The position numbers were made by a program, and so were the translations under genes. Positions 1 through 60,446 of a stretch of DNA of 60,446 bases are shown here, in pieces. The first letter of the stretch is position 1; every line of letters begins with the position of its first letter. Under the pieces are notes generated by a model that saw nothing but the letters and a program-made list of their open reading frames with translations, made no database searches and was not told the origin of the DNA. Source of the DNA: Polyangiaceae bacterium (GTDB taxonomy: Bacteria > Myxococcota_A > Polyangia > Polyangiales > Polyangiaceae); contig JAKLKA010000030.1 in the NCBI GenBank assembly GCA_023150915.1, forward strand, positions 1-60,446, written 5' to 3'.

Positions 1-2
1 GC

Positions 3-2390
3 GGCGGCGCGGGGGGCAGCGGCGGCGGCACCGGCGGCGTGGGGCCGGGCACCGCGCTCAAGGTCACCGAGTGCAAGACGCTGACGGCCGGCCCCGCGCT
101 GTGCAGCGCCCAGGCCGGGCAGAAGGGCCTGCGCCTGGTCGGCACGGTGCTCGCACCACAAGAGGTGTTTCACGGCGGTGAAGTGCTGATCGACGACACG
201 GGCACCATCACCTGCGTGGGTTGCGACTGCTCGACGGCCCCGGGGGCGGCGACCGCGCACACCGTGACCTGCGCCCAGGGTGTCATCTCACCGGGCCTGA
301 TCAACTCGCACGATCACATCACCTATGCGAACAACGCCCCCCACGACGGCGGCACGCTGCGGTACGACCATCGTCACGAGTGGCGCGTCGGCGCGGGCCC
401 GACCAAGCCCGCCATCAAGTACGCGAGCGGCGCCGCCAAGAACGTGGTGCTCGCGGCCGAGCTGCGCTTCGTGATGAGCGGCGCCACCTCGGCGGTCAGC
501 GCCGGTGGCACGCCTTACTTGCTCAGGAACCTGGACACCGCCAGCAAAGAAGGGCTGCCGGCGCCCACCGTGAACAGCGACACCTTCCCGCTCGACGACG
601 CCAGCGGCAAGACTCAGACCACGGGCTGCAACTACGGCGCCAAGCCGACCACCGCGCAAGAGATCGCGAGCCTCGACGCCTATCAGCCGCACATCGCCGA
701 GGGCGTGAACCAGGCGGCCAAGAACGAGCTGACGTGCACCAGCGCCGGCACCACCGACGTGATCGAGCCGCAAACCGCCATCGTGCACGCGGTGGCGGCC
801 ACCCCGGTCGAGGCGAAAGCGATTCATGACGAGCGCGCGTGGGTGGTGTGGTCGCCACGCTCGAACGTGGCGCTGTACGGCAACACCGCTCCGGTGACCC
901 TGCTCGACACCATGGGCGTGGGGCTGGTGCTCGGGACCGATTGGCTGCTGAGCGGCTCGATGAACCTGGCGCGCGAGCTGCGCTGTGCCGACGATCTGAA
1001 CCAGAAGCAATACGGCAAGCACTTCTCGGACTTCGAGCTGTGGCGCATGGTGACGACCAACGCCGCCTTCGCCGCCGGCATGGAGCGCGGGATCGGCATG
1101 CTGAAGAAGGGCTTCGTGGCCGACATCGCCATCTTCGACGGCAGCACCCACAAAGACCACCGCGCGGTGATCGCGGCCGAGCCCAAGGACGTGGCGCTGG
1201 TGCTACGCAGCGGCGCGCCGCTCTACGGTGACGACGCGCTCGTGAACAGCCCAGCCATCGGCGGTTCGAGCTGCGAAGCGCTGGACGTGTGCGGGGCGGC
1301 AAAGCGTGCGTGCGTGTCGAAAGACACGGCCGGCAGCGCCACCTTGGCGGCGGTGAAGACCGCGGGCGAGGCCTTCGCGCCGCTCTTCACCTGCGGCGCG
1401 CCCGTGAAAGAACCGACCTGCGTGCCGTCCCGGCCCACCGAATACGGGGGCCAGAGCACGGCCACCGACAAGGACGGCGACGGCGTGGCCGACGCCACGG
1501 ACGTCTGCCCCAACGTGTTCGATCCGGCCCGCCCCCTCGACGCCGGCAAGCAGGCCGACGCCGACGGCGACAAGAAGGGCGACGCCTGTGACCCGTGCCC
1601 GTCGGATCCGAGCGACAAGTGCGCGGCACCCGACCCCGACGACCTGGACGGTGACGGCTGGGCCAACGGCGTGGACAACTGCCCCGACCTGGCCAACGGC
1701 GGCCAGCAAGACGGCGACGGCGACGGCAAGGGCGACGCCTGCGACAGCTGCCCCACCGCCAACCCCGGTTTCGGCGCGTGCCCCGTGGGCATCGAGGCGG
1801 TCCGCAATCCGGCCCACCCGCAGCACCCGAAGCCGGGCTCACCGGTGAAGCTCACCGGCCTGTACGTGACGGGTGTGCGGCCGAACACCGGCAACATGCG
1901 CGGCTTCTACGTGCAAGACGCCTCGCTCAAGCCCTTCACCGGGATCTTCGTGTTCACCGCCAGCGCCGCGCCGAACGTGGTGGTCGGCAACAAGATCGAC
2001 GTGAGCGCCACCTACGACGAGTTCTTCAACCTGAGCGAGCTGACCGATCCGGTGATCACCGTCACCGACAGCGGCACCACGCTCCCGTTCGGCCCGATCG
2101 CCGTTGCCAACCCAGCAGAGCTCGCCACCGGCGGTGCCAAAGCCGAGGGCTTCGAATCCATGCTGGTGAGCCTGGGCAGCGTGCAGGTGACCAACGCGAA
2201 CCCGGACGCGCCGAGCGACTTCGACGAGTTCGTGGTCACGGGGAACTTGCGGATCGACGACGAGCTCGACCCCACCATCGACAACACCTTCGCTGTGGGC
2301 GCGTCTTTCTCGAAGATCACCGGCATCATGACCTTCGGCTTCTCGAACACCAAGCTCGCCCCGCGCAGCGCCGCCGAGCTCGCCCCCTGA
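3..2390 (+). CDS. Secreted amidohydrolase with thrombospondin type 3 calcium-binding repeats (5' end missing)
   Basis: The reading frame is already open at the left edge with a Gly/Ser-rich stretch, so the start and any signal peptide lie outside the window. The first ~450 residues look like a metal-dependent amidohydrolase: a SPGLINSHDH segment supplies the HxH metal motif, and a later GTDW segment near a conserved SPRSN supplies the probable Asp ligand. About residues 475-600 hold Asp-rich repeats (DKDGDGVAD, DLDGDGW, DGDGDGKGDACD) with paired Cys typical of thrombospondin type 3 calcium-binding repeats. The last ~190 residues resemble the OB-like beta domain found at the end of secreted nucleases and surface proteins. 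The substrate cannot be told. The linker and calcium repeats suggest an extracellular or outer-membrane-anchored enzyme. The next gene starts 6 nt after the stop. Confidence 0.8.
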   Translation, partial: GGAGGSGGGTGGVGPGTALKVTECKTLTAGPALCSAQAGQKGLRLVGTVLAPQEVFHGGEVLIDDTGTITCVGCDCSTAPGAATAHTVTCAQGVISPGLINSHDHITYANNAPHDGGTLRYDHRHEWRVGAGPTKPAIKYASGAAKNVVLAAELRFVMSGATSAVSAGGTPYLLRNLDTASKEGLPAPTVNSDTFPLDDASGKTQTTGCNYGAKPTTAQEIASLDAYQPHIAEGVNQAAKNELTCTSAGTTDVIEPQTAIVHAVAATPVEAKAIHDERAWVVWSPRSNVALYGNTAPVTLLDTMGVGLVLGTDWLLSGSMNLARELRCADDLNQKQYGKHFSDFELWRMVTTNAAFAAGMERGIGMLKKGFVADIAIFDGSTHKDHRAVIAAEPKDVALVLRSGAPLYGDDALVNSPAIGGSSCEALDVCGAAKRACVSKDTAGSATLAAVKTAGEAFAPLFTCGAPVKEPTCVPSRPTEYGGQSTATDKDGDGVADATDVCPNVFDPARPLDAGKQADADGDKKGDACDPCPSDPSDKCAAPDPDDLDGDGWANGVDNCPDLANGGQQDGDGDGKGDACDSCPTANPGFGACPVGIEAVRNPAHPQHPKPGSPVKLTGLYVTGVRPNTGNMRGFYVQDASLKPFTGIFVFTASAAPNVVVGNKIDVSATYDEFFNLSELTDPVITVTDSGTTLPFGPIAVANPAELATGGAKAEGFESMLVSLGSVQVTNANPDAPSDFDEFVVTGNLRIDDELDPTIDNTFAVGASFSKITGIMTFGFSNTKLAPRSAAELAP

Positions 2391-2396
2391 CCGGTC

Positions 2397-4646
2397 ATGA
2401 AGATCGCATGCATCGGCGGCGGACCGGCGGGGCTGTACTTCGGGATCTTGATGAAGCGGGTCGACCCCGCGCATCAGGTGACGATCTGGGAGCGGAATCG
2501 ACCCGACGACACGTTCGGCTTCGGTGTGGTGTTCTCGGACGCCACCCTGGGCAACCTGGCCGCGGCCGATCCCGAGAGCCATGCAGCCATCACGGCGAGC
2601 TTCGCCCACTGGAACGACATCGTCATCCATTTCGGGGGCCGCGTGCAGCGCTCGACCGGCCACGGGTTCGCGGGCATGAGCCGGCAGAAGCTGCTCGACA
2701 TCTTGCAGGCGCGCGCCCAGGCGCTGGGCGTGGTGATCCACTTCGAGCGTGAGGCGCCCGCGCTCGCCGAGCTCGCCGCGAGTCACGATCTGGTGGTGGC
2801 AGCCGACGGCGTGAACAGCGCCGTGCGCAGCGAGCTGGCTCCACACCTGACCCCAGAGGTCGACTTCCGCCCCAATCGCTTCGTGTGGCTGGGAACCACC
2901 TTCCCGTTCGAAGCCTTCACGTTCTACTTCCGCGAGAACGAGCACGGGCTATTTCGCGTCCACGCGTATCGCTATCAAGAGAGCGCTTCGACATTCATCC
3001 TGGAGTGCACGGAAGCGACCTGGCAGAAGGCTGGGCTCGACCAGGCGACGGAAGACGAGACCATCGCCTATGCCGAGCGTCTGTTCGCCGCCGAGCTGGC
3101 CGGCCACCGGCTGCAGAAGAACCGCAGCATCTGGCGCGCGTTTCCCACGGTGAAGAACCGCTCGTGGCACCACCAGAACGTCGTGTTGATGGGCGATGCC
3201 GCCCACACCGCGCACTTCTCCATCGGCTCGGGCACCAAGCTGGCGATGGAAGACTGCATTGCCCTCCGCGACGCGGTGCTGACCCACCCGAAGCTCGAGG
3301 ACGCCCTGCAGGCCTACGAGACGGACCGGCGGCCCAGCGTCGAAGCCATCCAGCGATCGGCTCAGGTGAGCCTCGAATGGTTCGAGAACACCGAGCGCTA
3401 CCTGAAGCTCGATCCGGTGCGGTTCGCCTTCAGCCTGCTGACGCGCAGCTTGCGGGTCACCCACGACAACCTCGCTCGCCGGGACCCGGAGTTCGTGCGC
3501 GAGGTCGACGCGCTGGTCGCCCAAGACGCCAGCCGGCAGGCCGGGGGCGCGGTGCGCCCGAGGACGCCACCGATGTTCACGCCCTTCCGGCTGCGCGATC
3601 TGGTGCTCGACAACCGCGTCGTGGTCTCGCCCATGTGTCAGTACTCGGCGACGGACGGCACCATCGACGACTGGCACCTGGTTCACCTGGGCAGTCGAGC
3701 AGTGGGCGGCGCGGGGCTGGTGATCACCGAGATGACGGACGTGAGCGCCGACGGCCGCATCACCCCGGGCTGCGCGGGCCTCTACCGCCCGGAGCATGCG
3801 GCGGCCTTTCGCCGCGTGGTGGACTTCGTGCACCGCCACAGCACGGCGAAGATCGGCGTTCAGCTGGCGCATGCCGGGCGCAAGGGCGCGACCCGGCGCC
3901 CGTGGGAGGGCCCAGACCAGCCGCTCGCGAGCGGCGCGTGGCCGCTGATCGCGGCCTCTGCGCTGCCCTACCTGCCGGCAAGCCAGGTCCCGCGCGCCAT
4001 GACCCGCGCCGACATGAGCGCCGTCACGGCGGACTTCGTGCGGGCCACCGAGCTGGCGAACGAAGCGGGGTTCGACCTCGTCGAGCTGCATGCCGCCCAC
4101 GGGTACCTGCTCGCGAGCTTCATCTCACCGCTCACCAACCACCGCGACGACGAGTACGGCGGCTCGATCGAACGGCGCATGCGCTTCCCGCTCGAGGTGT
4201 TCGACGCAGTCCGGCAGGCATGGCCGGCGCACAAGCCGATCAGCGTGCGCCTCTCGGCCTGCGACTGGGCCCCCGGCGGCATCCATCTGTCCGATGTCGT
4301 GACCGCGGCGGCGCTGCTCTCGTCCCGTGGGGCGGACATCATCGACGTCTCGGCGGGGCAGACCGTGCCCGACGCCAAGCCCGTCTACGGCCGGCTGTTC
4401 CAGACGCCGTTCTCCGAGCGCGTTCGGCTCGAGGCGAACGTCCCGACCATGACCGTGGGCAACATCGCCTCGTGGTCCGACGTGAACAGCATCGTCGCGG
4501 CCGGCCGAGCCGACCTGTGCGTGCTCGCTCGCGCCCACCTCTACGACCCCTACTGGACCCGCCACGCTGCCAGCGAGCAGGGCTACGAGCTCGAGTGGCC
4601 CGATCAGTACAAGAGCGTGTCGCGCTATGTCCCGCGCTTCCGCTAG
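2397..4646 (+). CDS. Bifunctional salicylyl-CoA 5-hydroxylase / Old Yellow Enzyme-type oxidoreductase
   Basis: A 749-residue fusion. The N-terminal half is an FAD-dependent aromatic hydroxylase: [10 protein letters not shown] near residue 7 binds the FAD ADP moiety, and [18 protein letters not shown] is the second FAD motif. From about residue 397 ([13 protein letters not shown]) it becomes an NADH:flavin oxidoreductase of the Old Yellow Enzyme group with [17 protein letters not shown] and [10 protein letters not shown]. This order is characteristic of salicylyl-CoA 5-hydroxylases, which convert salicylyl-CoA to gentisyl-CoA, and the length fits the family. No salicylyl-CoA ligase, gentisate dioxygenase or thioesterase is nearby, so the physiological substrate is inferred. 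It probably shares a transcript with the amidohydrolase, 6 nt upstream. There is no obvious ribosome binding site before the ATG. Confidence 0.85.
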
Positions 4647-4671
4647 GCCGCCCGCCGGGCAACGCTCGAGG

Positions 4672-5292
4672 TCAGCTGCCGGACTCTTCGCTCGAGGCGC
4701 GCTTCTTCGAGCGGGGGTACGGCTGCTCGACGACCAGGTTCCACGACTCGCCGTTGCGCCAGAAACGCCCCCAAATCTCGGGCTGGTGCGACGCCCGTGA
4801 ACCCAGCACGACGCCGATCACGTCACCCGCCGACAGCGCCGGCCGACCCGCAGCGTGGGTGAGCACGTCGCCGTCGACCAGGCCGATGCCCAGCGCGCTG
4901 ACACCGACCAGCGCGAGCCCGGCAGGGCGCTCGCCCCGCGCGGGCACGGGAACGCCGCCCGGCCGAGCGCCGCCATTCGCCAGCCTGAGCACGGCGTCGG
5001 CGCGCACGCGGATGCCCTTGGGGGCCGCGGGCGCCGCTTGGGCGGGCGGTGCCGGGCGCCGGGCAGGGCCAGTGGGCAGGGCCGCGTCGGTGGCTTCGGG
5101 CGCGGGCCACGCCTCGACGAACACCGGCTGCTGCCGTGCCACCGGCGGCGCCAGCCAGCGACCCGTGACGGCGGCCAGACTTCGCCCCGCCGCGCGCGCC
5201 AGCTGGTCGGCGAGCGTGTTCGCCCCCAGTGCCAGCGCTGGCAACGGGAGCATCAGCGCAAGAGCGAACGCCCAAGAGCGCGCCACGGCCAC
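4672..5292 (-). CDS. Periplasmic or secreted protein with C-terminal PDZ-like domain (GspC-like)
   Basis: About 206 residues. A hydrophobic N-terminal segment (WAFALALMLPLPALALGA) acts as signal peptide or membrane anchor. A Pro/Ala-rich linker follows, then a C-terminal domain with GIGLVDGDVLTHAAGRP and IWGRFWRNGESWNLVV, which reads like the PDZ domain of type II secretion GspC proteins and PDZ proteases. No protease domain and no other secretion gene is adjacent. The frame is open to 5361, but that start would overlap the upstream gene by 50 nt; GTG at 5292 (or 5286) places the start just before the hydrophobic segment, 19 nt after the upstream stop. It is the last gene of the leftward operon from xseA. 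Family assignment is tentative. Confidence 0.55.
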   Translation of the reverse strand: MAVARSWAFALALMLPLPALALGANTLADQLARAAGRSLAAVTGRWLAPPVARQQPVFVEAWPAPEATDAALPTGPARRPAPPAQAAPAAPKGIRVRADAVLRLANGGARPGGVPVPARGERPAGLALVGVSALGIGLVDGDVLTHAAGRPALSAGDVIGVVLGSRASHQPEIWGRFWRNGESWNLVVEQPYPRSKKRASSEESGS

Positions 5293-5311
5293 CAGCGTAC
5301 CACAGGTCGGG

Positions 5312-5779
5312 TCAGTTCCGGATGCGCCAGTTGCCGACGTAGGTTCGGCCAATTTCGTCACAGGTGGGGTCGGTGACGATCAGCTCGGGCCGGGCATTCT
5401 GGCAGACCACGATGGTGTTCTGGCGAAAGGTGCGCCCGAAGTAGATCGCCTCTTCGCGCTCGATGCCGTGCACCAACCAGGCCGGCTCGCGCCACACCCC
5501 CTCGGGCTCTTCGTCGTAACCCACACAGTGCTCGACGCGATAGCACCCCAGGATGAGCAGGTCGCGCATCACGTGGTGGCGGGCCTCGTTCACCCGCCGG
5601 GGCAAGAGCATGCTGCGCGGGTTGTAGGCGGTCAGGATCGCGAAGTCGCGCCGCAAGAGCTCCGGCATGCTGCCGACGTCCTGGACGATCTCGCCGTCGA
5701 GCGACACGCGCACGAGCCCCGACTCCGAGGGCAGCTCGTAGACGGTCGCGAAATAGGAGCGAAGCAGGTTCTGGTCCAC
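5312..5779 (-). CDS. DUF3293 domain-containing protein
   Basis: A 155-residue soluble protein starting at GTG 5779. The segment FAILTAYNPRSMLLPRRVN and the following RHHVMRDLLILGCYRV match the pattern of DUF3293, a small family of unknown function. The C-terminal REEAIYFGRTFRQNTIVV is also typical of it. No signal peptide or membrane segment is visible. It starts 26 nt after the response regulator stop, so it is probably on the same transcript, but nothing in the sequence ties it functionally to the two-component pair. The function is unknown. Confidence 0.75.
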   Translation of the reverse strand: MDQNLLRSYFATVYELPSESGLVRVSLDGEIVQDVGSMPELLRRDFAILTAYNPRSMLLPRRVNEARHHVMRDLLILGCYRVEHCVGYDEEPEGVWREPAWLVHGIEREEAIYFGRTFRQNTIVVCQNARPELIVTDPTCDEIGRTYVGNWRIRN

Positions 5780-5805
5780 CGAGAGGCGGTTCTAACGCAA
5801 AACCA

Positions 5806-6504
5806 TCAGGCTTGGAACCGATACCCCACCCCACGCACGGTGAGCAGGTGCGCCGGCTCCGCCGGGTCGTCCTCGAGCTTGGCCCGGAGCTGGAGCATGA
5901 AGTTGTCGATGGTCCGCGGCGTTCCGTGGTGACCGGGCCCCCAGACGCGCTTCAAGATCTGCTCGCGCGAGAGCACGCGGCCGGCCTCTTCGATCAGGCA
6001 GAGCAAGAGGTCGAACTCGGTGGCGGTGAGCGGCACGGGCTCGCCCGCGCGCAGCACCTCGCGCGCCTCGATGTTGATGGCCAGCTTCCCGGCCTGCACG
6101 ACGCGGTTTCCCGGGCGCGCGATGGCATCGCGGCGCAGCTGAGCCTTCACCCGCGCGAGCAGCTCGGCCAAGCTGAAAGGCTTGGTGATGTAGTCCTCGG
6201 CGCCCAGCTCGAGCCCCATCACCTTGTCGAGCTCTGCGCCGCGGGCCGAGAGCAGCACGATGGGGATCTTGCAGCCCTCGCCCCGCAGCTGTCGCAAGAT
6301 CTCGAGACCGTTCACCTTGGGCAGCATGATGTCCAAGATCACCAGCGAGACGTCGGGCGACCGGGCGGCAGCCAGCCCGCTCTCGCCGTCGGTGGCCACG
6401 ATCACCTCGTAGCCCTCGGCTTCGAGGTTCATCCGTAGACCGAGGGTGATGCTCTCGTCGTCTTCGACGACCAAGATGCGCTTCTTGGACTCAGGCATCG
6501 CCAT
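5806..6504 (-). CDS. OmpR/PhoB-family response regulator
   Basis: A 232-residue two-domain transcription factor. The receiver domain has the acidic pair in LVVEDDES, phospho-acceptor Asp58 in VILDIMLP and the conserved Lys108 in ITKPFS. From about residue 135 a winged-helix DNA-binding domain follows, with PLTATEFDLLLCL and the family-typical ending LLTVRGVGYRFQA. Its start overlaps the last 14 nt of the sensor kinase gene, so the two form a translationally coupled pair. ATG at 6504 or 6498 are both possible. Target genes are unknown; the operon context (exonuclease VII, shikimate dehydrogenase, glycogen debranching enzyme) gives only a weak hint at storage-carbon or stress control. Confidence 0.93.
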   Translation of the reverse strand: MAMPESKKRILVVEDDESITLGLRMNLEAEGYEVIVATDGESGLAAARSPDVSLVILDIMLPKVNGLEILRQLRGEGCKIPIVLLSARGAELDKVMGLELGAEDYITKPFSLAELLARVKAQLRRDAIARPGNRVVQAGKLAINIEAREVLRAGEPVPLTATEFDLLLCLIEEAGRVLSREQILKRVWGPGHHGTPRTIDNFMLQLRAKLEDDPAEPAHLLTVRGVGYRFQA

Positions 6505-7408
6505 GTTGGCCCTTACGAGATATCACGACCGAGAACGCGCTGCCTTGCCCCGGTGCGCTCTCGACCTCGACCCGGCCCCGATGGGCGCGGACCACGTGCT
6601 TCACGATGGCCAGGCCCAGCCCCGAGCCTTCGCGCTCGCGCGAGAGCCGATCGTCCACTCGGTAGAATTTCTCGAAGATGCGCGAATGCTCGCGCTTCGC
6701 TAGCCCCTGCCCGTTGTCTTTGACCACGAAGCGCACTTCTTTGGGGCCGACCTCCACCGAGAAGCGGATCTCGGGCGGGTCGCCGCCGTACTTGATGGCG
6801 TTGGTCAGCAGGTTGAGCAGCGCGTCGCACAGGGCGGCGCGGTCGGCTTCGATGAATACCTCTGCGTCCGGCACGTCGACGTGAAAAGTCGCCCGCCGGC
6901 GCTCCAAGAGCGGCGCAAAAGCGGCGTTGGTCTTCTGCACCACGTCCTGCACGGTGGTGCGCTCGAGCGTGAACTCTTTGCGCCCGCTCTCCATGCGTCC
7001 CCAGTCGAGCAGGCGATCGATCAACTCCTGAAGTCGCATGCTTTCGCGGGCCAACCCCTCGATGCACTTGTCCTCGGCCTCGACGTCACCCCGACGCAGC
7101 GCCAGCGTCTCGGCGAAGAGCCGGATCGAGGTCAGCGGCGTCCTGAGCTCGTGCGACACCTTGGACACGAAGTCGCTCTGCAAGAGTGACAGGTTGGCCT
7201 CACGGCGCACGAACACCCATACCAGGATGACGCCCGTCACCGAGGCGCCGCTGAAGCTGACCACCAAGATGCCCATCAACAAGTTGACCTGCATCTCGCC
7301 CAAGAACAGCATCACCGCCCCCACGGTGAGCAAGAGCGCCGTGGGCACCACGATCAGCGCGACCAGCAGAATGACGATCCGGCGATAGCCGAGCTCGCGC
7401 GACGCCAT
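6491..7408 (-). CDS. Membrane sensor histidine kinase
   Basis: 305 residues from ATG 7408. Two hydrophobic segments (about 10-33 and 44-67) anchor the protein with almost no periplasmic loop, so any stimulus is probably sensed within the membrane or inside the cell. The dimerisation/phospho-acceptor motif KVSHELRTPLTS contains His86. The ATP-binding domain has the N box (LLNLLTNAIKYG), G1 (VKDNGQGLA), F box (IFEKFYRVDD) and G2 (GSGLGLAIVKHVV). The start codon overlaps the stop of the debranching enzyme gene (ATGA), which fixes this start over a longer in-frame extension. The cognate regulator is immediately downstream. Confidence 0.92.
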   Translation of the reverse strand: MASRELGYRRIVILLVALIVVPTALLLTVGAVMLFLGEMQVNLLMGILVVSFSGASVTGVILVWVFVRREANLSLLQSDFVSKVSHELRTPLTSIRLFAETLALRRGDVEAEDKCIEGLARESMRLQELIDRLLDWGRMESGRKEFTLERTTVQDVVQKTNAAFAPLLERRRATFHVDVPDAEVFIEADRAALCDALLNLLTNAIKYGGDPPEIRFSVEVGPKEVRFVVKDNGQGLAKREHSRIFEKFYRVDDRLSREREGSGLGLAIVKHVVRAHRGRVEVESAPGQGSAFSVVISRKGQHGDA

Positions 7409-9390
7409 CAGCCCGCTCCGAGCTCGCCCCCGTACGCCGCCAGGAGCAGCGCCGTGCTCCAGGCTTGGGCCGGGCAGGCACGCCAGCGGTGCGGCTCTTC
7501 GCCATCCGCCAGCTGTGCCACGTGACCGAGCACCGCCCCCCCGCGCGCGGCGCCCTCGAGCCACTCGGAAAGCTCGGCGCGAACGTCCTCGTCGCCCGGG
7601 TTCTGCGCGCGCACTGCCCGCACCCAGAAGCCCAAGAGCCAGGGCCAAGCCGAACCCTGGTGCAGCGCCCGCTCACGCTGGCTCGCGTCCCCCTCGTAGT
7701 ACCCCACGAAACGGCGATCTTCCACCGATAGCGTGCGGAGGCCGCGGCCGGTCAACAGCTCGCTCCGGACGCGGGCGATCACCGCGTCGGTCTGCCAGGG
7801 TTCGAACAGCTCGGGGGCAATGGCCAGGGCGACCAGCGCGCCCGGCCTGATGGTCGAGTCTGCCCACGAGTCACCGCTCGCGCGCTCGGAGCTGGTGCAG
7901 TCGAATGGGTAGTCGGTCTCGTTGCACCAGAAGCGCGCACCGAACCCATTGGCCACGAGCGCGCGACTGGCCTCGGCGGCCTGCGCGACCGCCGGGTGCC
8001 CGTAGTAGTGCGACCACGCGCTCAGCAGCTTGCACGCCGAGTACCAGAGAGCCTGATGTTCCACGGCGAGCCCGTTGCGCGCGGTCACCGGCTCGCCGGC
8101 GACGCGCGCGTCCATCCACGTCCCGGGCTCCGGGGGCTCGGTCTGCAAGAACCCGTCGGAGTTGATCCAGGCCGCCTTCTTCAGGCGCCGCCCGCGAAGC
8201 CGCAAGTACGCGCGCACCAGCGTGGGATACAGCTGGCGCTTCACGAACGGATCGTCGAGCCCGCACGCTTCGGAGAGCTCCCTCGCAGCTTCGAACAGCC
8301 ACAACGTCGCATCGGGCGACGGCACGCGCCCGGCCCCGGAGACGGGCACCTCTTTCGGCAAGAGGCCGCCGCGGACCCAGCGCGTGGCCTCGGCCATCGA
8401 GTGCTTGGCCTCGGCAGTCCGCCCGCGCAAGAGATAGATCCCGGGCAGGGCGATCAGCCAGTCGCGCAGCGAAATGCCCAGCCATGGGTAGCCGGCGACG
8501 ATGGCCGGGCGCGCGCAAGCGTCGCAGGCAAAGCTGTCCGCGGCCACGGACAGCGTGCGCCGGAGCGTGGACGCCTCGGGCCCGGGGTCCTGAGCCAAGA
8601 GGTGCTGACGCGCCTCTTCCATGATCTCTTGCGGCGTGCCGTCGGGCAGCGAGCCCACGGCGGCCACCAGGTGGACCTCTGCGCCTGGGTCGACGCCGAG
8701 CTCGAACGTTCCGGGCGTCCACATGTCCTCTTGGAAGTCCGGGTAGCGTCGCAGGTCCTCCGTGTACTCGAATCGACGCCACCAGTCCGGTGAGCCCATG
8801 AAGACGCCGCGGTGCGAAAAGATGATCGGCGGAATCGCCAGGACCGGCTGCACTTCGACCTCGTTGGGGCGCAAAGTGACCTTCTGCTTCATGCCGCCAT
8901 GCTCGCGCGCCAGGTGTTCGATGCGGCGCATGGGCATGAGCGGCATGAGCGAGATGCGCACCGGCGAGGTGCCCAGCCAACGGTATCGCAGCACCACCGC
9001 GTTCTTTCCCCGGGCCAGGGCCAGGGTGCGTTCGAGCACCCCCTTGCCCAGGCGATAGGTCCAGCGCGGCAGAGGATCTTGCGCGAAGCTCTTCAGGTTG
9101 CGATATCCCAACGTCGGAGCGACACCCGGGAACTGGTGAGTGGCCAGCTTGTACGCGCGTCCGGCCACCGTGACCGTGGTCTCGGCGTGGCTCAAGATGA
9201 CCCAACGATCGAGCGGCGGCTCGAGGGCCGCCACCAGCAGGCCGTGATGGCGGCGGGTGTGCATCAGCGCCAGCGTGCTCATCGCGTACGCGCCCGCGCC
9301 GTTGGTGTGCAAGAACTCGCGCTCGGCGCGCTCGAGCTCGCCGTCGATGGTGACGGACGGCCAGGGACCGAGGTCGGGCGAACCCGTCAC
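7408..9390 (-). CDS. Glycogen debranching enzyme (archaeal/bacterial amylo-alpha-1,6-glucosidase type)
   Basis: 660 residues from GTG 9390, whose GTGA overlaps the aroE stop. The N-terminal domain has REFLHTNGAGAYAMSTLA and TRRHHGLLVAAL, the signature of bacterial/archaeal glycogen debranching enzymes. The C-terminal alpha-barrel carries GTWMDARVAGEPVTARNG, EHQALWYSACKLL and ALHQGSAWPWLLG, the family's catalytic-domain landmarks. It should hydrolyse alpha-1,6 branches of glycogen or a related glucan in the cytoplasm. No glycogen synthase, branching enzyme or phosphorylase lies nearby. It is embedded between aroE and a two-component system with 3-4 nt and 1 nt overlaps, so expression must be coupled to both. 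A longer in-frame 5' extension would lie inside aroE and is rejected. Confidence 0.88.
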   Translation of the reverse strand: MTGSPDLGPWPSVTIDGELERAEREFLHTNGAGAYAMSTLALMHTRRHHGLLVAALEPPLDRWVILSHAETTVTVAGRAYKLATHQFPGVAPTLGYRNLKSFAQDPLPRWTYRLGKGVLERTLALARGKNAVVLRYRWLGTSPVRISLMPLMPMRRIEHLAREHGGMKQKVTLRPNEVEVQPVLAIPPIIFSHRGVFMGSPDWWRRFEYTEDLRRYPDFQEDMWTPGTFELGVDPGAEVHLVAAVGSLPDGTPQEIMEEARQHLLAQDPGPEASTLRRTLSVAADSFACDACARPAIVAGYPWLGISLRDWLIALPGIYLLRGRTAEAKHSMAEATRWVRGGLLPKEVPVSGAGRVPSPDATLWLFEAARELSEACGLDDPFVKRQLYPTLVRAYLRLRGRRLKKAAWINSDGFLQTEPPEPGTWMDARVAGEPVTARNGLAVEHQALWYSACKLLSAWSHYYGHPAVAQAAEASRALVANGFGARFWCNETDYPFDCTSSERASGDSWADSTIRPGALVALAIAPELFEPWQTDAVIARVRSELLTGRGLRTLSVEDRRFVGYYEGDASQRERALHQGSAWPWLLGFWVRAVRAQNPGDEDVRAELSEWLEGAARGGAVLGHVAQLADGEEPHRWRACPAQAWSTALLLAAYGGELGAG

Positions 9391-10256
9391 GTGGCATCCC
9401 CGAGCGCGGCGCGGGCCGCCGCTTCCATGGCTGCGAGCGGCGGCTCCACGTCGAGCCAGATGCGGATCGCCCCCGCGGCCTGGCCGACCAGCATGCCGAG
9501 CCCGCCCCGAGCCGCGAGCCCCCTCCTCCGGGCAGCCTCCAAGAACGGCGTCACGGCCGGGGTGTAGACCACGTCGTAGGCCAGCGCGGAAGACGGAACC
9601 CGCTCCCACGGGATCAGGGCGGCCACCCCGTCGCCGGGCGGCCCGTGCCGCATTCCGGCGCTCGTGGCTTGGACCACCACGTCGGCCTCGGAAAGGGCCT
9701 CGGTGAACGCAGAATTCGCGTGCCCGGCGGCGGGCCAGGCGAAGACGCGGGCCCCCAACCTGACCAGCGCGCTCGCGCCCGGCGCCTCGAGGCCCAGGTC
9801 GGAGAACCGGCGCCCGAACACGCTCACCCGCCGCATGCGGCGCAGCCGGCACGCGCTGGCGGCGGCCCGCGCCGCCCCACCGGCGCCGAGGATCACCGCA
9901 GACGTCGCCCCCGGGGCGAGCCGCTCGAGCTCTTGGGACAGCGCGGTGACGTCGGTGTTGTAGGCCATGAGCCGGCCGCCCCGATACGCGAGCACGTTGC
10001 ACGCTTCAGTTTCCCGGGCGAGCGGGTCAGCCACGTCGGCCAGGGACAGAGCCTGGCCCTTGTGAGGCACCGTCACGTTCGCGCCGGCCACGTCGCCTGA
10101 ACGAAGCTGCTCGGTGAACGCCGCCAGCGCCGCGCCATCGGGGCAGTCGACGGCATCGTAGCGGTGCGACAGGCCCAGCGCGCGGTAGGCCGCCGCGTGG
10201 ATCGCAGGAGACAGCGAGTGCGACACCGGGTGCCCCAACAGCACGAAGCGGCTCAT
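9387..10256 (-). CDS. aroE: Shikimate dehydrogenase
   Basis: 289 residues, the usual length. It catalyses NADPH-dependent reduction of 3-dehydroshikimate to shikimate in aromatic amino acid synthesis. The substrate site is visible as LLGHPVSHSLSP near the N terminus, ANVTVPHKG with the catalytic Lys, and NTDVTALSQ with the catalytic Asp. The dinucleotide fold shows VILGAGGAARAAASA at about residue 120, and the C-terminal GLGMLVGQAA closes the active site. The ATG overlaps the xseA stop as ATGA, and its own stop overlaps the next start as GTGA, so it is translated within a coupled operon. Confidence 0.95.
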   Translation of the reverse strand: MSRFVLLGHPVSHSLSPAIHAAAYRALGLSHRYDAVDCPDGAALAAFTEQLRSGDVAGANVTVPHKGQALSLADVADPLARETEACNVLAYRGGRLMAYNTDVTALSQELERLAPGATSAVILGAGGAARAAASACRLRRMRRVSVFGRRFSDLGLEAPGASALVRLGARVFAWPAAGHANSAFTEALSEADVVVQATSAGMRHGPPGDGVAALIPWERVPSSALAYDVVYTPAVTPFLEAARRRGLAARGGLGMLVGQAAGAIRIWLDVEPPLAAMEAAARAALGDAT

Positions 10257-11602
10257 GACTTGCCTTCGCCGGAATCGGTGTCCGTCACACGCGCTCCGAT
10301 GCGCCCCGCCGAGACGCGGATCGAGATCGCGTCACCCGGGTTCACCTCGGACGCGGCGCGGATCGCGCGCCCGCCGGGCAGCGTGGCGATGGCATACCCC
10401 CGGGCCAGCACCGCCAGCGGCGAGAGCGCCGCCAGCCGCGCGACGAGCTCGCCGGCGCGAGCACGGCACCGACCGACCTCGGCGCCCGCCGCTGCTCCGA
10501 GTCGCGCTTCGAGCGGCGCCAGGCGGGCGCGGGCCTGCGCCAACACCGCGCGGGGGTGACGCGCAGAGAGCCGGCGCTCGGCGTCGACCACCAGCGCGCG
10601 GCGACGGGCCAGGGTCCGCGTGGTGGCGCGTTCCAGGCGCGATCCGAGCTCGTCGAGACTCTGCTGGCGCTCCGCGATCAGAAAGCGCGGGTCGCTGAGC
10701 TGACCCCGCAGGCGCTCCACCCGCGAGCGCTCTTCCAGCAGGCGGCCCTGCATGGCGCGCAGCAAGTGACGGGTCTGACGCACCAGAAGCTCTCGCCGCG
10801 CGCTCGCATCCGGGATCACCAGCTCGGCGGCTTGCGACGGCGTGGCCGCGCGCACGTCTGCCGCCAGATCGCACAAGGTGAGATCGACCTCGTGCCCGAC
10901 CGCGCTGACCACGGGCACCCGAGCCGCCGCGACGCGGCGCACCACCTGCTCGTGGTTGAACGCCATCAGATCTTCGCCCGAGCCGCCGCCACGGCCGACG
11001 ATCATCACGTCGAGCCCGGGGTAGCGCTCGAGCAGATCGATGGCGCGCACGATGCTTTCGGGGGCGGCTTCTCCCTGGACCACCGCGGGCGACAAGACCA
11101 GCCGCACGCCGCCGCGACGAAACGCCACGCTTCGAATGTCGTGGAATGCGGCGCCGGCGGCGCTGGTGACCACGCCCACCACGCGGGGCTCGGCGGGCAA
11201 CGCCCGCTTCTTCTCGGGCGCGAACAGCCCTTCGGCCAAGAGGCGCGCCTTGAGCTTCTCGAGCGCTTCGAGCAGCGCGCCCCGGCCTGCCGGGCGCAGG
11301 CTCTCGGCCACCAGCTGCAGGCGCCCGCGGGGCGCCCACAGGGTCGCTCGCCCGAAGAGCTGGACCCGGGCCCCGTCGGTCAGATGGCGTCGCGCGCGCT
11401 GGGCGTTCATCCGATACATCACACACTCGACGATCGCGTCCTCGCGCTCGTCTTTCAGGCTGAAATACGCGTGCCCGCTGGGCGCCAGCTTGAGCGAGGC
11501 GATTTCCCCCTCGACCCATTGCCGACCCGTCACCGCTTCGACGGCGCGCTTGAGGCGGCGATCGAGCTCGGCGACGCTGATGACCTCTTCGGGGCTGCCC
11601 AC
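10253..11602 (-). CDS. xseA: Exodeoxyribonuclease VII large subunit
   Basis: 449 residues. It is the catalytic subunit that degrades single-stranded DNA to oligonucleotides, acting with XseB in the cytoplasm. The N-terminal OB fold has WVEGEIASLKLAPSGHAYF and SLKDE. The central nuclease domain contains VVGVVTSAAGAAFHDI, IVGRGGGSGEDLMAFN and SAVGHEVDLTLCDLAADVRA, all hallmark motifs. A coiled-coil-rich C terminus ends with LARGYAI. The small subunit xseB, often adjacent, is not seen here. GTG at 11602 is the start; it sits 8 nt after a TATAAC box and has no Shine-Dalgarno sequence. It is the first gene of a long leftward operon. Confidence 0.95.
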   Translation of the reverse strand: MGSPEEVISVAELDRRLKRAVEAVTGRQWVEGEIASLKLAPSGHAYFSLKDEREDAIVECVMYRMNAQRARRHLTDGARVQLFGRATLWAPRGRLQLVAESLRPAGRGALLEALEKLKARLLAEGLFAPEKKRALPAEPRVVGVVTSAAGAAFHDIRSVAFRRGGVRLVLSPAVVQGEAAPESIVRAIDLLERYPGLDVMIVGRGGGSGEDLMAFNHEQVVRRVAAARVPVVSAVGHEVDLTLCDLAADVRAATPSQAAELVIPDASARRELLVRQTRHLLRAMQGRLLEERSRVERLRGQLSDPRFLIAERQQSLDELGSRLERATTRTLARRRALVVDAERRLSARHPRAVLAQARARLAPLEARLGAAAGAEVGRCRARAGELVARLAALSPLAVLARGYAIATLPGGRAIRAASEVNPGDAISIRVSAGRIGARVTDTDSGEGKS

Positions 11603-11610
11603 GGGGCGCG

Positions 11611-11616
11611 GTTATA
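11611..11616 (-). promoter_or_regulatory. Candidate -10 box of xseA (TATAAC, 8 nt before GTG)
   Basis: On the minus strand TATAAC matches five of six bases of the sigma-70-type -10 consensus and ends 8 nt before the xseA GTG. If it is used, the mRNA would start at or within a few nt of the start codon. No convincing -35 box is seen 16-18 nt upstream. Confidence 0.4.
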
Positions 11617-11636
11617 GCGCGCTTCCGCGGCCCTGG

Positions 11637-11642
11637 TATCCT
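11637..11642 (+). promoter_or_regulatory. Candidate -10 box of the small membrane protein / TauE unit (TGG-TATCCT)
   Basis: TATCCT preceded by TGG resembles an extended -10 element. It ends 12 nt before the ATG at 11655, leaving room for a leader of only about 5 nt. It lies back-to-back with the xseA box, so the two divergent units would share a region of about 50 bp. Confidence 0.35.
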
Positions 11643-11654
11643 GGCGGGCACCCC

Positions 11655-11801
11655 ATGAAAAGCTGGCTCTTTGCCGCGTCGTGCGTCGTGCTGCCCGCGC
11701 TCTGGGGGGTCGCCATGTACTTCGCGTTCGGCGCCGTCGAGCGTCGCCGCAAACGCGCCGTGACCAAAGACGCACCGCCGCCCATCGACTACTCGATCTG
11801 A
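11655..11801 (+). CDS. Small single-pass membrane protein, function unknown
   Basis: A 48-residue protein beginning MKSWLFAASCVVLPALWG. One hydrophobic helix (about residues 4-26) is followed by a basic ERRRKRAVTK stretch and a short Pro-rich tail, predicting an N-out/C-in membrane protein by the positive-inside rule. Its stop overlaps the next start by one base (TGATG), so it is translationally coupled to the TauE/SafE transporter and may be a small partner of it. I recognise no family. Support is the ATG, the membrane helix, the candidate promoter and the coupling. Confidence 0.6.
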   Translation: MKSWLFAASCVVLPALWGVAMYFAFGAVERRRKRAVTKDAPPPIDYSI

Positions 11802-12658
11802 TGCTGGTCGCCGGACAAGAGGTGAGTGTGCTCGGGCTGCTGGCGCTTGGCAGCGTGGTGGGGCTCGTGGCGGGGCTCTTCGGGATTGGTGGCGGGTTCA
11901 TCCTCACGCCGCTCTTGTCCGTGGTGTTCGACATCCCACTGCCGGTGGCCATCGGCAGCGGCCTCTGCCAGATGGTGGGCACCGCCACGGTGGCGTTCTT
12001 GAAGCACCGGAAGCTGGGTCAGGGCGAGCCCCGCTTCGACGGGTTGATGCTGGCGGGCACGTTGCTGGGCGTGGCCGCCGGCGCGAGGGTGGTTGCGCAT
12101 CTGGAGCGGCGCGGCGACACCACGCTCGTGCTGTACGTCGCATACATCGTGTTTCTGCTCGGGGTCGCCCTGACGCTGGTGCGCCCGAGCCGTGGGCCCG
12201 TCGAGGCGCTGTCGGTCGTACGACGCGGCCCACTGGCGCGCATCCCGCTCCCGCCGTACGTCGACTTCCCCCAGCTGCCGCTCCGTCGCGTACCGGCCTT
12301 GGTGGTGGCGTATCTCGGGCTCGCCCTCGGGTTTCTGAGTGGCCTCTTGGGCGTCGGCGGCGGCGTCGCGCTGATTCCGATCTTGCTCTACGGTTTCGGA
12401 TTTCCCATCCGACACGCCGCGGGCACCGGCATCTTGGTGCTGTTCGCGACCAGCGTGAGCGGAACGATCGCCCACGCGCGGCTCGGCCACGTCCACTTGC
12501 CGCTGGCCCTCACGCTGCTCGCGGGCTCGAGCATCAGTACGCAGTTCGGTGCGTTGGCGACTCATCGCCTGCCCGTGAATGTCCTGCGACGAGGCCTGGC
12601 GCTGCTCATCCTGGGAACCGTGGCGGCGCTCGCGTGGGCGCTGGCCCGCAGGCTGTGA
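11801..12658 (+). CDS. TauE/SafE family membrane transporter (sulfite/organic anion exporter type)
   Basis: 285 residues with about eight hydrophobic segments arranged as two homologous halves. Each half begins with the family's Gly-rich signature: GLVAGLFGIGGGFILTPLL near residue 20 and GFLSGLLGVGGGVALIPIL near residue 180. Members export or import sulfite, sulfonates or other small organic anions across the cytoplasmic membrane. No sulfur-metabolism gene lies nearby, so the substrate is not determined. The ATG at 11801 overlaps the stop of the 48-residue membrane protein, and a longer in-frame start further upstream would run through that gene. Confidence 0.85.
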   Translation: MLVAGQEVSVLGLLALGSVVGLVAGLFGIGGGFILTPLLSVVFDIPLPVAIGSGLCQMVGTATVAFLKHRKLGQGEPRFDGLMLAGTLLGVAAGARVVAHLERRGDTTLVLYVAYIVFLLGVALTLVRPSRGPVEALSVVRRGPLARIPLPPYVDFPQLPLRRVPALVVAYLGLALGFLSGLLGVGGGVALIPILLYGFGFPIRHAAGTGILVLFATSVSGTIAHARLGHVHLPLALTLLAGSSISTQFGALATHRLPVNVLRRGLALLILGTVAALAWALARRL

Positions 12659-12676
12659 CCGCCTCCGACGCCGCTG

Positions 12677-12705
12677 TTCTCCCGACTTGTCGGGTGAGAT
12701 AGGCT
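12677..12705 (+). promoter_or_regulatory. Candidate promoter TTCTCC - 17 nt - TAGGCT of the kinase gene
   Basis: The TAGGCT box (12700-12705) ends 9 nt before the ATG at 12715. The same two boxes with the same 17-nt spacing occur before two other genes in this window (17124-17152 and 45092-45120). A perfect inverted repeat (12681-12694) lies between the boxes and could be an operator. Confidence 0.45.
12681..12694. repeat. 14-bp perfect inverted repeat CCCGAC-TT-GTCGGG
   Basis: Six-base arms around a TT centre, placed in the gap after the TauE/SafE stop and inside the proposed spacer of the kinase promoter. It could be a repressor operator or a small hairpin ending the upstream transcript; there is no T-tract after it, so an intrinsic terminator is less likely. 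Confidence 0.4.
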
Positions 12706-12714
12706 GTGGGGTCC

Positions 12715-13578
12715 ATGGTGCAGGCCGGCGACGAGCTCGACGGGCGGTATCGCCTGATCGCCGAGATCGGCGCGGGCACCTTCGGCGTGGTGTACCGGGG
12801 TCGCGACCTCGAGACCCGTGGCGAGGTCGCGATCAAGATCATGAAGCAGGCCGCCGACCCGAAGCAGGCGCTGCGCTTCGAACGCGAGGCCGTGGCACTG
12901 GCGCGCCTGCGCGGAACATCGGCGATCTTCGTGCACGCGTTCGGCAAGACGCCCACCGGCGCGCCCTACATCGTCATGGAGCTCTTGGTCGGCCGAGATC
13001 TGGAGAGCTTCCTGGTCGAGGCCGAAGCCCGTGGGGGGCGGCTCAAGGCCGCAAAGCTGCTCGAGCTCTTGCGGCCGGTCGCCCAGACACTGACGCGCGC
13101 CCACCAGCACGGCATCTTGCACCGCGACCTCAAGCCCTCCAACGTGTTCGTGGTCGATGCCCGGGCGGGCGGGGGCGTACGGCTGCTCGACTTTGGTCTG
13201 GCCAAGCTGATCGGCATCGAGACACTGACCCAAACTGGCATGGTCGCGGGCACCCCGAGCTACATCGGGCCAGAGGCATGGCGGGGCGAGAAAGACCTCG
13301 ACCATCGAATCGACGTGTACTCGCTGGGCGTGCTGGTGTTCCGCTGCCTCAGCGGGCAGGTGCCCTACCCGACCAAGAGCATGATCGACCTCTGCCGCTG
13401 GGCAACCAGCGGCGAGCGCCCCAGCTTGTGCGCGCTTCGCCCGGGGCTGCCCCCCGCCATCGACGACTGGACGCGGAAGGCTCTGGCCATCGATCCCCAA
13501 TCGCGGTTTCAGTCGGTCGACAGCCTGTGGGCCGCGCTCGAGGCGATCGTGGGCGAAGGCGCCGCGTCCCCTTACTGA
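12715..13578 (+). CDS. Ser/Thr protein kinase, kinase domain only
   Basis: 287 residues that consist almost entirely of a Hanks-type kinase domain. Visible are the glycine loop IGAGTFGVVYRG, the ATP-anchoring Lys41 in VAIKIMK, the catalytic loop HRDLKPSN (Asp138) and the metal-binding LLDFGLA (Asp159). The activation segment reads GTPSYIGPEAW, where the usual APE is GPE. There is no membrane segment or C-terminal sensor domain, so it is a free cytoplasmic kinase. ATG 12715 is preferred over GTG 12706, which directly abuts the TAGGCT box. It is transcribed alone between the transporter and a convergent lipoprotein gene. Substrates are unknown. Confidence 0.9.
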   Translation: MVQAGDELDGRYRLIAEIGAGTFGVVYRGRDLETRGEVAIKIMKQAADPKQALRFEREAVALARLRGTSAIFVHAFGKTPTGAPYIVMELLVGRDLESFLVEAEARGGRLKAAKLLELLRPVAQTLTRAHQHGILHRDLKPSNVFVVDARAGGGVRLLDFGLAKLIGIETLTQTGMVAGTPSYIGPEAWRGEKDLDHRIDVYSLGVLVFRCLSGQVPYPTKSMIDLCRWATSGERPSLCALRPGLPPAIDDWTRKALAIDPQSRFQSVDSLWAALEAIVGEGAASPY

Positions 13579-13597
13579 CGGCTCCGACCCCGCACGC

Positions 13598-14650
13598 TCA
13601 CTGGCACTCGCCGCCGCCCACGGCGGCCGCGCAGGCAGCTGCGTTCTCGCTCGCCCGGGCGGCGTTGATCACTCGACAGCGCACGGTGTTGCCGGTCTTG
13701 GCGGTCGCGGCCCACGAGTCGGCGTCGGCGCCCGGCAACTTCGCGCACGCCGCCGCGCACTGGGCGGCGCCGCCGAACGTCGACTTGAACTGCGCAGTGC
13801 ACGCCCGCTCGACCAGCTGGCAGTACCCTTCGCAGTTGTCCTTCCCACAGTGACCGTCCCCCGACGGTCCGGCGTGCGCGCAGTGCTGCGCCGGCGCGGC
13901 GATGGCGTTGTATGCGTGATACTTCCGACACCCCACCGTGTTCTCGACCTGGTCGGCGTTCTTGCCGCGGTCCAGCAACTGGCACACGCTCAGGCACTGC
14001 GCGGGGCTGTCATAGGCCTGGCTGGCGCCGGTGCAGGCCACGCCCACCAACCGGCAATAGTCGTCGCAGGTGGGCTCGGCCGCCGGCGGGTCGGCGCAGG
14101 CAGCGCTCTTGAACGCGGCGGCAGCGCAGTGCGTCTGCGGGTCGCCCGTGGCCAGCGACGCGCGGGCCACTCGGCACTCGACGCTGTCCCCGTTGCTCAG
14201 GCTGGCCAGGTCGTAGATCCCGTCCGAGCGCAGCCCCGCGCACGAGGCCACGCAGTCAGCGATGCCCGTCAGCTTCTCGGGGCAGGCCGCGGTGAGCAGC
14301 GTGCAGTACGCCTGGCAGGTCGAGCCGCAGATCCCGGCGCCGAAGGGGCCGGCGGCCTTGCAGTGCGAGGCCGGCTCACCGCTGGCGACCGCGAGCACCG
14401 CCTGCTCGGTACGACACTCGATCGAGTTGTCTGCCTTGGCTTCACCGCTGGGAATTCGCTGGCACGTGCTCAGACAGGTCGCACGGTCCGGATAGGCCGC
14501 GATGCTTCCGGCACACCCCTCGGTCGCGGCGTCGCAGTACGCCCGGCACTCGCTGCTGGCCGCTTCCTCCTCGAAGCGGCGATCCTCGATGCCCACGATG
14601 CTCTCGCAGCCCAGAGCGAGCACCAGCAGTGTCGGCCCAAGCCGACGCAT
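13598..14650 (-). CDS. Cys-rich lipoprotein with four tandem repeats
   Basis: 350 residues. A short signal peptide ends in a lipobox (LVLALGC, Cys15), so the mature protein should be lipid-anchored. The rest is four ~80-residue repeats. Each starts with CxxYC (CRAYC, CQAYC, CDDYC, CEGYC), runs through an AC or GC, a CxxxC pair and a (S/T)VxCR-type motif, and ends in an HC or AC segment, giving about eight Cys per repeat. This predicts disulfide-bonded modules outside the cytoplasm. I know no function for these modules. The start codon overlaps the stop of the TPR-like membrane protein (TGATG), which itself follows a membrane Ser/Thr kinase, so the three are probably one unit. Confidence 0.75.
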   Translation of the reverse strand: MRRLGPTLLVLALGCESIVGIEDRRFEEEAASSECRAYCDAATEGCAGSIAAYPDRATCLSTCQRIPSGEAKADNSIECRTEQAVLAVASGEPASHCKAAGPFGAGICGSTCQAYCTLLTAACPEKLTGIADCVASCAGLRSDGIYDLASLSNGDSVECRVARASLATGDPQTHCAAAAFKSAACADPPAAEPTCDDYCRLVGVACTGASQAYDSPAQCLSVCQLLDRGKNADQVENTVGCRKYHAYNAIAAPAQHCAHAGPSGDGHCGKDNCEGYCQLVERACTAQFKSTFGGAAQCAAACAKLPGADADSWAATAKTGNTVRCRVINAARASENAAACAAAVGGGECQ

Positions 14651-15669
14651 CAGAAGTGCCCCCCGAGCCAGACACCGCCCGAGCGCTTGCTCGCGCGGGG
14701 CGCGACCCAGAGCCCGCTCTTCTCCTGCGAAGGGGCAGTCAGGTAGACCACCGCGCCGCCGGCGAGGGCGGCGAGCCCCACGCCGAACAACACGTTGGAC
14801 AGGCCTGCGGCATCCTTCGCCTCGTTGGTGAGCTCTTCGCCTCGCACGTCGCTGCAGCGCTCGCCCTGGCAGTGGGACTTGGCGTCCGAGTTCTTGGAGA
14901 ACGCGCGAAGGCCGAAGTAGCTGCCGAAGCCCACACCGATCACGCCCACGCCGCCGATCACCAGGCCGATGGTGCGCTGCGTGTCGCCGGCCCCGCTCTG
15001 GTCGCGCGGCGGCGGCGGCGGCGATGGCTCGGGCACCACGGCCACGGCGACCGCCGGCGGTGGAACATCGGGCGGCGCAGCGGCGCTCTCGGCCTCGAGC
15101 TCGGGGATCGCGAGCGCGACCGAGTCGCCTTCGGCCTGGACCACGACCTTCTTCGCCCAGGCGCGGGCGCCCGGTGCACTGGCCTCGATCACCCACTGTC
15201 CGCCGTCGACGGGCACCGAGACCCCCCAGAGCTCGCGCGGCACCAGGTTGCCGCCGCGCCGCAGCGCAAAGCCCTCGCGGGCGGCGTTGCCAGCGGGCAC
15301 GCGCAGCTCGAGACGCGACAGGCGCCCCTCGAGCGCCAGAGCCCGCGCTTCGCCGGCGCTGGCGCGCTCCCCCTGCCCGGCGGCCCTGGCCTGAGATGCG
15401 CCCTCGCGGAAGGTGGCCCAGGCGCTGGCGATGCGTCCAGCTTTCTCGTAGCAATCCGCCAGGTAGAGCAGCGTCCCGATCCCCGGGTCGAGCCGCTGGC
15501 TCTGCTCGAACTTCGCGCAGGCCGCGGCGTGCTGCCCCGCCGTCATCAGCTTCCGGGCATCGTCGAACAGCGCTTCGGCGGCGACCTTCGAGTCCTGCGC
15601 CTGAGCAGTGCCCACGCCGGCAATCGCCAGCGTCGCGGCCAGAAGCCCAGAGCGGATCCGCAGCAGCAT
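14650..15669 (-). CDS. Exported TPR-like membrane protein
   Basis: 339 residues with a clear signal peptide (AATLAIAGVGTAQAQ). Residues ~25-100 resemble TPR helices (AEALFDDARKLMTAGQHAAACAKFEQSQRL and LLYLADCYEKAGRIASAWATF; quoted only in part by their sense), a repeat pair common in myxobacterial exported proteins. A beta-rich segment with WGVSVPVDGGQWVIEA recalls PEGA-like surface domains. A Pro-rich linker (about 205-225) leads to two hydrophobic helices near residues 235-255 and 295-315. It starts 7 nt after the kinase stop and overlaps the lipoprotein start by one base, so the three products probably work together at the envelope. Its precise role is unknown. Confidence 0.7.
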   Translation of the reverse strand: MLLRIRSGLLAATLAIAGVGTAQAQDSKVAAEALFDDARKLMTAGQHAAACAKFEQSQRLDPGIGTLLYLADCYEKAGRIASAWATFREGASQARAAGQGERASAGEARALALEGRLSRLELRVPAGNAAREGFALRRGGNLVPRELWGVSVPVDGGQWVIEASAPGARAWAKKVVVQAEGDSVALAIPELEAESAAAPPDVPPPAVAVAVVPEPSPPPPPRDQSGAGDTQRTIGLVIGGVGVIGVGFGSYFGLRAFSKNSDAKSHCQGERCSDVRGEELTNEAKDAAGLSNVLFGVGLAALAGGAVVYLTAPSQEKSGLWVAPRASKRSGGVWLGGHF

Positions 15670-15676
15670 GCGCGAT

Positions 15677-17113
15677 TCAGCGCCGTCCGCCGAACTCGGA
15701 CGGCGGCGGCGTGCTGGGTTTGCCGGCCGGGCGATGGCGTTCGGTCGGGGCTGGGTGGGCTCTGGGTTTGGGTAGGGCGGCGGGCTGCTCGCTCGCTCCG
15801 GCGTCGCGCTCCGAAGCCGCAGGCTCCACCGCCGGCGACGGGGCCGCCGCCGTGGACACCGCTCCGGCAGAGGCCGCCGGCGGAAGCGGGGCGCTGCTCG
15901 CGGGGGACGCGCTCGGGGTCGCCGTCGCCGTCGTCCGACTGATGCCGTAGGCGACGAGCGTAATCGCGACCACGGCAGCGGTGGCGATGGCGGCGATGGG
16001 GCGCACTCGCGGCCGGGGTGGGTTGCTGTTCGAGCCGCCGGTCTTGCCCCACGAATCCAGCGTCTTGGCGGACTCGGCCCCCGGCGCGCTGGCCTCGGTG
16101 GCTTGGTTCCCCAGCTGCGAAGTGCCGGCCGTGAGCTCCACGGAAATACTGGTGGGCATCGGTGCGCCGGTCCGCTCGGTGGTCGGAACCCTCACCCCGT
16201 CGTCGCGGGCCGCGGGCATGCGCAGCGCGCGCTCGGCGTGGATCTTCGCCTCGGGCGCGAATGCCGAAAGCGCCGACGCAAGCTCACCGACGGTCTGCCA
16301 GCGCAGAGCCTTGTCTTTGGCCAGGGCCTTCGACAGGGCCGCCGCCAGCTCGGGCGGAATGTCGTCTCGGAAGTCGGACAGCGGGGGCGGAGCCTCGTTC
16401 AAGAGCGCGTTGCACAGCTCGGGGATCGAGGTGGCGACGTACGGCGGGCGGTTCGTCAGCGTCTGGAACAAGATGGCGCCCAGCGCCCAGATGTCGGTAC
16501 GACCGTCCACGTTCTTCGCCGAGTGCATCTGCTCGGGAGACATGTACAGCGGGGACCCGATCAGCGCCGACGTGGCAGTCAGCGAGAGATCCGCGGCAGA
16601 GGCGCCCGAGACAGACTTCGAAATGCCGAAGTCGAGCACTTTGACCAGCCGGCTGCCGTCGGCGCGATGGGCTAGAAACAGGTTCGCGGGTTTGAGATCC
16701 CGATGCACGATGCCCGCGGCGTGTGCCTCGGCGACCGCCTCGCAGGCTTGCAGCACGAACCCGACCGCTTCGGCCACGGGGAGCGGGCCGCGCTCGGCGA
16801 GCTCGTCGGCCAGGTCGTGCCCCTCGAGGTACTCCATCACCATGTAAGGCACGCCGTCGCTGCCACCGACGTCCAGCACGCGAGCCACGTGCTCGCTGCG
16901 GATCTTGACGGCGGCTCGGGCCTCGCGCCGGAAGCGCTCGGCCGCATCGGGCCGCTTCGCGATCTCGGGCAGCAAGAACTTCACCGCGACGCGTTGGTCG
17001 AGCTCGAGGTGGCGCGCCGACACCACGACCCCCATCCCGCCCTCGCCGAGCAACCGCTCGACCTCGAACTTGCCGGCAAGGACGTCGCCGGGGCGGACGG
17101 GGGCATTCTCCAT
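15677..17113 (-). CDS. Membrane Ser/Thr protein kinase with extracytoplasmic Pro/Ala-rich tail
   Basis: 478 residues. The N-terminal kinase domain (about 15-285) has LGEGGMGVVVSA, Lys45 in VAVKFLLPE, HRDLKPANL (Asp139), VLDFGISK (Asp161) and SPLYMSPEQM. A juxtamembrane linker leads to one transmembrane helix at about 372-392. A tail rich in Ala, Pro and Ser follows, with no recognisable sensor fold. The ATG at 17113 is chosen because the kinase homology starts right after it and because a promoter-like TAAGCT ends 10 nt upstream; a longer start at 17158 would place that box inside the gene. The next two genes encode exported proteins, so this kinase may report on envelope state. Confidence 0.9.
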   Translation of the reverse strand: MENAPVRPGDVLAGKFEVERLLGEGGMGVVVSARHLELDQRVAVKFLLPEIAKRPDAAERFRREARAAVKIRSEHVARVLDVGGSDGVPYMVMEYLEGHDLADELAERGPLPVAEAVGFVLQACEAVAEAHAAGIVHRDLKPANLFLAHRADGSRLVKVLDFGISKSVSGASAADLSLTATSALIGSPLYMSPEQMHSAKNVDGRTDIWALGAILFQTLTNRPPYVATSIPELCNALLNEAPPPLSDFRDDIPPELAAALSKALAKDKALRWQTVGELASALSAFAPEAKIHAERALRMPAARDDGVRVPTTERTGAPMPTSISVELTAGTSQLGNQATEASAPGAESAKTLDSWGKTGGSNSNPPRPRVRPIAAIATAAVVAITLVAYGISRTTATATPSASPASSAPLPPAASAGAVSTAAAPSPAVEPAASERDAGASEQPAALPKPRAHPAPTERHRPAGKPSTPPPSEFGGRR

Positions 17114-17123
17114 GAGAGCTGGC

Positions 17124-17152
17124 AGCTTACGCCAACTCGTTCCTTTTGGGAA
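17124..17152 (-). promoter_or_regulatory. Candidate promoter TTCCCA - 17 nt - TAAGCT of the membrane kinase
   Basis: On the minus strand TTCCCA (17152-17147) and TAAGCT (17129-17124) are 17 nt apart, and the second ends 10 nt before the ATG. It closely matches the promoter-like pairs at 12677-12705 and 45092-45120. Confidence 0.45.
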
Positions 17153-17197
17153 CAGCACCGCCCCGCCACGCGCGTTGGCCTGTGCGTTTCTGGAACA

Positions 17198-18826
17198 TTA
17201 GGAGCGCCCCGCGCGCAGCTCGACCCGTCCGGCGGGGAAGAAGTCGGAGAAGCTCGGCTCGACCACGCTCTCCAGCCGGTCGGCAACCTCCGTCGCCCGA
17301 CCGAGGTCGAGCACCATGCCGTGGGCCCGAAGGTCGCCCCGCAGCCGGTGCACCACGCGCCGGATCCGCTCGAGCGTCGAAAGGTACGCCCCCCGCCAGA
17401 TGGGGAGAAACGGTCGGTGGTCCATCGGGTTCATGCTGAGCAGCCGGCGCGCGCGATTCGATGGCAAGAACGTGTACGTGCTGACCTGCGGGTGCCGACG
17501 CAGAGCCCACTCTCGAGCATGCTCGAAGCGCGTGTACGACAAAGCGCGAATCCCCTGATCGATGTTGTACAGCACGCCCCGGCGATGGGCCGTGCCCACG
17601 ATCTGGGACACGTACGGCACGAAGGGGTCGAGGATGAACACCAGATCGGCACCGCGGTCGATGGCCTCGACGAAGTTGCTGGTGCGAGTGACCGCGCCGT
17701 CTTCGTAATAGCGGTCGTCGATCTCGACCGAAGAAAACGCCGGGTTGATGCTGAGCGAGCCTTGCACCGCGACGCTGATCGGCACGGCGTCACGACCCGG
17801 CGCACCGAACACCACGTGACGCCGTGCATCCTGGTCCGACGCACCGATGAACAGCGGCTGCTTCAATCGACGGAAGTCGTTGTGCGCGGGTGAGCGTTCC
17901 AAGATCTCGCGGAGCACCTGCTCGAACTTGTCCGATCGAAAAGGGGGCCCCACCAGTGAGCTGTAGTCGAGCACCAGATCGTTGAAGCTCGGCAACTTGC
18001 GGTGCCATGCCAATTCGTACCCGGCGTGCCAGAAGATGTCGGTCGCGGCTCCGAGCCGAACCACCATGTCCCGCCAGTTCAAGTGGGTCAGGCGAAAGAG
18101 CTGGAAGTCGAGCGGCGGGATGCGGCCGCCCGGGTGGTGCGCAATGGCGGCCATCAACTCTTCGACCGAGTAGCCCGCGCTCAAGATGCTGGTGACCACC
18201 GCTCCGGCGCTGATGCCGAAGTACATGTCGAAACGAGCGATGCCTGGCGACAGGCAGTCCTCCAGACACTTCAGGGCTCCGAGCTCGAAGTAGATGCCGG
18301 TGATCCCGCCGCCCGACGCGGCCAGGGCGACCTTGCCCACCTGCCGCCCGGCCACCAGCTCGACCAGGGCATCGAGCACCCGCCTCGGGAATCGCGGCTC
18401 ACCCGGGCGCTCGCGCAGCACGCGGCCAATCCCCAGGGCTCCCAGCTCGGAGATCAGCCGGTCGGTGCGGTCGTCGTCGCCCGCGACCAGCCCGACGATG
18501 CGATGAAAGGCGTAGCGCAGCTCCAGATCTGCGGGCCGATCGAGCCGCGCGAGCAGCTGCGTCGCGGCCCGGGCCGACGCGGCGGCATCGGCGGGGGTGT
18601 CGGCGCGCAGGTCGAACAGAATCAAGTCCACGTACTCGCTGGCCAGCCGAGCCTCCAGACGCTCGACGCTGCCTTCGACCGACAGCTCGAGCTCGGTTCC
18701 CTCGTACTCGAGCACCGGCGGCTCGCTCGACAGCACGCGAGCTTCGGACGCGAGCCGCGCGAAGCACACCTCGGGGGACCGGCCCGCCCCGGCGAAGTAC
18801 AAGACTTTCTTCTTCAACCGCGCCAT
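17198..18826 (-). CDS. Patatin-like phospholipase
   Basis: 542 residues. The central patatin domain (about 170-400) has the oxyanion-hole SGGGITGIYFELGALK, the nucleophile elbow GISAG with Ser206, and the catalytic Asp in YYEDGAVTR. Such enzymes are lipid acyl hydrolases. The N-terminal ~160 residues contain LYFAGAGRSP and ELRYAFHRIVGLV and look like a separate alpha/beta domain I do not recognise. No signal peptide is visible, so the protein is probably cytoplasmic or delivered by an unusual route. ATG 18826 is used; GTG 18832 is two codons upstream. It is divergent from accC with a 69-bp gap. It may be involved in lipid turnover with the neighbouring carboxylase, but that is only proximity. 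Confidence 0.85.
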   Translation of the reverse strand: MARLKKKVLYFAGAGRSPEVCFARLASEARVLSSEPPVLEYEGTELELSVEGSVERLEARLASEYVDLILFDLRADTPADAAASARAATQLLARLDRPADLELRYAFHRIVGLVAGDDDRTDRLISELGALGIGRVLRERPGEPRFPRRVLDALVELVAGRQVGKVALAASGGGITGIYFELGALKCLEDCLSPGIARFDMYFGISAGAVVTSILSAGYSVEELMAAIAHHPGGRIPPLDFQLFRLTHLNWRDMVVRLGAATDIFWHAGYELAWHRKLPSFNDLVLDYSSLVGPPFRSDKFEQVLREILERSPAHNDFRRLKQPLFIGASDQDARRHVVFGAPGRDAVPISVAVQGSLSINPAFSSVEIDDRYYEDGAVTRTSNFVEAIDRGADLVFILDPFVPYVSQIVGTAHRRGVLYNIDQGIRALSYTRFEHAREWALRRHPQVSTYTFLPSNRARRLLSMNPMDHRPFLPIWRGAYLSTLERIRRVVHRLRGDLRAHGMVLDLGRATEVADRLESVVEPSFSDFFPAGRVELRAGRS

Positions 18827-18895
18827 TGTCACTCGGCTCGCGCCGCCGCGGTAGGCGCAACGTTTTCGCGCGTTTCATGCTATGGACGCGCGGCC

Positions 18896-20410
18896 ATGTT
18901 CAAGAAAGTGCTGATCGCGAACCGCGGCGAGATCGCCGTTCGCATCGCTCGCACACTGAAAGAGATGGGCATCGTCCCGGTCGCCGTCTACTCGGAGGTG
19001 GATCGCGACGCGCTGCACGTGCGGGTGGCCGAAGAGGCCCACGCCATCGGCCCCGCCGCCGCCGCCGAGAGCTACCTGTGCGTGGACAAGCTGATGGCCG
19101 TGGCGAAGCGCGCGGGCTGCGAGGCGCTGATCCCGGGCTACGGCTTCCTGAGCGAGAACCCCGCGCTGCCCGAGGCCTGCGAGAAGAACGGAATCGTGTT
19201 CATCGGTCCCCCGGCCAGCGCCATGCGCGACCTCGGGTCGAAGACCGCCGCGCGCGAGAAGATGAGCGCTGCGGGTGTCCCCATCGTCCCCGGTGGCCCC
19301 GCCGACACGGTGGACGAAGCCCGGCAGACCGCCGCGCGCATCGGCTACCCCGTGATGCTCAAGGCCACTGCGGGCGGCGGCGGCAAGGGCATGCGCCTCG
19401 TGGCCACCGAGGCCGAGCTCGGCTCGGCGCTCGAGCGCGCCAAGAGCGAGGCGAAGAAAGCGTTCGGCAACGACACGGTGTACATGGAGAAGGCCATCGT
19501 GCGCCCGCGCCATGTCGAGATCCAGGTGCTGGGCGACCGTCACGGCAACGTGGTGCACCTGTTCGAGCGCGACTGCTCCGTACAGCGCCGACACCAGAAG
19601 GTGGTGGAAGAGACGCCGTGTCCGGTCCTCGACGACGCGACGGCCCGTCAGATGGGCGAGGTGGCGGTGAAGGGCGCCAAGGCCGTGGGCTACCACTCGG
19701 CCGGGACGTTCGAATTCCTGCTGGCCGAAGACCGCTCGTTCTACTTCCTCGAGGTGAACACCCGCCTGCAGGTCGAGCACCCCATCACCGAGCTCTGCAC
19801 CGGCACCGACCTGGTACGCGAGATGGTGCGGATCGCGGCGGGCGAGCGCCTGGGCTTCGATCAGACGGCGATCGTGCGGCGGGGCGCGGCCATCGAGTGC
19901 CGGGTCTATGCCGAAGATCCGGCCACGGGCTTCATGCCCAGCCCGGGGGTGATCGAAGAGCTGCGCGTTCCGGCAGGCCCGGGCGTCCGCGACGACAGCG
20001 GGGCCTACTCGGGCTGCACCATCAGCTCCAGCTACGACCCGCTGATTTCCAAGCTGTGCGTTTGGGCACCCACGCGTGACCAGGCCATCGCGCGCATGCG
20101 CCGGGCCCTGGCCGAGTACGTGGTGACTGGCATCCGCACCAACCTGCCGTTCCACGAGCGCCTGTTCGAGCACCCCGAGTTCGTCGCAGGGCACTACGAC
20201 ACCGGCTTCATCGATCGCAACAAGGGCGCGCTCTTGACCGGCACTCGCATTCCCGAACAAGAGCGGCAGCTCTACGCCGCAGCCATCGCGCTCTCGGCCT
20301 TTCGCGATCTCAAACCGCCGAGCGTGCTGAGCGGGGGGAGCGGCGCCGCGCCGGAAGGCGGGCTCTCGCCATGGGTCTCGGCGCAGCGTGCGCGACTGGG
20401 GCGCCGGTGA
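18896..20410 (+). CDS. accC: Biotin carboxylase subunit of an acyl-CoA carboxylase
   Basis: 504 residues. It catalyses ATP-dependent carboxylation of biotin carried on a partner protein. Visible are the N-terminal KVLIANRGEIAVRIARTLKE, the ATP-grasp glycine loop KATAGGGGKGMRLV, and the catalytic FLEVNTRLQVEHPITE. It is about 50 residues longer than the acetyl-CoA carboxylase AccC, the extension ending in GLSPWVSAQRARLGRR, as in several propionyl/acetyl-CoA carboxylase A subunits. There is no C-terminal biotinyl domain (no AMKM motif), and neither a biotin carrier protein nor a carboxyltransferase gene is adjacent, so its partners are encoded elsewhere. The stop overlaps a possible GTG start of the next gene. 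Confidence 0.9.
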   Translation: MFKKVLIANRGEIAVRIARTLKEMGIVPVAVYSEVDRDALHVRVAEEAHAIGPAAAAESYLCVDKLMAVAKRAGCEALIPGYGFLSENPALPEACEKNGIVFIGPPASAMRDLGSKTAAREKMSAAGVPIVPGGPADTVDEARQTAARIGYPVMLKATAGGGGKGMRLVATEAELGSALERAKSEAKKAFGNDTVYMEKAIVRPRHVEIQVLGDRHGNVVHLFERDCSVQRRHQKVVEETPCPVLDDATARQMGEVAVKGAKAVGYHSAGTFEFLLAEDRSFYFLEVNTRLQVEHPITELCTGTDLVREMVRIAAGERLGFDQTAIVRRGAAIECRVYAEDPATGFMPSPGVIEELRVPAGPGVRDDSGAYSGCTISSSYDPLISKLCVWAPTRDQAIARMRRALAEYVVTGIRTNLPFHERLFEHPEFVAGHYDTGFIDRNKGALLTGTRIPEQERQLYAAAIALSAFRDLKPPSVLSGGSGAAPEGGLSPWVSAQRARLGRR

Positions 20411-20412
20411 GC

Positions 20413-21576
20413 ATGACACCGCTCCGAGGGATCCGCGTCCTCGACCTGACGCGGCTGTTGCCGGGGCCATTCGCGACCCTGGTGCTGTCCGATCTCGGCG
20501 CCCAGGTCGACAAGCTCGAGGACCCGAACATGGGCGACTACACCCGCCACGCGCCGCCGATGGTGGGCAACGCGGGCGCGGCGTTTCACGCCCTGAACCG
20601 CGGCAAGCGCAGCGCGGTGCTCGACCTGAAGAGCGAGCGGGGGCGCGCCGTCTTCGAGCGCATCGTGCCGCACTACGACGTGCTGTTCGAGCAGTTCCGC
20701 CCGGGGGTGCTGGCACGCCTGGGGCTTGCTCACGAGCGGCTACTCGAGCTTCACCCGAAGCTCGTGGTGTGCGCGCTGACCGGCTACGGCCAGACCGGGC
20801 CGCTCAGAGACCGCGCCGGACACGACCTCAACTACCTGGCGCGGGCAGGTCTCGTGGGCCTGGCGGGGCCCGCCGACCAGAAGCCGGCCATCCCCCCCTT
20901 CCAGCTGGCCGACGTGAGCGGCGGCCTGTGGAGCGTGATCGCCATCTTGGCGGCGCTGCGCGAGCGCGAGCAGACCGGCAAGGGGTCGATTCTCGACATC
21001 GCCATGCTCGACTCGGTGATCCCCTTCGCCACCATCGGGCTCTCGAAGCTGCTCGGCGGCGAGTTGCCGGCGCGGGGCGGCGAGCTGTTGAGCGGTGGCA
21101 TCGCCGCCTACGACACGTATCTCACCGCCGACCAGCAGGTGGTGACGCTGGGCGCGCTCGAGCCGAAGTTCCTGATGAAGTTCTGCGCGCACGCCGGCAT
21201 CGAGGTCGACCTGTCGGTGCTGTTGCCCGGGCCGCACCAGGCCGAGCTGAAGGCTCGCTTCGCCCGGGCCATCGCCGGCAAGTCCCGCGCCGAGTGGGAG
21301 GCGTTCAACGCCGAGCACGACGTCTGCCTCGAGCCCGCGCTGCGCCCTGACGAAGTCCTGTCCGACCCGCAAGTGGTCGCCCGGGGGCTGTTCTTCGAGG
21401 GCCCGGCCGGCCCAAGCGCGGTGCGCTATTACCGCACGCCGGTCACGCCAGCCGACATCCAGCCGTCGCCGGCGCCGAGCCAGGGGGAGCACACCCACGC
21501 GATCTTCCGCGAGGCAGGCCTGAGCGACGCAGAGATCGCCGCGCTGATCGCCGAGGGCACCCTCAGATCTTCTTGA
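20413..21576 (+). CDS. CaiB/BaiF family enzyme, probably a 2-methylacyl-CoA racemase
   Basis: 387 residues. The N terminus PLRGIRVLDLTRLLPGPFAT is typical of class III CoA-transferases and related racemases. The segments RAGHDLNYLA, FQLADVSGG and TLGALEPKF supply His, Asp and Glu in the positions used by alpha-methylacyl-CoA racemases, where the three residues handle proton exchange at C2. That favours a racemase over a CoA-transferase, although the two are hard to separate by eye. ATG 20413 is used; GTG 20407 would overlap the accC stop (GTGA). Coupling to a biotin carboxylase suggests propionyl-/methylmalonyl-type or branched acyl-CoA metabolism. Its last 14 nt overlap the convergent gene. 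Confidence 0.8.
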   Translation: MTPLRGIRVLDLTRLLPGPFATLVLSDLGAQVDKLEDPNMGDYTRHAPPMVGNAGAAFHALNRGKRSAVLDLKSERGRAVFERIVPHYDVLFEQFRPGVLARLGLAHERLLELHPKLVVCALTGYGQTGPLRDRAGHDLNYLARAGLVGLAGPADQKPAIPPFQLADVSGGLWSVIAILAALREREQTGKGSILDIAMLDSVIPFATIGLSKLLGGELPARGGELLSGGIAAYDTYLTADQQVVTLGALEPKFLMKFCAHAGIEVDLSVLLPGPHQAELKARFARAIAGKSRAEWEAFNAEHDVCLEPALRPDEVLSDPQVVARGLFFEGPAGPSAVRYYRTPVTPADIQPSPAPSQGEHTHAIFREAGLSDAEIAALIAEGTLRSS

Positions 21577-22579
21577 ATTCTTCGACGAATTCCCAGTCCG
21601 CGATCAGGTGCTTGCGAAGCAGCACGCTGAGCAACGCCGCGAAGAGCTTCTCCCACGGCACGTGCTCGCCCAAGATCTCGCTGGCGTCGGCGCCGTGCGA
21701 CACGGCGCGCAGCGCCGCGACCAGGTCACGGGCGGTCAAGTGGTCGTCGTGGTCGTCGCCTTCGCTCTCTTCCGGCGCGGCCCCGCGCGCGCGGCGCGCG
21801 GGCAGGTTGATGGTCGTCCCGTCGAGGAGGGTGACTGCCACCATCTTCCCTCCGCCGCGTCTCGGCGGCGGCAAGCTGATGTCGCGGGCCGAGATCTGCG
21901 GGCCCGAGTCGGGGGGGAGCGTGTCGAGCTTGGGAAGGTTCTTCAGCGCCATCGGCCGCACGGAAGCCCGCCGCGGTTCCGGCTTCTGAGAGGCGCGCTC
22001 TCTGGGGACCGGGGTCGCGGGCACCGGAGTGCCGGCCGCGGGCGTCGGGGCAGCCTGCGGCGCGCTCGGGGCCGGCCGTGCTTCCGCCGACAGCGTGGTG
22101 GCTGGCTGGTCGGGCTGGGCGTCGCCTTCACCTGCCCCGTAATAGGCGCGGATGGCACCACGGATGTCGGACAACGGCGCGATCATCGCGCGCACCGGCA
22201 GCCCGGCGTAGCGACTGACCTCGTCACGGGCGGCCTCGTCCTCGGGGTTGTCCATGGCGAGGTACAGCGTCTCGCCGCTGCCCCGCACGCGCCGGACGAA
22301 GATGGGGACCAGCGAGTGGCGCTCGGCGAGCTCGCGCGGCACCAGATTCAAGAGCTGCCGCGAGAAATCGATGTGGTAGAGCGACACCCAGGGCACGCTC
22401 AGCTGCTGGCTCAAGATCTGGGTGACCTGTGTCTCGGTCACCATCCCCGTCGCCACCAGCAAGGTCCCGAGACGCCGGCCGTCCTTCTTCTGAAGCGCCA
22501 GCGCTTCTTCCAGCTGCTCGCGACTGATGATCTGCGCCTCGACCAGGAGCTCACCGATTCGTACGCGCGGGGCGGTCAT
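21563..22579 (-). CDS. Orphan GspE/PilB N-terminal (MshEN) domain protein
   Basis: 338 residues. The first ~160 residues follow the pattern of the N-terminal domain of type II secretion and type IV pilus ATPases: IGELLVEAQIISREQLEEAL, RRLGTLLVATGMVTETQV and VPWVSLYHIDF, then a second unit with VPIFVRR and AMDNPEDEAARDEV. In several such proteins this domain binds c-di-GMP. A Pro/Ala-rich linker follows, then GGGKMVAVTLLDGTTINLP and a helical C terminus with a run of acidic and His residues. The ATPase domain is absent, so it is probably a regulatory or adaptor protein. No secretion genes adjoin it. ATG 22579; the frame extends far upstream only by running antisense through the next gene. Confidence 0.7.
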   Translation of the reverse strand: MTAPRVRIGELLVEAQIISREQLEEALALQKKDGRRLGTLLVATGMVTETQVTQILSQQLSVPWVSLYHIDFSRQLLNLVPRELAERHSLVPIFVRRVRGSGETLYLAMDNPEDEAARDEVSRYAGLPVRAMIAPLSDIRGAIRAYYGAGEGDAQPDQPATTLSAEARPAPSAPQAAPTPAAGTPVPATPVPRERASQKPEPRRASVRPMALKNLPKLDTLPPDSGPQISARDISLPPPRRGGGKMVAVTLLDGTTINLPARRARGAAPEESEGDDHDDHLTARDLVAALRAVSHGADASEILGEHVPWEKLFAALLSVLLRKHLIADWEFVEEFKKI

Positions 22580-22810
22580 CGCGGGCGATTCTAGCAGCGG
22601 CCTGCGCCCAGCCAGAAATCTCCGGAGGTTTCCCCGGCCAGCCCGCCGCAGAAATTGCCATCTCGGGGCTTCTCCCCCGGCCCTTCTCGGGCAATACTCC
22701 GGGATTGTGCGGGGGCTTCGGATGATGCTCGACACCCGTGCCAAGGCCAACCCACCGCCCCCCGTGCGGCGCGGACCGGTCCGTTCTGGCAGCGGGGCGA
22801 GGTCACGCTG

Positions 22811-25504
<2,694 letters not shown>

Positions 25505-25507
25505 GCG

Positions 25508-25915
25508 TCAGCCCCCGGTGGCCTGGCGGATGAACTGGCCGATCTTCCGGTCCGACGTGGTGGTGTGCTGATACAGCCAGTCTTTCAGGAAGTGCACCAG
25601 TGGCATGCTCAGCTCTTCCTCGCCCTTGCGATAGCGTTCGACCATGGCCAGCGTCTTGTCGAGCAGCGCTTGGTGCTGCACTTTGTGTGCCCCGAGCTCC
25701 GGGTAACCCACCGACGCCATCAGCTCTTCTTCGGCGTTGAAGTGGTACACCGTGTAGTCGAGCAGCGCCTTCAGCGCCGCGTCCACCGCGGCCCGGCCCT
25801 GGCCCGCCAAGAGCGCGTCGTGAAAGCCGTTCACCAGGTCGAAGAGCTTCTGGTGGTGCCCGTCGACAAGCTCGACGCCGATGGCATACTGTGGTTGCCA
25901 GGTCATCAATCCCAT
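25508..25915 (-). CDS. Bacteriohemerythrin
   Basis: 135 residues forming a single hemerythrin four-helix domain with a non-haem di-iron centre that binds oxygen. Iron ligands are visible in order: VDGHHQKLFDLVN, HFNAEEELM, HKVQHQALL and FLKDWLYQH. Members serve in oxygen sensing, storage or delivery, or bind NO. ATG 25915 has GGAG 5 nt upstream, which supports it over ATG 25906. This start overlaps, on the opposite strand, the start of the PAS histidine kinase, so each promoter lies inside the other gene. The pairing hints that the kinase signals oxygen or redox state. No signal peptide is seen. Confidence 0.88.
   Translation of the reverse strand: MGLMTWQPQYAIGVELVDGHHQKLFDLVNGFHDALLAGQGRAAVDAALKALLDYTVYHFNAEEELMASVGYPELGAHKVQHQALLDKTLAMVERYRKGEEELSMPLVHFLKDWLYQHTTTSDRKIGQFIRQATGG
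25863..25892 (+). promoter_or_regulatory. Candidate promoter TCGACA - 18 nt - TACTGT for the PAS histidine kinase
   Basis: The boxes lie inside the start of the hemerythrin gene on the opposite strand and would give a leader of about 15 nt before ATG 25914. TCGACA matches five of six bases of the -35 consensus. Confidence 0.35.
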
Positions 25916-27419
25916 GGGGTCTCCGGCGTCCGACGGTAGCGTGGATGGCGTCGCGTTTCCACGCGCCCATTCCCTCGAGCTCGCAGCGAAATACGCCCAG
26001 GGCATCCTGTTCGTCGTCGACCACCCAGAAGGGAGGGTGCAATTCCTGAACTCGCGCGCAGAGGCGATCCTGGGGTGGAAGACCGCCGCGGTCGAGCCCC
26101 TGGCGCTGGTTCGCTCGTGGGTGCTGGCGGAAGATCTGGCCAGTCTCGACTCGCTGCCCGAGCTGTTCGAGGTGATCGACGTCGGAGAGGCCGTCGAGAC
26201 CCAACTCCGCCTTCGCCACGCGAGCGGCGCGGTGACGCGCATGCGCGGCATCCACGTGCTCTTGGCGAAGGGCAAACACGGCGTCGCCTCGCAGTCGCTG
26301 GTGACGCTGGAAGACGTCACCGAGACCCATCACCTGTTCGAGTCCCTCGAGCGCAAGGCCCACGAGCTCGAAGCGGCACTCGGCGCGCTGCCGGACGCGT
26401 TCTTCCGGCTCGACTCCCGGCGCCGGGTGATCCGCTGCTTTCCAGGCGAATGGCGGCCCGGCGACTGGGACGCGGCGTCCGCGGTGGGGCAGCCCATCGA
26501 GCAGGTGCTTCCGCCCGATGTCGCGTCGCTGGTCAGGGGCGCCCTCGACCGTGTTGCGCTGGGCCGAGAGGCGAGCTCGGTCGATCAGCTGCTTCCCGAG
26601 CAGCCCGAGGCCAGCTTCGAAGCGCGCATCGTGCCCTTCTTGCGCGACGAGGTGATGCTGGTGGTGCGCGATCTGGGCGGCCGCGCGCGTGCCGAGCGCG
26701 ATCTCTTGCAGCAGCGAGCCATGTCGATCCAGACCGCCAAGCTGGCCGCGCTGGGCGAGATGGCAGCCGGCGTGGCCCACGAGATCAACACGCCCCTGGC
26801 CGTGCTGTGCAGCGGCGCCGAGTTCCTGAAAGAAGAGCTGGAGCTGCCGGACCCGCTGGACCGCGCCGCGCTGGCGGAAGAGGCCGACATCATCCACGCC
26901 ACCAGCCTGAAGATCGCCCAGATCGTTCGCAGCCTTCGCTCGTTTTCCACGGACGAAGCGCGCATGCCGCTCTCGGCCGTGCCGGTGCACGGGTTCGTCA
27001 CCGATGCGCTGGCGCTGTGTGGGCAGCGCGTCGAGAGCCGGGGCATCGCCATCCAGTCCCCGGCCGTCCCCGACGGTCTCTTGGCACTGACTCGGCGCAG
27101 CGAGGCCGCACAGATCTTGCTCAACCTGTTGGCCAACGCGGTCGACGCGGTGCTGCCTCTTCCCGAGCGCTGGATTCGCCTCGAGATCGGCGCTTCGGGC
27201 GACTGGGTCGAGCTCGCCGTGACCGACAGCGGCGGGGGGATCCCGCCCGAGGCACGAGACCGCCTCTTCACCCCGTTCTTCACCACCAAGGCCGTCGGCA
27301 AGGGCACGGGCCTCGGGCTGGCGGTGTCCCGCCAGCTGGCCGAAAACCAAGGCGGCAGCTTGGTGCTAGATCCGTCGTCGCCGAACACGCGCTTCGTGCT
27401 CAAGTTGAAGCGCCCTTGA
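25914..27419 (+). CDS. PAS-domain sensor histidine kinase (soluble)
   Basis: 501 residues, without a membrane segment. The first ~150 residues form a PAS-like domain ([34 protein letters not shown]), and a second, weaker PAS-like unit follows to ~265. The transmitter has [15 protein letters not shown] with phospho-acceptor His289, an N box ([13 protein letters not shown]), [10 protein letters not shown] and [11 protein letters not shown]. No receiver domain or response regulator is encoded next to it. ATG 25914 shares the palindrome CCCATGGG with the hemerythrin start; GTG 25941 is an alternative start that would remove the overlap. A phosphatase-like gene follows after 5 nt and is probably co-transcribed. 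Confidence 0.88.
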
Positions 27420-27424
27420 CCCCG

Positions 27425-28456
27425 ATGGAAGCTCAAAGCCCGCCTCAGCTGGTCGCCCGCTGGGACCTCGACAAGACCTACCTGCGCACGGAGTTCGACA
27501 CCGCGCGCGATCTGATCCGCACGGCGGTCGAACGGCCCGACCGCAAGCGTTCGGTGCCCGGCGCTGCCGCGCTGCTGCGCGAGCTGAAACGCGCGGGGGC
27601 CCGGGTCCACATCTTGAGCGGCAGCCCACGCCAGATGCGGGGCCGCCTCGAAGAAAAGCTGGCCATCGATCGCGTTCGCTACGACGAGCTGACGCTCAAA
27701 CCGAACTTGAGTAACGCGCTACGCCTGCGGTTCCGCGCGATGCGTGACCAGCTGGGCTACAAGCTGCCGCACCTGCTGGCGGCGCGGGCCCGCGACCAGC
27801 ACCTGGCATCGAGCCCGGCGGCTCTCGCCGAGGTCTTGGTGGGCGACGACGCCGAAGCCGACGCCTTCGTCTACTCGCTGTATGCCGACATCTGCGCCGG
27901 GGTCGTGGATGCCACGCTGCTCGAGCGCGTGCTCGACAAAGGGCGCGTGTACTCGGACCAGGCCGAGGTCGCCCTCGAGGCGCAGCGGCGCATTGGTCCC
28001 GCGGTGGTGGTGCGCCGCATCCTGATCCACCTCGATCGCCAGACCCCGCCCAGTCGGTTCCGCGAGTACGGGCCGCGAGTCGTGCCCTTCTACAACTACC
28101 TTCAGGCCGCCATCGTGCTCTGCGCCGACGGGCACGTCTCGGCCGAGGGGGTGCTGCGGGTCGCCTCCGAGCTGGTCCAACAGCACCGCTTCGACGCCGA
28201 CGCGCTGGCGCGCAGCTATTTCGAGCTGGTCCGGCGCGGCCATCTGGCACAAGACCCTGTCCCCGCCCTGGACCGGGCGCTGGCGAGCCTCGAGGGGCGC
28301 CTTCCGACTTTGACCGAGCTCCGGGCCATGGTGGACCAGCTGGGCAGCCGGGCGGCGGAGCCCGGGGTTGCGCCCGAGTCGCTGCCGATCGACTACCTGG
28401 CGCTTTCCGAGACCCACCGCGGGGGCAAGAACCGACGGCGCCCCGGCAAGGCCTGA
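27425..28456 (+). CDS. HAD-like phosphatase of the App1 (DUF2183) type
   Basis: 343 residues. The N terminus WDLDKTYL contains the DxD nucleophile pair (Asp14, Asp16), HILSGSP is a motif II-like segment, and [19 protein letters not shown] near residue 140 fits the motif IV region. This set is like App1 phosphatidate phosphatases, which act on lipids. In known App1 proteins the catalytic domain is preceded by a beta domain; here it starts almost at residue 1. The C-terminal ~150 residues are helical and unrecognised. It lies 5 nt after the PAS histidine kinase stop, an unusual partner. Substrate is unknown, and a role in lipid signalling is only inference. Confidence 0.65.
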
Positions 28457-28542
28457 GCCCAGGCTCGATTTCACCGCTCGGGGCTGGACTTTCCCGGCAA
28501 TTCGAGGCACGGGAAGTGCACCGCGTGAGAGGATAGATCCCC

Positions 28543-29151
28543 TTGGACAGCGACTTGGCGGAGGCCATCTCGGCCTTCAAAGAAGTGCTCGAACGCCGCG
28601 GGGTGCGGGCGCGTTTCGGCAAGGCCCCCCCAGAGCTCATTGCCAGCCTTCGGAGCAAGCTCCGCCTGCCGCGGCGCTACCGGGACTTCTTGGCAGAGGC
28701 GGATCCGCTCGACGTCGAGACCCGCACGCCCACCGAACGCGTGCGCCTGCTTCCGGCTGCCGATCTGGAAAAAGAGCAGGTGGGGTTCGCGCTGACCGAG
28801 TCGCGCGAGATCATCTCTGCGCCCACCGCGCGGGGCTGGCGCCCCAGCTGGGTCATCGTCGGGCATAGCGCGCTCCTGGGGGATCCGTACTTCCTCGACA
28901 CGTCGAGCCCCGATCCAGAGGGGGACTGCCCGGTCTACACGGCGATGAGTGGGACCGACAACTGGAAGCCGCGGCTCTGCGCCTCGAGCTTCGCGCTGTT
29001 CGTGCGCATTCTCGCCGTCGGCATGGAGGTCGCCTTGGGCTTCGCCGAAGACGACGTCGATCCGGACGACGAGCAGACCTTCCGCGACTCGTTCGGTCCG
29101 CGTCTGCGACAGTACGACCCGGCCGCGCTCAAAGCCGGACACTGGACGTGA
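28543..29151 (+). CDS. SMI1/KNR4 (SUKH) family protein
   Basis: 202 residues. The LRLPRRYRDFLAEADPLDV segment and the later WVIVGHSALLGDPYFLDTS follow the SUKH fold pattern (SMI1/KNR4), best known from immunity proteins that protect against contact-dependent or polymorphic toxins, and also from general adaptor roles. No toxin gene lies nearby. The start is TTG 28543, with GAGAGG about 8-13 nt upstream. Its stop overlaps the hisD start (GTGA), so it is coupled to histidine synthesis. That makes a housekeeping adaptor at least as likely as an immunity protein. Confidence 0.72.
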   Translation: MDSDLAEAISAFKEVLERRGVRARFGKAPPELIASLRSKLRLPRRYRDFLAEADPLDVETRTPTERVRLLPAADLEKEQVGFALTESREIISAPTARGWRPSWVIVGHSALLGDPYFLDTSSPDPEGDCPVYTAMSGTDNWKPRLCASSFALFVRILAVGMEVALGFAEDDVDPDDEQTFRDSFGPRLRQYDPAALKAGHWT

Positions 29152-30428
29152 CCCCGTTGCGAAGGGCCGCGGGCGTCGAGCTCGAAGCCGTGCTCCGACA
29201 GCTCGAGCGCCGGGGCGAGTCCGACCTGGCGCGGGTCGAGCCCGCCGTGCGCGACGTGCTGGCCGCGGTCCGCGCGGAAGGCGACGCCGCGGTGCTGCGC
29301 TACGTCGCACAGTTCGAACAGCGCCAGCCGGCCGAGCTCTTGATCCGCGACTATGGCGGCGAAAAGGCGCTGGCCTCGCTCCCGCCGCCGCTCGCTTCCG
29401 CGCTTTCCGAGGCCGCGGAGCGCATCGAGCGCTTCCACCGCCACCAGGCCGAGGGCAGCGCCAGCTTCGAGTACGAAGAGCACGGGGTCCGGCTGGGAAC
29501 CCGCGTCCGCCCCCTCGATCGGGTGGGCGTCTACGCGCCGGGCGGGAAGGCGCGCTACCCCTCGAGCGTGCTGATGTGCGCGGTCATTGCGCGCGTGGCG
29601 GGGGTGCGAGAGATCATCGTGGCGACTCCCGATGCGGCGCCCGAGGTGCGCGCGGCCTGCCACCTGGCCGGGGTCAGCGCGATCCTCGACGCCGGCGGCG
29701 CTCAGGCGGTCGCCGCGTTGGCCTACGGCACGGCGTCGGTACCCCGGGTCGACAAGATCGTGGGGCCCGGCAACATCTACGTCGCCGCCGCCAAGCGCCT
29801 GGTGTTCGGCGAGGTCGACATCGACAGCATCGCGGGTCCGAGCGAAATCCTGGTGATTGCCGACGACGGCGCCGATGCCGAGACGATCGCCGCCGATCTG
29901 CTCTCGCAGGCAGAGCACGACGAGGCAGCCTACCCACTTTTGGTGACCACCAGCGCCGAGCTGGTGGGTGCGGTGCAGGCCGCGCTCTCGCGTCAGCTGG
30001 CAACGCTGCCCCGGCGCGGCATTGCGAGCGCTGCGCTGCGCGACAACGGCTGGGCGCTGCTGGTCGGTGACCGCGACGCGCTGGTCGAAGTGGCCAACCG
30101 GCTTTCGGTCGAGCACGTCGCGCTGCACGTGCACGAGGCTCGCCAGCTCGCGAACCAGATCACCCACGCCGGGGCGTTGTTCGTCGGTGGCATGACCCCC
30201 GAGGCGGCGGGCGACTATGTCGCTGGCCCATCGCATGTGCTGCCCACCGGCGGCGCCGCACGCTACGGCTCACCCCTCGGGGTGTACGACTTCGTCGCCC
30301 GCACCTCGCTCATCGAGTACTCGGCCCAGGCCCTGGCCAGCGCCGGGCCGGCCATCCAGGCCCTGGCCCGCGCCGAGGGCCTCGAGGCCCACGCTCGGGC
30401 AGTATCGGTCCGGACTTCCAAGAGTTAG
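29148..30428 (+). CDS. hisD: Histidinol dehydrogenase
   Basis: 426 residues, the usual length. It catalyses the last two steps of histidine synthesis, oxidising L-histidinol to L-histidine with NAD and a bound zinc. Hallmarks are [19 protein letters not shown], the long conserved segment from [17 protein letters not shown] to [10 protein letters not shown], the zinc-ligand segment [14 protein letters not shown], and [18 protein letters not shown] near the C terminus. The GTG start overlaps the SUKH gene stop. No other his gene is next to it, so the pathway is dispersed. After its stop are a GC hairpin (30435-30450) and an inverted repeat (30467-30480). Confidence 0.96.
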
Positions 30429-30434
30429 GCGTTT

Positions 30435-30450
30435 CCGGCCTGCGGGCCGG
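30435..30450. terminator. Hairpin CCGGCC-TGCG-GGCCGG after hisD
   Basis: A perfect 6-bp GC stem with a TGCG loop, 7 nt past the hisD stop. No T-tract follows, so if it ends transcription it does so weakly or with Rho. Confidence 0.4.
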
Positions 30451-30466
30451 CACTGCCCCGTTGCGA

Positions 30467-30480
30467 GTTAGACCTCTAAC
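30467..30480. repeat. 14-bp inverted repeat GTTAGA-CC-TCTAAC
   Basis: An exact AT-rich palindrome in very GC-rich DNA, about 200 bp before the metalloprotease start. The half-site GAGTTAG also occurs at the hisD stop (30422-30428), a direct repeat. It may be an operator. Confidence 0.4.
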
Positions 30481-30685
30481 GGCTAGGGTGCGCGCGCTTT
30501 CGGCCCGGGTGAGCTCCAACAGCCAAGTCCGCGATATCCGCGGCGAAAAATCATGGCTTGGGACTTGCTTATGGGCCGCAGGCTCGCAGTTCGTTGACCG
30601 CTCGAGTGCCCTCTGCGCTCTGCACGGGACCCTCTAGCAGTCAGCGACCCCGAACTTCCCCGAGTGAACCTTGAAGGAGAGCAGC

Positions 30686-33600
30686 ATGAATAGGTGGACA
30701 CGACGGCTTCTGCAGGGGCTGTCACTGCTCGCGCTGGGCAGCGTGGGCTGCGCCGAAGAGCGCGATCCGATCAACCGGGTCCAGGCCGATGCGCTGGCGA
30801 AGTCGTTCTTCGTCGCCGACATCCAGGACCAGAACGACAACCCCGTGTTCTATTGGCGGAACTTCGTCGTCGACGGGACCGAAGCGCAGAGCATGGTGGG
30901 CATCGGCTCTTGGGGCGGGGTCGACAAGATCCGCTTCGAGATCACCGAGCACATGCTGTTCGCGCGCAAGGCGTACCCGATCTCGGACCACGCCGACGAC
31001 AAGGGGTACAACACGACCAACGGCACGCTGGTCGCGGCTTACCCGATCGTGAACCACTTCGACATCAAGCGGGACTACAACCCGCAGACCGGCGAAGAGC
31101 TGAACGTCATCAACGAGAACTCGAGCGACCGCCCCTGGTATCAGCGCGAGTACTTCCGCGTGGACTGGTCGACCAACATGGTCGAATCGCCCATGTGGAG
31201 CGACATGTTCAGCGGCAAGCTGTTCGGTGACGTGAAAGTCACCCCGATCGCGTACTACGTGAACGATCGGGCTCACGCCGACGCCCCGCACTTCTCGCCG
31301 AAAGAGGGCTACTTCGACGTCACCAACAAGTTCTTCGTCGAGCCCGAGCAGATGCAGTCGCCGTTCAGCGATCTGTCCGGCCAGATCCCGGCCTGCCTCT
31401 TGATCGGCTTCTACACCGGCACCGCCGTCAACAACTGCGACCCGCAAGAAGCCGTGGTCCGCAGCTCGTACTGGCGCGCCGACATGGTGCCGAGCGCCGC
31501 CGACTTCGAGCCGTTCGAGAACACCAAGGCGCACCTCGACATCGTGGGTAACCCCGGTGGTCTGGGCGACGCCTTCTCGGTCGGCATCGTGACCCCGCCG
31601 CGCGTCGATTGGGACCCGCAGTACGGGTACACCGACGAGCACATGAAGCGGTTCATGCACGTCCACAACATCTGGGTGCAGAGCCACCAGCTGCGCGGCA
31701 ACTGCTCCACCGACGCCGAGTGCAACGGCGGCGCCTGCCTGCCGGTCCCGGACGAGATGGGCAAGCCGACCTCGGCCAAGTCCTGCACCGTGCCCTGCAA
31801 CTACAAGGCGCGCGGCGACGGCGACGGCAACGGCACCGACCAGCAGTGCGAGAACGCCACGACCGGCTACGCCGGCAACCAGGGCTCGCAGTGCAGCGCC
31901 CGCAACTGGTGCACGCTTCCGTACCGCGACCGCAAGGTCAAGACGATGGCGTACTGGATGAACCGCGAGACCCCCGCGGAGCTCACCGATACGCTGGACG
32001 GCGCGGGCAACCCGGTCGTCCGCGGCGCCACCGAAGACCTGAGCTACAGCTGGAACCAGCTGATGAAGCACTCGGTGGCCAAGGCCCGCGAGGTCGAGTG
32101 TCGCCGCACCGGCGGCAACCGCGCCGACTGCTTCAACACCTACTTCGAGCAGGGCCAGACCGAGATGGTCAGCTTCGGTGGCTGGGGCCTCCAGCGCATC
32201 AAGCCGCTCGAGGACGAAGTGCTCGTCTCGTGCCACAACCCGGTACGCGCCTACGACCACAAGGTCTGCGGCGACCGCGGCGGGTCGTGCAAGAAGGACA
32301 GCGACTGCGGCTCGGACGAGGCGTGCGGCCCCACCGGCCTGTGCGGCTACAGCGCCCGCGTCGGCGACCTGCGTCACAACTTCACCTACTACTGGCCCTA
32401 CGCCTCTCGCGCTCCGTGGGGCGGCATCGCCAACTGGAACGCCGACCCCACCACCGGCATGATCATCGGCGCTGCCGCGACGACCATGGGCCGCTCCGCG
32501 ACCTACGCCGCTGCGATGGTCCGCGACATCATCATGGTGGCCAACGGTGAGCTCAAGTTCGAGGACATCACCAGCGGCACGCCGGCCACGCTCTACGAGC
32601 GCCGCCTGCAGAACGGGTATCAGCCCAGCCAGGCGCTGAGCCCCGAGCAGCTGAAGAGCCGCGTCGAGGCCGTGGACATGAAGCACGCCGCCGCGGCCAT
32701 CGGCCCCATCGACTCGGTGAAGAGCACGAACTTCCAGGAACGCTACGGCGCCATGCTGAAGCTCTTGCCGAAGACGGTCGCGGGCATCGGCCCGGCGTCG
32801 CCGTCGGCGCTACAGTACGAAGCCATCGCCGAGAAGGTCCGCGGGACCGAGTTCGAAGCTCAGCTCGTCGACAGCAACTGGCTGGTGGACGCCGCCGGCA
32901 TGGGACCGAACACCACCGTCAAAGACGTGATGGAATACGTCTCGCCGCTGCGCGGCATGGACGAAGGCCGCATGGGCGGGCTGCGCCAGCTGATCGACCT
33001 GAAGATGCAGTCCCGGGGCATCTGCTTCCCGGACATCTTCGCCGGGAACGTCGGCAACCTGGACGTGCAGGGCGTCGCCAAGTACTTCGCGGCGAAGTTC
33101 AACAACGACGCCATCAAGCAGATCCCCGGCTTCGAAGGCGCCGACGTCGGCACCCTCAGCAAGAAGCGCGCGGAGCTGATCTACAACCAGCTGTGGAAGG
33201 AGACCTTCAAGGGCATCGCCCTGCACGAGGTCGGCCACTCGCTGGGCATGCTCCACCAGTTCTCGTCCTCGTACGACTCGGCCAACTTCCTGCCGCAGTA
33301 CTGGCAGCTCCGCACTCAGGGCGGCAAGGCCACCAAGAGCTGCGACGGCAAGGCGCGGACGGGTGACACCTGGGCCGCGGGCAAGGACAGCTGCATGGGT
33401 CCGCGCTACCTCGACCCGGAGACCGACGAGGAAATGGGCCAGGGCGGCGAGTCCCGTCCGGGCATCGCCTACTTCGGCCACACCTCGACCATGGAGTACC
33501 AGAACGAGCGCTTCTTCGAGACCGTGGGCCTCGGCTCCTACGATCTGCACACCATGGGCCTGCTCTACGGCCGCGTGCTGCAGACCTTCGACGCCGACGC

Positions 33601-35332
33601 AATGCCGGTCCCGACCCAGGAGAGCTTCGCCTGGCGCAGCTGGTCGCAGCTGCCGGACCAGAACTACGTCTACTGGGAGAGCCCGACCTTCAAGGGCCAG
33701 AAGTTCATGCAGCCCATGCACTACACCGAGCAGGCTCGCCAGATGAAGGTCTTCGACCCCGGTCTGTGTCGGCCCGCTTCGCCGGAAGAGAAGGCGCACG
33801 CCGAGTGGCGCGTGGTCAATGGGCAGATCTGCACGCTCCCGGCCAAGGACTACGCGGCGGCGTTCGACTTCGAAGACGGTCTGCCGGCCGAGCGTCCGCA
33901 GTGGATGAGCCCGGAGTCGGACTCGATCCCGAAGTGGCGCGTCAACCCGGCCAGCAAGGGCTGGGCAGGCAACGTGCGCTGGCCCTACCGCTGGGGTGTG
34001 AGCTCGAACTCGTACCCGCACACCAACCCGAGCGACGCGGGCGCGGACATCTACGAGGTGGTGCAAGAGACGATCCGGAAGTTCAAGTACGGCTACCCGT
34101 TCCAGTACTTCCGTCGTCAGAACCGCGACTGGTACTACCGGACGCTTCCGTCCCGCGTGATCAGCGGCTTCTACGAGCGCCTGCGTGCGTTCCACTGGAG
34201 CATGGCGAACAGCAACGCCTGGCTCGGTAGCCTCGACCCGCAGTCAGCGGGGTTGATCGCCGGCTCGGACGATTGGTGGCGCCCGTACGTCGTGGCCGAG
34301 ACGGACATGTTCAATCACATCGCGTTGGCGCTGCTGCAGCCGCAGATCGGCGAGTACCGCCAGATGCTGAAGGACGTGGACAGCACCAAGGCCATGTTCG
34401 ATCCGGAAGGCTCGGACAAGTTCCCGCCGATGTTCGAGATCGACGCTTCGACGGGTCGCTTCATCGACCCGGACTTCGACAGCACCTCCAACGGTGGCGG
34501 TTCCTGGTCGTATCAAGACTGGGTCAATCACACCGGGTTCTCGGTGGAGAAGTCGGAAGCTGCGCGCGCCCTCACCGACGGTCGCGCGGTGTTCTCGACC
34601 ATCTCGCGCAAGAACTACCTCGACGGCCGCAACGTGAACATCAACTTCCGGACCGACATGCCCGATCAGCTCGACCGCCTCCTGGGCGGCCTGCTCTCGG
34701 GTGACTACGAGACCATCGCTCCGTACGTTCTCGCGAGCGACACGGACGATCCGGACGCCGACGGGCTGCCCAATCCGGAGGTTCACCCGTTCGATCTGAG
34801 CGGCGCGACCCCCACCCGGCCCGCCGGTGCTCAGCTGGTGTTCCCGAACCTCGGGTACAAGCAGACCCTGGGTACCTTGGTGTTCGCCCACATCTATGCC
34901 CGCTTGAACGGCGACCTTGGGCTCGCCAACAAGATGCGCATGTGGGTCGACGGGCTGAGCGGCGAGATCAAGATCCCGGACGCCCAGCAGGCTCGCTTCA
35001 CCAACCCGGAGAGCGGCTACACCTACATCGGCAGGAAGTTCGGCCCCCAGACGGTCGACGGCAAGACCATCGACAAGGGCATTGCCTCGCGCATGATCGC
35101 CCGAGCCAACCTGCTGCTCGCGTTGGTGTACGAGACCAGCGGCACCGACACCTTTGGCGCTCCGATCGTCGTCACCGACGCGAACGGCCAGCCGAAGATG
35201 AAGGCCAACGCCGCTGACTCGGACATCAAGGCGTTGCGTGACTGGGTCGGCACGATGGACGCCACCGTCCAGATCGGCAACCTGGTCGGCTACGGTCCGT
35301 TCTACGGCCTGGGCAGCGTCGACTGGGAGTGA
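30686..35332 (+). CDS. Giant lipoprotein zinc metalloprotease (metzincin)
   Basis: 1548 residues. A signal peptide ends in a lipobox (SVGC), so the mature protein is lipid-anchored at the envelope. The zinc site reads HEVGHSLGMLH with His847, Glu848, His851 and His857, and a metzincin-type Met-turn follows at Met936 in STMEYQ. Two Cys-rich insertions, about residues 337-415 and 528-556, with CSTDAECNGGAC and CKKDSDCGSDEAC, look like small disulfide modules. Large N- and C-terminal regions are mostly unrecognised; an Asp-rich DTDDPDADGLPNPE near 1352 resembles a single calcium-type loop. It is a single-gene unit with a strong ribosome binding site (AAGGAG) and an intrinsic terminator. It may digest prey or matrix proteins, but no substrate is evident. 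Confidence 0.85.
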   Translation: MNRWTRRLLQGLSLLALGSVGCAEERDPINRVQADALAKSFFVADIQDQNDNPVFYWRNFVVDGTEAQSMVGIGSWGGVDKIRFEITEHMLFARKAYPISDHADDKGYNTTNGTLVAAYPIVNHFDIKRDYNPQTGEELNVINENSSDRPWYQREYFRVDWSTNMVESPMWSDMFSGKLFGDVKVTPIAYYVNDRAHADAPHFSPKEGYFDVTNKFFVEPEQMQSPFSDLSGQIPACLLIGFYTGTAVNNCDPQEAVVRSSYWRADMVPSAADFEPFENTKAHLDIVGNPGGLGDAFSVGIVTPPRVDWDPQYGYTDEHMKRFMHVHNIWVQSHQLRGNCSTDAECNGGACLPVPDEMGKPTSAKSCTVPCNYKARGDGDGNGTDQQCENATTGYAGNQGSQCSARNWCTLPYRDRKVKTMAYWMNRETPAELTDTLDGAGNPVVRGATEDLSYSWNQLMKHSVAKAREVECRRTGGNRADCFNTYFEQGQTEMVSFGGWGLQRIKPLEDEVLVSCHNPVRAYDHKVCGDRGGSCKKDSDCGSDEACGPTGLCGYSARVGDLRHNFTYYWPYASRAPWGGIANWNADPTTGMIIGAAATTMGRSATYAAAMVRDIIMVANGELKFEDITSGTPATLYERRLQNGYQPSQALSPEQLKSRVEAVDMKHAAAAIGPIDSVKSTNFQERYGAMLKLLPKTVAGIGPASPSALQYEAIAEKVRGTEFEAQLVDSNWLVDAAGMGPNTTVKDVMEYVSPLRGMDEGRMGGLRQLIDLKMQSRGICFPDIFAGNVGNLDVQGVAKYFAAKFNNDAIKQIPGFEGADVGTLSKKRAELIYNQLWKETFKGIALHEVGHSLGMLHQFSSSYDSANFLPQYWQLRTQGGKATKSCDGKARTGDTWAAGKDSCMGPRYLDPETDEEMGQGGESRPGIAYFGHTSTMEYQNERFFETVGLGSYDLHTMGLLYGRVLQTFDADAMPVPTQESFAWRSWSQLPDQNYVYWESPTFKGQKFMQPMHYTEQARQMKVFDPGLCRPASPEEKAHAEWRVVNGQICTLPAKDYAAAFDFEDGLPAERPQWMSPESDSIPKWRVNPASKGWAGNVRWPYRWGVSSNSYPHTNPSDAGADIYEVVQETIRKFKYGYPFQYFRRQNRDWYYRTLPSRVISGFYERLRAFHWSMANSNAWLGSLDPQSAGLIAGSDDWWRPYVVAETDMFNHIALALLQPQIGEYRQMLKDVDSTKAMFDPEGSDKFPPMFEIDASTGRFIDPDFDSTSNGGGSWSYQDWVNHTGFSVEKSEAARALTDGRAVFSTISRKNYLDGRNVNINFRTDMPDQLDRLLGGLLSGDYETIAPYVLASDTDDPDADGLPNPEVHPFDLSGATPTRPAGAQLVFPNLGYKQTLGTLVFAHIYARLNGDLGLANKMRMWVDGLSGEIKIPDAQQARFTNPESGYTYIGRKFGPQTVDGKTIDKGIASRMIARANLLLALVYETSGTDTFGAPIVVTDANGQPKMKANAADSDIKALRDWVGTMDATVQIGNLVGYGPFYGLGSVDWE

Positions 35333-35356
35333 TCGGGTAGCTCGACCCGCACGACG

Positions 35357-35390
35357 GGCCCGGTGCGAAAGCGCCGGGCCTTCGTGTTTT
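35357..35390 (+). terminator. Intrinsic terminator of the metalloprotease gene
   Basis: A 10-bp stem (one G-T pair) with a GAAA tetraloop, 35357-35380, followed by TTCGTGTTTT. It is the clearest Rho-independent terminator in the window and lies 24 nt after the stop codon. Confidence 0.85.
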
Positions 35391-35485
35391 GTGGGCATGC
35401 GCTCCGACGGTCTCGGCAGGTCCGCACGAGCAGCAGCCTGCGGGGCGGCGCTGCGCGCTGGCTTGCGCTCCGCACTGCCGGCGGC

Positions 35486-36448
35486 TCAGGGAATGTCAGC
35501 CAGATACCCGCGCTTCATCAGCGACTTCAGGATCTCGGCCGTCTGAAGATCGGTGACGGCCGTGCGATCGAAGAGGGCAGCGATCGACGAGGAATTCAGC
35601 GCGAGCTGCAAGACGTCGAGGTGCGTCGGCTCGAGCTCGTGCAGCGGCGCTTCCAGCGGAGTGCGAAGCTGCAAGCGATGCTCGAGCGGCGGCAGCTCGT
35701 CGAGCAGGCGGTTGAGCTCGTCTTGCTGGCGGAAGCCCTCCATCAGCAAGCTCTGCACGCTGGCGTTCCATGGGTTCTCGGGCTCCTCGGCCGCGGGCGG
35801 ATCGAGCTCGAACACGCCGCTCTGCCAGGCCAGCATCCGGTACGCCGCCTTCGGGGCCGAGAGTTGCGGCATGCCCTCGATGGCCGCATGAGAAACCAAC
35901 CCCTGATTCAGGTACACCCGCCCGGTCAGGGTTTCGGTTCGGATCACGAGCACGCCGTTCTTCTTGGAAGTGCCGAACAGCTGAAGCAGGTCGGGCAACG
36001 GGATCTCTTCGATGTTCCCGGTCATCCGCGGTGCCTCGCCCATCACCGTGCGGTGCTGAAGCGTGGGCGCGGGGCGCCGCGCGGCACCGGAGCCTTCGGT
36101 CCGAGTCGCGTCGACCGGGACCGAGACGACCTTCAAGATGCTCGTGCCCACCAGGACGCGATCGCCCTCGCGCAGGGTCGCCTGCTGGATCTTCTCGCCG
36201 TTGACGAACGTCCCGTTGGTCGAGCCAAGATCCTCGATGGTGATCACCCCACCGCTCATCGTGATCTGGGCATGGCGCCGCGACACCATCTCTTCGACCA
36301 GCACCATGTCGAGATCGCTGGAGCGCCCGATCACGATTTGGCGTCCCTCTTCGAGCGGATACTCCCCCCCTTGGTACTTGCCGGAGATGAACCGGAGCGC
36401 GAGGCGAGTGGGACCGCCGGCAGGAGAATTCGCGAGTCTATCGGGCAT
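35486..36448 (-). CDS. FHA and DUF4388 domain signalling protein
   Basis: 320 residues from ATG 36448. An N-terminal FHA domain (about 15-105) has GRSSDLDM, SRRHAQ and GSTNGTFVNG, the phosphothreonine-binding signature. From ~140 a DUF4388-like domain follows (GNIEEIPLPDLLQLFGTSKKNGVLVI, in part), a region frequent in deltaproteobacterial and myxobacterial gliding and signalling proteins. FHA domains read Ser/Thr kinase output, so one of the kinases in this genome is a likely upstream partner. A longer start at 36517 is possible, but the FHA fold begins soon after ATG 36448. It is 187 nt downstream of the histidine kinase gene. Confidence 0.85.
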   Translation of the reverse strand: MPDRLANSPAGGPTRLALRFISGKYQGGEYPLEEGRQIVIGRSSDLDMVLVEEMVSRRHAQITMSGGVITIEDLGSTNGTFVNGEKIQQATLREGDRVLVGTSILKVVSVPVDATRTEGSGAARRPAPTLQHRTVMGEAPRMTGNIEEIPLPDLLQLFGTSKKNGVLVIRTETLTGRVYLNQGLVSHAAIEGMPQLSAPKAAYRMLAWQSGVFELDPPAAEEPENPWNASVQSLLMEGFRQQDELNRLLDELPPLEHRLQLRTPLEAPLHELEPTHLDVLQLALNSSSIAALFDRTAVTDLQTAEILKSLMKRGYLADIP

Positions 36449-36635
36449 CACGGTTGGCAGCCCTCGGACACGCCAACCGGACGGGGGGGCGTACCCGTGG
36501 ATGAGTAGGGTCCACAAAAAGATAGGGCCTGCGAGAAGATAGGGTCAAGCAAGCCGCCAAGATCTGCCGCTTTGGCCCCCCCTGGCCTCGGGGAACCGCG
36601 GCGGGCGACCCCGCCGGCCCGCCGTCCCGGACCGC

Positions 36636-38759
36636 TCAAGCCGGTTCCACCCCCGGGGTGCCGGGGGCGGTCGCGAGGCCGGTGGCCCCCGGCAGCGGGG
36701 TGGTCAGCTCGATCCCCGCCGGGAGGACGACGGAGAAGGTCGACCCCGCGCCGGGCTGCGAGACGACCTCGATCCGCCCCCCCCACTCTTCGACCAAGCG
36801 CTGGCTGATGGCCAGGCCGAGCCCCGTGCCCTTCTCTTTGGTGGTGAAGAACGGCACGAACAGGCTCTTCAGCACCTGCGGGGTTATCCCGGTGCCGTGA
36901 TCGCGCACGGCGATCTCGATGCACTCGTTCTTGCCGGGGCCCCCGGGACGGCAGCGGGTGGAGACGCTGACCCCGCCGCCCTTGCCCGAGGTCGCCTGGA
37001 GCGCGTTCTGCACCAGGTTCATCAGCACCTGCCGCAGCTGCTCGGCATCGGCGCGCACCAGGGGCAACCCGTCGCCCAGCTCCACCGTCACGTCGTGGTC
37101 GGAGTGCTGGGCCGACGAGAGCACCTGCAGCGTGCGCCGAACGACGGCGTTCACGTCCACCGCGCCGGGGTTCCCCTTCGAAGGCCGGGCATAGTCGAGC
37201 ACCGACCCGACCACGCGGTCGAGCCGATCGACTTCCTCGAGGATGATCCCCAGGAACTCTTTGGAGTGCGGGTCGGTCACGGTGCCCTCTTCGGGTTCGG
37301 CGAGCAGCTGGGCCGCGCCCTTGATGGCCCCAAGCGGGTTCTTCACCTCGTGCGCCAGACCGGCCGCCATCTGGCCGAGCGCCGCCAGCCGGTCGCGCTC
37401 TTGCATGCGCCGATATTGCTGCGAGTTCTCGATCACGACCGACATCTGAACGCAGAGCGCCTCGAGCAAGGCAACGTCCTCGCTACTGAATGCGTCCGAC
37501 ACGCGGTCGTCCACCACCAGCAAGACCCCGACCACGGCTTCGCTCTCACCCCGTACCGCCAGGCAAACGCCGTTCTTGTACGGGCCGAGCACTTCGGCCG
37601 CGGCCAGCACGCGCTCATCGGCCTCGAGCGCCAGCGTCTGGCCGCCGCGGCGCCGCTCGATCACGCCGTGGCGAATCAACTCGAGTGGCACCGACGCCTT
37701 GGAGCCCAGGCGGTCCAGCAAGGGCCGGGCCGTGGCCGAATCGATGCGCGGAGGCGGCGTGGGGCCGAAAGCCTGACCCAGCTCGAAATCCGGGCCGGTC
37801 GGATCGCGGAGATAGAGCGCAGCCGCAGTGGCTCGCCGCGACGCTTCGATGGCCGAGAGCGCAACCTGCATCATCTCTCGGGTCTCGAGGACGTGCGCGA
37901 GCTGCTGCCGAGCCTTGGCGATGGCGCGGTCCAGATCGACACGCTCGCTGAAGAACGCCAGGTGAATGTATTGCTCGACCTTGTCCCGCAGCGGATCGAA
38001 GAGCACCAAGATGACGATCGCGGCGAGAATCGCGTTCAAGTACATGGTGGAGAAGCCGCCCACCAGCACCACGAAGACGTAGAAGATCCCGGCCAGGGTG
38101 AAGGCGAGCGCCGTGGACACCAGCAACCGGCCGAGGATGTCGTAGAGGTCGACCAGCCGCTCGCGAATCATCGACTCGGCCAGGATGAACAGGAAGACGA
38201 TGCTGAGCACGCCGCCCACGGGCGGCAAGGGGGCACCCACGAACCAGAGGAAGTCTGCCAGGGTGAAGACCGCTGCCAACGCTCCCACGACGACCAGGAA
38301 ACGAACGCGTTGCTGGGTTGCCCGCGAGCGACTGCGCTCGCCGCGGAGGGCCAACGACCAGAGCCCGGCCGAGATCAACCCGAACACGTACAGCATGACG
38401 GCCCCGCGCACGAGGCCGTGCTTGTGCTCGGGCGAGAGCACCAGCACCATCATCGGGACCATCAGCACGCCGGCGACACGCAGCAGGGTCGAGCGCTTGT
38501 CGCGCTGCGGCACCAACACCTCGAAGAGGTGAACCGCGAACTGCGGCAGCAGCACCGCGAGCACCGCGGTGAAGCGCACCCAGACCTCGGACCGGACGAA
38601 GTGATACGCCCACTGCGTGACGTACCAGAGGCCGATATCGGCGGCGAAAGCGGCGAAGTACAGGTGAGCGCGGCGGCGGCGGCCGCGGAGCAGGATCGAC
38701 ACCGCGATGGCCAACGCAAGCGCGCCGCAGAACAGCGAGGTACGCGTACGAAGATCCAC
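36636..38759 (-). CDS. Multi-pass membrane histidine kinase with GAF domain
   Basis: 707 residues from GTG 38759. About eight hydrophobic segments fill residues 1-250, in the style of the N-terminal 7TM sensor modules of PrsK-like kinases. A GAF domain (about 285-455) contains RVSDAFSSEDVALLEALC. The transmitter has AAGLAHEVKNPLGAIKG with His470, LMNLVQNALQAT, RDHGTGI and GTGLGLAISQRLVEEWGG. No response regulator is adjacent. The C-terminal ~30 residues are Pro/Gly-rich and not conserved-looking. Signal and target are unknown. Upstream the start codon is not preceded by a clear ribosome binding site. Confidence 0.88.
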   Translation of the reverse strand: MDLRTRTSLFCGALALAIAVSILLRGRRRRAHLYFAAFAADIGLWYVTQWAYHFVRSEVWVRFTAVLAVLLPQFAVHLFEVLVPQRDKRSTLLRVAGVLMVPMMVLVLSPEHKHGLVRGAVMLYVFGLISAGLWSLALRGERSRSRATQQRVRFLVVVGALAAVFTLADFLWFVGAPLPPVGGVLSIVFLFILAESMIRERLVDLYDILGRLLVSTALAFTLAGIFYVFVVLVGGFSTMYLNAILAAIVILVLFDPLRDKVEQYIHLAFFSERVDLDRAIAKARQQLAHVLETREMMQVALSAIEASRRATAAALYLRDPTGPDFELGQAFGPTPPPRIDSATARPLLDRLGSKASVPLELIRHGVIERRRGGQTLALEADERVLAAAEVLGPYKNGVCLAVRGESEAVVGVLLVVDDRVSDAFSSEDVALLEALCVQMSVVIENSQQYRRMQERDRLAALGQMAAGLAHEVKNPLGAIKGAAQLLAEPEEGTVTDPHSKEFLGIILEEVDRLDRVVGSVLDYARPSKGNPGAVDVNAVVRRTLQVLSSAQHSDHDVTVELGDGLPLVRADAEQLRQVLMNLVQNALQATSGKGGGVSVSTRCRPGGPGKNECIEIAVRDHGTGITPQVLKSLFVPFFTTKEKGTGLGLAISQRLVEEWGGRIEVVSQPGAGSTFSVVLPAGIELTTPLPGATGLATAPGTPGVEPA

Positions 38760-39130
38760 GCGCTTTCTAGCCTCGACTTGCGCACTTCCGCGTCGCGAAG
38801 AACCCGCTGCGATGCGGTTCCTTCGACGTCATGCGCGAGGTGTGACCTGCAAGACGGTCGCGACTCGACCCATGCACGAGGAGGCACCCGCCGGCTCCGC
38901 CGGTTGCTTCCGTGGGTTTTCGCCACTCGGGTGATCGCGATCGGATCATGGCAAGACTGCCCAAGTCGAGTCTAGCCTACACCGCCACTGCCGCCGCGGC
39001 CGCCCAATCCCACGGGACTCACGGCTGCCGGCGCGGCCCTTTTCGAAGCATCGGCTGCGCCGCCCTCGAAAACCGGTGTCCGGGCGTCGTGGGCGCTCCG
39101 CCTTCCAACGCTCGGCTCGGAGACCCCCGC
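38760..39130. other. 371-bp gap with no supported gene
   Basis: Between the lipoprotein stop and the histidine kinase start. I see no credible coding frame, no clear promoter boxes, and only a weak 5-bp hairpin (CCGGC-TCC-GCCGG, about 38891-38903). Open frames here are antisense shadows of the neighbouring genes. Confidence 0.6.
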
Positions 39131-39504
39131 TCAGTGCTTGGTGGTGGTCTTGGTCTGGGTTGCGCCGCTGCCGGTCGTGGCGCTCTCGGGCTCGGCGCCT
39201 TCGTCGCTCGGCTGCGAGTCGTCGTCTTCTTCGTCCCACGGGTAAGGCGTGGGACCGCCGCTCGGGTCTTCTGCCGCCCAGGGGTACGGGGTCGGACCGC
39301 TCGGATCGCCAGAGGTCACGAGCATGTCGCGCGGCTTGCCGAGGGCGCCGGCAGGACCACCGGGGTCGGGGTTGCCCCCGCCGGGGTCGGAGCCGAGCGC
39401 CGCGCCGTGGGCGCCCACGCCTTCGTGAGCGGGCTCGCCCTCGAGCGCACACCCGGCCGCGCCGAGAGCGATTGCTGCCATCCAGAACCAAAGTTGCCGT
39501 TTCA

Positions 39505-39505
<1 letters not shown>
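39131..39505 (-). CDS. Small lipoprotein with repeated PTPYPW motif
   Basis: 124 residues. The signal peptide ends in a lipobox (ALGAAGC, Cys19). The mature part is low-complexity, rich in Gly, Pro, Asp and Glu, and contains two copies of a unit ending in PTPYPW: DPSGPTPYPWAAE and DPSGGPTPYPWDEE. The two DNA copies differ at four synonymous positions within the six-residue core, so the peptide, not just a recent duplication, appears to be kept. The tail is acidic then Thr-rich. GGAGG (39513-39517) lies 7 nt before the ATG, and the start overlaps the sigma-54 regulator stop (TGATG), so the two are co-translated. I recognise no family. Confidence 0.7.
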
Positions 39506-42978
<3,473 letters not shown>

Positions 42979-42987
42979 GGCACTCGG

Positions 42988-43016
42988 ACCCTAGCGTCGA
43001 ACCGGGGGGTCGGCAA
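42988..43016 (-). promoter_or_regulatory. Candidate promoter TTGCCG - 17 nt - TAGGGT of the sigma-54 regulator
   Basis: TTGCCG matches four of six -35 bases and TAGGGT ends 9 nt before the TTG start. The boxes resemble the sigma-70 housekeeping type and fit the short-leader pattern seen elsewhere in this window. Confidence 0.45.
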
Positions 43017-43043
43017 CGCATTCCAGCTTGATTTCTGCTGGAT

Positions 43044-43883
43044 TTACCGCGTCGAGGGATTCCGCCGAGGGCGCACGCGGCCCGCGGCGCGGAGCACCCG
43101 GGCGACCTCTGCCAGGGCCCCCGGTCGCGCCTCGCCCAGAGCGCGCGCCAGGCCCAGCTGGGCAACCGCGCACGCGCGATATAACTCTTTGATTTCCTTT
43201 GGTTGGCGCTCGAGTGCCTGGAGGTGGCTGGCCACCGCGTCGGCGTCGCCGCGACGGATCGGACCGGTCAGCGCCCGGGGAAGCCCCAAGCGGGTGAGGT
43301 TCTCGGCGACGGTCCTGAGCAGCGCGCCGAGCGCCGGATCGACGTCCCGCGGGGGCGCACCTGCGCCCACGAGCACCTGGCGCCCCGCCGCGGCAAGGGC
43401 AGCAGCGCCGTTCGCGACCAGCGCTGCCGCGGCATGGTACGCGGCAGGCGTCACGCCCGGCCAGCGGCGCGGCAGCCCGCCGAGCGCAAGCACCAGCGCA
43501 CGGGCGCGTGAGACCGCCACGCGCTCGCCGTCCACTCTCCACGACACGCCACGCAGATCCGGGTGCACCCGGTTCGAGGCGAAGCTGGCGAGCGGGTGCG
43601 CGCGACCGACTCCGGCGCAGCGCCCGGTCAGCGGCGCCAGCGCCTCGGGCCCCTGCGCCCCGGCAACATGGATGACGGCGGCGCGCAGCGGTCGCTCGGC
43701 GAGCCGGCGCGCTGCGGCTTCGATGGCATCGTCGCGCACGCACAGCACGACCAGGTCGACGTCGCCGGCGATCGCCGGGACGCGCCCGCGGGACGCAACG
43801 AGCCGGGACCGATGCTGGGTCTGGCTCAGCTTCGCGTGGAGCGCGCGAGCGACCTTGCCGCGACCGACGAACACCACGTTCAT
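43044..43883 (-). CDS. DUF2520 / Rossmann-like NAD(P)-binding protein
   Basis: 279 residues. The N terminus MNVVFVGRGKVARALHAKL is a dinucleotide-binding fold, and VDLVVLCVRDDAIEAAARR and GVGRAHPLASF match the DUF2520 family of reductase-like proteins with an unidentified substrate. The C-terminal helical domain resembles that of pyrroline-5-carboxylate reductase-like enzymes. Its start overlaps the nadD stop (ATGA), so it sits at the end of a three-gene unit. Proximity to nadD suggests a link to pantothenate or NAD metabolism, but this is not shown by the sequence. Confidence 0.75.
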   Translation of the reverse strand: MNVVFVGRGKVARALHAKLSQTQHRSRLVASRGRVPAIAGDVDLVVLCVRDDAIEAAARRLAERPLRAAVIHVAGAQGPEALAPLTGRCAGVGRAHPLASFASNRVHPDLRGVSWRVDGERVAVSRARALVLALGGLPRRWPGVTPAAYHAAAALVANGAAALAAAGRQVLVGAGAPPRDVDPALGALLRTVAENLTRLGLPRALTGPIRRGDADAVASHLQALERQPKEIKELYRACAVAQLGLARALGEARPGALAEVARVLRAAGRVRPRRNPSTR

Positions 43884-44449
43884 CGGTACAGCCCGAGCTT
43901 GTCGATGTGAGCGAGCACGCGGAGCGGCACCAAAGAGGCGACCTGTTCCCCGGCGCGGGTCTCGGGCGATCGCAGCAAGGCACGCACCTGGGTCGACGAC
44001 ACCTCCGGCAAGAGCGCCGCCGGCGCGCGGGGGTGAGGCGCGCCGACCCGGCCGAGCACGATCAGCGGGGCGAGCGCCTCGATCCGATCGAACGAACGCC
44101 ACTTGTCGCGCTCCGAGAGCACGTCGGAGCCGACCACGAAGCGAAGCGCCCAGTGAGGGTGGGTCGCGGCCAGTTTCTCGAGCGTTTGCAGCGTGTAGCT
44201 GGGCGTCGGCAGGCTCTGCTCGACGCACGACAGCTCGACCCCCGGGAGCCAGCCGAAGGCGATCCGCGCGAGCTCGGCGCGGGCAGCGAACGGCGCGAGA
44301 TCTTTGTCGAAAGCGTGCTCGAACACGGGCACGATCAAGACTCGATCGACCTCGCAGCAGGCCAGCACGTAGGTCACCGCCAAGACGTGGGCGACATGCG
44401 GAGGGTTGAAGCTGCCGCCGAACACGGCAACGCGCGTCGAAGCGCTCAC
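43880..44449 (-). CDS. nadD: Nicotinate-nucleotide adenylyltransferase
   Basis: 189 residues, usual length. It joins nicotinate mononucleotide to AMP from ATP to give deamido-NAD in NAD synthesis. The ATP site shows GGSFNPPHVAHVLAV; the normal HxGH is HVAH here, an Ala for Gly change. The C-terminal VSSTQVRALL is the ISSTxxR-type motif. Start ATG 44449 overlaps the upstream stop by 4 nt (ATGA) and its own stop overlaps the next start, so it is translated in a coupled operon. Confidence 0.9.
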   Translation of the reverse strand: MSASTRVAVFGGSFNPPHVAHVLAVTYVLACCEVDRVLIVPVFEHAFDKDLAPFAARAELARIAFGWLPGVELSCVEQSLPTPSYTLQTLEKLAATHPHWALRFVVGSDVLSERDKWRSFDRIEALAPLIVLGRVGAPHPRAPAALLPEVSSTQVRALLRSPETRAGEQVASLVPLRVLAHIDKLGLYR

Positions 44450-45051
44450 GGCTGAACCTTGAGCCGACCGCCGACGGCAGCCACCAGGCGGTCACGCCGA
44501 AGCTCGCGACACTCCCCATCGTAGAGCGTGAGCTCGACCGTCCCCGAGCCGTCGTCGAGGACCATCATGCCGCCGGCGCCCAGGGGCCCCGGCGACAAGA
44601 ACCAACGACTGCCGATGGGTTTGATCATCGGTTCGGCGCTCTTGCCGAACACCAGATAGGTCGCTGAAGCGATGTCGTCCTCGTCGAGCAGCGCCTTGTC
44701 GTTGATCAGCACGGCGACCTTCCCACTGAGAAGCTCGACCAGCCGAGTGTCGGCGCCCGGCAGAGAGCCGAACACCATCAGCCCGAGCCGCTCGCGCTCG
44801 GCTTCCAGGAAGTGATCGATGTCGGCCGGCGCGGCACGACCGCAGCGTGTGGCCGCGCGCTGCCACACCGCTCCCACGCCCGGGTCGTCGCCGACCGCGC
44901 GCGACGCCAGCGCGCCCACCACCCGCTCGAGGGCAGCGTCGAGCCCCAGGTACACGGCGCGATGAACCGCGCGCTCTTTCGACAGGAAGCGAACGGCGCG
45001 CTCGAGCAGGTCGTCGCGATCGAGGGCTGGGCCGATCAAGCCGAGGCGCAT
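44446..45051 (-). CDS. Phosphoesterase-like protein, function unknown
   Basis: 201 residues. The ends recall YfcE-like metallophosphoesterases: a MRLGLIGPALDRDDL start in place of the usual GDxHG, and a FLSPGPLGAGGMMVLDDGSG segment like the closing NPGS region. The central KVAVLINDKALLDEDDI may be the equivalent of a GDxx step, but the metal-binding His/Asp set is largely missing, so it may be inactive or a different family. It is the first gene of the unit with nadD and DUF2520. GGAG lies 4-5 nt before the ATG, and a TAACGT box ends 9 nt before it. Confidence 0.5.
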   Translation of the reverse strand: MRLGLIGPALDRDDLLERAVRFLSKERAVHRAVYLGLDAALERVVGALASRAVGDDPGVGAVWQRAATRCGRAAPADIDHFLEAERERLGLMVFGSLPGADTRLVELLSGKVAVLINDKALLDEDDIASATYLVFGKSAEPMIKPIGSRWFLSPGPLGAGGMMVLDDGSGTVELTLYDGECRELRRDRLVAAVGGRLKVQP

Positions 45052-45060
45052 TCCACTCCA

Positions 45061-45066
45061 ACGTTA
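45061..45066 (-). promoter_or_regulatory. Candidate -10 box TAACGT before the phosphoesterase-like gene
   Basis: Ends 9 nt upstream of the ATG at 45051 on the minus strand. A GGAG lies between it and the ATG, so a leaderless start here would make that ribosome binding site unused; one of the two signals may be chance. Confidence 0.3.
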
Positions 45067-45091
45067 GAGCATTTCGGCCGGCGCTCGGAGA

Positions 45092-45120
45092 TTCCCTGGC
45101 GGAGTCATCCGAGATAGGCT
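45092..45120 (+). promoter_or_regulatory. Candidate promoter TTCCCT - 17 nt - TAGGCT of the [2Fe-2S]/FAD protein
   Basis: TAGGCT (45115-45120) ends 8 nt before ATG 45129. Its ten-base context GAGATAGGCT is identical to that of the kinase promoter at 12696-12705. Confidence 0.5.
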
Positions 45121-45128
45121 CTCGGCCG

Positions 45129-46397
45129 ATGCCCGCGCGGGTGAAACCCCCGGAGAACCCGGTCGAGATCCACCACGACGGGGCCCGCGTGGTCGCCGAG
45201 CGGGGCGAACCGCTGGCCCATGCGTTGATCGCCGCCGATCGGCTACCGGTGGCGCGCAGCCCCAAGCTCCATCGACCCCGCGGCCCGTACTGCCTGCGCG
45301 GCGGCTGCGACGGCTGCCTGGCCCGCGTCGACGGAGAGCCCAACGTGATGACCTGTCTCCGCCCGGCACGCGGGGGGGAAAAGATCGAGACCCAGAACGT
45401 GCTGGGGACGCGAGGCGTCGACGCGCTGCGCGCTGCCGACTTCCTGTTTCCGCGGGGGATCGACCACCACCGCTTGTTCGCCGGCATCCGTGGGGTCTCG
45501 GGCATCGTGCAGAGCTTCGCCCGCCGCGTGGCCGGCCTGGGGACGCTGCCGGACGCGACGCTCTTGCCCACGAGCGCCACCCGCCGCGACGTCGACGTGC
45601 TGGTGATCGGCGGCGGCGCGGCGGGGCTCGCGGCCCTGGCAGAGCTGCCGGAAGGCGCCGTTTTGGTCGACGACGGCACGAGCCCGGGCGGCCGCCAACG
45701 CGCCATCGCACCCGAGCGGGCCCGAGAGCTGGTGTCGAAGGCCACCGGGCGCGGCGGAGAGCTGTACGCCGAAACCACGGCGATTGCGCTCTACCGCGAG
45801 CCCGAGCAGGGCGACGGTCGGCTGCACGCGGTGGCCCTGGGCCCGGCCAGCGCAACGCTGTTCGTGGCGCGGGCCGTGATCGTGGCCAGCGGCCGGCATG
45901 CGCCGGTGGTCGCCTTCGGCGAGAACGACCTCCCCGGCGTCTATGCTGCCGGGGCTGCGCTCGCACTGTGGCGTGGCGGCATTGCGCTGGGGGCGCGGCT
46001 GGCGCTGATCGGCGAGGGCGCGGTGGAAGAGGCCCTGTGCCGCGCGGTGGCGGGCCACGCCGAAGTGATCCGGCTGCGCGAGGTCGACGTGGTGCGAGCC
46101 GTGGGGCGCGCCAAGGTGACGGGCATCGTGCTTCGCGACGGCGGGCGCGAGCGGCGCGAGCGCGTGGATGCCATCGTGGTCGGTGGCCCTGGGTCGCCCG
46201 CGATGGAGCTCGCGGTCCAGGCGGGCGCCACCGTCGAGTTCGACGCCCTGTCGGGCTACCGCCTCCACGCCGACGAGGACGGCCGGCTGGGCCCGGCGCT
46301 GTTCGGCACCGGCAGCCTGGTCGGGTCCGACACCCCGACGGCGTCGGGCGCCGTCACGGGCGTGCGCGTCCGGCGCGAGCTGGCGCTAGGCCCCTGA
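45129..46397 (+). CDS. [2Fe-2S] ferredoxin-FAD fusion oxidoreductase (sarcosine oxidase alpha / HcnAB-like)
   Basis: 422 residues. The N-terminal ferredoxin-like domain has Cys55, Cys60, Cys63 and Cys76 (C-x4-C-x2-C-x12-C), the plant-type [2Fe-2S] ligand set of the Fer2_4 group. From about residue 155 a flavin domain follows with VLVIGGGAAGLAAL, a GGR-type segment (SPGGRQRAI) and ASGRHAPVVAF. This order matches the first half of sarcosine oxidase alpha chains and HcnA-HcnB or proline/hydroxyproline dehydrogenase subunits, but the GcvT-like C-terminal half is missing. No partner subunit lies nearby. The substrate cannot be assigned. Its stop abuts the convergent ccmB stop with no gap. Confidence 0.78.
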   Translation: MPARVKPPENPVEIHHDGARVVAERGEPLAHALIAADRLPVARSPKLHRPRGPYCLRGGCDGCLARVDGEPNVMTCLRPARGGEKIETQNVLGTRGVDALRAADFLFPRGIDHHRLFAGIRGVSGIVQSFARRVAGLGTLPDATLLPTSATRRDVDVLVIGGGAAGLAALAELPEGAVLVDDGTSPGGRQRAIAPERARELVSKATGRGGELYAETTAIALYREPEQGDGRLHAVALGPASATLFVARAVIVASGRHAPVVAFGENDLPGVYAAGAALALWRGGIALGARLALIGEGAVEEALCRAVAGHAEVIRLREVDVVRAVGRAKVTGIVLRDGGRERRERVDAIVVGGPGSPAMELAVQAGATVEFDALSGYRLHADEDGRLGPALFGTGSLVGSDTPTASGAVTGVRVRRELALGP

Positions 46398-47123
46398 TCA
46401 GCTCTCGATCAACGTTCCGAACAGCGCAAGACCGCCGGTGACGAAGATGACGTCGAACAGCGCCATGAGCTTCAGGTAGTCCCCGAGCTCGGCGAGGGGA
46501 ACGCCGCCGAACAGCTCGCGGGTCGCAGCCACCGAAGCGAGCAACGTGGGCGAGAGCAGCGGCAAGAGCACGATGGCCAGCAGCAAGTCGCGCGCCCGGG
46601 TGCGCACCGTCATGGAACCGAACAGCGTGCCGGTCGCGGCGAGGCCCGGCGTCGAGAGCAGACAGATCACCACCAGCGCCGGACCGACGGCGACGAGGTC
46701 GATGGAGAAGAGCAGGGCGGTGAGCGGGATGACCACGGCTTCGACCACGGCCAAGAAGGCCATCAGCCCCAGGGACTTCCCTGCGAAGATGGCCGCCCGC
46801 GAGACCGGCGCGACCAAGAGGCCCGCGAGCGCCGATTCTTCGCGCTCGCGCTGCCAGGCGCGACCCAGGGCGAGCACCGTCGCGAACGCGATGGACAGCC
46901 AGAGGGTACCGGCGGCGACCAGACGCTTGGAGGCCGGGCCGCCGTAGAAGGAAAACGACGAGATGATGACCACCAGCAGCCCGAAGAACGCGCTGGTGGT
47001 GACCACTTCGCCGCTCATCAACTCGATCAACAAGTCTTTCCGCAGAATGACCAGCGTCTGCCGCACGAATCCGGGCGGGCGCCCGGGGCTTTGCGCACGG
47101 TCGGGGCTGGTGGCGCGGGTCAT
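46398..47123 (-). CDS. ccmB: CcmB, haem exporter permease subunit (orphan)
   Basis: 241 residues with about six hydrophobic helices. The N terminus LRKDLLIELMSGEVVTTSAF and the central WQREREESALAGLLVAPVSR follow the CcmB family of ABC permeases for cytochrome c maturation, working with CcmA and CcmC. Neither ccmA, ccmC nor ccmE is adjacent, which is unusual. The C terminus ends in a FVTGGLALFGTLI helix. The start ATG 47123 is 9 nt after a TAGAAT box. It is convergent with the [2Fe-2S]/FAD protein, with no bases between stops. Confidence 0.8.
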   Translation of the reverse strand: MTRATSPDRAQSPGRPPGFVRQTLVILRKDLLIELMSGEVVTTSAFFGLLVVIISSFSFYGGPASKRLVAAGTLWLSIAFATVLALGRAWQREREESALAGLLVAPVSRAAIFAGKSLGLMAFLAVVEAVVIPLTALLFSIDLVAVGPALVVICLLSTPGLAATGTLFGSMTVRTRARDLLLAIVLLPLLSPTLLASVAATRELFGGVPLAELGDYLKLMALFDVIFVTGGLALFGTLIES

Positions 47124-47132
47124 GCGGGCCGC

Positions 47133-47138
47133 ATTCTA
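47133..47138 (-). promoter_or_regulatory. Candidate -10 box TAGAAT of ccmB
   Basis: Ends 9 nt before the ATG at 47123. The overlapping TATAGA could serve instead. No clear -35 box is seen. Confidence 0.4.
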
Positions 47139-47166
47139 TAGCTGGTGCTGGGACGACCGCGCGAAT

Positions 47167-47172
47167 TAGGAT
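47167..47172 (+). promoter_or_regulatory. Candidate -10 box TAGGAT of the DUF2505 gene
   Basis: Ends 7 nt before ATG 47180 and overlaps the alternative ATG 47171, favouring the later start. No clear -35 box is seen. Confidence 0.4.
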
Positions 47173-47179
47173 GCCGGCC

Positions 47180-47686
47180 ATGGCCGACGTCCGCATCGAG
47201 CACACCTACAACTGCAGCGAAGACACCTTCTGGAACAAGCTCTTCTTCGACGACGCCTACAATCAGGGCCTGTTCAAGGACGCCCTCGAGTTTCCCGTCT
47301 ACGAGAAGCTGAAACAGGACGAGACCGACGCCGAGATCCGGCGCAGCATCAACGTGGTGCCGAAGCTCGGTCCGATGCCGGGGCCGCTGAAGGCCGTGAT
47401 CGGCGAGGGCCTGGGCTACCGAGAAGATGGCACCTTCGACAAGAAGGCCCGCCGCTACACCATCGTCATCACGCCCAACAAGCTGGCGGAGAAGGTGACC
47501 ATCAAGGGCACGCTGTACACCAAGCCGCAGGGTGACCATTGCGTGCGCGTGTTCGACTGCACGGTGGTGGCCAAGATCTTCGGCGTCGGCGGCATGCTCG
47601 AAAAGCGGGTCATCGCCGACATGGAAGAGAGCTACAAGCGCGGCGCGGAATTCAGCAACAAGTGGATCGCCGACAAGGGACTGTAG
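47180..47686 (+). CDS. DUF2505 (START-like) family protein
   Basis: 168 residues. The pattern DVRIEHTYNCSEDTFWNKLF at the N terminus, with VVPKLGPMPGPLKAVIG and the ending ADMEESYKRGAEFSNKWI, is that of DUF2505, small proteins with a lipid-binding START/Bet v 1-like fold and unknown function. No signal peptide is seen. Single-gene unit; a hairpin follows after the stop. The ATG 47180 is used rather than 47171 because the latter overlaps a TAGGAT box. Confidence 0.75.
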   Translation: MADVRIEHTYNCSEDTFWNKLFFDDAYNQGLFKDALEFPVYEKLKQDETDAEIRRSINVVPKLGPMPGPLKAVIGEGLGYREDGTFDKKARRYTIVITPNKLAEKVTIKGTLYTKPQGDHCVRVFDCTVVAKIFGVGGMLEKRVIADMEESYKRGAEFSNKWIADKGL

Positions 47687-47704
47687 GAGTCGCAGCCCAG
47701 CCGT

Positions 47705-47725
47705 GAGCGCGCCCTCGGCGCGCTC
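47705..47725. terminator. Hairpin between convergent genes (9-bp stem, CTC loop)
   Basis: GAGCGCGCC-CTC-GGCGCGCTC is a perfect 9-bp inverted repeat between the stops of the DUF2505 and Lys/Ala-rich genes. No T-tract follows on either strand. It may act as a bidirectional terminator; the same layout occurs at 52702-52722. Confidence 0.5.
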
Positions 47726-47737
47726 GGTCGCCGCGCC

Positions 47738-48166
47738 TCACGCGCTGGCGCTGGCGCCCTTGGCCTTCTTGGCCGGCGCCTTCTTCTTGGCCTTGGGTGC
47801 CGCGGCGGGCGCCGCCTTGGCCTTCGCCTCGGCGCGCTTCACACGCCGCGAAGCCGAGAGGTGCAAGTCGACCAGGCGCGGCAGCGGATACTGCTCGATC
47901 CGGGTCTTGTAACCGGCGTCCTTGGTCCGCTTCTCGAGCGTCAAGATGGCGTCGACCAGCTTCGCGCGGGAACCGAAGTCCTTCTTCACCTGCGTGAGCA
48001 GGTCGTGCAGGCGCAAGAGCTTGGCGTTCGAGACGCGGGAGAGGCCCTTGGCGCCATTGACGCGGTCGAGCCAGAGGTCTTTGTCGGCGAGCTTCTGAAC
48101 CGCCTCGACGAGCTTCTCTTTGCTCGCGAAACGCTCGGTGGCTTGGCCCAGGGGAGTCTTCTTCAT
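47738..48166 (-). CDS. Lys/Ala-rich basic protein with histone H1-like tail
   Basis: 142 residues. The first ~110 residues are a soluble helical domain with repeated LV.A....L motifs and no recognised family. The last ~33 residues are built from Lys, Ala and Pro (KAKAAPAAAPKAKKKAPAKK), like the C-terminal tails of histone H1 and of bacterial histone-like proteins, so nucleic acid binding is likely. GGAG lies 6 nt before the ATG at 48166. A 16-bp palindrome (48179-48194) lies just upstream. Confidence 0.6.
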   Translation of the reverse strand: MKKTPLGQATERFASKEKLVEAVQKLADKDLWLDRVNGAKGLSRVSNAKLLRLHDLLTQVKKDFGSRAKLVDAILTLEKRTKDAGYKTRIEQYPLPRLVDLHLSASRRVKRAEAKAKAAPAAAPKAKKKAPAKKAKGASASA

Positions 48167-48178
48167 GGTCGTCTCCAA

Positions 48179-48194
48179 ACGGCCGCGCGGCCGT
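48179..48194. repeat. 16-bp perfect palindrome ACGGCCGCGCGGCCGT
   Basis: Lies 13 nt before the ATG of the Lys/Ala-rich protein and close to its ribosome binding site. It could be an operator or a leader stem that controls translation. Confidence 0.4.
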
Positions 48195-48271
48195 GAGGGC
48201 GGGGCTTCTAGCAGTGCGGCCGGGGCTAGGCAATGCCCCCGGCGCCGAAACCATGCTAACGCGGCGGGCCC

Positions 48272-49711
48272 ATGGGACCGCGCGTGCGTTTCGCCCCTTC
48301 CCCGAGTGGATACCTGCACATCGGTGGAGCCAGGACAGCGCTCTTCAACTGGCTCTGGGCCAAGAGCCAGGGTGGGGTGTTCGTGGTCCGGATCGAGGAC
48401 ACCGACCAGGACCGCAGCAGCCTGGACAGCGTGCGGGCCATCCTGGACGCCCTGACCTGGCTGGGCCTGGACTGGCAAGAGGGCCCCGAGGTCGGTGGCC
48501 CCCACGGGTCGTACTTCCAGAGCGAGCGCAAGCAACTGTACCGCGACGCGGTCGAGCAGCTGATCCGCGAGGGCAAGGCCTACCGCTGCCATTGCACGAA
48601 GGAAGAGCTCGACGCTCAGCGCGCAGCCCTGAAAGAGCGCGACCCGAAAGCCCAGTTCGTCTACCCGGGCACCTGTCGCGACCGGAAAGACGAGCCCGCC
48701 CTGCCGCATGTCGTCCGCTTCAAGTCCCCGAAGCAGGGGTCGACGGATTTCGTCGACAAGGTCTTCGGCGAGATCCGCACGCCCAACGAGGTGCAGCAAG
48801 ATTTCGTCATCGTCCGCACCGACGGCTACCCGCTCTACAACCTGGCGGCGGTGGTCGACGACCATGCGATGGACATCACGCTGGTGGCTCGCGGTCGTGA
48901 CCACATCGGAAACACCCCGCAGCAGGTCCTGCTCTACCAGGCCTTCGGCTGGAAGCCCCCCGAGTTCGCCCACTTGCCCATGATGCTCTCGCCCAAGGGC
49001 GAGAAGCTCAGCAAGCGCCATGCGTCGGTGGCCGTGCAAGACTATCGCGAGCGCGGCTACACACCGGTGGGCGTCTTGAACTACTTGGTGCGGTTCGGCT
49101 GGTCCTCGGGCGACCAGGAGATTTTCAGCCGCGACGAGCTGGTGCGCCTGTTCGACTGGGCGCGCGTCAACAAGAGCGACGGCAAGTTCGACGAGAAAAA
49201 GTTCGCGGACGTGGCCTTCGAGCACCTCAAGCGACCCGAGCTGACCTCGCTCGACGACTATGCGGCCTGGGTCCGTCCTTTCCTGGCCGCCCGGCAGCTC
49301 AGTGACGTGCCCGAGGCCACTTTGACCGCTGCCATCCCCACCATCCGTGAGCGCGCCCGCACCCTGGCCGAGGCCGCGGTCGCCCTCGACTACTACTTCC
49401 GCGACCCGCCCGAGCTGGACCCGCAGGCCCAGGCCAAGGTGTTGGTCCCCGCCGCAGCCCCCCACCTCGCGTGCTTGGCCGAGATCTGCCGCGGCGCCCC
49501 CGAGTTCAGCGTGCACGCGCTGGAAGAAGCCGTGCGTGTCTGGACCGAGCGCGAGCAGATCAAGATGAAGGACGTGGCTCAACCCGCCCGCGTCGCCCTG
49601 ACCGGGCGCACGGCGAGCCCGGGGCTGTTCGAGGTGATGGTCGTGCTGGGGCGCGAGCGCTCGGTCGCCCGCCTCGAGGCTGCCGCCCGGCTCGCCCGAG
49701 GCAGCGCCTGA
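48272..49711 (+). CDS. gltX: Glutamyl-tRNA synthetase
   Basis: 479 residues. It charges tRNA-Glu with glutamate. The class I signatures are PSGYLHIGGARTAL near the N terminus (HIGH-like HIGG) and GEKLSKRHA in the middle (KMSKS-like). Segments FVVRIEDTDQDRS, YRCHCTKEEL and AVVDDHAMDITLV are typical of bacterial GltX. The C-terminal alpha-helical anticodon domain is present and the length is normal. Its leader (48195-48271) contains a possible hairpin CCGGGG ... CCCCGG (48220-48242). The CPBP protease gene follows after 11 nt. Confidence 0.95.
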   Translation: MGPRVRFAPSPSGYLHIGGARTALFNWLWAKSQGGVFVVRIEDTDQDRSSLDSVRAILDALTWLGLDWQEGPEVGGPHGSYFQSERKQLYRDAVEQLIREGKAYRCHCTKEELDAQRAALKERDPKAQFVYPGTCRDRKDEPALPHVVRFKSPKQGSTDFVDKVFGEIRTPNEVQQDFVIVRTDGYPLYNLAAVVDDHAMDITLVARGRDHIGNTPQQVLLYQAFGWKPPEFAHLPMMLSPKGEKLSKRHASVAVQDYRERGYTPVGVLNYLVRFGWSSGDQEIFSRDELVRLFDWARVNKSDGKFDEKKFADVAFEHLKRPELTSLDDYAAWVRPFLAARQLSDVPEATLTAAIPTIRERARTLAEAAVALDYYFRDPPELDPQAQAKVLVPAAAPHLACLAEICRGAPEFSVHALEEAVRVWTEREQIKMKDVAQPARVALTGRTASPGLFEVMVVLGRERSVARLEAAARLARGSA

Positions 49712-49722
49712 GCGGCCCGGCC

Positions 49723-50709
49723 ATGGTCGACGGGCTCGCCAAGCTGGGACCGGAGCTGGCCGAGGGGCTGACCCTGCCGCTCTCGCACCTGGCGCTGCGT
49801 TCGTGGTGGGACGCGCTCTTGGGCTACCCGCCCGTCAAGGCGCTCTTGCCCCTGCCCATCTTGGTGCTGATCGCACCGCTGATCTGGCGCTTCTTCCGGG
49901 AAACGTGGCGAGAGCTGGACCGCGAGGCCACCGTGCACCGCGCGGCGCTGGCAGACAGCGGAAAGTCCGACCTCCGCCCCGCGGCCTGCCTGCTGATCGT
50001 GGCGGCCGTGCTGACGCTCCAAGAGTATTACGGGGGCCGCCAGATCTACGATCAGATGATCCGCCCCACCCTGGCAGACCTCGAACGCGGGGGGTGGGGG
50101 TTCGTCAAGCTGGCCAAGTACGACGAGCTGTACGGCTACGCCTGGTGGGTTGCGAGCCGCGTGATCGGCTACGTGCTGATCCCGCTTCCGCTGTGGAAGC
50201 TGCTGTTCCGAGAAGACCGCCTGCTGGACATGGGGTTCCGGGTGAAGGGCTTCTTCTCCCACCTGTGGATCTACGGCGCCTGCCTGGGGTTCGTGCTCCC
50301 GGCCATGCTGCTGGTGGCGTCGCAGCCCGACTTCGGCGGCTACTACCCGTTCTACAAGCAGAGCTCGCGCAGCTGGTTCGACTTCCTGGCTTGGGAGAGC
50401 ATCTACTTCCTCCAGTTCTTGTCGCTCGAGGCCTTTTTCCGCGGCTGGCTGGTGGGCGCGCTGCGCAAGAGCATGGGGTCCGGCGCGATCTTCGCGATGG
50501 CCGTGCCGTATTGCATGATCCACTACGGCAAGCCTTACCTCGAGGCCCACGGCGCCATCGTCGCCGGCGTGGTGCTCGGCAGCTTGGCGATGCGCACCCG
50601 CAGCATCTACTCCGGCTTCCTGGTCCACATCACCGTCGCCTTCCTGATGGACCTCTTGGCCCTGTGGAAGCGCGGTGGGCTCCCGACCACCCTCTGGGCG
50701 GGCGGCTGA
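49723..50709 (+). CDS. CPBP family intramembrane protease
   Basis: 328 residues with about eight hydrophobic segments. The conserved motif 1 reads EAFFRGWLVGAL (Glu and Arg present, one of the two usual adjacent Glu replaced), motif 2 is MIHYGKP with a His and motif 3 is FLVHITVAFLMD. This places it in the CPBP (CAAX/Abi) membrane protease group, whose substrates are mostly unknown in bacteria. ATG 49723 is 11 nt after the gltX stop. It runs beneath the speA start region with a 74-bp gap. Confidence 0.78.
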   Translation: MVDGLAKLGPELAEGLTLPLSHLALRSWWDALLGYPPVKALLPLPILVLIAPLIWRFFRETWRELDREATVHRAALADSGKSDLRPAACLLIVAAVLTLQEYYGGRQIYDQMIRPTLADLERGGWGFVKLAKYDELYGYAWWVASRVIGYVLIPLPLWKLLFREDRLLDMGFRVKGFFSHLWIYGACLGFVLPAMLLVASQPDFGGYYPFYKQSSRSWFDFLAWESIYFLQFLSLEAFFRGWLVGALRKSMGSGAIFAMAVPYCMIHYGKPYLEAHGAIVAGVVLGSLAMRTRSIYSGFLVHITVAFLMDLLALWKRGGLPTTLWAGG

Positions 50710-50772
50710 CGGCGCGCAGCTTTCGCTTGCGCGGTCGCCGATTGTGCCGTTTGCTTCGGCCGCTGTCCCGTC

Positions 50773-50777
50773 GGAGG
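50773..50777 (+). promoter_or_regulatory. Ribosome binding site GGAGG of speA, supporting a TTG start
   Basis: GGAGG is 5 nt before TTG 50783 but 14 nt before ATG 50792, so the TTG is the better start. Confidence 0.6.
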
Positions 50778-50782
50778 CGAAG

Positions 50783-52702
50783 TTGAACGAGATGATCGAG
50801 AACGGCGAGGTCTGGACCTCGCAGAAGAGCGCGCAGCTCTACCAGATCCAAGGCTGGGGCCTGCCCTACTTCAGCGTCACCGACGAGGGCACGGTGCAGG
50901 TCACGCCCGACCCCACGCGCGAACGCAACATCAACCTCTACGAGCTGGTGCAGCACCTCGAGGCCCGCGGGCTGGATCTGCCGCTGCTCATTCGCTTCAG
51001 CGACGTCGTCGAGCACCGCATCAAGCGGATCAACGAGGCGTTCGAGCGCGCCATCGTCGAGTACGAGTATCAGGGCATCTATCGCGGCGTGTTCCCGGTG
51101 AAGGTGAACCAGCAGCGGCACCTGATCGAAGACGTGGTCGAGTACGGCCGGCGCTGGCAGTTCGGTCTGGAAGCGGGCAGCAAACCCGAGCTCTTGATCG
51201 CCTTGGCCGCCATGCAAGAGGTCGGCGGGCTGATCATTTGCAACGGCTACAAGGACCTGCACTACATCGAGACGGCCCTGGTCGCGCAGAAGTTCGACAA
51301 GACGGTGATCGTGGTGCTCGAGCGCATCGAAGAGCTCGACCACGTGTTCCGTGCCACCGAGAAGCTGGGAATTCGTCCGGTGCTCGGCGTGCGCAGCAAG
51401 CTGAGCGCCAAGGGCGTCGGCCGCTGGGCGAATTCCGCGGGAGATCGCGCGAAATTCGGCCTGACCATGACCGAGATCGTCGAGCTGGTGGACCGCCTCG
51501 CGGCCAAAGACATGCTCGACTGCCTGCAGCTCTTGCACTTCCACATCGGCAGCCAGATCTCGAGCATCATCCCCATCAAGAACGCCATCCAAGAGGCCGC
51601 CAACATCTATACCGAGCTCGCCAAGATGGGCTGCAAGATGGGCTTCCTCGACGTGGGTGGTGGTCTGGCCATCGACTACGACGGCTCGAAGACGGACTTC
51701 CACGCCTCGAAGAACTACACGCTGCAAGAGTACGCGGCCGACGTGGTCGCCCACGTGCAGTCGGCCTGCAACAAGTCCAACGTCCCCTGCCCCACCCTGG
51801 TCAGCGAGAGCGGGCGCGCCGTCGCAGCGCACCACTCGGTGCTCGTGTTCGAGGTGGTCGGCGTGAACGAGGTGCGCTTCGGCGACCCGGTGGAGCCGAA
51901 GGCCGAGGCGCACCGCCTGGTCAAGGATCTGTACGAGACCTACAAGGGCATCAGCGCCAAGAACGTGCAAGAGTCGTGGCACGACGCCACGCAAGCCAAA
52001 GAAGAGGCGCAGAACCTGTTCAAGTACGGCTACCTCAGCCTGCGCGAGCGGGCACAAGCCGAGCGCCTTTTCTGGAATTGCTGCGAGAAGATCCAGGGCC
52101 GGGTGAAGCGGCTCAAGTTCGTGCCCGAAGAGCTGTGGGATCTCGAGCGCACGATGAGCAGCATCTACTACTGCAATTTCAGCCTGTTCCAGTCGGCGCC
52201 GGACATCTGGGCCATCGACCAGCTCTTCCCCATCATGCCCATCCACCGCCTGGACGAGCAGCCGCAGGTGACGGCCCGCCTGGCGGATCTGACCTGCGAC
52301 AGCGACGGCATGATCGATCGCTTCATCGACGTGGAAGAGGACAAGCAGGTGCTCGAGGTCCACGACTATCGACCGAACGAACCCTATTTCATGGGCATGT
52401 TCTTGAACGGCGCCTACCAGGAGATCCTGGGGGATTTGCACAACCTGTTCGGTGACACCAACGCCGTGCACGTGCGCCTGACCGACGAGGGCTACGAGGT
52501 CCGCCACGTGGTGAAGGGCGACAGCATCGCCGACGTGCTCCGGTACGTGGAGTATCAGCCGGAGGTCATGGTCGAGGCGGTGCGCAAGCAAGCCGAGCGC
52601 GCCGTGCAGAGCGGGCGGCTGACCAACGAGCAGATGCGCACGCTGATGCAGCACTACGAGCAGGCTCTCAGGAGCTACACCTATCTGACCGACAGCGAGT
52701 AG
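50783..52702 (+). CDS. speA: Biosynthetic arginine decarboxylase
   Basis: 639 residues from TTG 50783, usual length. It is a PLP enzyme that converts arginine to agmatine for polyamine synthesis. Hallmarks are GVFPVKVNQQRHLIEDVV with the PLP Lys, EAGSKPELLIAL, LGVRSKLSAKGVGRW, LHFHIGSQISSI, FLDVGGGLAIDYDGSKT and SESGRAVAAHHSVL. C-terminal DLTCDSDGMIDRFIDVE is also typical. No agmatinase or other polyamine gene is adjacent. The GGAGG at 50773-50777 decides the start. The gene ends in a hairpin shared with the convergent pseudokinase gene. Confidence 0.93.
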   Translation: MNEMIENGEVWTSQKSAQLYQIQGWGLPYFSVTDEGTVQVTPDPTRERNINLYELVQHLEARGLDLPLLIRFSDVVEHRIKRINEAFERAIVEYEYQGIYRGVFPVKVNQQRHLIEDVVEYGRRWQFGLEAGSKPELLIALAAMQEVGGLIICNGYKDLHYIETALVAQKFDKTVIVVLERIEELDHVFRATEKLGIRPVLGVRSKLSAKGVGRWANSAGDRAKFGLTMTEIVELVDRLAAKDMLDCLQLLHFHIGSQISSIIPIKNAIQEAANIYTELAKMGCKMGFLDVGGGLAIDYDGSKTDFHASKNYTLQEYAADVVAHVQSACNKSNVPCPTLVSESGRAVAAHHSVLVFEVVGVNEVRFGDPVEPKAEAHRLVKDLYETYKGISAKNVQESWHDATQAKEEAQNLFKYGYLSLRERAQAERLFWNCCEKIQGRVKRLKFVPEELWDLERTMSSIYYCNFSLFQSAPDIWAIDQLFPIMPIHRLDEQPQVTARLADLTCDSDGMIDRFIDVEEDKQVLEVHDYRPNEPYFMGMFLNGAYQEILGDLHNLFGDTNAVHVRLTDEGYEVRHVVKGDSIADVLRYVEYQPEVMVEAVRKQAERAVQSGRLTNEQMRTLMQHYEQALRSYTYLTDSE

Positions 52703-52722
52703 CCGCGCCGCTCCGGCGCGGC
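52702..52722. terminator. Hairpin between speA and the pseudokinase gene (9-bp stem, CTC loop)
   Basis: GCCGCGCCG-CTC-CGGCGCGGC is a perfect 9-bp inverted repeat starting in the speA stop codon. No T-tract follows on either strand. It matches the design of the hairpin at 47705-47725 in loop, stem length and convergent setting. Confidence 0.5.
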
Positions 52723-52724
52723 CC

Positions 52725-54368
52725 TCAGCTCAGCTCTTCCAGCGCCCGCGCGATGGCCACGGTGCTGTCGGCAGCGCGCAGCGCGGTCTCGACGCGGGCG
52801 GGCACCACGAGGCGCGGCGCTCGCGCGAGCAGATCGAGGCAGAGCTCCCGCGCAAGCTCGGTGCTTTGCGCCGCAGCGTCGGGACTCCGGACGGCGTCCA
52901 TCAGATCGCGCAGCCAGAGCCGGTCGTGGTCGTCGATGGCGAAGCGGCGAAAGCGCGCGTCGGGAAGCGCGACCCCGGCAAGGCCCAGCGCGCCGAGGAT
53001 GGCGTTGGCCTCGGCCGCCACGGCCAGCGCCGTCGAGGCGTCGAGGCCGCGCTTGCCGAGCAAGACGTCGTTGGCCGAGCGCCCGTGACGCTCGACCGCG
53101 AAATAGGGTTGCCCGAGCCCGGTCACGCCATGCGCAACGATCGGAGCGACCCCGGGAAGCGCGATCTGCCGTGCTAGCTCGACGTTCTGTGCATAACGCT
53201 GCGTGTCGGCCACCGTGCCGACCCGAACCCACACCGAGAGCTGGCGGGCCAAGAGCACGCCGCTGGTGAACAGCTCGCGCTCGGCGCGGCTCCCGTCTTC
53301 GGGCGGTGCGCGCTCGGTGAGCCCAATGCCGCCAATGCGACGACCGCCGAGGGCCACGGCCCACGGCCGCGGGAAATCGACGCCGTGCTTCTCGAGCACC
53401 CCGAGGTGGGCCGCGGCCTCTCTCTCGAGCCCGCGAGCCAAGAGCCAGCGGGCCAGGGCCAGGCCGGCGTCGGCGCGGGACCGATCGCCCGGAGGGAGCA
53501 GCTCGAACAAGACGCGCAGCCCGGTCAGCGAGCGCGGGTCGTTCGCCAGATCGATGCCCGCCTCGAACAGCCGCCGGCACACCTGAGGCACCTGGCTCTC
53601 GAGCACGCCCTTCGGCAGGGTCAGCAGCATGACCGTTCCGCGGGCAAGCGCTTCGGCGTCGAACGGGTTCGGCACTCCACGCACGATCACCGCGTGGGCC
53701 GCACGCAGCGGCACCACGATGTTCGCCAGCGCCTCGGGTAATCGCTCGGCCGAAGCGTCGAACGCCTTTTGGAAGGTGGCGCTCGAGAGCAAGCTGAACA
53801 AGAGCTGGGGCCGGTCGCGTTCGTGGGTCAGCTCGACGATCAGATCGAGCACGCGCCGCATCTGCGCGGCGCTGACCGATCCGAAGTCGATGCGACGCAG
53901 CGCCGCGGTGAGCGCCGGGACGGCCTCGGGCCGTGCCGCGTCTTTCAAGCTCTCGAGGTAGAGCAGCAAATAGGCGATGTCCGGCGAGAACCGGATGATG
54001 CCCTCGAGCAGGCGCAAGCGACTGCCGGGGTCGAGCCGCTGCGCAGCCAGCTCGACCCGGCTCTTCTCGACCTTGTCGAGCAGGTGCTGACACACGCCGC
54101 GGTGGCTGGGCTCGCGCGCGCCGTTCAGCAGCAGGTCCTCGGCGGCGTTGACCTTCAGGGCCAGGACCTTGCGATGCTCTTTCAAGAAGCGCAGGTGCAC
54201 GCGCATCTCTGCCACCTCGGCGGCGGTGAGGGGCGCGTCAGAGGGCTTCGCCGCGTCGACCGCCGGCTTGGCCGCCGCGATCACCCGGGCGGCGGACTCG
54301 GGCGGTTTCTGGGGTGGCCCGCGGCGACGGCGCCGCCGGCGATCGGCGTGAGGCTCTCGGTCGGGCAT
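52725..54368 (-). CDS. Helical-repeat protein with likely Ser/Thr pseudokinase domain
   Basis: 547 residues. After a basic N terminus (RRRRRRG) come about 300 residues of helical repeats. Residues ~345-535 read like a degenerate Hanks kinase: PIVAHGVTGLGQPYFAVER resembles the hinge region of kinases, LGLAGVALPDARFRRFAI takes the place of the catalytic loop but lacks HRD and the Lys and Asn, and DHDRLWLRDL replaces DFG. The glycine loop and ATP Lys are also not seen. If the fold call is right it is a catalytically dead kinase acting as scaffold or regulator. No membrane segments or signal peptide. Promoter-like TAGACT (54394-54399) lies upstream. Confidence 0.5.
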   Translation of the reverse strand: MPDREPHADRRRRRRRGPPQKPPESAARVIAAAKPAVDAAKPSDAPLTAAEVAEMRVHLRFLKEHRKVLALKVNAAEDLLLNGAREPSHRGVCQHLLDKVEKSRVELAAQRLDPGSRLRLLEGIIRFSPDIAYLLLYLESLKDAARPEAVPALTAALRRIDFGSVSAAQMRRVLDLIVELTHERDRPQLLFSLLSSATFQKAFDASAERLPEALANIVVPLRAAHAVIVRGVPNPFDAEALARGTVMLLTLPKGVLESQVPQVCRRLFEAGIDLANDPRSLTGLRVLFELLPPGDRSRADAGLALARWLLARGLEREAAAHLGVLEKHGVDFPRPWAVALGGRRIGGIGLTERAPPEDGSRAERELFTSGVLLARQLSVWVRVGTVADTQRYAQNVELARQIALPGVAPIVAHGVTGLGQPYFAVERHGRSANDVLLGKRGLDASTALAVAAEANAILGALGLAGVALPDARFRRFAIDDHDRLWLRDLMDAVRSPDAAAQSTELARELCLDLLARAPRLVVPARVETALRAADSTVAIARALEELS

Positions 54369-54433
54369 GGCTGCTCTGTCCGCGGGGACCGGCAGTCTAG
54401 CCGGGGCCGGGCGACTTATCGAAGCGGGAATTC

Positions 54434-54464
54434 TTGGACGGGGCCGGGGCGTTGTCGCTACGAT
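54434..54464 (+). promoter_or_regulatory. Candidate promoter TTGGAC - 19 nt - TACGAT of the lytic transglycosylase
   Basis: TACGAT ends 12 nt before GTG 54477. The 19-nt spacing is longer than usual. Confidence 0.35.
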
Positions 54465-54476
54465 CCGCCGAGCCCC

Positions 54477-55091
54477 GTGAAATCCTCGTCCTTGCCGCTG
54501 CGAATGGCCGCCACCGTGACGGGCGCGGCGCTGCTCACGTTCAGCGCGCCTGGGCAGGCCGACATCTACCGCAGCGTCGACGCCGACGGCGTGGTGTCGT
54601 TCACCAGCCGTCCGACCGGCAAGGGGAGCGAGCTCTACGCCAAGGACAAGCCGAAGATCGCGGCGTTCATGCCCAGCGACACGTCGCCCGAGCGCTTCTC
54701 GCGCTACGACGTGTACATCCGGCAGGCTGCAACGCTCTATCAGATCCCCGAAGAGCTGGTGCGCGCCGTGATCAAGGTCGAGAGCGACTTCGACCCGCGC
54801 GCCGTGTCACGGGCGAACGCCCGCGGTCTGATGCAGCTCATCCCAGAAACCGCCGAGCGCATGATGGTCACCGACCACTTCGACCCCCGCCAGAACATCT
54901 TCGGAGGCACCCGCTACCTGCGGGTGTTGGCCAACATGTTCAACGGCGACCTCGAGCTGACCATCGCGGCCTACAACGCAGGCGAGAACGCGGTGATCCG
55001 CAACGGCGGCATCCCGCCGTACGAAGAGACGCAGGCGTACGTCGGCAAGGTCCTGGGGTACTACCGGCACTATCGGTCGCAGGGGAAGTGA
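54477..55091 (+). CDS. Lytic transglycosylase with DUF4124 domain
   Basis: 204 residues from GTG 54477. A signal peptide (about 1-27, ATVTGAALLTFSAPGQA) exports it. DUF4124 follows (DIYRSVDADGVVSFTSRP), then a C-terminal SLT domain with the catalytic Glu in VIKVESDFDPRAVS, GLMQLIPETAERM and AAYNAGENAV. Such enzymes cleave peptidoglycan glycan strands with formation of anhydromuramic ends. It is a single-gene unit, convergent with the WYL regulator (29-nt gap). Confidence 0.9.
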   Translation: MKSSSLPLRMAATVTGAALLTFSAPGQADIYRSVDADGVVSFTSRPTGKGSELYAKDKPKIAAFMPSDTSPERFSRYDVYIRQAATLYQIPEELVRAVIKVESDFDPRAVSRANARGLMQLIPETAERMMVTDHFDPRQNIFGGTRYLRVLANMFNGDLELTIAAYNAGENAVIRNGGIPPYEETQAYVGKVLGYYRHYRSQGK

Positions 55092-55120
55092 GCCGGCGGT
55101 GACTCTCGTGGGTCCGCTCG

Positions 55121-56188
55121 CTACTTCTTCTTCTTGGGTCGCACGCCGTATTGCCCGAGCGCTTGCTCGAGCTCCTCGCGCACCCGTGTGACCAACTCTG
55201 GCGGCTCGATGACCTTGGCGCGCGGCCCCCACTCGAGCACCCAGCTCACGACCGGATTCAGGTTGCCGACCGTCATGCCGAGCCGCACGCCACCGCCGGC
55301 GATGGCTTGCAGCTTCTGCGAGCCGTGAACCTTGCGGGTTCGAAGGTATTCCGCACCCTGGGCGTCGAAGTCGATCACGACCTTGTGCCGGGTTTCGCTG
55401 CGCCAGATCCCGAGCTCACCCTGGAAATAGTCGTCGATCCTGAAGTCGTCGGGCAACGCGAAGCGCTCTTGGGTGGCGCACTCGGTGTCGCGCATGCGGT
55501 CGAGCACGAAGGTCCGGATCTCGTTCTTGGCGACGTGAAGGCCCACGCAGTAGATCGCGTCGCGGTGCAGCACCAGCGCATAGGGGTGGATGGTGATGCG
55601 CTCTTCTTCCTTCTTGGCGGCGCTGCGGTACGAAAGGCCCAAGGGTCTCAGGTCCGAGACCGCCTGGAACAGATCGTCGAGCTCTTCGGTCTTCTCGGCG
55701 TAGTTCTTGGGCGCGAAAGGGAAGTAGAGGAAGCGTTCTTCGAGTCGGGCGTCCGCCAGCCCTGCGTTCGGGCCACGCCCGGGACGCTGGGCGAACGCCA
55801 ACAGCTTGTTGATCGCCAGATCGATCTCTTCGAACAGCGCAGAGCCCCGCATCGGTTCGAACAGCCGGCGCGCCGCCAAGAGCGCATAGGCTTGGGTGCG
55901 GCGCAGCTCGACCTTGCGCGGGGCTTCGCTCTGCCGAATGCGCCACAGCAGTGCGCCGCCGCCTTTCTCTTGGTGGCTCTCGAGGTCGTACTCGCGCTCC
56001 ATCTCTTTCAGGTAGCGGCGCATGGTGCGCGCGCTCACGTCGATGGCGTCGGCGAGCTCGTACAGCGTCAGCCCGCGAGGGTGTCGCGCCAAGAGGTCGC
56101 GCATCACGTCCAGCCGGCGGTGCTGGGTGAATCGACCTTGGGGGCGTCCGAGGGGCCTGGCCAAACGCGAGAGTCTCCGCTGTCGCAA
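55121..56188 (-). CDS. WYL-domain transcriptional regulator
   Basis: 355 residues. The N-terminal helix-turn-helix is LTLYELADAIDVSARTMRRYLKEME, and the WYL domain runs about 150-340 (LSYRSAAKKEEERITIHPYALVLHRDAIYCVGLH, in part), binding nucleotides or ligands in known members. A poly-Lys tail ends the protein. Start TTG 56188 precedes the HTH; GTG or ATG near 56107 would cut into its first helix. WYL regulators often control phage or stress genes, but no such gene is seen nearby. It is divergent from the giant surface protein gene (254-bp gap). Confidence 0.85.
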   Translation of the reverse strand: MRQRRLSRLARPLGRPQGRFTQHRRLDVMRDLLARHPRGLTLYELADAIDVSARTMRRYLKEMEREYDLESHQEKGGGALLWRIRQSEAPRKVELRRTQAYALLAARRLFEPMRGSALFEEIDLAINKLLAFAQRPGRGPNAGLADARLEERFLYFPFAPKNYAEKTEELDDLFQAVSDLRPLGLSYRSAAKKEEERITIHPYALVLHRDAIYCVGLHVAKNEIRTFVLDRMRDTECATQERFALPDDFRIDDYFQGELGIWRSETRHKVVIDFDAQGAEYLRTRKVHGSQKLQAIAGGGVRLGMTVGNLNPVVSWVLEWGPRAKVIEPPELVTRVREELEQALGQYGVRPKKKK

Positions 56189-56442
56189 TTAGCGTCGCGC
56201 GCAGCGGGCGTCACCGGGCACGCGACGATTGCGGCCCGATCCGTTCCACACTGAAACAGTCGAGAATCGGCTGTAGGTCCAGGTGGGTGAAATCGCGGGT
56301 AGCGGAGCCTTGAGGCCGGGTGCGGGACCAGGTAGCTTTCAGGTTGGCTCAGCATTCTTGGGCCGAGCCACGGGCGGGCTCGGCCACCACGGTTCCTTGG
56401 CGGAACCCACCCGTTGTCACCGGCAGATTCGAGGGCGTGCTC
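56189..56442. other. 254-bp gap before the giant surface protein gene
   Basis: No coding frame is supported here. GAGGG at 56431-56435 is the ribosome binding site of the gene at 56443. I found no promoter of the short-leader type for either neighbour. Several TTGG/TTGT steps are present, but none has a good -10 box. Confidence 0.5.
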
Positions 56443-59400
56443 ATGGCGGACCAGAGAGAGCGTGTCGTGCGGCTTTTGACCCGAGGCGCGGGGCTCGCGT
56501 TGTTCGGTTGGGCTGCGCTCGCAGCGCTGCCCAAGCCGGCAGCGGCGCAAGAGCCGGCGTCGTGTCTGAACCCGGACCCATCGGTCTGGCCGAAGCCATC
56601 TCGCCCGTACTTCATGCTGGTGGTCGACACGTCGGGGTCGATGACGGCATGCACCACTCCGCCGACCACTTACCCGACGGAGTGCAACCAAGCTGCCGCG
56701 GGCTACCAGCTGAACTCGTGCGGTTTCGTACCCAACCGTTTGAATGACGCGAAGTGCGCGCTGCGCAGCACCGTCCAGGCGTTCGCGGGCGAAGCCAACT
56801 TTGGGCTCTCCACCTTCGCAAGCTACATCTCCGGGTGCGGCAACGGGGCCTGCGCCAGTGCGTGCGGCACGCCGACCGGCGGTACCTGCGACTTCGACTA
56901 CTACTCGGGCAGTGGCTGTTCGTTCAACGTGTTCCCCGGCGCCACCAACGCATGCGGGAACAATCCATCCTGCTCTGCGGGCGCAGGCCCGGGTGCACCG
57001 AACTGGCCGGAAGGTGCATGGCAGAACGGAGGCAACGTCCTCGTGGGGATGTTGCAGGATCCGACCTGGGGCCCTGCCCCGCCGCCGACCAACGTTACCG
57101 AGATCCTGAAATACTTTGACGGTCAGTGCAACGAGAGCAAGGAGTTGTTCGCTGCCGGCGCAACGCCAATTGCAGGGTCGCTCAGGACTGCGGCCCAGTA
57201 TCTGCGTGCGGGCTGGTCTCTGTGGTCGAACACAAACTACTGTCCGCCGCTGAACTACTCATTTCCGACTCCGCTCACCGCAAGCGACCGCGCTTGCCGA
57301 AGCTTGAACGTCATCCTCGTGACCGACGGCGACGAGAATTGTGCAGTTCCAGGTGGGACGAACGCGCAGAACCTCGCGCAGGCGGTTGCGGCAGCACAGG
57401 ATCTCTACCAGACGGGTGTGACCCTCGGGGGCACCAATTGGAAGGTGAAGACGCACGTCATCAACTTCGCCGGCGGCACCCAGGCAAACACCAACGCCAT
57501 CGCCGCCGCCGGCGGGACCACGACCAGCCTGTTCGCGACGAACGAGACGACGCTCAGCCAGGCGCTGGCCAACATCATCTCCGGCGCGATCAAGCCCGAG
57601 GTCTGCGACAACACCGACAACAACTGCAACGGCTGCACCGACGAGGGCTACGCCCATTATTGCAACCGGCGCACCGACTGCTGCACCGCGGCGCGGGCAA
57701 CGTGCCTGGCACAATACGAAGCGTCGATCACCCCCGGCAACCCAACCGGCGATCTGACCAAGCTGCCCTGCACCACCCAGCCGCAGCAGAGCCAGCCCCT
57801 GAACTGGCTCTGCTACGATCCGAAAGAGCAGTGCAACAGCCAGGACGACAACTGCAACGGCACGGTCGACGAGAACCAGGTCAAGTGCGGCAACCCCCTG
57901 CACTGCCCGTTGCCCGAGACGTGCAACAACGAGGACGACAACTGCGACGGCGTGATCGACAACGCCAGCGGCAGCGGCGTGCCGTTCAGCATCTGCCCCA
58001 ACAACTGCCAGCCCAGCGCCGAGATCTGCGACGGCTGTGACAACGACTGCGACGGCGTGGCGGACGACGGCGTGGTGGCCATTCCCTGCGGTTTCTCGCC
58101 GCCCGCCAACTGCACCGGCACCCAGAGCTGCCTGAGCACCGGCCAGGCCGTGGCGGTGGGCGGCTGCGTGGGCAGCGGCGTGCCCAAGGGCTTCGGCACC
58201 TGCAATGCGGCGCCGCAGAGCGAGATCTGCGACGGCCTGGACAACAACTGCAACGGCACGGTGGACGAGGGCATCGCGCCGACCGCATGCCAGATCCCGG
58301 GGCAGCCCGGCCTGGTCTACAAGGACACCTTCGCCCAGAGCCAGTGCGTCAAGGGCCAGCTGCCCTGCAACGGCACGTGCAGCGGCTGGATCGGTCCCAG
58401 CGCCGAGGTCTGCGACGGCATCGACAACGACTGCGACGGTGTGGTCGACGACGGCGTGCCGGGTGTGAATCAAGACTGCGGCCTGCAGGGCGGCATCTGC
58501 ACCAAGGGCAAGACCGCCTGCGTGGGCGGCGTGCTGGTCTGCCAGGGCGGCACCCCGCCCCAGCCCGAGAGCTGCAACGGCATCGACGACGACTGCGATG
58601 GCAAGGTCGACGACGCCCCGCTCAGCGATCAGCCCGCGGCTCCCGGCTGCTGGAACCTGCCCGCCACTGGTTGCAACCCGGTCTGCACCCACAAGAACGT
58701 CTCGTGGTGCCCGCCCGCCGGCGGCACCTGCACCGGCGTCGGCGGCTTGACCGATCCGTGTCAGGTCGGAACGCTGGCCTGCAACGGCACCCAGGGCTGG
58801 AAGTGTCAGGGCGGCAAGGCGCCCGGGCCCGAGGTCTGCGACGGCGTCGACAACGACTGCGACGGCACCAAAGACGACAACGTCTCGGGCGTGGGCCAAG
58901 ACTGCGGCAGCACCACCCCGCCCTGTGCCCCCGGCAAGACCGCCTGCGTCAACGGCACCATCGAGTGCCAGGGCGGCGTGAAGCCCACCCCCGAGGTCTG
59001 CAACGCCAAGGACGACGACTGCAACGGCACCGTCGACGACGGCCTCGGCCTCGGCGGGCCCTGCGCCGCCGTCTACGACACCACCGCCTATCCCGGTGAT
59101 CGCACCAAGGGCGAGTGCAAGCCCGGCATCAGCAGCTGCGACCCCAAGGGCACCGGCCAGACCATCTGCCAGGGCGGCGTCGGCCCCAGCCCCGAGGTCT
59201 GCGACGGAAAAGACAACGACTGCGACGGACAGACCGACGAGGCCGGCCCCGCTCCCGACGGCATCGACGGCTCTGCCAACCCCAGCGACCCCAACCAGAA
59301 GATCGGCGACGCCTGCGGCATCGACGAGGGTGAGTGCAAGAAGGGCAAGCTGGTCTGCGACAGCGGCAAGTTCGTGTGCGCCAACGGCATTGGCCCGCAG

Positions 59401-60446
59401 CCCGAGCAGTGCGACTGCAAGGACAACGACTGCGACGGCAAGATCGACGAAGACGTGCCCGACGCCGACGCCGGCCAGGCCGCCCTGTGCAGCCCGGGCA
59501 AGAGCTGCGTCGAGGTGGTCGCGGGCGTCTGCCAGTGCGCCGGCCCGTGCAAAGGCGAGATCTGCCCCGGCGGCTCGACCTGCGAGACGGTCAAGAAGAG
59601 CGGCACGGAAGAGACCGGGAAGTTCTGCGTGAACGACCCCTGCGGCGACTGCAGCAAGAAGACCGCGAAGAACACCACCACCGGTGAGGTCGAGTGCGGG
59701 CCCAAGGGCACCGTGACCGCCGGCATTCCCGAGTGCGTGTGCAAGGGCGACTTCGGCTGCCAGAGCCCGTGCTTCAACGTGCAGTGCCCGACCGGTCAGG
59801 CCTGCGCGCCCACCGGCCCGGCCGTGGGCACCTGCCAGCCCCAGAACAACTGCAACTTCTTCGGCTGCAAGACCGGCGAGCTGTGTAGCAACAGCGCCTG
59901 CGTCGACGACCCCTGCGACCCCAACACCTGCAAGGCCGACGAGGTCTGCAAGCCCAACGAGAGCTTCACCGAGCCGCGCTGCGTGAAGACCTGCGCCGGT
60001 GTCACCTGCCAGGCCGGCGAGCAGTGCCTCGAGGGGGAGTGCAAGGCCACCGGCTGCGGCGTGGACTGCCCCGCCGGCCAGGTGTGCTCGCCCTCGGGCG
60101 ACGCCTCTTACGCCTGCGAGCCCAACAAGTGCACGGCCGACGGCGGGCTCGCCTGCTCCAACGGCGCCTGGTGCGATCCGACCACCGGCGCCTGCGGCAA
60201 CGACCCCTGCACCGGCGTGAAGTGCCCCGCCGGCCAGCAGTGCGTCCTGGGCGACTGCCAGTGGGCCCCCGAAGGCGGAACCGATGGCGGCGGCGGCTCC
60301 GACGCCGGCGGCGCCGGCGGCTCGGGCGCCAAAGACGGCTCCGCAGGCGATGGCGGCACCTCGGGCTCGGCCGGCAGCGCCGGCTCGAGCGAAGCCCCCA
60401 AGGGCGTCTGGGGCCTGGCCACCGGCGGCGGCGGCTGCGCCTGCCG
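56443..60446 (+). CDS. Giant surface protein: von Willebrand A domain, 11 MopE-type repeats, Cys-rich modules and MYXO-CTERM-like end (3' end missing)
   Basis: At least 1334 residues; the frame runs off the window. A signal peptide (1-36) is followed by a von Willebrand A domain with the metal site DTSGS (Asp62, Ser64, Ser66) and VTDGDEN (Asp295). From about 387 to 1005 are 11 copies of a CDGxDNDCDGxxDDG-type unit like the copper-binding MopE repeats, each in a ~50-residue Cys-containing spacer. Then come small Cys-rich units (CPAGQQCVLGDC-like), an Asp/Gly/Ser linker and, at the edge, GVWGLATGGGGCAC, which looks like the start of a MYXO-CTERM sorting signal; the hydrophobic helix and basic end would lie just outside. 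The ATG has GAGGG 7 nt upstream. Probably a surface adhesin or metal-binding protein. Confidence 0.88.
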   Translation, partial: MADQRERVVRLLTRGAGLALFGWAALAALPKPAAAQEPASCLNPDPSVWPKPSRPYFMLVVDTSGSMTACTTPPTTYPTECNQAAAGYQLNSCGFVPNRLNDAKCALRSTVQAFAGEANFGLSTFASYISGCGNGACASACGTPTGGTCDFDYYSGSGCSFNVFPGATNACGNNPSCSAGAGPGAPNWPEGAWQNGGNVLVGMLQDPTWGPAPPPTNVTEILKYFDGQCNESKELFAAGATPIAGSLRTAAQYLRAGWSLWSNTNYCPPLNYSFPTPLTASDRACRSLNVILVTDGDENCAVPGGTNAQNLAQAVAAAQDLYQTGVTLGGTNWKVKTHVINFAGGTQANTNAIAAAGGTTTSLFATNETTLSQALANIISGAIKPEVCDNTDNNCNGCTDEGYAHYCNRRTDCCTAARATCLAQYEASITPGNPTGDLTKLPCTTQPQQSQPLNWLCYDPKEQCNSQDDNCNGTVDENQVKCGNPLHCPLPETCNNEDDNCDGVIDNASGSGVPFSICPNNCQPSAEICDGCDNDCDGVADDGVVAIPCGFSPPANCTGTQSCLSTGQAVAVGGCVGSGVPKGFGTCNAAPQSEICDGLDNNCNGTVDEGIAPTACQIPGQPGLVYKDTFAQSQCVKGQLPCNGTCSGWIGPSAEVCDGIDNDCDGVVDDGVPGVNQDCGLQGGICTKGKTACVGGVLVCQGGTPPQPESCNGIDDDCDGKVDDAPLSDQPAAPGCWNLPATGCNPVCTHKNVSWCPPAGGTCTGVGGLTDPCQVGTLACNGTQGWKCQGGKAPGPEVCDGVDNDCDGTKDDNVSGVGQDCGSTTPPCAPGKTACVNGTIECQGGVKPTPEVCNAKDDDCNGTVDDGLGLGGPCAAVYDTTAYPGDRTKGECKPGISSCDPKGTGQTICQGGVGPSPEVCDGKDNDCDGQTDEAGPAPDGIDGSANPSDPNQKIGDACGIDEGECKKGKLVCDSGKFVCANGIGPQPEQCDCKDNDCDGKIDEDVPDADAGQAALCSPGKSCVEVVAGVCQCAGPCKGEICPGGSTCETVKKSGTEETGKFCVNDPCGDCSKKTAKNTTTGEVECGPKGTVTAGIPECVCKGDFGCQSPCFNVQCPTGQACAPTGPAVGTCQPQNNCNFFGCKTGELCSNSACVDDPCDPNTCKADEVCKPNESFTEPRCVKTCAGVTCQAGEQCLEGECKATGCGVDCPAGQVCSPSGDASYACEPNKCTADGGLACSNGAWCDPTTGACGNDPCTGVKCPAGQQCVLGDCQWAPEGGTDGGGGSDAGGAGGSGAKDGSAGDGGTSGSAGSAGSSEAPKGVWGLATGGGGCAC

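Follow-up and report, generated by a model that had tools for sequence, protein, structure and literature searches.

A candidate surface adhesin or receptor family of Polyangiaceae with putatively exchanged VWA heads on a repeat-built stalk

Organization of the window gene

The locus considered here raises the question of what a protein that joins a VWA domain, PF11617 repeats and the beginning of a MYXO-CTERM signal might do at the surface of a Polyangiaceae bacterium. The window, i.e. the whole stretch of DNA analysed, is the entire contig C230 (60446 bp) of a draft genome of 8.0 Mb in 295 contigs (G000), so that the 3′ end of the gene itself lies beyond it. The ATG at 56443 opens a stop-free frame to the contig end, and the 1334 residues encoded (128 Cys, 4 His, 4 Met) comprise, in order, a signal peptide, the VWA head, eleven PF11617 repeats, Cys-rich modules and the motif GGGGCAC (Table 1). 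Translation therefore bears out the open frame reported in a preliminary description of this DNA, and the epithet "giant" used there suits the size of the product, but some relatives are longer, with ORFs of up to 1980 codons. The eleven MopE-like repeats claimed in that description were likewise recovered: the PF11617 search returned 137 bits against a cut-off of 27 (E 2.1e-40), with 10 stretches passing singly, and a script count of [DN][DN]C[DN]G..D units gave exactly eleven. PF11617 and MYXO-CTERM modules are both common in G000, which holds 40 and 66 matches, respectively; the features of the window gene (frame, repeats, VWA fold and motif) are not due to chance. Upstream and divergently oriented is a gene which, by eye, we take to encode a WYL-type regulator. 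It also adjoins the VWA gene in G001 and is collinear in G002, and it could possibly regulate the window gene.

Table 1. Positions of the window gene, its parts and the neighbouring gene
Feature	Position	Strand	Basis
Window gene up to contig end (1334 codons + 2 bases, no stop)	56443..60446	+	translation
Signal peptide/leader; 81-86% identity with the genes in first position in G001 and G002 (both of the same genus)	56443..56550	+	sequence
VWA head (predicted)	56539..57603	+	model pLDDT 91.7, VWA fold Z up to 17.8
MIDAS DxSxS, D62-S66	56626..56640	+	invariant in 43/43 heads
Remaining MIDAS residues T241, D295	57163-57165, 57325-57327	+	invariant in 43/43 heads
Head core, putatively the exchanged part; flanks collinear, no blastn match to G002 first-position gene	56808..57534	+	
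Stalk with eleven PF11617 units	57604..59448	+	Pfam and script
PF11617 unit starts (39 bases each)	57604, 57832, 57922, 58027, 58228, 58411, 58573, 58837, 58999, 59200, 59410	+	
Cys-rich modules	59449..60271	+	sequence
Linker of Gly/Ser/Ala/Asp	60275..60400	+	sequence
GGGGCAC, opening of MYXO-CTERM signal, cut by contig end	60424..60444	+	sequence; relatives continue motif
Divergent gene upstream of window gene	55121..56188	−	

The VWA head

The Pfam model VWA_2 scores below its cut-off of 27 bits with both the whole protein (16.7) and the head alone (23.5). In a structural model built from an alignment of the window head with 42 heads of named loci, however, the head is clearly predicted to adopt the VWA fold with a complete MIDAS, in agreement with the metal-site domain first proposed for it; the five MIDAS residues (D, S, S, T and D) do not vary among the aligned heads. 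The closest fold matches of this alignment-based model are the minor pilin PilB (Z 17.8) and Mfa5 (17.6), and the VWA domains of PilB, Mfa5, PitA, SpaC and LapA are all among the best (Z 15.9-17.8, identity 16-20%). Matches to TFIIH subunits and anthrax-receptor VWAs were also obtained (Z 15.8 to 17.4), and since TFIIH and other non-adhesins share the VWA fold, the function of the head cannot be told from the fold.

The MYXO-CTERM end

GGGGCAC corresponds to the Cys signature motif of MYXO-CTERM proteins (TIGR03901). In full-length Polyangiaceae relatives GGGGC[AS]C is followed by a hydrophobic helix and then an Arg cluster, and 36 of 39 relative tails match TIGR03901 at E <= 0.1, so that the relatives support the earlier assignment of this motif as a MYXO-CTERM opening. 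It is present in 41 of the 45 VWA genes studied, using a pattern that itself demands GGG and C.C; of the four genes outside this pattern, two run into contig ends and the other two carry variant forms of the motif. A cruder hydropathy-plus-basic rule is passed by 32 of 41 tails, with the window counted as a fail, and the two G001 copies, searched as whole proteins, score 19.7 and 20.5 bits against the TIGR03901 cut-off of 20. In M. xanthus, MrtX cleaves MYXO-CTERM signals and directs the proteins that bear them to the cell surface, according to the cited portion of the literature (PMC11980579). The MrtX model NF040593 finds one protein in G000, at 121.8 bits, which is under the cut-off of 180 (positions 122-235 of 238).

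Distribution and the adjoining lipoprotein gene

A head profile detects 68 matches at E <= 1e-60 in 34 of 108 genomes of the family, 22 of the 34 having at least two. The named loci of relatives come from Polyangiaceae and other Myxococcota and include Polyangium fumosum DSM 14668; the 45 VWA genes studied are a selection from the stronger loci. In 38 of these 45, a further repeat gene follows on the same strand, being another VWA gene in 10 cases and a different gene in 28. Five of the other seven lie at or near a contig end (the window, G002, G018_L097, G072 and G128), and G005_L094 and G129_L203 have no adjacent repeat gene in the stretch examined.

The different gene encodes a product with a lipobox, recognized by eye, with PF11617 repeats in both of the two scanned and with a C-terminal domain that is weakly FGE-like (PF03781 at E <= 1 in 14 of 28, best 5.2e-5). 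Its start overlaps the stop of the VWA gene by exactly 4 nt in 27 of 28 junctions and by 1 nt in the remaining one, an arrangement from which we infer that translation of the two genes is coupled. A search for this partner gene that finds it in G001 gives no match in G000 at E <= 1e-20; in G000 it would presumably sit past the contig end. The VWA genes of G001 are followed by the partner and then by what we take, from names assigned by eye, to be thymidine phosphorylase and a MetG end. None of these three has a match in G000 or G002 at E <= 1e-20, and the absence of MetG, in a search run without a positive control, suggests that contigs are missing from both bins.

Probable homogenization of adjacent stalks

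In five of the ten directly adjacent VWA pairs (G001, G022, G064, G029 and G016, from four genera), the stalks are 98-100% identical, and 97-100% identical at fourfold sites; the heads of the same pairs are 49-61% identical, and 39-57% at fourfold sites. In four of these five pairs the shared DNA block begins 5 to 23 residues ahead of the repeats (105 in G064). At its other end the block extends 7 to 13 residues beyond the point where the TGGGG motif begins in three pairs, and to near the stop codon in the other two; the longest identical runs between adjacent copies are 1846 to 2824 nt. A stalk tree pairs these copies by genome and a head tree does not, with the exception of G016 (32-row tree). 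These patterns suggest that gene conversion keeps adjacent stalks identical. Homogenization is not universal, since the stalks of five adjacent Polyangium pairs are only 69-73% identical and those of pairs parted by the lipoprotein gene 69% (G015) and 90% (G033).

Homogenized stalks would also account for a breakpoint that recurs within the gene in several draft assemblies. Of the 42 loci L131-L172, 11 have a contig that stops no more than about 400 bp past the head. In all three cases where two such contigs come from a single assembly, their last 141 nt, located just past two different heads, are identical, an independent trace of the kind that an assembler should leave on running from two heads into a single stalk. 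The similarity of the two G001 copies breaks off at the last Cys of TGGGGCAC, and the window contig ends two bases past this residue. Its end would be explained by a second, identically stalked copy, whose presence in G000 is a prediction.

In G000 itself, no contig was found to carry a second head, the partner or a tail that matches, and a search of the genome with the whole window protein gave no second such head; this counts against a second copy there and against the adhesin reading set out below. The G000 contig ends just upstream of MYXO-CTERM stretches (C161, C5, C248, C73 and eight further stretches) have no suffix in common with the window.

Head exchange or artefact

Comparison with the same-genus genome G002 places a step within the window gene. 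DNA identity is 85% up to 56807, no blastn match is found from there to 57534, and identity is 90% beyond; in successive 40-codon segments the identity is 88 and 82% in the leader, 59, 60, 32, 45, 48, 50, 48 and 60% in the head and 92 and 92% in the stalk, at which point the G002 contig ends. The step, with leader and stalk collinear, is found between G000 and both G001 and G002. The heads of G001, G002, G022 and G064, which represent two genera, form a clade (100/100) without G000, and the AU test rejects (p 4e-6) a tree that keeps the G000 head together with those of G001 and G002, the group having been named after the identities were known. In both head trees G022 and G064, which belong to another genus, join G001 and G002, and G000 is left outside.

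The two trees disagree on the nearest relatives of the window head. FastTree, with 62 heads, places it with G082, G127, L134 and a Polyangium group, and a careful tree of 32 chosen heads sets it beside type A (91/99).

A comparable step recurs in Polyangium. In three second-copy pairs, identity is 83-95% in the leader, 62-86% in the head and 89-98% in the stalk, and two first-copy pairs are 82-100% identical throughout. Overall, four of the five Polyangium second-copy pairs examined have the step (G113-G114 does, G112-G113 does not). Across 10 species pairs the median fourfold identity is 69% for second-copy heads, 85% for their stalks and 88% for first-copy heads; because head identity is lower at silent sites too, the data point to import of heads rather than to fast protein change alone.

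Variability of the head is not general. Type A heads remain 82-92% identical in amino acid sequence across G001, G002 and G022, with silent sites saturated.

It is unlikely, though it deserves the most weight among the alternatives, that artefacts of assembly or paralogy lie behind both the differing head and the end of the contig, the G000 gene being chimeric or another old paralogue and its low-complexity linker breaking the contig. Single cases of the head step may indeed represent hidden paralogy or chimeric assembly, and part of the head difference may be fast change in type A, since the careful tree places G000 next to that type. Linkers alone may also break the G000 assembly, because 8 of its 66 MYXO-CTERM matches are no more than 300 bp away from where a contig ends. 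Furthermore, the last 201 bases of the window closely match no other G000 contig: partial matches reach at most about 180 bases, and over stretches longer than about 75 bases their identity does not exceed 75%. Against an artefact, the head step sits inside a contig, with genus-matching leader and stalk on either side, and it recurs in independent Polyangium genomes; moreover, identical stalks under different heads occur within contigs of large size (that of G001 measures 3.2 Mb), where the copies have single-base differences.

Proposed function and comparison with known systems

With a probability of roughly 0.58, the window gene encodes an anchored adhesin or receptor of the Polyangiaceae outer surface, in which VWA heads that can be exchanged sit on a stalk stiffened by calcium and kept uniform by gene conversion, and which has a lipoprotein partner; its function would be adhesion or recognition. 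In such a system, the VWA head would bind its ligand via a divalent metal, the Cys-clamped repeat loops would bind calcium and so stiffen the stalk, and a myxosortase-type enzyme would process the C-terminal end, leaving the protein standing on the outer surface with the lipoprotein as its working partner. Gene conversion would hold adjacent stalks identical while heads are swapped as cassettes between genes or strains, giving one cell two head specificities on one scaffold. The "surface appendage" of the preliminary description is plausible solely if taken to mean a single anchored stalk and its head.

The nearest known system by plan, though not of the same family, is TraA/TraB, which mediates outer membrane exchange in M. 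xanthus and, in the portions of the papers cited, is described as having a variable N-terminal domain, Cys-rich repeats, MYXO-CTERM and an overlapping partner gene (PMC6372800, PMC13184517, PMC12288465); shuffling of TraA alleles has also been proposed there. The window family could accordingly be imagined as TraA-like receptors, in which heads bind homotypically between cells and the lipoprotein takes the place of TraB. This common plan extends to the Cys-rich, MYXO-CTERM character, with 110 Cys in the 939 residues of the window stalk and the tails seen in relatives. Nevertheless, the variable domain of TraA is PA14-like as described in those portions, whereas the window head is predicted to be a VWA fold, a difference that places TraA outside the family of the window protein, and TraB is described as an outer membrane barrel with an OmpA domain, in contrast to the FGE-like lipoprotein. 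The copies of the window family, unlike TraA, are in tandem with homogenized stalks, and the conservation of one head type at 80-92% across genera is not what would be expected of a within-species recognition marker. A TraA-like receptor therefore seems quite improbable.

CglB of the M. xanthus gliding machinery is likewise a surface VWA adhesin of a myxobacterium, the likeness being one of description in the cited part of the source (PMC12288465). VWA tip pilins and large adhesins (PilB, Mfa5, PitA, SpaC and LapA) resemble the window protein in their VWA fold and have other stalks and anchors. CglB differs in presumably being itself a lipoprotein, with no repeats and no MYXO-CTERM. In clustered protocadherins, different recognition parts are carried over shared, gene-converted parts; they have no homology to the window family and the analogy is one of evolution only. 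For the anchored adhesin or receptor favoured here, none of the titles among the matches listed from the literature on MYXO-CTERM, PF11617 and adhesin concerted evolution describes a VWA-head/PF11617-stalk family.

Putative metal binding by the stalk

The repeats were surveyed in 465 units from the 45 VWA genes, using a search pattern that left positions 5 and 7 free and restricted position 13 to D or N. Position 5 is D, position 7 is D or N and position 13 is D in every unit, so that all 465 fit D-x-[DN]-C-[DN]-G-x-x-D. A 1-3-5-9 ligand spacing is typical of EF-hand-like and thrombospondin type 3 calcium loops, and owing to this match calcium is a better inference than copper as the putative ligand of the PF11617 loops. 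The binding of copper, which had been suggested for the repeats on first description, was dropped on the basis of ligands: His is absent from all 465 units, including the 11 of the window, and the window stalk has 3 His and no Met.

A copper-handling surface protein is thus highly improbable, despite the Pfam label Cu-binding_MopE and the binding of both Cu(I) and Cu(II) by MopE of Methylococcus capsulatus, since the Cu(I) site of the latter, in the portion of the source cited, consists of His132, His203 and kynurenine-130 (PMC3423442), no such site is found in the window repeats, and free Cys, which could take Cu(I), would more likely be engaged in disulfides outside the cytoplasm. The likeness to MopE is that of the PF11617 repeat motif, by Pfam, in units that lack its copper ligands.

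Searches of the PDB with the window protein, the stalk profile and another PF11617 protein of G000 gave no chain beyond chance matches, and profile searches with the stalk, the head and the partner end gave nothing useful (for the partner end, nothing under E 0.5). The stalk model had no fold match, a result that speaks neither for a new fold nor against one.

Implications for the Polyangiaceae

The reading of the window protein as an anchored adhesin or receptor replaces a copper label inherited from a family name. Its main interest lies in the proposed exchange of heads over a homogenized stalk, together with a fixed overlap of 4 nt that would couple the gene to that of a lipoprotein, and it makes these genes a candidate receptor family of Polyangiaceae that can be tested in culturable Polyangium strains. 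A more specific proposal, possible but doubtful at present, is that they constitute a second, TraA-independent myxobacterial contact system, in which tandem receptors would carry swapped VWA heads on a common, converted and calcium-stiffened stalk and be coupled in translation to a lectin-like lipoprotein. If true, each cell would display two specificities on one scaffold, a bacterial parallel to the clustered protocadherins. The family would show bacteria varying a binding head while a long scaffold stays constant.

Genomic context of the VWA gene

In two genomes of the same genus (G001 and G002), as in the window, the VWA gene is adjoined by a divergent regulator-like gene (Table). The partner gene, thymidine phosphorylase and the MetG end, which lie downstream in G001 (names assigned by eye), found no match in the source genome (G000) or G002 at E ≤ 1e-20, probably because the contigs concerned are absent from these two bins. 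Of the 66 MYXO-CTERM matches of the source genome, eight have a contig end no more than 300 bp away, and in several of these contigs the first or last base falls within the Gly/Ser-rich linker immediately 5′ of the signal.

Features and contigs referred to in the text
Feature	Position	Strand or note
Regulator-like gene, divergent from VWA gene	55121-56188	(-)
Partner lipoprotein gene	L085:14260-17325	plus 27 homologues
Another source-genome protein with Cys-rich modules	C203:17439-17897 (L055)	
Contigs with a MYXO-CTERM match near an end	C161, C5, C248, C73, C184, C19, C45, C193	loci L044-L049, L051, L052; G000

Partner lipoprotein and VWA heads

The partner lipoprotein and its homologues carry PF11617 repeats followed by a weakly assigned FGE-like C-terminal domain, possibly of C-type-lectin-like fold, and their genes overlap the VWA gene by 4 nt (27 of 28 junctions). 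The two copies in G015 are 99.6% identical. In the Polyangium-group genome G111, loci L194 and L206, ∼40 kb apart, share 84% identity in their heads and 77% in their stalks; one may have donated a swapped head.

Distribution of the modules

Cys-rich modules recur in another source-genome protein (52% over residues 1137-1290 of the window VWA protein, whole-protein query), and G001, G002 and G022 likewise encode another such protein. PF11617 matches number 40 across the source genome, on ∼30 frames; the repeat is widely used as a module in the surface proteins of this organism.
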